The notes under the pieces: generated by a model
What the model saw: the letters and a program-made list of their open reading frames with translations, nothing else
Database searches by the model: none
What the model was told of the DNA's origin: nothing
Program-made: the position numbers and the translations under genes
In this document: in pieces, positions 1 through 39,487 of the stretch
Position numbering within the stretch: position 1 is the stretch's first letter
How the letters are laid out: the number at the start of each line of letters is the position of its first letter
NCBI GenBank assembly: GCA_937936465.1
Contig: CALDDH010000024.1
Location: forward strand, 1-39,487
Length of the DNA stretch: 39,487 nt
Source of the DNA: an uncultured Mycoplasmatales bacterium
GTDB taxonomy: Bacteria > Bacillota_I > Bacilli_A > UBA3375
Direction: 5' to 3'

Positions 1-353
1 AATGTGTATTAAAAGCATTGAAAAGTATTAAATTTGATTTGAAGACTACTAGGTTATTTCATATTGATCGTGGTGGAGAATTTGCCTCTGGTGAATTGTC
101 AGAGTATCTAAATAAATTTGATATTACTCAATCAATGTCACTTGCTGGGTGTCCATACGATAATGCAGTTAGTGAAAATATGTTTAAATTATTGAAAGTT
201 GAGGGGATCGATAGGTATTATCAAGTTGATAGCAATTTAATATTGGATGTTAATGAATGGGTCAAGTGGTATAACAACGTACGTATACATACAAAAATCA
301 ATTATACTTCACCTGTATTATACCGAAAAAAATATGAATTAAAAACAGCTTAA
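1..353 (+). CDS. IS3-family transposase OrfB, C-terminal fragment cut by window edge
   Basis: This is the C-terminal part of a DDE transposase (rve integrase core) of the IS3 group. The frame is open back to base 3 of the window, so the 5' part lies outside. HIDRGGEF carries the second catalytic Asp, and DNAVSENMFKLLK carries the catalytic Glu about 35 residues later. The tail WYNNVRIHTKINYTSPVLYR is the usual IS3 OrfB ending. The stop at 351-353 is at the normal place, so the visible part looks intact. I could not define a terminal inverted repeat in the 150 bases after the stop. An orfA-like start of the same general family lies at the other edge of the window, but nothing shows that the two belong to one element. 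Confidence 0.85.
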   Translation, partial: CVLKALKSIKFDLKTTRLFHIDRGGEFASGELSEYLNKFDITQSMSLAGCPYDNAVSENMFKLLKVEGIDRYYQVDSNLILDVNEWVKWYNNVRIHTKINYTSPVLYRKKYELKTA

Positions 354-503
354 TGATTAATAGAGTATTTTGTCACATTAAAAGTTGACGATCCAAAGGA
401 CTATTATGCTTGAATTATAATTTAATTTTAAAATTCTATAATATTAATTGGGCTTTATATTTTCTTCAATTTTGATGATAGTTTTATACCTTATATTATT
501 GGG

Positions 504-1187
504 TTAATCAATGCCATTGACAAGTTTTATCTGTGCTTCTTGCCTTTTATACTTACGATACCAATTGATTATTGATATTAATGCAAAACCTGAAAATAAT
601 AACATGGTTAATGCTACTGATGGAACTCCACGTTCTATATATAGGAGCATTGAAAAAACATTAGATAAAAAATAAATCACATGTGCATCAAAGTATCTCA
701 TTGAAAGTAAAAGTGACCCTGCAAATGCAAGAGATGTATTAAGACCGTCTAAATAAACACCTTCACCAACAATTAATGCTTCAATATTTTTTAAAACAGG
801 AATTAAAATAATGATTATGATTGCTATTATTATTCTAGATTTATTACTAAGCATTTTAACTTCAATACCTTGATCATCATTAGATGTATGTTTTGACCAT
901 GATCTAAATTGAAAAAAGGCAATTAAAAAGTAGTATATATACTGCATACCATCCCATAATAGTTTATTTTGAAAGACAATTATTACCATACAAAAAAGCC
1001 AAATTAAATCTGGTATTATAAACCATTTACTCATTTTACTTGTTAACCATAAATTAAAAATCGATGCAAATGCTGATACCCAAAGTATCCAACCACTTGT
1101 ATCCATCCATATATTTAATAGTAATGTTGCAACTAATGCAAACATTAAATAATAATCAACAAACTTAATTTTTTTCTGTTTAAACAT
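504..1187 (-). CDS. Pnu-type (PnuC family) membrane transporter, copy 1
   Basis: A 227-residue integral membrane protein with about seven hydrophobic segments. The Trp- and Gln-rich stretches WDGMQYIYYFLIAFFQFRSW and ALIVGEGVYLDGLNTSLAF resemble the PnuC family of facilitators, which take up nicotinamide riboside, thiamine, riboflavin or deoxynucleosides depending on subtype. It starts 19 bases after the pdp stop, so the two are probably co-transcribed. Linkage to pyrimidine-nucleoside phosphorylase suggests a nucleoside substrate (PnuN-like), but this is inference from context; nicotinamide riboside remains possible. It is clearly paralogous to the gene at 2637-3293, sharing long identical runs such as GVPSVALTMLLF. 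Its C-terminus is a few residues longer than that copy. Confidence 0.75.
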   Translation of the reverse strand: MFKQKKIKFVDYYLMFALVATLLLNIWMDTSGWILWVSAFASIFNLWLTSKMSKWFIIPDLIWLFCMVIIVFQNKLLWDGMQYIYYFLIAFFQFRSWSKHTSNDDQGIEVKMLSNKSRIIIAIIIIILIPVLKNIEALIVGEGVYLDGLNTSLAFAGSLLLSMRYFDAHVIYFLSNVFSMLLYIERGVPSVALTMLLFSGFALISIINWYRKYKRQEAQIKLVNGID

Positions 1188-1206
1188 TATACTCTCCTAT
1201 GTTTTC

Positions 1207-2502
1207 TTATTTAATTATTTTTTCTATTACTTTAATTTTATTTGTTTTTTTGTGAGTAATACAATATGCTTGTCTAAGAATTTCAAATGATAGATCTAAT
1301 TTTGATTCATCATTATAATAAATTATTGCAATAGTATCACCTTTTTTAACAAAATCTCCAACTTTCTTTTTCAATTTAATTCCAACTGACAGATCAATTT
1401 GATCATCTTTAGATAATCTTCCTGCTCCAAGAATCATTGATGCTTTACCAACCTTAGCTGAATTAATACTATGAACATATCCATTTTGATTAGCAATTAA
1501 ATTAGTTGTTAATTGACTAATAGATAATTGTTCAATCGCCTCTTCACTTGAATTTTGCTCAGTAATCAATTCAATGAATTTATGGTATGCTAATTTTGAA
1601 GTTAATTTATTTTCAACCATCTTGTATGCATCATTTTCATTAATGGATTGATCTCTTGCTTGAATAAATTGAATTGCTAAATCAATACACAATTGTTTTA
1701 ATTCTTGATTACCTTGGCCTTTTAGAGTATCTATTGCTTCCTGAACTTCTATGGCATTACCAATACTTTCACCTAGTGGTTGCTGCATAGATGTAATACA
1801 AGCAATTGTTTTTTTATTAGATAATTTTCCAATTGCTACCATTTTTTTTGCTAATGATTCTGCCTCTTCAACTGTTTTTACAAAGGCACCAGATCCATAT
1901 TTAACATCTAAGACGATTATCTCAGCACCTAATGCAAGCTTTTTAGACATAATTGAAGAAGCCATTAATGGGATCGAGTCAACTGTTGCAGTTACATCTC
2001 TTAATGCATATATTTTTTTATCTGCTGGAACTAATTCAATTGTTTGACCAATAATTGCACAACCAATTTTTTGTACTTGATGTTTTAATTGTTCTTCACT
2101 TATTTCAACTGTAAATCCCGATAACGATTCCAACTTATCAATTGTTCCACCCGTATAGCCAAGTCCTCTACCACTCATTTTACTAACAGCAAAATCTAAT
2201 GATGCTAACAGAGGAATTAATACAATTGATGTTTTATCTCCAACGCCACCGGTTGAATGTTTATCTACAATTATTTTATTAATATTTGAATAGCTCATAA
2301 TATCACCAGAATTGATCATTGCAGTTGTTAGAAAAGTTGTTTCTTGATCACTTAAACCATTAAATTTAATTGCCATTAAAAGGGCTGACATTTGATAATC
2401 AGGTATTAATTTATCAACATAACCATTAATCAAAAAATAAATTTCACTTTCAGTTAATTCGTTATTATTTATTTTCTTATCAATTATTTCAACAATATTC
2501 AT
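1207..2502 (-). CDS. pdp: pyrimidine-nucleoside phosphorylase
   Basis: It catalyses phosphorolysis of uridine, deoxyuridine and thymidine to the base and (deoxy)ribose-1-phosphate in the cytoplasm. The protein has 431 residues, the usual length for Pdp/DeoA. Visible family motifs are the phosphate-binding KHSTGGVGDKTS, the signature KMSGRGLGYTGGTIDKLES, and the pyrimidine-site segments YALRDVTATVDSIPL and SIMSKKLALGAE. The C-terminal domain ends with a barrel-sandwich-like segment (GIKLKKKVGDFVKKGDTIAII). It is followed 19 bases later by a Pnu-type transporter gene and preceded by a paralogue of that transporter. The ATG at 2502 has the SD-like AGAGGTGGAAT just upstream. A cre-like operator at 2521-2534 suggests catabolite repression. 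Pdp is preferred over DeoA because of the Gram-positive context, but the two families are not separable by eye. Confidence 0.92.
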   Translation of the reverse strand: MNIVEIIDKKINNNELTESEIYFLINGYVDKLIPDYQMSALLMAIKFNGLSDQETTFLTTAMINSGDIMSYSNINKIIVDKHSTGGVGDKTSIVLIPLLASLDFAVSKMSGRGLGYTGGTIDKLESLSGFTVEISEEQLKHQVQKIGCAIIGQTIELVPADKKIYALRDVTATVDSIPLMASSIMSKKLALGAEIIVLDVKYGSGAFVKTVEEAESLAKKMVAIGKLSNKKTIACITSMQQPLGESIGNAIEVQEAIDTLKGQGNQELKQLCIDLAIQFIQARDQSINENDAYKMVENKLTSKLAYHKFIELITEQNSSEEAIEQLSISQLTTNLIANQNGYVHSINSAKVGKASMILGAGRLSKDDQIDLSVGIKLKKKVGDFVKKGDTIAIIYYNDESKLDLSFEILRQAYCITHKKTNKIKVIEKIIK

Positions 2503-2520
2503 AATTCCACCTCTTTTTTT

Positions 2521-2534
2521 TGAAAACGCTTTCC
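2521..2534. promoter_or_regulatory. CcpA-like cre operator upstream of pdp
   Basis: TGAAAACGCTTTCC matches the cre consensus TGWAANCGNTNWCA at 13 of 14 positions. It lies 19-32 bases upstream of the pdp start codon and just downstream of a possible -10 (TACAAT, 2542-2547), so a bound repressor would sit on the transcription start. Binding by CcpA is inferred; no ccpA gene is in the window. Confidence 0.7.
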
Positions 2535-2585
2535 ACTTATTATTGTAACATATTTAAAGATCTAATATTGTATATAATTTCATAT

Positions 2586-2616
2586 AAAAAAGTAAATCAT
2601 ATTGATTTACTTTTTT
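2586..2616 (-). terminator. Rho-independent terminator after Pnu copy 2
   Basis: A 14-bp perfect stem (2586-2599 with 2603-2616) with a 3-base loop; the arms carry A and T runs, so it could work in both directions. It lies about 20 bases past the stop of the upstream transporter gene and before the pdp promoter, separating the two transcription units. Confidence 0.8.
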
Positions 2617-2636
2617 ATTTGTAACAAATTTAAATT

Positions 2637-3293
2637 TTATTTAATTAGTAATTGTTGTTCTTGATATTTTTGATACCATTTAACTATTGCTATTACAGAA
2701 AAACCAGCAAATAATAACATTGTTAATGCAACAGATGGAACTCCTCGACCTAAATATAAAAAGATTGAAAAAATATCTGCTAAAATATAAATTACATATG
2801 CATCAAAATATCTCATTGAAAGCAAAAATGATCCAGCAAATGCAAGTGATGTATTAAGACCATCTAAGTATAACCCTTCACCAATTAATAATTCTTCAAT
2901 ATTTTTTAAAATAGGTATTAACATAATTATTACAACTGCAATTAAAATTCTATTCTTATTACTTAACATTTTTACTTCAATTCCTTCTCCATCATTTGAT
3001 GCATATTTAGACCATGATCTAAATTGAACAAAGGCAATAAGGAAATAATATGTGTATTGAAATCCATCCCACAGTAAGTGGTTTTGAAAGACAATTATCA
3101 CCATACACGATAACCAAATTAAATCTGGTATTATAAACCACTTACTCATTTTTGTTGTTAACCATAAGTTAAATATTGCTGCAAAAGCTGAGACCCATAA
3201 AATCCATCCAGTTGTCCCCATCCAAATATTTATCAATAATGTTGCAACTAATGCAAATAATAAATAGTAATCAATTACTTTTAATTTTTTCAT
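2637..3293 (-). CDS. Pnu-type (PnuC family) membrane transporter, copy 2
   Basis: A 218-residue polytopic membrane protein, paralogous to the product of 504-1187 over its full length: it shares the N-terminal DYYL.FALVATLL, the WSK region, WDGFQYTYYFLIAFVQFRSW and GEGLYLDGLNTSLAFAGS. The start at 3293 (MKKLKVIDYY) is chosen because GGAG lies directly in front; an in-frame ATG five codons upstream (3308) lacks a better site. It has its own terminator before pdp, unlike copy 1, so it is probably a separate transcript. The substrate is unproven; its position next to pyrimidine-nucleoside phosphorylase makes a nucleoside or nicotinamide riboside plausible. Confidence 0.75.
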   Translation of the reverse strand: MKKLKVIDYYLLFALVATLLINIWMGTTGWILWVSAFAAIFNLWLTTKMSKWFIIPDLIWLSCMVIIVFQNHLLWDGFQYTYYFLIAFVQFRSWSKYASNDGEGIEVKMLSNKNRILIAVVIIMLIPILKNIEELLIGEGLYLDGLNTSLAFAGSFLLSMRYFDAYVIYILADIFSIFLYLGRGVPSVALTMLLFAGFSVIAIVKWYQKYQEQQLLIK

Positions 3294-3404
3294 TTTTTCT
3301 CCATTCATTTTAATTATCTATTTATATCCACTCACTATGATTTTATTTTTATTTCTTTAATATTCTAACATGATTTTGATCTTATATTTAATTATTTAAA
3401 GTTT

Positions 3405-3433
3405 TAAAAAGAATACAACCTTTAAGGTTGTAT
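3405..3433 (-). terminator. terminator downstream of the GLUG gene
   Basis: On the minus strand AATACAACC/GGTTGTATT forms a 9-bp stem followed by CTTTTT and further T-rich sequence. It is about 190 bases after the stop of the GLUG protein gene, and that interval holds only a short degenerate coding trace. Confidence 0.75.
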
Positions 3434-3446
3434 TGCTTTAGTATTA

Positions 3447-3582
3447 TTAATTGACAATAATTTTATTAGATTTTTTAATAATAAGTAATTTATGATTAAA
3501 CTTTTCATTTATCCAATTTATAAACTTCTTAATTGAATAAACTTGATGTTTTATCTAATTCAATTTGGGGGAGAACTTCCAT
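3447..3582 (-). pseudogene. short coding remnant after the GLUG gene (tentative)
   Basis: Two adjacent minus-strand frames look like pieces of one protein tail: 17 codons starting MEVLPQIELDK, then, after a frame change near 3540, about 33 codons containing YSIKKFINWINEKFNHKLL, ending at 3447. The second piece has ordinary protein-like composition, but I recognise no family. It may be the lost C-terminal tail of the neighbouring GLUG gene or an unrelated relic; chance remains possible in sequence this AT-rich. Confidence 0.25.
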
Positions 3583-3626
3583 TACTATTATTTTATAATT
3601 AATTTATAACTTAATTACTATTACTC

Positions 3627-6600
3627 TTAATTTATTTCTTGGGTTTTTAATTCTATTTTATTATTTTCTACAGTCCCATTTTCAATAAAACCAACTAATG
3701 ATTGAGGGTCATTTTGATTAGTTATATTTCCTTGGACATCGTTTTTTGTAATTATTCCACCATCTAAATATCCAACTAATGCACCAGAGTAATCTTTAGC
3801 TATAATATTTAAATTAGTTAATTTTAAATTAGTAATTTCTATATCTTTTCCATAACCAATTAATCCTTGATTATCCTTAGTTGGATTATTAATATATAAA
3901 TTATCAATTGTAAAACCTTGCCCATCTATACTTCCAGTAAAGGGATTTGATTCTGTTCCAATTGCATTGAAACCATCAATTCCATATAAATTTTTATCAT
4001 GTGTTTCTTGGCAATCGATATCATTTACTAAAATATAATCTTGATTTAATGTGTCCTTATCATTTCCAATGTTTTCTAGTTCATGACAAGTGCTTATTTC
4101 CTTTTTATCTTCTACTTCATTGTTTTTTTCTTTTTCTTCTTCTGTAGTCTTAATTTTCTTTTGTTCATCTATTGATTTATTATTACTTGATTGTTGAATT
4201 ATAATTTCTGGTTGATTATCAAGCCCTTTAAGATGTGGATAGATTTTGGCTTGTGATTGAGAACTATCGATTCCAACTTCCCATATGTTTTTAGTATTCC
4301 AATTTAAATTATTACTATACCAATTACCTTGATTTATTAAATTTTGATATGTTGCAATACCAATCTCAGGATAAACAGTATTATCAATACCTATCATATT
4401 AGAGTTATTTACATTGCTACCATTTATTAATTGATATTGATAACTATAACTATCATCTATATAAGTTCCCTTCATTGTATAACCAATTAATCCTCCGGCA
4501 TTCGGACCTTCATTTATATTAAGACTTGAAAAGCAATTATTATAGTGACCTCCACGAGTATAACCAACTAGTCCTCCTACTGATGAAAATCCATTTGCTT
4601 CGCCTGTTGAGTATGAACTATATATATCACCATAGCTTGAACCTGCTAGTCCTCCAATGGACGTATATGCATCTATTTGAACATCTGTATAACTATTGTA
4701 TATCTTCCCTGAACTTATTCTTCCAACTAATCCTCCTACATCTTCGTTACCCTTTAAATCTCCTGTGACGAAACATTGATAAATATTTGTTTCTGAAGTT
4801 TCACCAACTAGTCCTCCAACTTTATTATACCCTGTGATATCAACATTAGTAAGCCCAAGCCTTTCAATTTTTGCAAAACTTGCATAACCTATTAAGGCTT
4901 GTTTGTTTAATGTTGGGTTATTAATGTATAGACTGTCGATAGAATAACCATATCCATCAATTGAACCATTAAAAGGTTTTTCATAAGTTCCAATTGGTTT
5001 GAAACCATCATCCCCATACAAACTTTGATTTTTTGTTTCACTACAATCAATATCATTTCCTAACATATAATTCTTAGATAAAGTTGAGCTATCAAGACCA
5101 ATGTCCTCAACTTCTTTACATGTTCTAACAATTGTTTTAGTTTGATTTGAAATTACTGAATCATGCTGGTTATTTAAATACTTTAAATGTGGGTAATATG
5201 CTTCATCATTTATTTTCCAACATGAATTAGTGTTCCAACCTAAAGTTGTTGAATAAAAGCTATTTTGATTTGTTAAATCCCCATAGTTAGCAATATAATA
5301 CTTAGAATTACTACTTGTATCAAGTCCAATAATATCTTCTGATTTAACATAATCAATTGACTGTCCTTGATCAAGACTAATTATTTGTTTATCATATGCA
5401 TAGCTATTTTCTACTAGACCATTTGCTGATATTTGACCAACTAATCCTCCACCAATCGAACTAGATTCAATATCTGTTGCACTAAAACTGTTAGTAAGTT
5501 GACCTCCTGTAACTATTCCAGCTAACCCACCTATTTCACTTTCTCCTATAACTTTTCCAATTGAATATGTATTATTAATGTTTCCACTGGAATTACCAAC
5601 TACTCCTCCTACATACTTTTGTCCTGTTGTTGTTCCCGTTGTATATGAATCTTCAATTATTGATAGGGCATTTCTTCCAATAAGTAAACCAACATTGTTA
5701 CTACCATTTACTTCTCCATTGACATAACTATTAGTTATTTGACCATTTTCAATATAACCAACTAATCCTCCAGTGTTTTCATTACCATTAACGGAAATAT
5801 TGTAAATAGAAAAATTATTAATTGTTCCACCATCAACATAGCCAAAAATAGCTTGATTATTTTTATTAGGAGCATTTATATATAAATTACTTATTGAATA
5901 TCCATGTCCATCAAAATTACCTGTAAAAGGATTATCAATATCTCCAATTGGATTGAAACCATCACTACCATACTTATTTGCATCTTTAGTTTCATTACAA
6001 TCAATATTATTGGCCAATTGATAATTTAAACTTAATGCATTTTGATCATTACCAATATTTTCAAGTTCATGACAAGTAGATATTAAAATAGTATTATCAA
6101 TTAATATTTCATTTTGATTACTAATATTTTTAAGGTGTGGATATATAACTTGTCCATCCTCATCTGTTTGCCCCACATCCCACACTTGATCAAGGTCCCA
6201 ACCTAATATTTCTTGATACCAATTGTTTTCATTTTTTAAATTTGATGTTGTTGCAATATTATAATTTTTTTCAGCTTGATTATCAACACCAACTATCGTA
6301 TTATTTGTTACTTTGTGAGCAGTAGCACCAAGATCTGTACTAATTATTTGATTTTCAGAAACATAACTATTATTAATTGTTGCATCATTGTTATAACCAA
6401 CTAATCCTCCTGCATAATATTTACCACTTACATTACCTGTTGCATATGAGTTGTTTATTTCTGAATTATTTGCATTAATCCCAACTAATCCTCCTGCTCC
6501 TCTATTACCTGTTGCAGTATCTGAGACAAAATCTGTGTCAACATTGGATGTTGAATAACAATTATTGACAACTGCTCCATTATAATTAATCCCAATCAAA

Positions 6601-7679
6601 CCTGCTGTTGAGAATGCAAATAATACCCCTTTAGTTTCTATCTTTCCAGTGGAATAGCTGTTTCTTATTATGCCACCACCAAAACCTCCAATATTTAATC
6701 CTACGAACCCTGAATTGACTAAAACTTTATTACCTTTGATATTAACAGATGAATAACTATTATTAATTGTTCCTAAATTAATGGATACTAAACCAGATAA
6801 TAAAGATGCACTTTGGTTCTCTATTAATCCTGATGTTGAAACTGAATTAAGTTCTCCTAAATTAAATCCTATTAACCCAGAGGCAATAGTGGAACTATTT
6901 TCAATATTCAAATCATCAAAATGAATATTATAAATTTCTCCACTCATAAATGTAAAAATACATGTAACGGATGAATAATTATCTGGATCATTCTCCAATG
7001 GATTAGTGTTACTTGTATATAAACCATTTACACTGTATCCATTTCCATTAAGCGTTCCACTAAATGGGTCTTGATAAGTTTGTCCAATTTGATCAAATCC
7101 ATCCTCACCATATAAATCTATATTTTCTGTCTCTGAGCAGTCTATATCAGTTGTTAAATTATAATCTTCATCTAATAACCATGCTTCATTGTGATTTGCA
7201 CCTGGATAATTTGCACCCTTACCAATACTTTCAAAATCTTTACACGTTGTAACATCATGGATTATTGGTTGAGGTTGGTATTCATATCGGGCCAATTCAT
7301 ATGGCTCATCTTGATCAGGCAACCCATCACCATTCATATCATATGGTGCACTTACAATAATATTATAAGGCTGACTAATGTCTATATTTTTAAATACAAC
7401 TTCCTGATTTAAACCAATAGGAGCAAGCAGACTATATTTTATTTCTGTCATTGTTGTATCATATATTCTAATTTCTGATGAATAACCATTTTCAATCATA
7501 AGTGTATCATTTTCTGATAAATCATAATTTACATATAAATTACTATTAATTGTTTCTACTTTATTTATTTTTGCTGTTGGCACTGCTACTTTAACTAAAT
7601 TATCTGCTGATAAAAATACTAGATTAAAGATTAATGACACAGCTATGGCATAACTGATAAAAATTATTTTTTTGCTCAT
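3627..7679 (-). CDS. large exported GLUG-repeat protein, four modules
   Basis: A 1350-residue secreted protein. Residues 1-25 form a signal peptide or anchor. Residues 30-140 are a head domain ending with a calcium-loop-like DMNGDGLPDQDEPYE (about 114-128). Four modules follow, each opening with TC(K/H)..E.IG and a second Cys in DIDC.ET, then YG.DGF..IG...PF.G, then several GLUG-type units (GGLVG....I.NSY..G). The opening Cys residues are near 146, 536, 854 and 1198. The first three modules close with YPHLK..xNQ; the fourth stops after about 150 residues without that closure. A Glu/Lys-rich linker (about 1165-1195) precedes it. Such repeats form beta-solenoid-like surface or adhesin proteins in other bacteria. 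No LPxTG motif or C-terminal membrane segment is present, so the mode of attachment is unclear. The ATG has AAGGAG upstream. Confidence 0.8.
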   Translation of the reverse strand: MSKKIIFISYAIAVSLIFNLVFLSADNLVKVAVPTAKINKVETINSNLYVNYDLSENDTLMIENGYSSEIRIYDTTMTEIKYSLLAPIGLNQEVVFKNIDISQPYNIIVSAPYDMNGDGLPDQDEPYELARYEYQPQPIIHDVTTCKDFESIGKGANYPGANHNEAWLLDEDYNLTTDIDCSETENIDLYGEDGFDQIGQTYQDPFSGTLNGNGYSVNGLYTSNTNPLENDPDNYSSVTCIFTFMSGEIYNIHFDDLNIENSSTIASGLIGFNLGELNSVSTSGLIENQSASLLSGLVSINLGTINNSYSSVNIKGNKVLVNSGFVGLNIGGFGGGIIRNSYSTGKIETKGVLFAFSTAGLIGINYNGAVVNNCYSTSNVDTDFVSDTATGNRGAGGLVGINANNSEINNSYATGNVSGKYYAGGLVGYNNDATINNSYVSENQIISTDLGATAHKVTNNTIVGVDNQAEKNYNIATTSNLKNENNWYQEILGWDLDQVWDVGQTDEDGQVIYPHLKNISNQNEILIDNTILISTCHELENIGNDQNALSLNYQLANNIDCNETKDANKYGSDGFNPIGDIDNPFTGNFDGHGYSISNLYINAPNKNNQAIFGYVDGGTINNFSIYNISVNGNENTGGLVGYIENGQITNSYVNGEVNGSNNVGLLIGRNALSIIEDSYTTGTTTGQKYVGGVVGNSSGNINNTYSIGKVIGESEIGGLAGIVTGGQLTNSFSATDIESSSIGGGLVGQISANGLVENSYAYDKQIISLDQGQSIDYVKSEDIIGLDTSSNSKYYIANYGDLTNQNSFYSTTLGWNTNSCWKINDEAYYPHLKYLNNQHDSVISNQTKTIVRTCKEVEDIGLDSSTLSKNYMLGNDIDCSETKNQSLYGDDGFKPIGTYEKPFNGSIDGYGYSIDSLYINNPTLNKQALIGYASFAKIERLGLTNVDITGYNKVGGLVGETSETNIYQCFVTGDLKGNEDVGGLVGRISSGKIYNSYTDVQIDAYTSIGGLAGSSYGDIYSSYSTGEANGFSSVGGLVGYTRGGHYNNCFSSLNINEGPNAGGLIGYTMKGTYIDDSYSYQYQLINGSNVNNSNMIGIDNTVYPEIGIATYQNLINQGNWYSNNLNWNTKNIWEVGIDSSQSQAKIYPHLKGLDNQPEIIIQQSSNNKSIDEQKKIKTTEEEKEKNNEVEDKKEISTCHELENIGNDKDTLNQDYILVNDIDCQETHDKNLYGIDGFNAIGTESNPFTGSIDGQGFTIDNLYINNPTKDNQGLIGYGKDIEITNLKLTNLNIIAKDYSGALVGYLDGGIITKNDVQGNITNQNDPQSLVGFIENGTVENNKIELKTQEIN

Positions 7680-7940
7680 AAAACTCCTTATATATTCAAT
7701 TTAATTAATATATTTATTATCTTTCCATTCTCAACCAATTTGATTATCATAAATTATTTGACTTGCATCCCCCCTTTGGACAATCAAACTTTGCTATTTT
7801 TATTATATCAATTATTAATTAAAATAGTAATTATTTTATATCTTTAATGAAGAAACTAAACAATATAATTATTTGTTTAGTCTTTATATAATATTTTTAT
7901 ATAGTAAAACATTTACAAAATAACAAATATTATTTAGTGC
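7680..7940. other. AT-rich spacer between the GLUG gene and the GLUG pseudogene
   Basis: No gene seen. It contains the upstream region of the intact GLUG gene, with its AAGGAG site next to the start codon, and the terminator-like hairpin at 7855-7881. Confidence 0.5.
7855..7881 (-). terminator. hairpin terminator downstream of the GLUG pseudogene
   Basis: A 9-bp stem ACTAAACAA/TTGTTTAGT (7855-7863 with 7873-7881) is followed on the minus strand by TTCTTC, only a weak T tract. It lies about 60 bases past the last codon of the decayed GLUG paralogue. Confidence 0.55.
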
Positions 7941-9285
7941 TTAATTTGTATAAATATAAATATTATTTTGATTTTCAATTTCCTCATCTGTATATTTATA
8001 ATTTAAATGTGGCAGATATATCCAATCTAAATTTGAATTTACTTGATTCCAATTTTCAAAACTCCAAAATAAATTTGTATTGTACCAATTTATATCGGAT
8101 AGTTGTATTGTATTTATAAGTTCATTATCAAAGGTGTCTGAAAATGATTCATCACCTTTCCCAATAATTTGTCCTTGTGTTATATTTATTGTTTGACCAT
8201 CTATTATAATATGAACTTGATCATATGCAAAGCAATTAACTGTATACGACCCATGTATTGCTAATCAAACTATCCCTCCTAAAATATTTTTTCCAGTTAC
8301 TGTTCCAGTTGCATAAGTATTGTTTATTTCTCCCCCTACAAACATTCCGATAAGACCTCCAACATATAAACTACCATCAATATTACCATTTGCATAACTA
8401 TCATTTACTATTGTGTAATAACAATTACCAATTAATCCCCCAACTTCATTTATCCCATTAGCAAGTCCTTTGGAATAAGAACTTGATATTATTGTATTAT
8501 TTATTTTGCCTGATAAAATTCCAACTTCATTATTTCCAGTAACTGTTGAATTTAAAAGTCCTAGATCCTCAATTTCAGCATCTTCTAATATTGAAAATAA
8601 TCCAACGTTGTTTTCTGTTGGTTTATTAATGTATAAACTATCAACTACATATCCTCTTCCATTTAAATATCCTGTAAAGCTACTTCCTTTTCCAATTGGA
8701 TCAAATCCATCTTCTGAATATGTATTTTCTAAACTACCATCATCAGGATAATTAGGATTAGATGAACTACAATCAATATTATTATTTAAATAATAATTAC
8801 CACTTAGTGCCAAGCACTTTGGTGTGATGCACCACTGTAATTTTCACCTTTTCCAATACTTTCTAAATCTTTACAATTTGATATATTATAATAGATAGTA
8901 TTTGCGTCTGGTTGATATTCATAACGAGTTAATTCATATGGTGCTTCATTGTCAGGTAAGCCATCACCATCTATATCATATGGAGCACTTATAATAATCA
9001 TATATGGAACTGTAATATTTATATCTTTAAATACTACCTCTTGATTATCACCAATAGTTGCCAATAGACTATATTTAAAACCTATCATATTTACATCATA
9101 TAAACTGACTTGTGGCTGATACTCAGTCTCATACATTAAAAATTGTTTTCTGGTATATCATAATTTAAATGTATACCACTATATATTACAAAAACATTAT
9201 TTATTGTTCAGGTTGGCACACCAACTTTAATTTAATTATCATTAAATAATATTTTATTTCAATCATATAATAAATTAAACTTATG
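7941..9285 (-). pseudogene. decayed single-module GLUG protein gene
   Basis: A paralogue of the gene at 3627-7679, colinear with its head domain and one module. Recognisable pieces are the head (KVGVPT..., then YSLLATIGDNQEVVFKDINI, DIDGDGLPDNEAPYELTRYEYQP), the module opening CKDLESIGKG and NNIDCSSSN, the GLUG units, and the closing LPHLNYKYTDEEIENQ with a stop at 7941. Lesions seen: in-frame stops in the N-terminal segment (about 9200-9240), a frameshift near 9145, a frameshift near 8806 (after GASHQSAW), and a TGA at about 8262-8264 where the paralogue has Gly. With at least four lesions it cannot make a full product. The 5' limit is approximate; a TATAAT-like -10 is visible just upstream. 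This copy never had more than one module before its stop, unlike its four-module neighbour. Confidence 0.85.
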
Positions 9286-9311
9286 TTTGCATTATAACAA
9301 TAATATAAATT

Positions 9312-9334
9312 TAAAAAAAACATCTAATTAAGAT
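9312..9334 (-). terminator. terminator of the tRNA transcript
   Basis: On the minus strand CATCT-TAATT-AGATG is followed by eight T residues. It lies about 70 bases downstream of the tRNA-Gly gene. Confidence 0.7.
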
Positions 9335-9404
9335 GAGTTTTTTCTTTTAATTTACATTATCTTTAATAAAATATATTTTTATTAAAAATAAGTAAATTAA
9401 ATAT

Positions 9405-9478
9405 TGGAGCGGGTGATGGGAATCGGACCCACGTCATCAGCTTGGAAGGCTGAGGTAATACCATTATACGACACCCGC
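9405..9478 (-). tRNA. tRNA-Gly (anticodon UCC)
   Basis: It folds as a full cloverleaf of 74 bases including an encoded CCA (9405-9407). The acceptor stem is GCGGGTG/CACCCGC, the anticodon loop CTTCCAA gives UCC, and the T arm is GGGTCCGATTCCC-like. It is the second gene of a two-tRNA unit with a 9-base spacer. Confidence 0.95.
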
Positions 9479-9487
9479 AATTTTATA

Positions 9488-9564
9488 TGGTGGACCCTGT
9501 AGGATTTGAACCTACGACCGCTCGGTTATGAGCCGAGAGCTCTAACCAGCTGAGCTAAGGGTCC
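9488..9564 (-). tRNA. tRNA with CAU anticodon, Ile2 (lysidine type) or elongator Met
   Basis: A 77-base cloverleaf with encoded CCA (9488-9490). The acceptor stem is GGACCCT/AGGGTCC, the D arm is AGCTCAGCTGGTTAGAGCT, the anticodon loop is CTCATAA, and the T loop is TTCAAAT. The GGACC acceptor and the CGGCTCATAACCG arm resemble tRNA-Ile2 of Bacillota, whose C34 is modified by TilS, more than the elongator Met species. The assignment is not certain by eye. Confidence 0.93.
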
Positions 9565-9638
9565 TTATTTGATGATATAAAACAACAAGTAAATTCTACC
9601 ATATTTAGACTAAAATATCAAATTTATTTCTATTTTTC

Positions 9639-10940
9639 TTATTTATATAGTGATTTTATTTTTGATAAATCCATTTTATATACGTAAGTACCGACAAAAA
9701 TAATCATTACTACTTCTGATATTAAATAAGAAATACCAACTCCAATCCCACCAAATAAATATATAAAACTAATTAATAAAGTCGGCAATAATAATAAATT
9801 TCTAAATGCTGATATTAAAAGTGAATTTTTTGGATTACCAATTGATGTAAAGAAACCAGGTATTTCATAACTAACAAAACTTAATATATATCCTAGTCCA
9901 GTTAAAATAAACATAGGTATGACTATTCTAATAATTTCTGAATTAATTCCACTAATTGCTACAAAGAATAAAATAATTAGCATTATTATGTAAATTACAA
10001 TTGCATATGGAATAGATTTCTTAATATTAAAAATTAGTAGTTCTCTAACGTGCTGGTATTTTTTTTCACTATATAACTTAGAAAAAAGTGGTTGCATCCC
10101 ATACATTACACCTAAATATGGCATAAATATTAATGCTGTTAATGTAGAAACATATGCATATGCTGTTAATGTATTTAAATCAGTAAAATGAATTAGTGCA
10201 ATATTTATTATTATTATGACAATTGCATCACTTGACATTGAGATAAACTCACTTGAACCATTATATAATACTTTTAGATATCCACTAACATCTACTTCTG
10301 GTTTAACTAATTTCAATTCATGATCTTCATGAATAAAGTAATAAATTGCGACTATCGATGCAACTATTGATGCAACAAGTGTTGACAAACCTAACCCAAC
10401 AACACCCATATCTAAAAAGATAACAAAAAATATACTCAATAATAAATTTAAAATCAATGGAATTGTTTTAATTCTAGCTGCAATTTTAGGAAATCCAACA
10501 TTTAACATTAATGTTGAAAAGATTGAATAAATAAAGATCGGCAATTGTGTAAAAACAACAAAAATAAAATAAATTTGAGTTTTAATAAATATATCATTAT
10601 TAACACTTGCACCAAGTAATGTTATAATCTGCTCATTAAATATAAGGAATAATATTGTTAAAAAAAAGTAAAAAATAATTGTCACTACTAAATAAAATGA
10701 TATATACTTACCAACTTTATCTGTTTGTTGTTGTAAGCCAATAAATGCCCCAAAACCACTGGCTATCATTTGCGCTATTCCTCCAGCTATAATTAAAAAT
10801 GGTAAAACTAAATTCGTAGCTATAAGTGTACTTCCACCAACAAAGACTGCAGCTATAATTCGATCAGCATTAAACATTAATGATTGAATTATAAAGGTAT
10901 TAACCATTGGTTTGGCATACATATTAAATGATTTTTGCAT
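9639..10940 (-). CDS. MATE-family efflux transporter
   Basis: A 433-residue polytopic membrane protein with about 12 hydrophobic segments in two similar halves, the layout of MATE (MatE) multidrug or metabolite:cation antiporters. The N-terminal region AKPMVNTFIIQSLMFNADRI and the GFPKIAARIKTIPLILNLLL segment are typical of the family. It is the last gene of rnj-coaX-srt-alr-MATE, starting 17 bases after alr, with AAGGAAT upstream of the ATG. The substrate is unknown. Because it neighbours cell-wall genes, an envelope-related substrate is conceivable, but nothing in the sequence proves it. Confidence 0.85.
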   Translation of the reverse strand: MQKSFNMYAKPMVNTFIIQSLMFNADRIIAAVFVGGSTLIATNLVLPFLIIAGGIAQMIASGFGAFIGLQQQTDKVGKYISFYLVVTIIFYFFLTILFLIFNEQIITLLGASVNNDIFIKTQIYFIFVVFTQLPIFIYSIFSTLMLNVGFPKIAARIKTIPLILNLLLSIFFVIFLDMGVVGLGLSTLVASIVASIVAIYYFIHEDHELKLVKPEVDVSGYLKVLYNGSSEFISMSSDAIVIIIINIALIHFTDLNTLTAYAYVSTLTALIFMPYLGVMYGMQPLFSKLYSEKKYQHVRELLIFNIKKSIPYAIVIYIIMLIILFFVAISGINSEIIRIVIPMFILTGLGYILSFVSYEIPGFFTSIGNPKNSLLISAFRNLLLLPTLLISFIYLFGGIGVGISYLISEVVMIIFVGTYVYKMDLSKIKSLYK

Positions 10941-10957
10941 TTATTCCTTTCATTTGT

Positions 10958-11989
10958 TTATTGAATATATTCTCGACTTATTCTTGAACCTAATACTGAT
11001 AATATTTCATATACAGATATTTGACTATGCTTAGAAAGTGTATATAGATCAAATTCATTTGCAATTAAATATATATATTGACCTTTTTGAATGTTAGTAT
11101 TTTGATCCGCCAAAACTAATGTTTGGCACATACATACTTTACCAACAATCTTACCAATATTTGGGATCATATAATTATGATAATTTTGTCTCATTCCATC
11201 ATGATAACCAATTGGTAATGATATAATTTTACCATATACATGATCAATTCCATCATATCCAACTAAACCATAATATTCTTTAATACTTCCCACTCTAACT
11301 TTTAACTTAATAGTCGGTTTAATTAAATCTTTATATTGATTATAAATTATTTGATTATCAAAGTAACCATATGTTGCTAACCCTGGTCTAATTAAATTAT
11401 CAAAAGTTGTTAGATATTTTAAACTACCAAGACCATTATATAAATGAATATATTTAATTGATAACTGCTGTTTAAACTTTTCAGTAATTATTTTAAATTG
11501 ATTAATTTGTTTAAAAGAAATATGAGTATTATTAGCTTGAGGTAAGTGAGTATAAATTCCTTCAATTAATAAATCATTATACATGATAATTTCAATAACT
11601 TGACCTACTTGATTATTTAAAAAACCTAGACGACCCATTCCAACATCAATTTTTAAGTGAAATTTAATTGATGAATCAATCATATTTAAAATTTCAAAAT
11701 CATAAACTGTAATTATTATATTATATTGTTTGATTATTGGAATATCATTATTAAAAATAGCAGAGAATAAAAGTATTTTAGCTTCTTTTGATTTATTTCT
11801 AATATAGATTGCCTCTTGAATTGTCGACACACCAAAAAACAAGTAACCTGCCTCTATTAGATAATCAATTAACTGTAATCCTAGGCCATAAACATTCCCC
11901 TTAACAGGTATGCAAACTTCTTTATCTTTACTTAAAATTTTTAAATTATCTAAAACATTTTTTACATCAACTTCTAATATTCTACCCAT
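10958..11989 (-). CDS. alr: alanine racemase family protein
   Basis: A PLP-dependent fold-type III racemase that would supply D-alanine for peptidoglycan. The 343 residues are slightly short for Alr (about 370). The PLP lysine is in IPVKGNVYGLG (Lys30), where most Alr proteins have VVKANAYGHG; the Lys and Tyr-Gly are kept, while the usual His is Leu. Further matches are KIDVGMGRLGF, the YTHLPQAN block, LIRPGLATYG (the Arg that contacts the pyridine nitrogen), the second catalytic Tyr in LVGYDGI, and SLPIGYHDGM. It lies 34 bases after the sortase gene. A serine or other amino-acid racemase cannot be excluded given the divergent lysine motif. Confidence 0.85.
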   Translation of the reverse strand: MGRILEVDVKNVLDNLKILSKDKEVCIPVKGNVYGLGLQLIDYLIEAGYLFFGVSTIQEAIYIRNKSKEAKILLFSAIFNNDIPIIKQYNIIITVYDFEILNMIDSSIKFHLKIDVGMGRLGFLNNQVGQVIEIIMYNDLLIEGIYTHLPQANNTHISFKQINQFKIITEKFKQQLSIKYIHLYNGLGSLKYLTTFDNLIRPGLATYGYFDNQIIYNQYKDLIKPTIKLKVRVGSIKEYYGLVGYDGIDHVYGKIISLPIGYHDGMRQNYHNYMIPNIGKIVGKVCMCQTLVLADQNTNIQKGQYIYLIANEFDLYTLSKHSQISVYEILSVLGSRISREYIQ

Positions 11990-12023
11990 ATCTGACTCCT
12001 CTTAATCTGATTTAAAGTAAATA

Positions 12024-12614
12024 CTAACTTTCAATTATTTCTGCCTTAACAACATAGCGGTTTGTTATCTTTGTTCCAAACCCAAATGGATAACATGTGT
12101 ATAATGAAATACCTTGACCATCTGTTTCCCAAAAAACTTCATCTACTTGATCATCTTCAATTACTTTTGTATCAGTAACTTGATAATGATATATTTGACC
12201 TGTAATATTTAAAGTAATCTGATCACCGACTTGAATATCTTCAAGTTTTTTAAAAGCCATTTCTCGGTGACCTGCCAGAACAACAACTCCAGCTTCATTT
12301 GGCATTGATCCACTTGGGTCAAATGTAACCCCTTCATTTAAGGCCGAAGCTAAACCATCACCGGGATTACCTAAAAGAACTGCTGACTCTAAGTCAACTG
12401 CTGGTATTTCAAGGTAGCCAATAACTTCATTTTCTAAACTTTCAATAGATTGATTATTGTCTGCATCAGGCTGATCATATTTCTCGTGAGCTTGATTTAA
12501 ATCAGCTCTAGAGTTAATAACTCTATACGCAAAACTTAATACATAATAACTAATAATGATAATTGAAGTAATTAATAAAATATTAATAAGCTTATTTATT
12601 ATTTTATTTTTCAT
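12024..12614 (-). CDS. class D-like sortase
   Basis: A membrane-anchored transpeptidase of about 196 residues that would attach surface proteins to the wall. An N-terminal membrane segment (about residues 7-27) precedes the sortase barrel. The catalytic triad is visible: His in LAGHREMAF, Cys in LYTCYPFGF and Arg in KITNRYVV. The TLNI...YHYQV block and the TCYPF signature resemble class D housekeeping-type enzymes. The start at 12614 (MKNKIINK) overlaps the coaX stop and implies translational coupling; an in-frame ATG at 12632 is the alternative, and neither has a clear Shine-Dalgarno site. No protein with an LPxTG-like sorting signal is encoded in this window, including the GLUG protein. Confidence 0.88.
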   Translation of the reverse strand: MKNKIINKLINILLITSIIIISYYVLSFAYRVINSRADLNQAHEKYDQPDADNNQSIESLENEVIGYLEIPAVDLESAVLLGNPGDGLASALNEGVTFDPSGSMPNEAGVVVLAGHREMAFKKLEDIQVGDQITLNITGQIYHYQVTDTKVIEDDQVDEVFWETDGQGISLYTCYPFGFGTKITNRYVVKAEIIES

Positions 12615-13311
12615 GTTTGCTACATTCAACATACTTAATTAATCCATTTAATACAATATCTTCAAAATATTTGGCACCTTCAAATTCAATTAAAAAGCGA
12701 TCTCCACCACTAATATATACTTCGGGCGTATTTTTTGTAAACAATGATTTAGCATGCTCAATCAAGGATATAATTGATCCTTGATTACCAATACTAAGAC
12801 CATTATGAATGCTTATATATGTATTGTTTGATATATTATTTTGATGAATTGCATTTATATCAGTCATGATTTTTTTTTCCATCCATTTAGATCCTGGATA
12901 AATTAAAATATTACGTAAACTTCCATCAATAACAGAACTGACAGTAGTAGCAGATCCCATATCAACAATTATATAATTTTTTCTTTCAATTAATGCATAA
13001 CAACCAAGTAAGATATCAATTCCTAAATCAAAACTATTTTCAATTGGATCACTTTCTTTTAAATCAACTGAGATATAATTTAATAAATTAGTAATTTTAA
13101 TTTCATGCGTATTATTTAATTGTTCTTTGAATATATCTGATACCCAAGAAACAACACTACTAATATATATATCAGTTGTATTATATTCTTTTATTTGATC
13201 AACTATTTGATCAATATTATTTAAATCATATAAGTAATCATGAAATTTATCGGGATTCTTACTTGTTATATATTTAATTTTTGTATTACCTATATCAATA
13301 TAAATGTTCAT
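12604..13311 (-). CDS. coaX: type III pantothenate kinase
   Basis: It phosphorylates pantothenate in the first step of coenzyme A synthesis, in the cytoplasm. The 235 residues carry the ASKHA-fold marks of the CoaX family: DIGNTKIKY at the N-terminus (phosphate 1), LGIDILLG in place of the usual G.DR block, VDMGSATTVSSV in place of D.GTATT, and ISGGD near the C-terminus. The Arg of the GxDR motif is replaced by Ile and the Thr of GTA by Ser, so the motifs are divergent though the fold pattern is complete. It starts 8 bases after rnj and overlaps the sortase gene. Confidence 0.82.
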   Translation of the reverse strand: MNIYIDIGNTKIKYITSKNPDKFHDYLYDLNNIDQIVDQIKEYNTTDIYISSVVSWVSDIFKEQLNNTHEIKITNLLNYISVDLKESDPIENSFDLGIDILLGCYALIERKNYIIVDMGSATTVSSVIDGSLRNILIYPGSKWMEKKIMTDINAIHQNNISNNTYISIHNGLSIGNQGSIISLIEHAKSLFTKNTPEVYISGGDRFLIEFEGAKYFEDIVLNGLIKYVECSKHEK

Positions 13312-13319
13312 CCTATTCC

Positions 13320-15041
13320 TTATACTACTTCAGGTTTATAATCAATTAATTCAGTTGAAACATATGAGCTTTTCCCTGTTAATTTAAGAATAGTACTAAT
13401 CATTAATTTATTTAAAACAACAATTAATTCATCTTTTGGAAGATGAGAATTCTTTTTAAAGTGTCCCATAAAATCATATTGTAATTGTTTAAATAATTCA
13501 CCTGATTCTTTAATAACAACAAAACCTCTTGTTGTAATTTGTGGAAATGCCATTAGTTTTCTAGTTTTCTGATCAAATAAACAAACGATGATTAAAATAC
13601 CTTCACTCGCTAATTTTTCCATTAACTTATCTTCCATTGGTACATTGGTATTTGTTCCACTAACAAAAATACTTTTACCTGGTACACGACTTTTGAAAAT
13701 ACGCCCTTTTTTATTTTTAAATGATAATAAATCACCATTTCTTAATAAGAAAATATTTTTCTCAGGTATCCCAATAAATTCTGCTGATTTTTTATGTGCT
13801 AAAAGCATATTATTTGTTCCGTGAATTGGAGCAAAGTTTGTTGGTTTAAATAATGTTAATAATAATTTTTGTTCTTCAGCTGAAGCATGTCCTGATGCAT
13901 GAGTTTTAAAGTGATCACTATTAATAATGACTTTACAACCAGTTTTATATAATGCATCGATTACAGTTCCGATTTTTTTCTTATTTCCTGGAATTGGACT
14001 TGAAGCAAAAACAATTGTGTCCATTTCACTCAATGCAATATTTTTATTTAACCCATGAGATATTCTAGATAATGCAGCTAAATTTTCACCTTGTGAACCT
14101 GTAGTTATAATGCATATTTCTTCTGGTTTATAATTCTTTAATTTTTTAGGTTCAACTAAATCATTTTTAGTTATATTAATATATTTGGTCTTCATCCCAA
14201 TATCTATTCCATTAATAAGTGATCTACCAATTACACATATTTTTCTATTCTCTTTTAATGCACCTTCAATAATTTTTTGCACACGATTTAAGTTAGAGGC
14301 AAATGTTGTGAAGATGATTCTTCCAGGTGCTTCCTTAATTAAAGTATGTAAATTATTACCTACTTCATTTTCAGATAAACTTATTCCTTTAACATGTGCA
14401 TTAGTACTATCAGATAACATACACATTACACCTTTTTTACTTAGATCAACCATCTTATGAAAATCAGCTACCTTTTGTCCGGGTGGTGAAAAGTCAATTT
14501 TAAAGTCCCCAGTTGTAACAATGTTTCCATCAGGTGTTTCAAAGAAAAATCCCATTGCGTCTGGAATACTATGCGTAACACGATATACAATTATCTTTAA
14601 ATCAGGAAATTGAATTTCACTACTTCCATGAATTTCTCTAATGTCTACTTTTAATTTTGCTTCTTTTAATTTATTTTCAATCATAAACTTAGCTGTTTTA
14701 GGTGCATATATTTTAGGTATTTTAACTTTTCTAAGTAAGAAAGGTATTCCACCAATATGATCTTCATGACCATGGGTAATAAATAATCCTTTAATACGCC
14801 CTTCATTCATTTTCAAATAATCATAATTAGGAATAATATAATCAATTCCTATTTGTTCTTTATCTGGGAATAATATTCCAAAATCTACAATATATATTCC
14901 TTCTTTATATTCAATCACGTAACAGTTCTTACCAACTTCTCCAAGACCGCCCAAAGACATTATCCTAATTTCATCAGGATTTCTATAATTTGTATTTTTA
15001 TTCTTTGTGCTACTTGGAGGTGTAATTTTATTCTCTATCAT
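13320..15041 (-). CDS. rnj: ribonuclease J (metallo-beta-lactamase/beta-CASP)
   Basis: A 5'-3' exo- and endoribonuclease central to mRNA decay and rRNA maturation in Bacillota. The 573 residues fit RNase J. The zinc motif THGHEDHIGG puts ligands at His90, His92, Asp94 and His95. Further marks are VTHSIPDAMGF, the GDFKID block, the beta-CASP segments (DSTNAHVKG, TTFASNLNRVQ) and SDHFKTHASGHA plus PIHGTNNMLLAH. The C-terminal domain is present. It is the first gene of the operon; an extended -10 (TGTTATAAT, hexamer 15089-15094) lies upstream, and GGAGG precedes the ATG. Whether it is J1 or J2 cannot be told. Confidence 0.93.
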   Translation of the reverse strand: MIENKITPPSSTKNKNTNYRNPDEIRIMSLGGLGEVGKNCYVIEYKEGIYIVDFGILFPDKEQIGIDYIIPNYDYLKMNEGRIKGLFITHGHEDHIGGIPFLLRKVKIPKIYAPKTAKFMIENKLKEAKLKVDIREIHGSSEIQFPDLKIIVYRVTHSIPDAMGFFFETPDGNIVTTGDFKIDFSPPGQKVADFHKMVDLSKKGVMCMLSDSTNAHVKGISLSENEVGNNLHTLIKEAPGRIIFTTFASNLNRVQKIIEGALKENRKICVIGRSLINGIDIGMKTKYINITKNDLVEPKKLKNYKPEEICIITTGSQGENLAALSRISHGLNKNIALSEMDTIVFASSPIPGNKKKIGTVIDALYKTGCKVIINSDHFKTHASGHASAEEQKLLLTLFKPTNFAPIHGTNNMLLAHKKSAEFIGIPEKNIFLLRNGDLLSFKNKKGRIFKSRVPGKSIFVSGTNTNVPMEDKLMEKLASEGILIIVCLFDQKTRKLMAFPQITTRGFVVIKESGELFKQLQYDFMGHFKKNSHLPKDELIVVLNKLMISTILKLTGKSSYVSTELIDYKPEVV

Positions 15042-15088
15042 ATTTCCTCCATTTTATATTTCTATGATAATATAGCCATGATGTTAAT

Positions 15089-15094
15089 ATTATA
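15089..15094 (-). promoter_or_regulatory. extended -10 promoter of the rnj operon
   Basis: TATAAT preceded by TGT on the minus strand (TGTTATAAT), about 48 bases before the rnj start. No good -35 is visible, as usual for extended -10 promoters. Confidence 0.5.
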
Positions 15095-15217
15095 ACATTT
15101 ATCTTACTTATTTGTTTGTCTAATTAATTAAAATATTTATTTTTCAATTAAGACATGCACTATATTTTAAATCTTTACTAAATACAAAACTTATAAATAG
15201 ATATAGAAAATTATCAT

Positions 15218-16140
15218 TTATTGTTTATCATCTTTAATTAAATTAATAAAATCATCTAAAAAATTATATTTTTCTTTATATTCATCTTCTGAAACCAAAA
15301 AATACTCTGAACTGTTTCTTGGCATTGGGTAACCCTTTTTAATTGAAAATGTAATATCTGTTTCATATGTTCCACTTGCATCTCAAAATTGATATTAATA
15401 ACTTCTTTTTCTTTATCAGAATATTCATTTGGATCATACTGTTCTTTAATATTTTTCTTTATAGGTATCCCTGTTCTACTTGTCTCAGTATATCTATTTA
15501 AAAATTTAAGTATCTTATTTTCTAATATTTCTAGTTTCTTATCAGTTTGATTAACATCTGCAAGCACATTACTTCTTAATAACATTAAATCAGATTTAAT
15601 ATCTTGGATATAATTTAAAAAATTTTGATAAGAAAATTCCAATATGTTTTCATTTATTATGTAATATTTTAGTTCTTTACTATCAACTCTTTTATCAAGA
15701 GCTATTGTCAAATATATGTTTTTATATTCAAACACTAAATTATTTTTACCTAAACCAACTATAGAAATACCTTGATATGCACTTGTTGGTGGATTAATAA
15801 AATTTTCTTTTATTTTACATATATTTCTAGACATACCTAAGTCTTTTTGCCTTTTCATGTATAACCAACTGTCATTTTTTAATAGTCCACTATTGAACAT
15901 GTCAAATGCTATCCTAGTATTATCATTTAAATTATCTTTTAAACTTTTTACTTTATAAAATGAAAAATTATAATATACAGTTACAATAAAAATAAACACT
16001 GGAACTAGAACAGCATTTAATAGAGTAGTATTTATATGTTTTAAAAATCCATATTGTGTAATATCTGCTATATCTAATATTAAATATATAACAACAAAAA
16101 AGATCATCCCCAATTCAAATTTACCAACTTTAAATTTCAT
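15218..16140 (-). pseudogene. two-TM protein of unknown function, frameshifted near the 3' end
   Basis: The uninterrupted frame from 16140 ends at 15256 (294 residues) with an implausible Gln- and Phe-rich tail. Ignoring two bases of the GAGA at 15381-15384 moves the reading into a frame that continues with DASGTYETDITFSIKKGYPM and ends in DDFINLIKDDKQ with a stop at 15218, an ordinary acidic protein tail. A GA duplication is therefore the likely lesion, or a sequencing error. The intact protein would have two N-terminal membrane segments (about residues 10-30 and 40-60) and a cytoplasmic domain containing a helical stretch (about 170-225). I recognise no family. It lies alone between nox and rnj, with GAGGAGGAAG upstream of the ATG. 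Confidence 0.7.
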
Positions 16141-16245
16141 CTTCCTCCTCTTTTATGTATATTGTATCACTTTTTTTTATAAAAACTTATATCTTAATTT
16201 TTAATCATTTACATTAAGATTTATTTTTAGTATTTTGTTCATAAA

Positions 16246-16268
16246 AAAACTACTTACAAAGTAGTTTT
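16246..16268 (-). terminator. terminator downstream of nox
   Basis: A 10-bp stem AAAACTACTT/AAGTAGTTTT with loop ACA, followed by a T run on the minus strand. It lies 32 bases after the nox stop and closes the radical SAM-pta-hydrolase-nox unit. Confidence 0.85.
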
Positions 16269-16299
16269 ATTATTATTATTATTTTTTATTAATCAATTA

Positions 16300-17646
16300 T
16301 TATTTATTTAAAGCAAGTATTCCTGCTTTTGTAATGAAGTTTACTGGTTGATTAAAGTGTGGTAAGAAAAACAAATCTAATAATGCTAATTTTTCAATAC
16401 TATATTTTTCTTGAATAGCCAGACTGAAGAAATGATTTGCAAGTGATATATCTGCAGTAGACATCATTTGTGCACCAAGTATTCTTTTAGTGTCAACATC
16501 CCAAACTATTTTCAAAGTAACTTTATCATTTTCTGGCATAAATTCAGGTTTTAATAATTCTTCAACTTGAATTGAATCAACATTGAAACCACGCTCTTTG
16601 GCAACTGACTCTGTAATACCTGTTGAAGACATTGTCAAGCCGTATATATGAATCGCATTTGATCCTTGAACACCTTGCATTTCAAGTTCTTTTCCACCAA
16701 TATTGTGACCTGCTACAATTCCAGTTCTAACAGCATTACTTGCTAACGCAATATGCTCATCTGTATCAGTGGCATTATTATGGATTTGACTACAATCTCC
16801 AATTGCATATACTCCTGGTATATTTGTTTCTTGTTTATTATTTACTTTAATTACTCCACGCTCATTACGTTCTAATTTAGTGTCTTGTAAAAATCTTGTG
16901 TTTGCATTAAAACCAACACTAAATAATACTAAGTCAACTTCATATTCTGATTTAGTTGTAATAATTTTACTAACTTTTCCATCAATCCCCTCAAATGATT
17001 CAACTGCTTCACCAAGAACAACATTTACACCATTTTCAATCAAGTTTTCTTCCATAGCTTTTGAAAAGTTATCATCATAGTAACGACCAAGTGGCTTATC
17101 AATATCAATTAAAGTCACTTCTTTTCCACTGTTTTTGAAAGCTTCAACTAATTCAACGCCGATATATCCAGCTCCAACAACACCAACTTTTCTAATTTCT
17201 TTATTTTCACAAACTTGTTTTGCAAATTGTGCGTGTTGGTATAATTTTGCAAAAATAATATTTTCTAAATCAATTCCTGGTAATGGTGGTTTAATTGGCC
17301 ATGACCCAACTGCAATTACTAATTTGTCATATGTGTCTTTAATTGTTTTACCTGTATTTAAATCTTCAACTTCAACTGTTTTATTATCAAAATCAATGTT
17401 ATGAACTTTATGTTCCATATAAACATCAACACCTTTTTCACGTAATAAATCAGGATTTGAATAAAATAATCCTGATGAAGTATCAATTACATTACCAATC
17501 CAAAGTGCCATTCCACAACCTAAAAATGATATATTATTATTCGAATCATATGTTGTTACTTTTACATCTTTTGAATAATTATCTGCCAATATATTTATTG
17601 TATGGGTCCCTGCATGGTTCGTTCCTACTACGATTACTTTTTCCAT
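16300..17646 (-). CDS. nox: NADH oxidase (water-forming type), CoA-disulfide reductase family
   Basis: A flavoprotein that oxidises NADH with O2, probably to water, regenerating NAD+ and removing oxygen in a fermenter. The 448 residues have the two-dinucleotide-fold layout: the FAD site VVGTNHAGTHT at the N-terminus, the redox Cys44 in SFLGCGMALWIG, the NAD site VGVVGAGYIGVELVEAF (about 154-170), the FAD segment GVYAIGDCSQ, and a C-terminal dimerisation domain. The single Cys in that position is typical of Nox and CoA-disulfide reductases, which are hard to separate by eye. It is the last gene of its operon, 23 bases after the hydrolase-like gene, with AAGGAG before the ATG. Confidence 0.9.
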   Translation of the reverse strand: MEKVIVVGTNHAGTHTINILADNYSKDVKVTTYDSNNNISFLGCGMALWIGNVIDTSSGLFYSNPDLLREKGVDVYMEHKVHNIDFDNKTVEVEDLNTGKTIKDTYDKLVIAVGSWPIKPPLPGIDLENIIFAKLYQHAQFAKQVCENKEIRKVGVVGAGYIGVELVEAFKNSGKEVTLIDIDKPLGRYYDDNFSKAMEENLIENGVNVVLGEAVESFEGIDGKVSKIITTKSEYEVDLVLFSVGFNANTRFLQDTKLERNERGVIKVNNKQETNIPGVYAIGDCSQIHNNATDTDEHIALASNAVRTGIVAGHNIGGKELEMQGVQGSNAIHIYGLTMSSTGITESVAKERGFNVDSIQVEELLKPEFMPENDKVTLKIVWDVDTKRILGAQMMSTADISLANHFFSLAIQEKYSIEKLALLDLFFLPHFNQPVNFITKAGILALNK

Positions 17647-17669
17647 TATTTCTCCTTTTTTATATGTTG

Positions 17670-18854
17670 CTATTCAATTATTAAATTAATGTTATCTTTA
17701 AATGTTTGACTAAATTTCACTTGATTATAATATTCACTTGATGTACTAGATGTCATAATTTTTATTTTTTCTTTTTGAATATCATAATCATCAATAAAGT
17801 CTTCTGCCTTTTTTAAAAGATCAATATCAGTAATTCCTAATTGTTTTAAATTATCTTGATAAATTTTAGATGGTTTTAAATCAGGATCGTATAGTATACA
17901 ACTAGCTACGTACTCTGATATTTGTAAATAGTTATATAAAGCTCCAAATCCACCTTTTCCACTTCCAAGAAAATGAATTTCTTGATAATTTTTTTTCTTA
18001 ATTATTGTTTTAATAAGTGTTTCAATTTCTTGATCTTTACTTATAAACCATTTACTTATTTGATTAAAATAATCATATAAATAAATATGGTCATAATCAT
18101 CATAACCAATACTTTCAAAATAATTTAAATCTGAACTATACTTTTCAGTGATAGCTTGATCAAAACCAACCTCTTGTAATTGACTTCTTGTAAGATGACT
18201 CGATGAAAAATAAAAAATAGCTTTATTACTTTGCTTATTATTATATTTCATAAGTAGTTTACTTTGATTGACTTCCATTTGTTTGATACTTTTATCAATT
18301 ATATTTTCAATATCATTATATATATTTATCTTTAAATATACACCAATCTTTTTATTGTTTTCAATTTCAGCTATAAATTCTATTCTATTCTCAAATTTAA
18401 TACATTCAGGTAAGTTAGTCCTCACAACCATTGCATTATTTGAAAAAATTATTGTATAAATATAACCATCATCTTTAGCTTCTTTATTTATCCTAATAAT
18501 AGGTTCATTTATTTCTAATAATATTTTTAAGTGATTATCAATTTCAGATTTAACTGTACTTTCAATTTCTAAAAAATTTTTATTTATTTTGAAAGTGCTA
18601 GAATTATCTAATTCTTGATAATTATTTTTAATCTTAAACTTTTTTTCTTGCTTAATATTATTTATTATTTCTTTATTATCAACTTTACTAATTGGAGACA
18701 TATTATAAATTGTATTGATAAAGAACTTTTTATTAGGTGATGATATATTTATTTTAATTAAATCATTCAATTTAATGTGCCCATTTTCAAACTTGATATT
18801 AATTGGGCTTGAAGTTTGTAAATCTTTTTGATAAAAATAATTTTCTGTATACAA
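17670..18854 (-). CDS. Asp2-like alpha/beta-hydrolase-fold protein lacking the nucleophile
   Basis: A 394-residue protein without a signal peptide. Residues 1-200 are a beta-rich N-terminal region; residues 210-394 resemble the alpha/beta-hydrolase part of Asp2-type accessory Sec proteins (AIFYFSSSH..., then HFLGSGKGGFGALYNYLQ, then CILYDPDLKPSKIY). In that group the motif is usually GxSKGG with Ser as nucleophile; here it reads G297-S-G-K-G-G, so position 299 is Gly and the Ser is one residue earlier. The start is TTG at 18854, chosen because AAGGAGG lies 8 bases upstream. It starts 13 bases after pta and precedes nox, so it is co-transcribed with fermentation genes. No secA2 or secY2 is in the window. 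The function is not assigned. Confidence 0.6.
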   Translation of the reverse strand: MYTENYFYQKDLQTSSPINIKFENGHIKLNDLIKINISSPNKKFFINTIYNMSPISKVDNKEIINNIKQEKKFKIKNNYQELDNSSTFKINKNFLEIESTVKSEIDNHLKILLEINEPIIRINKEAKDDGYIYTIIFSNNAMVVRTNLPECIKFENRIEFIAEIENNKKIGVYLKINIYNDIENIIDKSIKQMEVNQSKLLMKYNNKQSNKAIFYFSSSHLTRSQLQEVGFDQAITEKYSSDLNYFESIGYDDYDHIYLYDYFNQISKWFISKDQEIETLIKTIIKKKNYQEIHFLGSGKGGFGALYNYLQISEYVASCILYDPDLKPSKIYQDNLKQLGITDIDLLKKAEDFIDDYDIQKEKIKIMTSSTSSEYYNQVKFSQTFKDNINLIIE

Positions 18855-18867
18855 AATATATCCCTCC

Positions 18868-19863
18868 TTATCTTAATGATATAAGTAATAATTTAGCAAT
18901 TGTTTCTGGTGTTGTACCACGTGATAGATCACAAACTGGTTTATTAAAACCTTGAAGTATCGGACCTAATGCTTCAAGATCCCCCAAATATTCTGCAATC
19001 TTAACACCGATATTCCCTGCTTCTAAACTTGGGAAAATAAAGCAGTTAGCTGATCCTGCAACACTTGACTCTTTAACTTTAATATCAGCTACTCTTGGGC
19101 TTATTGAGGCATCAAATTGTAATTCACCATCAATGTTATCTTTCAAACTTGGATTTTCTGAAATAATTTGATTAAATGCTGAGGTTACTTTATCAACATC
19201 TTCACCACTTCCACTTCCTTTAGTTGAATATGATAACATTGATATTTTTGGATTAATTCCTAATTTTTGCGCTGTATCATATGTTTGTAAAGTAATGTTT
19301 TTTAAATCATCTGCTGTTGGCTTGATGTTAATTGCACAATCACCAAATAGTAAAAACTGATCTTCACGCCTTAGTAAAAAAACACTTGATACAAATAATT
19401 TTTCACCAGGATTTTTTAATAATTGAAACGCTGGACGTAATATATCTGCTGTTGGATATTGATTACCACCAACTAATGCATCAACTTGATTAGTTTCAAG
19501 TAATAATGTTGCATAATAGTTAGGTTGATTAACTAATTTAATTGCCTCATCACGTGTTATTTTACCTTTTCTTTTTTCCATCATTAAATCAATGAATTCT
19601 TCATTGTGTAAATTATTGCTATCAATTATTTGAACCCACTTTAATATATCTGCTGAATTATTTGGATACTCCTCTTTAATACTACTAATTATTTTTTCTT
19701 CACTACCAATTAACACTTTAATAAACCCTTCAGTGTATTTAAGTGATTTAATAATTCTAATGTCTTCAGCTTCTGGGTGAACAACTTTCTTATTCAATCT
19801 TTTATTTTTTTCATACAAGCTTTTAATTAATTTATCGTTATAAAAATTATTTATCTCATTCAT
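18868..19863 (-). CDS. pta: phosphate acetyltransferase
   Basis: It interconverts acetyl-CoA and acetyl phosphate, feeding ATP synthesis by acetate kinase. The 331 residues are the length of the short, single-domain Pta of Gram-positives. Visible family marks are KKVVHPEAEDIRI near the N-terminus, GGNQYPTADILRPAFQLL, the GDCAIN.KPTADDL block, LSYSTKGSGSGEDVDKV, DGELQFDASISP and NCFIFPSLEAGNIGVKIAEYL with a conserved C-terminal NKPVCDLSRG. The start ATG overlaps the stop TGA of the radical SAM gene by 8 bases, indicating coupling. ackA is not in the window. Confidence 0.95.
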   Translation of the reverse strand: MNEINNFYNDKLIKSLYEKNKRLNKKVVHPEAEDIRIIKSLKYTEGFIKVLIGSEEKIISSIKEEYPNNSADILKWVQIIDSNNLHNEEFIDLMMEKRKGKITRDEAIKLVNQPNYYATLLLETNQVDALVGGNQYPTADILRPAFQLLKNPGEKLFVSSVFLLRREDQFLLFGDCAINIKPTADDLKNITLQTYDTAQKLGINPKISMLSYSTKGSGSGEDVDKVTSAFNQIISENPSLKDNIDGELQFDASISPRVADIKVKESSVAGSANCFIFPSLEAGNIGVKIAEYLGDLEALGPILQGFNKPVCDLSRGTTPETIAKLLLISLR

Positions 19864-20806
19864 AATTCTCCTTTTTTAATTTAATTCCTTGATATGTTTG
19901 CTCAATATTCATTTTTTTATCAATCTCATTAACAGTTATTGTTTTTTTCTTTGACCAGATTGGACCAATAAATATATCCATCGGTGCATCCCCGGTCAAA
20001 CGATGGATAACAATATCTTGATTAATATATTCCAACTGCTCAACAACTAAATCGACATATTGCTCTTGAGTTAATAATTTTAAGAAACCATTGTTTAATT
20101 GATTAACAAGCTCTGTTTGATCCATAACATGAAGTAAGTGGATCTTAATGCCTTGTATATCCATTTTACCAATGTATTTTGCAGTATCTAACATCATTTG
20201 GTGCGTTTCACCTGGCAATCCATTAATGATATGCACAACAACATCAATATTACGCTTACGAAGCACTTTAACGGCCCAATCAAAGATTTCCAAATCATGT
20301 CCTCGATTAATAATTTTTTCGGTTTTACTATGAATTGTTTGTAATCCTAATTCAACTATTAAGAATTTTTCTTTAGCTATTTGCTCTAAATAATCTAAAG
20401 TTTCCTCTTCCAAACAATCTGGCCTCGTGGCAATTGAAATTCCAATACATTCATCTAACTCTAAAAAGACTTGATATTTTTCTTGTAAAACATCAAGTGG
20501 TGCATATGTGTTACTAAACGCTTGGAAGTATGCAATAAATTTAGCATCTGGCCATTTAGATTGTAACCTTGTTTTTCCTTTTTCCCATTGATCAAGTAAA
20601 TCCTCTACAGGACTTCCTGCAAAATCTCCACTACCTTTAACATTGCAGAAAGTACACCCACCAAATCCTTTAACACCATTAATATTTGGACATGTTAAAC
20701 CAGCATTAATTGGTACTCTTGCCACTTTAGATAAAAATTTATTTTTAAAATAGTAATCTAATGTATGATAACGTTTGTTTGTGTTTGAATGTTTAAAATC
20801 ATTCAT
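19856..20806 (-). CDS. radical SAM protein of the YtqA/YhcC (TIGR01212) type
   Basis: A 316-residue radical SAM protein. The cluster-binding cysteines are in LTCPN...GGCTFCNV (about residues 39-55), a spacing longer than the classical CxxxCxxC and typical of the TIGR01212 subgroup. Further marks are FIAYFQAFSNTYAPLDVLQ, GISIATRPDCL, VELGLQTIH and VVHIINGLPGETHQMM. The reaction is uncertain; members have been linked to tRNA or other modification without a settled role. It is the first gene of the operon with pta, the hydrolase-like gene and nox, and begins just after the rpmB terminator. Its TGA stop overlaps the pta start. Confidence 0.85.
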   Translation of the reverse strand: MNDFKHSNTNKRYHTLDYYFKNKFLSKVARVPINAGLTCPNINGVKGFGGCTFCNVKGSGDFAGSPVEDLLDQWEKGKTRLQSKWPDAKFIAYFQAFSNTYAPLDVLQEKYQVFLELDECIGISIATRPDCLEEETLDYLEQIAKEKFLIVELGLQTIHSKTEKIINRGHDLEIFDWAVKVLRKRNIDVVVHIINGLPGETHQMMLDTAKYIGKMDIQGIKIHLLHVMDQTELVNQLNNGFLKLLTQEQYVDLVVEQLEYINQDIVIHRLTGDAPMDIFIGPIWSKKKTITVNEIDKKMNIEQTYQGIKLKKENYE

Positions 20807-20820
20807 TATTCTCCTAAATT

Positions 20821-20854
20821 AAAAAAATACAATTATTAACATTTTTAATAATTG
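20821..20854 (-). terminator. terminator after rpmB
   Basis: CAATTATT/AATAATTG (20847-20854 with 20830-20837) forms an 8-bp stem, followed on the minus strand by TATTTTTTT. It lies between the rpmB stop and the radical SAM start. Confidence 0.75.
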
Positions 20855-20870
20855 CTTTACTTATTAGTAA

Positions 20871-21077
20871 TTAAACTAATTTAATATTATTTTTCTTTAA
20901 ACCTTTTTGAGATTTTAAAGCTCTTGCTGATATATATACTGTTTGTACTTTACCATCTATTTCAACTCTTTTTTTCTGTAAGTTAGGCTTAACTTTACGC
21001 TTAGTTGAATTCATTGCATGTGACCTATTATTACCTGCTTTTGTTTTACGTCCTGTTGCTGCACATATTTTTGGCAT
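20871..21077 (-). CDS. rpmB: 50S ribosomal protein L28
   Basis: A 68-residue basic protein, a large-subunit component. [19 protein letters not shown] and [13 protein letters not shown] are typical of L28, as is the C-terminal [14 protein letters not shown]. The first Cys of the paired-Cys zinc form (usually C..CGK) is at CAATGR, so this looks like the zinc-free or reduced form. It is monocistronic: a promoter at 21108-21136 upstream and a terminator at 20821-20854 downstream. Confidence 0.95.
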
Positions 21078-21107
21078 TATTCCTCCTATTTTATTTCAAT
21101 TCTATAT

Positions 21108-21136
21108 TATTATAGCATATTTACGATGTTTTGTGC
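21108..21136 (-). promoter_or_regulatory. rpmB promoter
   Basis: A TATAAT hexamer (21108-21113) preceded by TGC forms an extended -10; TGCACA lies 17 bases upstream as a partial -35. It is about 30 bases before the rpmB start, with AGGAGG between. Confidence 0.6.
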
Positions 21137-21141
21137 ATTTT

Positions 21142-22041
21142 TTACCACCAATCATGACTAAGCCAAAAATTATAAGCTCCTTCCCATGATCCATAACGAT
21201 CAATTGCATAATCATTACACCAACTCATTTGTGTCTGTGGATTTGTCTTCCAATCACTTCCCGTAGAAGACATTTTTTCACCAGGTAATGCTTGACAAAG
21301 ACCATAAGCACCTGACATGGAGTTGACAGCTAAGTAATTCCAAGAACTTTCACGGTTAATTATATAATCAACATAGTCATAATCACTACTTGATATACCA
21401 ACACTTTTCATCAGTTCTTCTTTTGCCTCTTGACTTGTTATATACCCATTACTTGAATACTCTATTATTTTCAAATCTAATTCTTTTTCAAGTTTTGTAA
21501 GTTGACTATTTAAATCATCTTGAATATTATATGTTGACTCAATTTTTTTATCTATTTCTTTTTTTTCTAATTCAATATCATTTTGTTTTTTTTCAACTTT
21601 AGTTTTTTTGTCTGCTACCTCTTTATACCTATCTACTAATTGATCTATTTCTTGGTTAATAATTTTATAAAACATTTTTAATTGTTGAATTTTTTCTGAT
21701 CTATTTTCAACTTCATCTGTAAATAAAACTTCAATCAGGTAATTTGATTTATCAATCTTTTGATAAATAACTAATAATTTATCTACTTTATTTTTCAAAT
21801 CAGGCACATCTTCTTGTATTTTTTCAATTTCTTGATTCAATTGATCAATCTCAATTTGATTTTCTTTTGTTTTCTGATCTATTTTTTCAATTTGCTGATC
21901 ATACTTTAAAATATCTTTAACGCCATCGTCTAATTCTTTTTGAACTGCTTCAATCTCATCTTGTGTAGTTGCATTTAAAAGTAACTGGTTAAAATAAATT
22001 ATATTTAATATAAGTATTAATCCTATAACATTTTTTCTCAT
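21142..22041 (-). CDS. secreted coiled-coil muralytic protein with SLT-like domain
   Basis: An exported protein of 299 residues. Residues 1-25 form a signal peptide; about 27-195 is a long Glu/Lys/Gln-rich coiled coil like that of PcsB/CwlO-type proteins; the last 80 residues form a compact lysozyme-like domain. NRESSWNYLAVNSMSGAYG and LCQALPGEKM resemble the Apf/IsaA-type transglycosylase or resuscitation-promoting-factor fold, with the Glu of NRES as the likely catalytic acid. The C-terminus GSWEGAYNFW..HDWW closes the domain. The ATG at 22041 is preferred over an in-frame TTG at 22053; it sits just after the murA stop with GAGG upstream, so it is coupled to murA. A role in peptidoglycan turnover is inferred. 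Confidence 0.83.
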   Translation of the reverse strand: MRKNVIGLILILNIIYFNQLLLNATTQDEIEAVQKELDDGVKDILKYDQQIEKIDQKTKENQIEIDQLNQEIEKIQEDVPDLKNKVDKLLVIYQKIDKSNYLIEVLFTDEVENRSEKIQQLKMFYKIINQEIDQLVDRYKEVADKKTKVEKKQNDIELEKKEIDKKIESTYNIQDDLNSQLTKLEKELDLKIIEYSSNGYITSQEAKEELMKSVGISSSDYDYVDYIINRESSWNYLAVNSMSGAYGLCQALPGEKMSSTGSDWKTNPQTQMSWCNDYAIDRYGSWEGAYNFWLSHDWW

Positions 22042-22042
22042 T

Positions 22043-23350
22043 TTAATCCTCAATTAATTCAATGCTTGCACCAATAGAATTTAATTTATTAACAATGTTA
22101 TCATAACCACGTAGAACGTGTTCAATATTGTAAACTTTACTTTCTCCAATTGCAATCATTGCAGCAAATACAAGCGAGAATCCTGCTCTTAAATCAGTTG
22201 CTTTGACATTATTTGCAACTAATTTAGTTTTACCAAATATAATTGCTTTACCAGTTTCTTCTTTTCTTTGAATTTCAATATTTGCACCCATATTATTAAG
22301 TTCAATGCAATTTCTAAATCTATCAACATAAATTGTTTCCATAACTTTACTTTCGCCATTTACTTGAGTTAATAATGTTGTCATAATTTGTTGTAAATCA
22401 GTTGGGAAAGATGGAAATACACCTGTTTTAATACTTATTGCTTCCAGATTTGATTTATCAAGACCAAAAACAGTTATTTTGTCTATTTCAATCTTTAAAG
22501 CAACTCCAATTTCAGTAAGTTTTGATGTTAATGCTTCTAAATGTTCAGGTATAACATTTTCAATCACAACTTCTGATGAAGCAATTGCAGCTAGCATCAA
22601 ATATGATCCTGCTTCGATTCGATCAGGAATAACTTGATGGTAACAACCTTTTAGTTGATTTACTCCAATAATAATAATCTTATCAGTTCCAGCCCCTTTG
22701 ATATTTGCACCCATTGTATTAAGTAGTGTCACAAGATCAACTATTTCAGGTTCTTTTGCTGTGTTTTCAATTTCAATTTTTCCATTAATAAAAACAGCTG
22801 ATAAGATAATATTCATAGTTGCTCCAACTGATGGAAAATCTAAGAAAACTTTTTTATTTTCCAAGAATATAGTTTTAGGTTTGGTAATACGAATTGCATC
22901 ATGCTTTTCACATATAAAATTTTCAACTTCATAACCAATTTCTTTAAATCCTTTTAAATGCAAATCAATTGGTCTTGGTCCAAGGTAACAACCACCTGGA
23001 AGTAATAATTCACACTTACCAAATTTACTAACCATTGCACCCATAAAATAATATGAAGCTCTAAAAAGAGTTACACTTTCAATTAAAAGTGGTTTATATT
23101 TAATTTTTTGATTATCAATTATTACTGTATTAATAACTCCATCTGTTTCTGTCTTTATATCTGAACCTAAATACTTTAAAATTTCAAATAACTCTGATAC
23201 ATCTTGAATATTTGGAAAATCTTCAATTATAATTTTTTCATCTGTTAAAATAGATGCAATTAATAATGCTAAAACTGAATTTTTTGCTCCAGACATTCTT
23301 ATAGTTCCATTGATTTCTTGTCCACCTTTGATTTTAAAGTATTTAGCCAT
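22043..23350 (-). CDS. murA: UDP-N-acetylglucosamine 1-carboxyvinyltransferase
   Basis: It transfers enolpyruvate from PEP to UDP-GlcNAc, the first committed step of peptidoglycan synthesis. The 435 residues match the family length. The substrate Lys-Asn is in MSGAKNSVLALL (about 22-24), the Arg in LFRASYYFMG, and the catalytic Cys121 lies in LPGGCYLGPRPIDLH, the residue attacked by fosfomycin. PDRIEAGSYL and the C-terminal TDLRAGFSLVFAAM and IEHVLRGYDN blocks are present. It starts 7 bases after pepQ. Whether the genome has a second MurA copy cannot be seen. Confidence 0.96.
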   Translation of the reverse strand: MAKYFKIKGGQEINGTIRMSGAKNSVLALLIASILTDEKIIIEDFPNIQDVSELFEILKYLGSDIKTETDGVINTVIIDNQKIKYKPLLIESVTLFRASYYFMGAMVSKFGKCELLLPGGCYLGPRPIDLHLKGFKEIGYEVENFICEKHDAIRITKPKTIFLENKKVFLDFPSVGATMNIILSAVFINGKIEIENTAKEPEIVDLVTLLNTMGANIKGAGTDKIIIIGVNQLKGCYHQVIPDRIEAGSYLMLAAIASSEVVIENVIPEHLEALTSKLTEIGVALKIEIDKITVFGLDKSNLEAISIKTGVFPSFPTDLQQIMTTLLTQVNGESKVMETIYVDRFRNCIELNNMGANIEIQRKEETGKAIIFGKTKLVANNVKATDLRAGFSLVFAAMIAIGESKVYNIEHVLRGYDNIVNKLNSIGASIELIED

Positions 23351-23357
23351 TATTCTC

Positions 23358-24422
23358 CTATTTAATAATATTAATATCTGTGCTTGTTTTATTCAAAACT
23401 TTGTATCCATCTTTTGTAACTAAAATATCATTTTCAATTCTCACTCCACCAAGGTTGGGTACATATATACCAGGTTCAATTGTAATTACCATTCCAGCTT
23501 CAAGTACACTTGTACTTGTTTGGTTTACAACTGGCCCCTCGTGGACAGCAAGTCCAATCCCATGTCCTGTTCCATGAACAAAATAATCTCCATATCCATT
23601 TTCAGTTATAATATCACGACCTATTTTATCAACATCACTACATTTAATTCCATTATTAATGGCTTTTATTTGTGCTTTCATTGCTGTTTGTACGCAATTG
23701 TATATTTTAATTAATTCCGGGTTAATCTTTTTACCAATAAAGAATGTTCTTGTCATATCACTGCAATATCCTTTATAAAAACAACCAAAATCTACTGTAA
23801 CAATATCTCCATCTTCAATTTTTTTATTGCTTGGCGTTGCATGTGGAAATGATGTATTTACTCCACTTGCTACAATACAATCAAAAGCTTGTTTTTCACC
23901 CGATAATTCTAACTGTTTATTTTCAATTAATTGTTTAACTTCAATTTCACTCATTCCAACTTTAACAGTTTTAAGTAAATATTCAAAAGTGGCTTCTGTA
24001 ATCTCTAAAGCTTTATTAATAAAACTCATTTCTTGATCATTTTTAATTAACCGCATATCTTCAATTATATTTTCAGAAACAATAAACTTTACACTAGGAA
24101 AACTATTTTTATATTTTTCCAATTCTAGGACAGTCATAGTTAAACCTTCAATTGCAAGTGATGAATCATTTGAACTTGCAACTATTAATTTAATCTCATC
24201 TAAATAATGTCTTGGTGACTTTGCAATTATAACTTTGACATTTTCTTTGGCCTCTTCGTTTGCTTGCAAATTATATCGACCATCAGTAATTAAATATGTT
24301 TTATCTTTTGTTAGTAAAACTGATGATTCAGTTCCTGTAAACCCTGATAAGTATCGTTTATTTTCAAAATTAGTAACTAACATCATTTCACTTTGTGTTC
24401 TTTTTAAGATTTCTTTATTCAT
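23358..24422 (-). CDS. Xaa-Pro aminopeptidase (M24B metallopeptidase)
   Basis: A cytoplasmic pita-bread peptidase of 354 residues that removes residues before proline. The N-terminal creatinase-like domain (about 1-125) is followed by the catalytic domain with the metal ligands: TVDFGCFYKGYCSDMTRTF (two Asp), the His in HGTGHGIGLAVHEGP, and Glu in ITIEPGIYVPNLGGVRIEND. This is the Bacillus YqhT/PapA-type length. It lies between ktrA and murA with spacings of 12 and 7 bases, an operon position that seems unrelated to its reaction. Confidence 0.92.
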   Translation of the reverse strand: MNKEILKRTQSEMMLVTNFENKRYLSGFTGTESSVLLTKDKTYLITDGRYNLQANEEAKENVKVIIAKSPRHYLDEIKLIVASSNDSSLAIEGLTMTVLELEKYKNSFPSVKFIVSENIIEDMRLIKNDQEMSFINKALEITEATFEYLLKTVKVGMSEIEVKQLIENKQLELSGEKQAFDCIVASGVNTSFPHATPSNKKIEDGDIVTVDFGCFYKGYCSDMTRTFFIGKKINPELIKIYNCVQTAMKAQIKAINNGIKCSDVDKIGRDIITENGYGDYFVHGTGHGIGLAVHEGPVVNQTSTSVLEAGMVITIEPGIYVPNLGGVRIENDILVTKDGYKVLNKTSTDINIIK

Positions 24423-24434
24423 ATTAATCTCCTT

Positions 24435-25112
24435 TTATAATGAAGCAATGGTTAATCCATTTTTTCTTTCAAAGATATCCATTTTTTCATTTTCTCCAAC
24501 AATAACAACAATATCATCTTTATAAATTTCCGTATCATTTTCAACAATTATTAATTCAGATCCTCTTTTAATACAAACAATATTAATTCCATAATGTTTA
24601 CGCAAGTTAAGTTCTTGAATAGTTTTATTAACAAACTTTTTATTTTTTTTAGAAATTACAAGCCCTTCAATTCTAACTTCATCTGATAAACGGAAATATT
24701 CAAGAATAGATGCGTTTGAAAGTTGTCTACCAAGTTTTGTACCCATATCATATTCTGGATTTATAACCTGGTTAACACCAATTTTTTCTAATATTTCTTG
24801 ATGTGATGCAGTACTTGCTTTAGCAATAATGTTTTTTACACCAACATTTTTTAAAGCAAGACAAGTTAATAGTGATTGAGTAATACTTGATTTTCCCATC
24901 CCAACTACAACATTGTCAATATGTTCAATAGAAATATCCTTCAATGCTTTTTCATCTGTAGCATCTAAAATAAATGTTTGATTAACAGTATCTGCAACTG
25001 ACTTTAGACGCTCATCTAATATATCAATTGCCACAACATCTTTACCTTGGCGTACTAATTCTAAAGCTACTGCACTTCCAAAACGACCTATTCCGATTAC
25101 TGCATACTCCAT
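24435..25112 (-). CDS. ktrA: KtrA/TrkA-type K+ channel regulatory subunit
   Basis: A cytoplasmic gating ring subunit of 225 residues for a Ktr potassium transporter. The N-terminal RCK_N Rossmann domain has the nucleotide motif GIGRFGSAVALELV (residues 7-20) and the acidic DILDERLK; the RCK_C domain lies at about 140-225 and may bind cyclic di-AMP in this family. The membrane partner KtrB is not in the window. It starts 9 bases after rpoC and so is probably read from the RNA-polymerase transcript. KtrA versus KtrC is not resolved. Confidence 0.88.
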   Translation of the reverse strand: MEYAVIGIGRFGSAVALELVRQGKDVVAIDILDERLKSVADTVNQTFILDATDEKALKDISIEHIDNVVVGMGKSSITQSLLTCLALKNVGVKNIIAKASTASHQEILEKIGVNQVINPEYDMGTKLGRQLSNASILEYFRLSDEVRIEGLVISKKNKKFVNKTIQELNLRKHYGINIVCIKRGSELIIVENDTEIYKDDIVVIVGENEKMDIFERKNGLTIASL

Positions 25113-25121
25113 TGCTACTCC

Positions 25122-28100
25122 TTACTTATTCATCCCTTTATATGAGCTTACTTTACCTGTTCCTGCTGGAATTAATTTACCAACAATGACATTTTCTTTA
25201 ATTCCTGTTAAACGATCAATCTTCCCACGAACTGTTGCATCAGCTAATACTTTTGATGTCTCTTGGAATGACGCCGCCGATAAGAAACTCTCAGTTTTAA
25301 GCGATACTTCTTTAATACCCATTAAAATTGGTATTGCGCTTGATGTTTCTTTTTCATTATTAATTGCTTTAATATTTTCTTCAACAAATCGACTATATGC
25401 TACTAGTTCTCCAGCAATTAAGTTAGTTCCACCAGTATCTGTGATATGAATAAATTTAAGCATTTGTGAAATTATAATTTCGACATGTTTATCATTAATT
25501 CCTACACCTTGCAGACGATATACTTTTTGAATTTCTTTTAAAATATAATTTCTAACTTCAATTATTCCTTTATATTCTAATAATTCTTTTGAGTGAATTG
25601 ATCCTTCAGTCATAAGTTCACCACGTTTAACTTGATCACCGGTCTTAAACTTAATTTTAATTCCATGGGGAACCATTTCACTTGATAATTCTTTGTCACC
25701 ATCTTTAATTAACAACTCTAACCCTGCAGCTTTTTCATTAATTTCAACTACTCCATTTTCAGGTGCTAATAATCCTTTACCTTTTGGAATTCTTGCTTCT
25801 AAAAGCTCAACTATTCTTGGAAGCCCTTGTGTAATATCATTTCCTGCAACTCCACCTGTATGGAAAGTACGCATTGTTAATTGTGTTCCTGGTTCACCAA
25901 TTGATTGAGCAGATACAATACCAACAGCTTCTCCAATATTAACTAAATGGTTTGTTGATAAATCACGCCCATAACATTTTTGACAAACACCATGTTTTGT
26001 CTTACATGAAAAGATTGTTCTAATTTTAACTTCTGTGATTTTTTCTGATTCAATTACTAAGTAATCACTTTCATTAATCATTGTATTTCTCTTAACGATA
26101 ATTTCATCATTACTATTTAAGATATCTTCACCAGCAAAACGACCAATAATTCTATCTCTAAATTTTTCAACAACTTCTTCACCTTCCATTAAATCAGAAA
26201 CTAAATCATAGTCCATTGTATGACAATCAGATTCATTAACAACAACATCTTGTGCAACGTCAACTAACCTTCTTGTCAAGTACCCTGAATCGGCTGTCTT
26301 AAGTGCTGTATCAGCTAAACCTTTTCTTGCACCATGTGACGATATAAAGTATTCTAAGACTGTTAATCCCTCTTTAAACGATGATTTAACTGGAAATTCC
26401 ATAATTTTACCACTTGGTGCCGCCATAAGTCCACGCATAGCTCCAAGTTGAGTAAAGTTTGAACGGTTACCACGAGCTCCTGAGTCTGACATCATAAAGA
26501 TATTATTATCTTGATTCAATTCTTCCATTAAGTCATTAGTTATTAAATCTCTTGCTTGAGGCCATATTTCTTGAGTTATTTCTTTATATCTTTCACTTTC
26601 TGTCACTAATCCAGAATTAAATAATTGATTCCAACGATCAACTTCAGCTTGCGCTGTATCTAATACTTTTTGTTTTTGGACAGTTGGAACGTCTGAGAAT
26701 GAAATTGAAATTCCCGATAAGCAAGAATATTTATATCCAATTTCTTTCATTTTATCAAGCATTTTAGAAGTTTCAGGAATATCATACTTTTCAAATACAT
26801 CATAAATTAATAAAGATAAAAATCCTTTGTTATATGGTTTATTAAGTGGTGTTGCTTTTAAAACATCATCCAACTTTGCTTTTTTACTAATTAAATATTT
26901 AGCATCAATTCCATTAAAATTATTTGCAGATGGTTCATTAATATATGCATATTTTTTAGGTACAATTGAATTGAAGATATATTTACCAACTGTTGTTAAT
27001 AATAATTTATCTTCAATGTTTTCAGTTTCTAAAACACCTTGATTAATTGTTTTTGCATCAATGAAAATTCTTTGGTGTAAAGTAATATAATGCTTATCAA
27101 ATGCAAGCATTGCTTCATTAATATCTTTAAAAATATGAACTTTAGAACTTTCTTTTTCCATTGTTAAATAATAGTTTCCTAAAATCATATCTTGGGAAGG
27201 AGCAACAATTGGTTGACCATCTTTTGGATTTAAAATATTATTTGATGCAAGCATTAGTTTAGTTGCTTCTTCTTGTGCTTTTGCACTTAAAGGCAAGTGA
27301 ACTGCCATTTGATCCCCATCAAAATCAGCATTATATGCTGTACATACAAGAGGTGAAAGTCGAATTGCTTTACCTTCAACTAATTTTGGTTTAAATGCTT
27401 GGATACCAAGCCTATGTAATGTTGGTGCACGGTTTAATAATACTTTATGATCTCCAATTACTTTTTCTAAAGATTCCCATACTTCTTCATCTTCATTTTC
27501 TAATTTGATTTTCGCATATTTTATATTGTATGCTTTTCCATTTTTAAGTAAATCAGCTATAATAAATGGCTTAAACAATTCTAGAGCCATTTTTTTAGGA
27601 AGACCACACTCATCTAATTTTAAGTTTGGTCCAACAACGATAACACTACGACCTGAAAAATCGACTCTTTTTCCAAGTAAGTTTTGTCTAAATCGTCCTT
27701 GTTTACCTTTCAACATTTCAATTAATGATTTCTGTATTTTCTTATTACGACTATTAGCGCCAACTGCTTCATTATTTTTTGAGTTATCAAATAATTCTTC
27801 AACAGCTCTTTGTAAACTGATGCGCCCATCATTTAAAAGCAATTCAGCTGCTCTTACTTGTTGCATTTCTTTTAAACGATTATTTCTAACAATAACTTTA
27901 CGATATAATTCATTTAGACCTGAAACAACAAAACGTCCTGAACCTATTTGGACAAGTGGTCTTAAATCAGGTGGTATAACTGGAATAACAGTCATAACTA
28001 ACCAGTGTGGTTTGTTTCCTGATTTTTTAAATTTAATTAAAAATTCTAATTTATTGTTGTTTTTTCTTAATTTTTCATCATTTTTAGTACTAAACTTAAG

Positions 28101-28712
28101 TAATTTTTCTCCATCAACAATATCATTTTTAATTTTATTGATTTCCATTTGAATTGTTTTAATTTCTTTATTGATATTATATTTTTTCAAAAATTCAAAT
28201 AAACCTTTAGTTCCCGATCCATATTTAATTCCTGAAATTTCTTTTAATTTACTTTCTTCATCTGTAACTGTTCCAGCTGGAATATTATCATTTTTTGATT
28301 CAACTACAATATATGCATTGTAAGAAATTAATGCTTCTAAATCACTTAGTTTACAACCAACTAAATTTATAATATGTTTCTTATATAATGGAGAAACTAC
28401 AGGCTCTTCTAAAGAAATATGTCCTTTTCTTTGACGTCTAACTTTAGAAGATGTAATATATACACCACATATTTCACATTTTTTACCTTTATATGTAGAT
28501 TTTTTATATTTTCCACAATGACATTCATAGTCTTTTTGTGGTCCGAAAACTCTTTCACAAAATAACCCATCTAATTCAGGTTTTAAAGTTCGATAATTAA
28601 TTGTCTCATGAGTTTTAACTTCCCCATTTGACCACTCATTAATTATTTTTTCTTCTGACGCTAATTTTATTTGCATATAGTCAACATCATAAATATGATT
28701 TTTACTTGCCAT
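25122..28712 (-). CDS. rpoC: DNA-directed RNA polymerase subunit beta'
   Basis: The 1196-residue beta' subunit. The N-terminal zinc-binding cysteines are in YECHCGKYK and CEICGV; the active-site Mg2+ motif is NADFDGDQM; the second zinc cluster [13 protein letters not shown] and the trigger-loop region [16 protein letters not shown] are present, and the sequence ends in [12 protein letters not shown]. The rifampicin- and bridge-helix-neighbouring segment [25 protein letters not shown] is typical. It starts 11 bases after rpoB, and ktrA follows 9 bases later. Length and motifs suggest an intact gene. Confidence 0.99.
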   Translation of the reverse strand: [1196 protein letters not shown]

Positions 28713-28723
28713 GTATTTCCTTT

Positions 28724-31700
28724 CTAATAGTCAATTATATCTGTAATCTTTATTTCTTCTCCGCTCTTATCATACATTCCTAAATCAATTCCTAGTCCTT
28801 GAATTTCGTTAAGTAATACATTGAAACTTTCAGTTAAGACAGTCTCATCATACTTTTCACCTTTTAAGATTGACTCATATTTTTTAGAACGTCCAAAGAT
28901 ATCATCAGATTTAACAGTTAAGATTTCTTGTAAGGTGTTTGCCGCACCATATGCCTCAAGTGCCCAAACTTCCATTTCTCCAAATCTTTGTCCACCAAAT
29001 TTAGCTTTTCCACCAAGTGGTTGCTGAGTTACAAGTGAATATGGCCCAACTGCTCTTGCATGCATTTTATCTTCTACCATATGTGATAGCTTCATAATAT
29101 ACATAACTCCTACTGTTACATCACGATCAAATCTTTCTCCAGTACGTCCATCAAATAATGGGAATTTACCAGTATCTTGCATTCCTGCTTTATCCATAAG
29201 TGTTAATAATTCTTTTTCTGAGGCACCTTCAAATACTTCAGTTGCAAATTTTATTCCCAGACGCATTCCAACCATTCCCAAGTGCATTTCTAGGACTTGA
29301 CCAATGTTCATACGAGATGGCACACCTAGTGGGTTAAGCATAATATCAACTGGCGTTCCATCATCTAAGTAAGGCATGTCTTCTTGTGGTAATATTTTAG
29401 AAATAACTCCTTTATTACCATGACGCCCAGCCATTTTATCTCCCTCTTGGATTTTTCTCTTTTGAGCAAGATATACTTTTACAACTTGTCTAACTTCAGA
29501 TTGCCCTTCAATTTCATGTGCATCATACACTAAAACCTTTTGAACAATCCCTCCACCACCATTTTCAACTCTTAATGATTCGTCTTTAACATCTTTAGTT
29601 TTCTCTCCAAAAATATCAAATAATAATTTTTCTTCTTCACTTAAATTATCTTTACCTTTTGGAGTTACTTTACCAACTAAAATGTCTCCAACATCAACTT
29701 TTGTTCCAACAACAACGATTCCACGTTCATCTAAATGTTTTTTCGACTCATCTGAAACATTTGGAATATCACGAGTTACTTGTGAAACACCAAGTTTTGT
29801 TTGCAATACTTCACAAACATATTCTTCAATATGAATTGAAGTATACACATCTTCTTTAACTAAGCGATCACTTATAATAATCGCATCTTCATAGTTATAT
29901 CCATCCCATGTTAAGAAGGCAACAACTACATTTTTACCTAGTGCTAATTCACCATTTTCCATAGCTGTTCCATCAGCAATAACTTGACCTTTTTTAACTT
30001 TATCTCCAGCGTGGACAATCGGCTTTTGATTCATAACAGTTGATTGATTTGTTCTTAAATATTTAATAACATTATAATCATCAACACCATTTTTGTTTTC
30101 TATTTCAATTGAATTACTATTAGCTGATATAACTTTACCACTTGTTTTAGCAGTAATTACATTTGGTGAATCTTGTCCTACATAATGTTCCATTGATGTT
30201 CCAACAATTGGAGATGTTGAAATCATAAGAGGCACGGCTTGACGTTGCATGTTTGCACCCATTAATGCACGGTTTGCATCATCGTGTTCAAGGAATGGAA
30301 TTAATCCAGTTCCAGCTGAGAAAATTTGTTGAGGCGAAATTTCGATGAAATCAATTTTTTCTAGATCTCTTATTTTGTTTTCACCATTGTAACGTGATGG
30401 AACTTCACGACTAATTATTTCATCAGTTTTCTCATTTATTTCAATTGTAGATTGACCAATATAGTATCTACTCTCATCAATAGCTGTTAAATATTCAACA
30501 TCATTTTCAAGATATGCTGTTACAAATTCACCTTTAGCATTATATTCTTTTCTGACAGGAATATAAGGCACTTCAATGAATCCTCTTTGATTAATTTTTG
30601 AATAAACAGTAAGTGAACTAATTAATCCAATGTTTCCACCTTCAGGAGATTCAATTGGACATATACGACCATAGTGCGTTGCATGAACATCACGAACATC
30701 CATTGTCGCACGATCACGAGATATCCCACCGGGCCCAAGTGCAGAAATTCTTCTTTTATGAGTTAATTCGGCAAGTGGATTTGTTTGGTCCATAAACTGT
30801 GAAAGTTGTGTTGATGCAAAGAAACGTTGTAAAGAGTTATTGAAACGATTAGTTGTAAAGATTTTACCAATTACATTAACATCAGCTTCACTTCCAATAT
30901 TTTGGAATCCATATCTTTTAATGTTTCTTTCAATTTCATAAAGTCCGCGAGATATTTCTTGTTCAACTAATTCATCAACAAGGCGGACACGACGGTTACC
31001 TAAATGATCTTTATCATCAATTTTCCCAACACCATGAATTAAACTAACAAAGTAATTAAAGAAGACCATCAAATCACCATAAGTTAAGTTCATTCCTTGA
31101 CCATTTACTTTAGTTGTACCAATGATTGGCATAACTTCATCATAAAGTGGTGTTATAACATTTATTTTTTGCAATTCAATTTCTTCATAAATATTTAAAT
31201 CACGATTAATAATAGTTTCAGTATATATTCCATATCCACTTTCTAAAATTTCAGTTAATATTTCCATGTTTTTTTCATTAATGATTGTTCCTTTATCTAA
31301 ACAAACAGTTGCATCTTTAACATGTGCAATATCTTCAGCTAATCTTAGACCTAAGAATCTTGAGTTAACATTCATTTTTGAGTTTTGAACTAAATTAGAT
31401 TTTAAGTCAAATTTATAACGACCAACTTCTCCAAAGTAATAACTTTTTCCAACCATAAATCTTGCAATTAAATCTTGATATATTTTTCTTTTGTTTTCAA
31501 TGCTATAAATTACTTTTTTAATTAATGTTCCTTCTTTATTAATCTTGTGTTTTGCACACCAATTTAAAAAAGCTTGAATATCTGGATCATCTTGACCAGT
31601 ATTTAATTCAACTAATATTTTTTCATATATTTCTAAGTTATTATATTTTAATATTTCAGTTTTTAATTCTTCTGAACCACGTTTGTCAGTATTATGTAAA

Positions 31701-32671
31701 ATATTTTCAATATCCTTACGGAAATCTAAATGTTCTAGTGGGCTGATATTTTGTGAAAAGATTTGGGCTGAGAAAAACTCATTAACTGCTTGTTCAAAGT
31801 CACTAACATTATCAATTGCAAGCATATTTCTAATAAAACGATTATCACCTAAAATTGATCCAATGTTCTCAACATCTAAACCTAAAACTTTAAATAAAGA
31901 TAATAAATTAACTTTTCTAGATGAATTGAATTGAACTTTAATTAAGTTCTTTCTCATTTCTTTTTTAATTTCTGCAACATAACGTTTTAATGATTTGATT
32001 TCACCACTTAAAATTAATTGAATTAATTTTTCATCTGACTCTAGTGTATCTTGAGATATCTCAGCTTTTTCAACTGCAGTTAATTGTGTTCTGATTTGAT
32101 TTGCGATATCTTCTAAACGTGAATAAATATTACTACTAGCTCTTTGTTCAATTCCCATTCTTGTTCCACGAGCAGGCATAATTTGACCAACTAATTTATC
32201 TTCTCTTTGGCCTTTATCACGATCTTTAGTAACGTATAAATCTGGAGATCTAACTATTTGTGTAACGATTACTCGCTCTACACCATTAATAACAAAAGTT
32301 CCTTTGTCAGTCATTTGTGGCAAGTCACATAATAAAATTTCTTGTTCTTGAACACTTAAGTTATTATTCAAGTCAAATAACTCTAACTTGATTTTAAGTG
32401 GTTTTGTATAGTTTAGTCCTCTGTTTTTATATTCAATAATACTATCGAATGAATATTCTCCAGAATCAAATCTAAACCCTTTATAACGAATTTCAAAATT
32501 ACTTTCATCATCACCAACCGGAAAGTATTCAGAGAAAATATCTCCAAGTCTTGTGTCTAATAATTTCTGATATGATGCTATTTGAATTTGATTCAAACTT
32601 GGCATCTCTAATCTTTTTTTTCTATCAGAAAAATTGTACCTTTCATTTATACCGAATTTAATTTTATTCAC
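28724..32671 (-). CDS. rpoB: DNA-directed RNA polymerase subunit beta
   Basis: The 1315-residue beta subunit. The start is GTG at 32671 with GGAGG 8 bases upstream. The rifampicin pocket reads STQLSQFMDQTNPLAELTHK, with the D516, H526 and S531 equivalents (E. coli numbering) in the sensitive state; S522 is Ala as in many Bacillota. MAGRHGNKGVIS and EDMPYLDDGTPVDI, and the C-terminal GGQRFGEMEVWALEAYGA, are canonical. The usual upstream partners rplJ and rplL are absent; rpmA lies upstream with only a weak hairpin between. Confidence 0.99.
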   Translation of the reverse strand: MNKIKFGINERYNFSDRKKRLEMPSLNQIQIASYQKLLDTRLGDIFSEYFPVGDDESNFEIRYKGFRFDSGEYSFDSIIEYKNRGLNYTKPLKIKLELFDLNNNLSVQEQEILLCDLPQMTDKGTFVINGVERVIVTQIVRSPDLYVTKDRDKGQREDKLVGQIMPARGTRMGIEQRASSNIYSRLEDIANQIRTQLTAVEKAEISQDTLESDEKLIQLILSGEIKSLKRYVAEIKKEMRKNLIKVQFNSSRKVNLLSLFKVLGLDVENIGSILGDNRFIRNMLAIDNVSDFEQAVNEFFSAQIFSQNISPLEHLDFRKDIENILHNTDKRGSEELKTEILKYNNLEIYEKILVELNTGQDDPDIQAFLNWCAKHKINKEGTLIKKVIYSIENKRKIYQDLIARFMVGKSYYFGEVGRYKFDLKSNLVQNSKMNVNSRFLGLRLAEDIAHVKDATVCLDKGTIINEKNMEILTEILESGYGIYTETIINRDLNIYEEIELQKINVITPLYDEVMPIIGTTKVNGQGMNLTYGDLMVFFNYFVSLIHGVGKIDDKDHLGNRRVRLVDELVEQEISRGLYEIERNIKRYGFQNIGSEADVNVIGKIFTTNRFNNSLQRFFASTQLSQFMDQTNPLAELTHKRRISALGPGGISRDRATMDVRDVHATHYGRICPIESPEGGNIGLISSLTVYSKINQRGFIEVPYIPVRKEYNAKGEFVTAYLENDVEYLTAIDESRYYIGQSTIEINEKTDEIISREVPSRYNGENKIRDLEKIDFIEISPQQIFSAGTGLIPFLEHDDANRALMGANMQRQAVPLMISTSPIVGTSMEHYVGQDSPNVITAKTSGKVISANSNSIEIENKNGVDDYNVIKYLRTNQSTVMNQKPIVHAGDKVKKGQVIADGTAMENGELALGKNVVVAFLTWDGYNYEDAIIISDRLVKEDVYTSIHIEEYVCEVLQTKLGVSQVTRDIPNVSDESKKHLDERGIVVVGTKVDVGDILVGKVTPKGKDNLSEEEKLLFDIFGEKTKDVKDESLRVENGGGGIVQKVLVYDAHEIEGQSEVRQVVKVYLAQKRKIQEGDKMAGRHGNKGVISKILPQEDMPYLDDGTPVDIMLNPLGVPSRMNIGQVLEMHLGMVGMRLGIKFATEVFEGASEKELLTLMDKAGMQDTGKFPLFDGRTGERFDRDVTVGVMYIMKLSHMVEDKMHARAVGPYSLVTQQPLGGKAKFGGQRFGEMEVWALEAYGAANTLQEILTVKSDDIFGRSKKYESILKGEKYDETVLTESFNVLLNEIQGLGIDLGMYDKSGEEIKITDIIDY

Positions 32672-32716
32672 GTTTTATTCCTCCAAATTTTTTCAAAACA
32701 CTATTAAATAACGCAA

Positions 32717-32737
32717 AAAGCGATGGTTATTTGCCAT
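32717..32737 (-). terminator. weak hairpin between rpmA and rpoB
   Basis: On the minus strand GATGG-CAAATAA-CCATC is followed by GCTTTTTGCG. A 5-bp stem with an interrupted T run could be a partial terminator that lets some transcription continue into rpoB. Confidence 0.45.
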
Positions 32738-32743
32738 CCCTTT

Positions 32744-33022
32744 CTAAACCGGATATACCGATACTTTTTTTCTTTTGCGACCGTAGGTCTCGTATTTAAC
32801 TGTTCCTGTTATTTTTGCAAATAGAGTATCATCTCCACCTTTTCCTACATTTTTACCAGGGTGTATCTTAGTTCCACGCTGACGATAAATGATAGATCCA
32901 GCATTTGCAACATCTCCATCTGCTTTCTTAGCACCTAATCTTTTAGATTCTGAGTCACGACCATTTTTAGTCGAACCAGCACCTTTTTTCGATGCAAACA
33001 ACTGTAAATTTAATTTAAGCAT
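32744..33022 (-). CDS. rpmA: 50S ribosomal protein L27 with cleavable N-terminal extension
   Basis: A 92-residue large-subunit protein near the peptidyl-transferase centre. The N-terminus [18 protein letters not shown] has the extension seen in Bacillota, normally cut by Prp after the Phe of [21 protein letters not shown] and [18 protein letters not shown] are the L27 signatures. It overlaps the prp stop by 8 bases, so translation is coupled. rpoB follows 72 bases later. Confidence 0.97.
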
Positions 33023-33338
33023 TTTTTGCCTCCTTTACTGTTATATATTTTGGATATTCTTTTTGAATCATCAACAAACCATGTTTCAATGTTTCCATTA
33101 ATAACATAACATTTTGATTTTCTTCTTTAATGATAATACTCATCATTCCAAGCTCTTCTTCTTTTATATCAACTTCAACTTGATAATTATCAATTAATAA
33201 TTTATCAGCAATTGTATACATTAGAATTGAAACCGCTGAACAAACAATATCACTTCCGTATTCTTTAAAGTTAGCATGTCCACTTAACTTTACTTGAGTA
33301 ATTGATGTGTCATTGCTGTTAATTATACATTTAATCAT
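33015..33338 (-). CDS. prp: ribosomal-processing cysteine protease Prp
   Basis: A small (107-residue) cysteine protease that removes the N-terminal extension of L27, an essential step in Staphylococcus. The catalytic pair is His21 in [11 protein letters not shown] and Cys33 in DIVCSAVS, with the expected spacing. It lies between rplU and rpmA as in most Bacillota and overlaps the rpmA start. The substrate extension is present next door, so the system looks complete. Confidence 0.95.
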
Positions 33339-33339
33339 T

Positions 33340-33639
33340 TTAAACTACAATATTTGTAATTTTAACTTTTGTATATCTTTGGCGGTGACCTTTTTTAGTC
33401 TTTGAATCTTTTTTCTCTTTATATTTGTAAATTACAAGCTTTTTACCTTTACCTTGCTTGATAATTTCACCTTCAACTTTAGCTTCAGGGACAAATGGAG
33501 TTCCTATTTTCCCATCAATCATTAAAACTTCATCAAAGATAACTTTATCTCCAGCTTCACCTTCTAATTTCTCAACATAAATTTCAGAGTCAAGCTCAAC
33601 GTTGTATTGCTTAGCACCTGTCTTAATTATAGCGTTCAT
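33340..33639 (-). CDS. rplU: 50S ribosomal protein L21
   Basis: A 99-residue large-subunit protein. The start at 33639 (MNAIIKTGAKQY) is chosen because GAAGGAG lies upstream; a longer frame reaching 33669 reads through the leader element instead. The blocks VELDSEIYVEKL, GDKVIFDEVLMI and KKGHRQRYTKVKI are typical. rplT ends 64 bases upstream, and prp starts one base after the rplU stop. Confidence 0.95.
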   Translation of the reverse strand: MNAIIKTGAKQYNVELDSEIYVEKLEGEAGDKVIFDEVLMIDGKIGTPFVPEAKVEGEIIKQGKGKKLVIYKYKEKKDSKTKKGHRQRYTKVKITNIVV

Positions 33640-33703
33640 ATTTTCTCCTTCGCCATACCCTTGAGGCATATATTTTAAACCTCTTCAGTGTATTTATAAA
33701 TTA
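33640..33703 (-). promoter_or_regulatory. probable L21 leader element before rplU
   Basis: The short rplT-rplU spacer, read on the minus strand, contains GAAGAGGTTTAAAA, then ATGCCTCAAGGGTATGGCG and a GAAGGAG site. GAGG and CCTC can pair, putting the ribosome-binding region close to a hairpin. It resembles the L21 leader family of Bacillota in position and in the CCTCAAGGGTATGGCGAAGGA block, from memory of that family. Regulation by L21 is not proven. Confidence 0.55.
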
Positions 33704-34060
33704 TTATTTTAGTTCTTTTTTCGCAATATCAGTCATTGCTTTAAACCCTTTAGTATCATTTACAGCTAAATCAGCCAGCATCTTACGGTTTACTTCAACT
33801 CCAGCTCTGTTAAGTCCATTGATTAAAGATGAATATGTCATCCCTTCAATTCTTGCAGCAGCATTTATTCTTGTAACCCATAATTTACGAAAATCTCTTT
33901 TTCTTTGTTTTCTATCACGGTATGAATATCTAAGTGATCTCATTACCTGTTCATTAGCTGTTTTATATAAAGTTCTTTTTGATCCAAAATACCCTTTAGC
34001 TAATTTTAAAACTCTTTTTCTTCTTTGTCTTGTTTTGTAACTTCCTGTAACTCTTGGCAT
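33704..34060 (-). CDS. rplT: 50S ribosomal protein L20
   Basis: A 118-residue early-assembly large-subunit protein that also represses its own operon. [20 protein letters not shown], the [20 protein letters not shown] region, and RRDFRKLW-like [16 protein letters not shown] are canonical. It follows rpmI by 13 bases. Binding of L20 to the upstream leader (34263-34412) is expected from the family. Confidence 0.97.
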
Positions 34061-34073
34061 CTAGCCTCCTTCC

Positions 34074-34262
34074 TTACATCATTTCCATAATTTTTTTAGT
34101 TTCTGCTTTTGATACTAAACTACTTTTTCTTAGTTTTCTTTTTTGCTTAGTTGATTTATTATGAGACAAGTGAGAAGTAAAAGCTTTTCCTCTTTTTAAT
34201 TTCCCTGTCCCGGTTTTTTTAAATCTTTTTGTTACGGATGATCTTGATTTCATTTTTGGCAT
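34074..34262 (-). CDS. rpmI: 50S ribosomal protein L35
   Basis: A 62-residue basic large-subunit protein; [20 protein letters not shown] and [17 protein letters not shown] are typical. The ATG at 34262 is chosen because GGAGGTGA lies just upstream; a start 15 bases earlier would fall inside that site. Normally infC precedes this gene; here the leader and promoter precede it directly. Confidence 0.96.
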
Positions 34263-34412
34263 CCTGTTCACCTCCATTAAAAAAACTGTGCCTTAAAACA
34301 CAGTTGTTGTAAAATTATTTGAGAGTTTTTAATTAATACTTTAAAAACTGTGACTTCAACCTATAGCTAATTTGCCATCAGGTGAGAATAATTCTACTTT
34401 CCACAACTACAA
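34263..34412 (-). ncRNA. L20 leader-type transcription attenuator
   Basis: On the minus strand the mRNA leader contains TTCTCACCTGATGGC and GGTTGAAGTCACAG, as in the L20 leader of Bacillota. AACTGTG (34299-34305) can pair either with the downstream CACAGTT (34284-34290), giving a terminator followed by seven T residues, or with an upstream CACAGTT (34346-34352), giving an antiterminator. The two structures are mutually exclusive. The rpmI ribosome-binding site follows directly. L20 binding is inferred from the family. Confidence 0.8.
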
Positions 34413-34417
34413 ATTAT

Positions 34418-34446
34418 ATTATATCACAACTAGAAAAGTAAAGCAA
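34418..34446 (-). promoter_or_regulatory. promoter of the rpmI-rplT operon
   Basis: TTGCTT (34441-34446) and TATAAT (34418-34423) separated by 17 bases, about 6-8 bases before the predicted leader start. This is the best sigma-A-type promoter in the window. Confidence 0.8.
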
Positions 34447-34517
34447 GTTTTTATCTTTATATTAAAAGTTTTGATACTAAAAATAAACTTGCCTACTAAA
34501 TCTAATAACTAATATAA

Positions 34518-34649
34518 TTATTTATTTGCTGTTTTATTTGCTTTTGTTGATGCATATGCAAATAAAATAATTGATAGGGCACTGATTGATAATTTTAAAA
34601 GACTACCCTTTGCCCAACAGATAATTTCAAATATAAATTTTACATCCAT
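34518..34649 (-). CDS. 43-residue single-span membrane peptide
   Basis: A small gene just downstream of the acidic coiled-coil gene. The product begins MDVKFIFEIICWAKGS and has one hydrophobic segment (LLKLSISALSIILFAYAS, about 18-35) with a Lys-rich tail (KANKTANK). The ATG at 34649 is 42 bases after the coiled-coil stop; GGTGA lies 14-18 bases upstream, so the start signal is weak, and a GTG six codons earlier is an alternative. No family is recognised. Hydrophobic then basic layout is coding-like, but the ribosome-binding site is poor. Confidence 0.5.
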   Translation of the reverse strand: MDVKFIFEIICWAKGSLLKLSISALSIILFAYASTKANKTANK

Positions 34650-34691
34650 GACTGTTAAATTATTCACCAGATTCAATCATCGAAGCTTAAT

Positions 34692-35306
34692 TCAAACCAT
34701 TTTCCTAACTACCTTATATTTAATAGATGAAAAATCATGATCTTCTTCTTCAAAAGCTTCTAGTTTTTCAACTAGCTCAAGTGCTTCCTCCAGTTCTTTT
34801 TCCATCTCTTTGAATTTAGTTTCTGTATATTCTTTTGTTTTTTCTAATTCTTGATTTCTTAAGTCAATATAATCTTTTAACTCTTCTTTTTCTTCTTTTT
34901 CTAGAAATGTTGCTACTGCACTTTTATTTGCTTTATCAACATGAAGATGCTGTTCATTTTGTACATCCCCAATTAAATTCTTTAATTTTATTTTAAATTC
35001 ATCCATGTCTTCAATATAGAAATCTACTCCACGATTGATTGGGGTTACATCTTGATCTTCTAAATTATCTCGGTATGTAGTAATATCCTCTAGTTTTTCT
35101 GATATTTCTTGGGCTTGCTCTTCAACATTTTCTTCAAATTCTTCAATTAATTCAATTACTTGCTCAACTGAATCTCCTTCTTGATCTTCAATTAATTCTT
35201 TAACAACTTCTATTTGTTCTAAAGCTAATTCAAATGCTTCTTCCCAAGTTTCTAAGGTTTTAATCCCATCATCTAATTCTTCCATGTTTAATTTCTGAAT
35301 TGCCAT
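34692..35306 (-). CDS. acidic coiled-coil protein of unknown function
   Basis: A 204-residue, strongly acidic, Glu-rich protein without signal peptide or membrane segment. Two long helical stretches, about residues 8-82 and 120-190, are rich in Glu, Leu and Lys with heptad-like spacing; between them lies a short segment (DVTPINRGVDFYIEDMDEF) that may be a turn or small fold. I recognise no family; a weak likeness to helical partner proteins of secretion systems is not enough to assign one. The ATG has GGGAG upstream. A TATAAT lies about 15 bases before the start, with a palindrome just beyond. A 43-residue membrane peptide gene follows. Confidence 0.75.
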   Translation of the reverse strand: MAIQKLNMEELDDGIKTLETWEEAFELALEQIEVVKELIEDQEGDSVEQVIELIEEFEENVEEQAQEISEKLEDITTYRDNLEDQDVTPINRGVDFYIEDMDEFKIKLKNLIGDVQNEQHLHVDKANKSAVATFLEKEEKEELKDYIDLRNQELEKTKEYTETKFKEMEKELEEALELVEKLEAFEEEDHDFSSIKYKVVRKMV

Positions 35307-35320
35307 CTATACTCCCTTAT

Positions 35321-35342
35321 ATTATATTAACTAAGTTAACTT
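35321..35342 (-). promoter_or_regulatory. candidate promoter with palindromic operator
   Basis: A -10 hexamer TATAAT (35321-35326) is followed upstream by the 10-bp palindrome AAGTTAACTT (35333-35342), which would lie in the -35/-10 spacer of the coiled-coil gene promoter. No clear -35 is seen. A short 5' UTR or leaderless-like layout results. Only a candidate. Confidence 0.4.
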
Positions 35343-35344
35343 AT

Positions 35345-35702
35345 TTTTATTTTCCAATCTTCTTGCACTTATTTTATCGATTAATTAATAATCATTTCAA
35401 TTTCTTTTTTTTAATTATTATTACATTCATTATTATCTTTAATATTTATTAACTCACATTTTTAAATTACTTACATTATAAGTAAGTTTTTTCTTTAATT
35501 TTAATTTTCTATTTCATTGCATAATACTAATCTTTATAATACTCTCTTATCTTTTATATCTTATATATAAATGAATTTAATCATTTACTTTCCTCATCAA
35601 TTTATATACATAATTATTATAGCATTTATATTAATTATTATTCAAATTTTATTAATTGATTTTAAATTGTAACTTATAGTCAAATGCATGTACTTGTTTA
35701 TG
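35345..35702. other. AT-rich non-coding interval
   Basis: About 360 bases with no gene seen on either strand. It contains an extended -10 (TGCTATAAT, hexamer 35616-35621, minus) and a short hairpin CTTAC/GTAAG near 35466-35484, but no assigned function. Confidence 0.4.
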
Positions 35703-35738
35703 AAAAAAGAATTATCCACTTATATCAAGGTGGATAAT
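35703..35738 (-). terminator. terminator downstream of rnhC
   Basis: ATTATCCAC/GTGGATAAT (35711-35719 with 35730-35738) forms a 9-bp stem with loop; the minus strand continues with TTCTTTTTT. It lies 12 bases after the rnhC stop and closes the CapA-VanY-rnhC transcript. Confidence 0.85.
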
Positions 35739-35749
35739 CCTCTAATTAT

Positions 35750-36574
35750 TTATTTTTTTATTTCATTAAATGTCTTAAATGATGTTTTAGCAAATTGACT
35801 TAATACTTCTTTACTATTTTGATCTACAAACTCTTGTGCTTTTAACTTTACATTTGCACCAAGTGGTAAATTGAAATTATATTTTACTCTGAGCATTGCC
35901 ATTTCACCTAGAAAATAATGACGAGCAATAATAGATGCGAGTGCTACGCATATATACCTGTCATCAGCTTTAGTTTCAATTACCAAACTATCCTTCCATT
36001 TAATATTTAATTTTTGACTTTTACTATAAAAATTCTTTTCTGTTGTAAATAAATCAATAATACTTATATAGTCAGCTTGATCTAGTTTTTGATAATTTTG
36101 GTGATGATAATATAGCTTTTGATCAACTGATGATAACTTAGAGTCTATATCGCGGTCATATACTACTTGAATTGAATAATTAATAATCTTTCTAACTTGC
36201 CTATATATATTTGCCATTTCCTGATCTGTTAACTTTTTAGAATCTTTAATTGGTAAACATAACTTACCTAACTCTTTGATTGAATCTTTTTCTAACTTAA
36301 CTGCGCAATAAACAGTTGGTCCAAAGAAGTCCCCAACTCCGACTTCATCATAGCCAATTTTTTTATCTTCAGTTATATGTTCAAATAACTTTTGATAGAT
36401 TGCTTGTTTTTTTTCTCCAGCAATTAAAATCGTATTAGTTGTATATATTTTAATATTAAATTTTGGGTGTTTATATTCTTGAATAATATATTTTCCCGTT
36501 GGCTGAATTTGATACTTCGCAATATTCTGCTCTAAATATAGTTTCATTTCAGGTGTGCAAATTGTACTAACCAT
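35750..36574 (-). CDS. rnhC: ribonuclease HIII
   Basis: It cleaves the RNA strand of RNA-DNA hybrids. The 274 residues carry the N-terminal TBP-like domain of RNase HIII (about 1-70) followed by the type 2 RNase H fold: GYDEVGVGDFFGP with Asp76-Glu77, PIKDSKKLTD, and ETKADDRYICVALASIIAR. The start overlaps the stop of the CapA-VanY gene by one base, so translation is coupled. The pairing with an envelope enzyme gene seems incidental. Confidence 0.93.
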   Translation of the reverse strand: MVSTICTPEMKLYLEQNIAKYQIQPTGKYIIQEYKHPKFNIKIYTTNTILIAGEKKQAIYQKLFEHITEDKKIGYDEVGVGDFFGPTVYCAVKLEKDSIKELGKLCLPIKDSKKLTDQEMANIYRQVRKIINYSIQVVYDRDIDSKLSSVDQKLYYHHQNYQKLDQADYISIIDLFTTEKNFYSKSQKLNIKWKDSLVIETKADDRYICVALASIIARHYFLGEMAMLRVKYNFNLPLGANVKLKAQEFVDQNSKEVLSQFAKTSFKTFNEIKK

Positions 36575-38346
36575 TAATTCTCCTCATCTGTTTGAGCTTC
36601 GTAAAAAAGATATTCTTCAAGCGTCAAGTTTTCTTCATAAATTTCAGTTGCAACTTCTACACCGACATAACGCAAATGCCAACTCTCGTGCATATACTGA
36701 GTGACGTCTTCTTTACCTTGAGGGTACCTGACTATAAATCCATACTTGTGAGCATTATCTTCGATCCAAATAGATGCCTCTGTATCATTAAAAGCTTCAA
36801 CACCCTCAGAACCGATGCTTTGCTCTGAAATATCAAATGATAAACCTGTTTGATGCTCACTAAAACCAGGTCTTGCCGAATATCTATCAGCTTCTTGCAC
36901 TGACTCAGCCGATACATAACTATTATATAAACTAACTTGTGTTTCATACGGCCTGAAACCTGAAACAAAAACTAAATCATAACCTGCTTGTTTTGCTCCT
37001 TTAAATAAGGCTTCAACATCATCTGCAATTCTTTGATCAATATAGTGAACATCACTACTCGTACGGGTAGACTCTAAAACATCAGGTATAACTAAACTTT
37101 CTGGCTCATAATTTTCTGGCAAGTAATTGTTTTTATTAACGAGCATTAAAAAGTCAGATGGGTCTACAACTTGTTTAGTAGATGAATAAGCAGTTGGTGG
37201 AAAGTATGCTCGGTATTGCTCTTCAATGACACTTGTATATATTTCTTTAGCATTATCAGCAACTTCCTGTGATGTAAAAGTAGAAAGCGATGATAGAGGC
37301 ATTACATGAAAATTAGTTCTTGAATTTAAATCTTGCTCACTTTGGTCCCCCCACTCATAATACATATACGTTGGGTGAAAAATAATATTATCTATTTCAA
37401 TCTTTTGTCCAGTTTTAATAATATCAAACTGCAAGATTCCACCAACTTTTTGTTCTTCATCTATTTGACTATGTAAAAAATTACCTAAAGAATATGCAAC
37501 AAGTGCCTCATTACCTTCCGAGTTGACTGTCTTTTCAATTGGCTTTAAGACATGAGGATGAGTTCCTAAAATAACTTCTACCCCACTACCTAATAAGTAA
37601 TCAACTATCTCTTGATCTGAACTAGAAATTTGGGAATTATTTTCTTCACCATAATGAATTGAAACAATATTTACATCACCTGTAGATGTTAATGCATCAA
37701 TGTTATCATCATAGTTATCACTATCAATCATATTGACATTACAATTATATAATTGCTCTGGTTTATTTACAAACTGTGTAAATGCACTATATGTAAAATC
37801 AATCCCATTAATTGTAAAACTTTCATATTCAAAATTATCACAACTATCATTATAACCACTAACTGCAACTTCTGGATAAGTTTCTTTTATATAATCATTA
37901 GTTTTAACAAGTGACTCTTCACCTGTATCTAATATATGATTATTAGCAATGGAAAGTAGGTTGAAACCAGAGTTAACTAATGAATCAACTAAATCAGTAT
38001 GCGCATTAAAAGTTGGATACCCCGCAACTGGCAATTCATTATTAATTGTAGTTTCTAAATTAGCATATAATATATCCGCTTGCTCAAACATTGGCAAATA
38101 ATATTCAAATATTTTTTGATACTCATATACTCCACTCTCACCATTTAAAGCCTCTTTATTAATTGAATCATGAGCTATAATATCGCCTACTGCCATAACA
38201 CTAACAACTGAACTATCTATTTCATCTTGGTTTGCATCTGCACTAAAGACTTTATTTATTAGTATAAAGATACTAAAGATAATTAAAACCATTATTATTA
38301 ATATTGTGATTTTTTTACTTTTTATATACTCAATAATTTTATTCAT
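36574..38346 (-). CDS. membrane-anchored CapA-type plus VanY-type fusion protein
   Basis: A 590-residue cell-surface protein with two enzyme-like domains. Residues 13-35 form an N-terminal anchor. A CapA (PGA_cap, calcineurin-like phosphoesterase fold) domain covers about 46-330, with VGDIIAHD (Asp55), NLETT (97-101), ANNHILD (134-140), HYGEE (231-235), GTHPH (261-265) and YSLGNF. A VanY-type D,D-carboxypeptidase domain covers about 430-580, with SGFRPYETQ, the zinc ligands His498 and Asp505 in SEHQTGLSFDIS, and Glu554 and His557 in ESWHLRYVG. The CapA half suggests a poly-glutamate or wall-polymer link; the VanY half trims D-Ala peptides. Both sets of residues look intact. It is first in a unit with rnhC and has GGGAG upstream. 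Confidence 0.88.
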   Translation of the reverse strand: MNKIIEYIKSKKITILIIMVLIIFSIFILINKVFSADANQDEIDSSVVSVMAVGDIIAHDSINKEALNGESGVYEYQKIFEYYLPMFEQADILYANLETTINNELPVAGYPTFNAHTDLVDSLVNSGFNLLSIANNHILDTGEESLVKTNDYIKETYPEVAVSGYNDSCDNFEYESFTINGIDFTYSAFTQFVNKPEQLYNCNVNMIDSDNYDDNIDALTSTGDVNIVSIHYGEENNSQISSSDQEIVDYLLGSGVEVILGTHPHVLKPIEKTVNSEGNEALVAYSLGNFLHSQIDEEQKVGGILQFDIIKTGQKIEIDNIIFHPTYMYYEWGDQSEQDLNSRTNFHVMPLSSLSTFTSQEVADNAKEIYTSVIEEQYRAYFPPTAYSSTKQVVDPSDFLMLVNKNNYLPENYEPESLVIPDVLESTRTSSDVHYIDQRIADDVEALFKGAKQAGYDLVFVSGFRPYETQVSLYNSYVSAESVQEADRYSARPGFSEHQTGLSFDISEQSIGSEGVEAFNDTEASIWIEDNAHKYGFIVRYPQGKEDVTQYMHESWHLRYVGVEVATEIYEENLTLEEYLFYEAQTDEEN

Positions 38347-38371
38347 TTTTTCTCCCTTAACTATTATAAAT

Positions 38372-38424
38372 ATTATAACATAGCTATAAATTACTAGTAA
38401 TGATATTAATCAATATGTTATAAT
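38372..38424. promoter_or_regulatory. divergent promoters with a central palindrome
   Basis: Two facing extended -10 elements of the form TGTTATAAT: hexamer 38372-38377 (minus, for CapA-VanY) and 38419-38424 (plus, for the membrane gene). Between them lies the 10-bp palindrome TTACTAGTAA (38391-38400), which a shared regulator could use. The -35 boxes are poor. Confidence 0.5.
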
Positions 38425-38452
38425 TAGTTAAAATTAGTTTGAAAAGGATAAT

Positions 38453-38974
38453 ATGTTAACTAAAATAATTATTTTATTTTCAATTTATGCATTTGCAGGT
38501 TGGATAATTGAAGTTATATATTGTAAGATAGTTGGAAAAAAGAAATTAAAAAATAGAGGCTTTATGCATTTACCTATTTTACCTATTTATGGTTTTGGTG
38601 CATTAATTGGAATTTATCTTTTAAGTTCATTTAAAGATAATATTATCTTACTCTTTTTGTCTGCTGCTTTACTATTGTCATTATTAGAATATGTGGCAAG
38701 TTTCTTATTAGAGATAATTTTTAACTTGAAGCTTTGGGACTATAAGCATAAAAAAATCAATCTTCATGGTAGAGTATGCTTAGAAAACACTATTTTATTT
38801 GGGATATTAGCATTAGTTGTAGTTTACTTTATTAATCCATTATTACTGACTTTAATTAACAATATAGGACCAACTACACTTAATATAATTGCACTTATAT
38901 TATTAATTATTATTGCAATTGATTTATACAAAACTTTTAAAAGTAAAAATAAAAGAATTAAGATAAAGACATAA
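38453..38974 (+). CDS. membrane protein of the CmpB (putative ABC-transporter type IV) family
   Basis: A 173-residue protein with about four to five membrane segments. The N-terminal YAFAGWIIEVIYC, then NRGFMHLPILPIYGFGA and the loop HGRVCLENTILFGILALV, resemble the CmpB-like family often labelled putative ABC-transporter type IV; the biochemical role is not established. The AAAAGGA site precedes the ATG, and an extended -10 lies about 30 bases upstream. It is the only intact gene on the plus strand and is divergent from the CapA-VanY gene. Confidence 0.75.
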   Translation: MLTKIIILFSIYAFAGWIIEVIYCKIVGKKKLKNRGFMHLPILPIYGFGALIGIYLLSSFKDNIILLFLSAALLLSLLEYVASFLLEIIFNLKLWDYKHKKINLHGRVCLENTILFGILALVVVYFINPLLLTLINNIGPTTLNIIALILLIIIAIDLYKTFKSKNKRIKIKT

Positions 38975-39297
38975 ATTCACTTGACCTTTAAAGTATATAG
39001 AAATTTAGCTGTTTTCAAAATAAATTTTTTATTTTTTGATTACTAAATTAGATATAAAGAAAACTATTAAATTTAATACATAGTCCTTTAATTATTTTTA
39101 TTTATGCTAATTAAGTTGCTTATTAGATTTGCGATCAAATAATCGTGCAATAAGAACAATTAATCGCAATGGTGAGAATTTTTTTTGATTTCTTAATTAT
39201 TTTCATTGCAAACGTTCAGTTATACTAGAAATTAGGAAAGTTTTTAATCGAGATAATTTCTGTTCTTTTTTATATAATAGAAACTATAGGAGGCTGT
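38975..39297. other. non-coding interval before the transposase start
   Basis: No gene seen. A 7-bp inverted repeat TTGCGAT/ATCGCAA lies at 39129-39135 and 39163-39169. A TATAAT (39273-39278) precedes the transposase start. No IS terminal repeat was identified. Confidence 0.4.
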
Positions 39298-39487
39298 ATG
39301 CCAAAAGGCATTATATACGATAAAAGTTTTAAAATTATTATTGCCAATTTATATAATTCAAATTCAATGTCAGCTTTGAATATTGAAAGAGAATATGGCG
39401 TTGGTAATTCAACAATATATAAATGGTCTTAACTCTTTTCTAAAAATCCTAAGATTATTGAAAAAAATCATTTAGACGTAAAATTAA
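39298..39487 (+). pseudogene. IS3-type transposase OrfA start with an early stop, cut by window edge
   Basis: After AGGAGG and ATG the frame reads MPKGIIYDKSFK..., including EREYGVGNSTIYKWS, the helix-turn-helix of IS3-family OrfA (HTH_Tnp_1 type), then a TAA at 39430-39432. The same frame continues beyond with LFSKNPKIIEKNHLDVKL, which looks like the rest of OrfA, so the TAA is probably a nonsense change. The 3' part lies outside the window. Confidence 0.7.

Follow-up and report, generated by a model that had tools for sequence, protein, structure and literature searches.

Fusion of a CapA-family domain with a VanY/LdcB-type carboxypeptidase domain in an uncultured Mycoplasmatales bacterium: a possible cell-wall enzyme that edits peptide C-termini

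Proteins of the CapA family occur widely on the surface of bacteria, and few of them have an assigned role. One gene in a 39,487-nucleotide stretch of DNA from an uncultured Mycoplasmatales bacterium (the whole stretch is referred to here as the window) encodes a CapA domain and a VanY-type domain in a single protein, which raises the question of what the two halves do together and on which substrate they act. The initial annotation had proposed that a polymer-linked phosphoesterase-fold activity is combined with D,D-carboxypeptidase trimming, and that the wall peptide and a capsule-like polymer are handled together. The analysis described here favors a different reading, to which we assign a probability of roughly 45%: the protein would be a bifunctional, membrane-anchored enzyme of the cell wall that edits the C-terminal ends of peptides and is made up of an epimerase-like CapA half and an L,D-carboxypeptidase half.

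The gene and its parts are located in the window as follows.

36574..38346, minus strand: fused gene, 590 aa, a CapA domain followed by a VanY/LdcB-type domain (single open frame; two Pfam domains)
38242..38313, minus strand: predicted N-terminal membrane anchor, about residues 12-35 (hydrophobic run in the sequence; modeled helix at 2-39)
37204..38214, minus strand: complete CapA unit, about residues 45-381, with a predicted calcineurin-like fold nearest to MslH (PF09587 at 50-293; model pLDDT 87; Z 31.8 against MslH for model residues 45-385)
37162..37203, minus strand: joint between the domains, about residues 382-395, stop-free (open frame; model)
36598..37161, minus strand: VanY/LdcB-type zinc carboxypeptidase unit, about residues 396-583 (PF02557 at 434-562; YodJ, 4ox3; pLDDT mostly above 85)

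The frame begins with an ATG start codon and fills exactly the interval given for the gene, and the profile search of the genome's contigs places it in a stop-free open frame of 611 residues. Both Pfam matches are far beyond chance: PGA_cap (PF09587) was matched with an E value of 3.2e-51 (174.7 bits against a cut-off of 27, covering profile positions 2-254 of 255), and VanY (PF02557) with an E value of 3.4e-40 (137.3 bits against a cut-off of 25). A stop near residues 340-420, which had been feared as the mark of a sequencing error joining two genes, was looked for in the frame and none was found, so that two genes read as one can be ruled out. The assembly is a draft (25 contigs, 87% complete), and misassembly at the joint is unlikely because the joint is uninterrupted and in frame. 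The fusion of the two domains in one protein, and the N-terminal helix that would anchor it in the membrane, are thus confirmed and predicted, respectively, as the initial annotation had it. In the full-length model the VanY half is mostly above pLDDT 85, and the orientation of the two domains relative to each other has low reliability. The joint is uncertain in the model of the CapA half (pLDDT about 52 in its last block). The VanY/LdcB-type unit has no signal peptide of its own, and we infer that the protein lies outside the cell, tethered by its N-terminal helix.

For the VanY half, YodJ (4ox3) is the nearest solved relative: it scores 181 bits in the sequence comparison and shows 50% identity in the fold search, where VanYB follows with 36% identity. 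The ranking by NCBIfam models points the same way, although every score stays below the cut-off of its model: LdcB (NF041194) was best with 149.2 bits against a cut-off of 275, the VanY models gave 118.8 of 400 bits and 88.6 of 425 bits, and the VanY/VanXY models, at 118.8 and 109.7 bits, rank below LdcB. The glycopeptide-resistance D,D-peptidases VanY and VanXY belong to the same Pfam family, PF02557, but are farther away by both sequence and fold. The catalytic center is located as follows.

36676..36855, minus strand: zinc ligands H498, D505 and H557, with E554 (sequence match; invariant residues; SpLdcB residues from PMC4087270)

The available text of PMC4087270 gives the SpLdcB site as Arg120, Gln125, Ser151, His153, Asp160, Tyr191, Tyr201, Glu204 and His207. 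By numbering, these correspond with a constant offset of 345, and then of 350, to R465, Q470, S496, H498, D505, Y541, Y551, E554 and H557 of the fused protein, all of which are present. The VanY half therefore shares with LdcB, DacB and YodJ (4ox3, 4ox5; PMC4087270, as far as the available text goes) the zinc ligands, the Glu, Arg, Gln and Ser, and both Tyr residues, and differs from them in being joined to a CapA domain, in its sub-threshold LdcB score, and in that its activity is predicted. As judged from these comparisons, the half appears closest to the LdcB/YodJ L,D-carboxypeptidases rather than to D,D-enzymes, and the proposed D,D-carboxypeptidase trimming loses its footing. An L,D preference seems the better guess because the best relatives and the model ranking are of the LdcB type, the SpLdcB site is kept, and the genome encodes one DacA-type D,D-carboxypeptidase, separate from the fusion, that could supply tetrapeptides. 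A YkuD match is absent from the genome (87% complete), which weighs against the editor reading, as tripeptides would then lack an evident purpose.

For the CapA half, residues 1-385 were modeled alone from 19 sequences, giving a pLDDT of 87 and a pTM of 0.83. The model is closest to MslH, with a Z score of 31.8 and an rmsd of 2.7 over 291 aligned residues, and the next best protein has a Z score of 18.1. Sequence identity to MslH is only 16%, which speaks against the epimerase reading. In a profile search with the CapA half, MslH was the sole solved relative found (E 2.3e-17), while the match to the NCBIfam MslH model NF038314, at 31.2 bits, is far under its cut-off of 700. A review describes MslH as a CapA family protein (PMC9266682, available text), and according to the available text of PMC10406935, MslH is a calcium-dependent enzyme that epimerizes a peptide at its C-terminal residue, with the acid-base dyads His88/Asp91 and His295/Asp11 and the calcium ligands Glu44, Asn87, His259 and His261. 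The CapA motif residues D55, H59, N96, E98, N136, H137, D140, H231, H263 and H265 are all present in the fused protein, and those that correspond to the MslH dyads are found at these positions.

38182..38184, minus strand: D55, putative counterpart of MslH Asp11, in a dyad with H265 (position in the GD motif, conservation; PMC10406935, available text)
37927..37938, minus strand: H137 to D140, putative counterparts of MslH His88/Asp91 (alignment; conservation)
37552..37560, minus strand: H263-P-H265, in which H265 matches MslH His295 and H263 matches MslH Gly293 (alignment; conservation)

Both His/Asp dyads of MslH are thus kept, as H137/D140 and H265/D55, with Asp11 assigned through the GD motif; together with the site residues of the VanY half, this bears out the suggestion that the key residues of both domains are intact. 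The calcium ligands are matched in part. E98, N136 and H231 are present, and H231 aligns with His259, while the place of His261 is taken by G233 and H263 might replace it. Because the dyads are kept, the place of His261 is a glycine and H263 is present, the metal site of the window copy appears to lie between those of MslH and the classical phosphatases. Since the half lacks the MslH ligand His261 and has H263, the site may be of the ordinary two-metal kind.

In an alternative reading, the CapA half would be a phosphodiesterase or phosphatase of the two-metal kind whose substrate is a polymer attached to the wall, for instance teichoic acid or capsule, with the VanY half trimming wall peptides in the same place. 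Such an enzyme would have the calcineurin-like fold that is predicted here, all of the classical two-metal ligand positions (D55, E98, N136, H231, H263 and H265) are kept in the window copy, and phosphatases and nucleotidases rank directly after MslH in the fold search. MslH is, however, much closer than any of the phosphatases, and the place of YmdB Asn40, which is T99 in the window copy, is never Asn in the 72 compared rows that have a letter there. The site was compared with 75 other CapA domains, 22 of which come from loci with a neighboring vanY. Across the whole comparison the dyads vary hardly at all. Of the 22 rows, 8 have lost the ligand H263 typical of phosphatases, 7 of them with Gly as in MslH, whereas the dyads stay (D55 in 21/21, H137 in 20/21, D140 in 20/21 and H265 in 21/22 of the rows with a letter). 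Two rows, L110_9294 and L127_6763, are without the H263-type ligand, E98 and H231 and still keep the dyads. We consider a phosphoesterase unlikely on this evidence; the calcineurin-like fold that had been foreseen stands, and the phosphoesterase activity attached to it is unsupported, since MslH is by far the nearest solved structure. The CapA half is most likely a metal-dependent epimerase like MslH. MslH (PDB 8gq9, 8itg; PMC10406935, available text) is its nearest solved fold, with both dyads and Glu44, Asn87 and His259 matched; the fused protein differs in its low sequence identity, in having Gly for His261 and H263 for Gly293, in its membrane anchor, and in being probably extracellular.

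The genome is 0.99 Mb in size, and its sole PF09587 match and its sole PF02557 match both fall in the fused frame. The gene is flanked by the following neighbors.

35750..36574, minus strand: RNase HII/HIII family gene; its start and the stop of the fused gene share one base (open reading frame list; domain search)
38453..38974, plus strand: divergent neighbor, a PF06541 membrane protein (open reading frame list; domain search)

A scan for promoters and terminators around the fused gene gave results no better than shuffled sequence, and the direct and inverted repeats there are short two-copy matches. Elsewhere in the window, a sortase gene (PF04203) lies at 12024-12632, in keeping with an organism that maintains its cell wall. 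A pair of closely similar PnuC-type transporter genes (PF04973) at 504-1187 and 2637-3308 flank one ORF, which from its sequence we take to be a nucleoside phosphorylase. The interval 3627-9136 contains the gene of a GLUG-repeat protein of 1350 residues and, upstream of it on the same strand, two short overlapping frames (8265-8813 and 8804-9136) that look like a broken relative.

The name of PF09587 refers to capsule synthesis, and the CapA half could accordingly be pictured as the surface subunit of a synthase of γ-polyglutamate or a similar amino-acid polymer, with the VanY half helping to anchor the polymer to the wall. PgsA, which we take to be a CapA-family protein, shares PF09587 with the fusion. 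In B. subtilis, PgsA affects the stereochemistry of the polymer, as the D/L ratio of γ-polyglutamate is 5/95 without pgsA and 75/25 with it (PMC6029982, available text). CapA domains are also joined elsewhere to peptide-forming enzymes, namely to a Mur ligase with Peptidase_S11 and to an ATP-grasp-like region (L192 and L190, described below). However, a search that does detect the synthase partner CapC/PgsC (PF14102) in B. subtilis gave no match in this genome (87% complete), and no synthase genes are visible beside the fused gene. A γ-polyglutamate role is unlikely because CapC was not found, and we regard a polymer synthase of this type as very improbable. The capsule-like polymer of the initial annotation is thus unsupported.

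The case for one peptide substrate shared by the two halves draws on genes that are not fused. Of 52 CapA loci from related Bacilli, 9 contain a VanY domain, against 0.68 expected from the VanY counts and sizes of 50 genomes with 11 kb windows, a Poisson expectation that overstates independence because the genera g110 and g176 each contribute 2 of the 9 pairs. The 52 loci comprise 45 CapA matches from the search of 392 phylum genomes and 7 from the search of 60 relatives; some weak CapA matches among the relatives were left out, two of them from G030 and the others from G024 and G037, the locus from G021 (L027) was retrieved and not counted, and five adjacent pairs were already visible in the phylum search before the loci were retrieved. 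The paired genes are always on the same strand, and they are adjacent or about one small gene apart (one small gene lies between vanY and capA in L073 and L091). In 7 pairs vanY comes first; in the other two, L055 and L064, capA comes first as in the fusion, with 10 bases between the genes.

Both families were also present in 12 of 80 named CapA loci, these being the best 80 of 562 with the ranking not stated. The 12 are from Alkalibacterium, Cohnella, Aliicoccus, Metalysinibacillus and Salinicoccus, four labelled Saccharibacteria, and three unclassified; the CapA of L117 sits behind an antisense frame and was counted through a six-frame scan. Among 90 genomes of the Saccharibacteria class, a CapA match was found in 6, and a VanY match stood beside it in 6/6, with the genes convergent and the matched stretches 30-144 bp apart. 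That sample was centered on G529, chosen since its locus L105 holds the pair, and 5/5 among the other genomes is the fairer count because G529 was preselected. In L142 (5196-10161) and L151 (5072-10932), the convergent pair lies between putative ribosomal protein genes, which we take from their sequence to be S10 and L3/L4. In the Aliicoccus persicus genome G534, locus L123 has the order vanY-capA-capA, and its second CapA (8121-9056), beside the intact one, is without H137, D140, H265 and most of the site residues, as if that domain were kept for binding only.

Separate adjacent vanY and capA genes (L099, L117, L123, L177, L055, L064, L142, L151 and others) therefore place the two families of the fusion side by side, differing from it in being two genes, often with vanY first and, in Saccharibacteria, convergent. 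The vanY-capA pairing is well supported, and the suggestion that the two activities belong together gains from it. The fusion is the joined form of a recurrent gene pair, since the separate genes adjoin in the Bacilli, in the named loci and in Saccharibacteria. In the CapA tree the paired label is clustered (7 changes against a mean of 19.3 after shuffling), and the starred branches force at least 3 changes; in the VanY tree, a single origin of the pairing may suffice. In these trees the CapA and VanY halves of the window protein have long, poorly placed branches and are not grouped with the paired genes, and for this reason its descent from any sampled pair cannot be claimed.

The same data bear on whether the halves simply act independently, the fusion being a neutral accident between co-localized wall enzymes in a shrinking genome. 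The genome is small, a single fusion was seen, and elsewhere the CapA and VanY genes mostly stand apart: there is no pair in 43 of the 52 Bacilli loci or in 68 of the 80 named loci, counts that also weigh against the editor reading. Against such an accident, adjacent genes of the two families are far more frequent than expected by chance, in both gene orders and in two phyla, and repeated changes in pairing are required by the CapA tree. An accident of this kind seems improbable to us.

A second CapA-VanY fusion was not found in 60 relatives, in 395 genomes of the class (E 1e-58), among the matches listed (to 2.3e-34) from the 392 phylum genomes (1e-25), in 291 Clostridia (1e-38), in 90 Saccharibacteria (1e-15), or in 132 loci scanned by HMM, where the genome samples overlap and distant fusions could have escaped the strict thresholds. 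Among plasmid and phage records, none covered the fusion at 80% coverage. Eight long VanY frames were considered as further fusions; the four from Clostridia contain only VanY by profile, and the four from Bacilli only VanY by Pfam. The open-licence literature, with some candidates judged by title, yielded no description of a CapA-LdcB pairing or of a CapA-VanY fusion. The fusion is therefore unique within the searches made, both of its families being known, and it was neither common nor already characterized in the material sampled. The CapA-LdcB pairing is of more interest than the fusion itself.

Other CapA fusions were met in the loci. In Aliicoccus persicus G534, a frame of 1095 residues (L192:2477-5761) joins Mur ligase domains and a Peptidase_S11 region to CapA. 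A frame of 717 residues from a Tissierellia bin (L190:170-2320) joins CapA to an ATP-grasp-like region. On a viral contig of 413 kb, CapA is joined to a region with a HEVNTH stretch that matches the MATCAP tyrosine carboxypeptidases with an E value of 1.1e-11 (L187:2923-5154). These three point to a peptide role for CapA without proving it. A protein of 919 residues from genome G021 (L027:817-3573), in which CapA is joined to Acyltransferase_3 and a GDSL hydrolase, does not fit a purely peptide role.

The reading of the fused protein as an editor of peptide ends starts from the computed fold, the fusion, the intact sites and the recurrent neighborhood in Bacillota and Saccharibacteria, and takes the wall peptide as the presumed substrate, epimerization as the presumed chemistry of the CapA half, and the two sites as presumably coupled. 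Both active sites would edit the C-termini of one peptide class, most likely the cell-wall stem peptides. The DacA-type enzyme would supply tetrapeptides by a preceding D,D step, the LdcB-type half would remove the terminal D-Ala from the tetrapeptide stems, and the CapA half would exchange the proton at the alpha carbon of the C-terminal residue of the peptide. Coupling may take one of two forms. Trimming may uncover a fresh C-terminal residue, to be inverted by the CapA domain. Alternatively, the CapA domain may invert an L-terminal residue in a reversible reaction, with the D-specific peptidase removing the product and so pulling the equilibrium. A broader proposal, which we put forward as speculative and on balance doubtful, is that CapA and LdcB form a widespread two-enzyme system editing the stereochemistry of wall-peptide ends, present as a gene pair in Bacillota and Saccharibacteria and fused only here in the sample. 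If this were true, wall stems would carry epimerized C-terminal residues that are invisible to standard muropeptide mass analysis because epimers are equal in mass.

In summary, the fusion and the recurrent gene pair in two phyla provide a concrete substrate hypothesis for CapA, namely peptide C-termini. If the CapA half is an epimerase, then cell walls would carry a stereochemical modification that stays hidden, and the common label "capsule synthesis protein" would misdescribe many genes.
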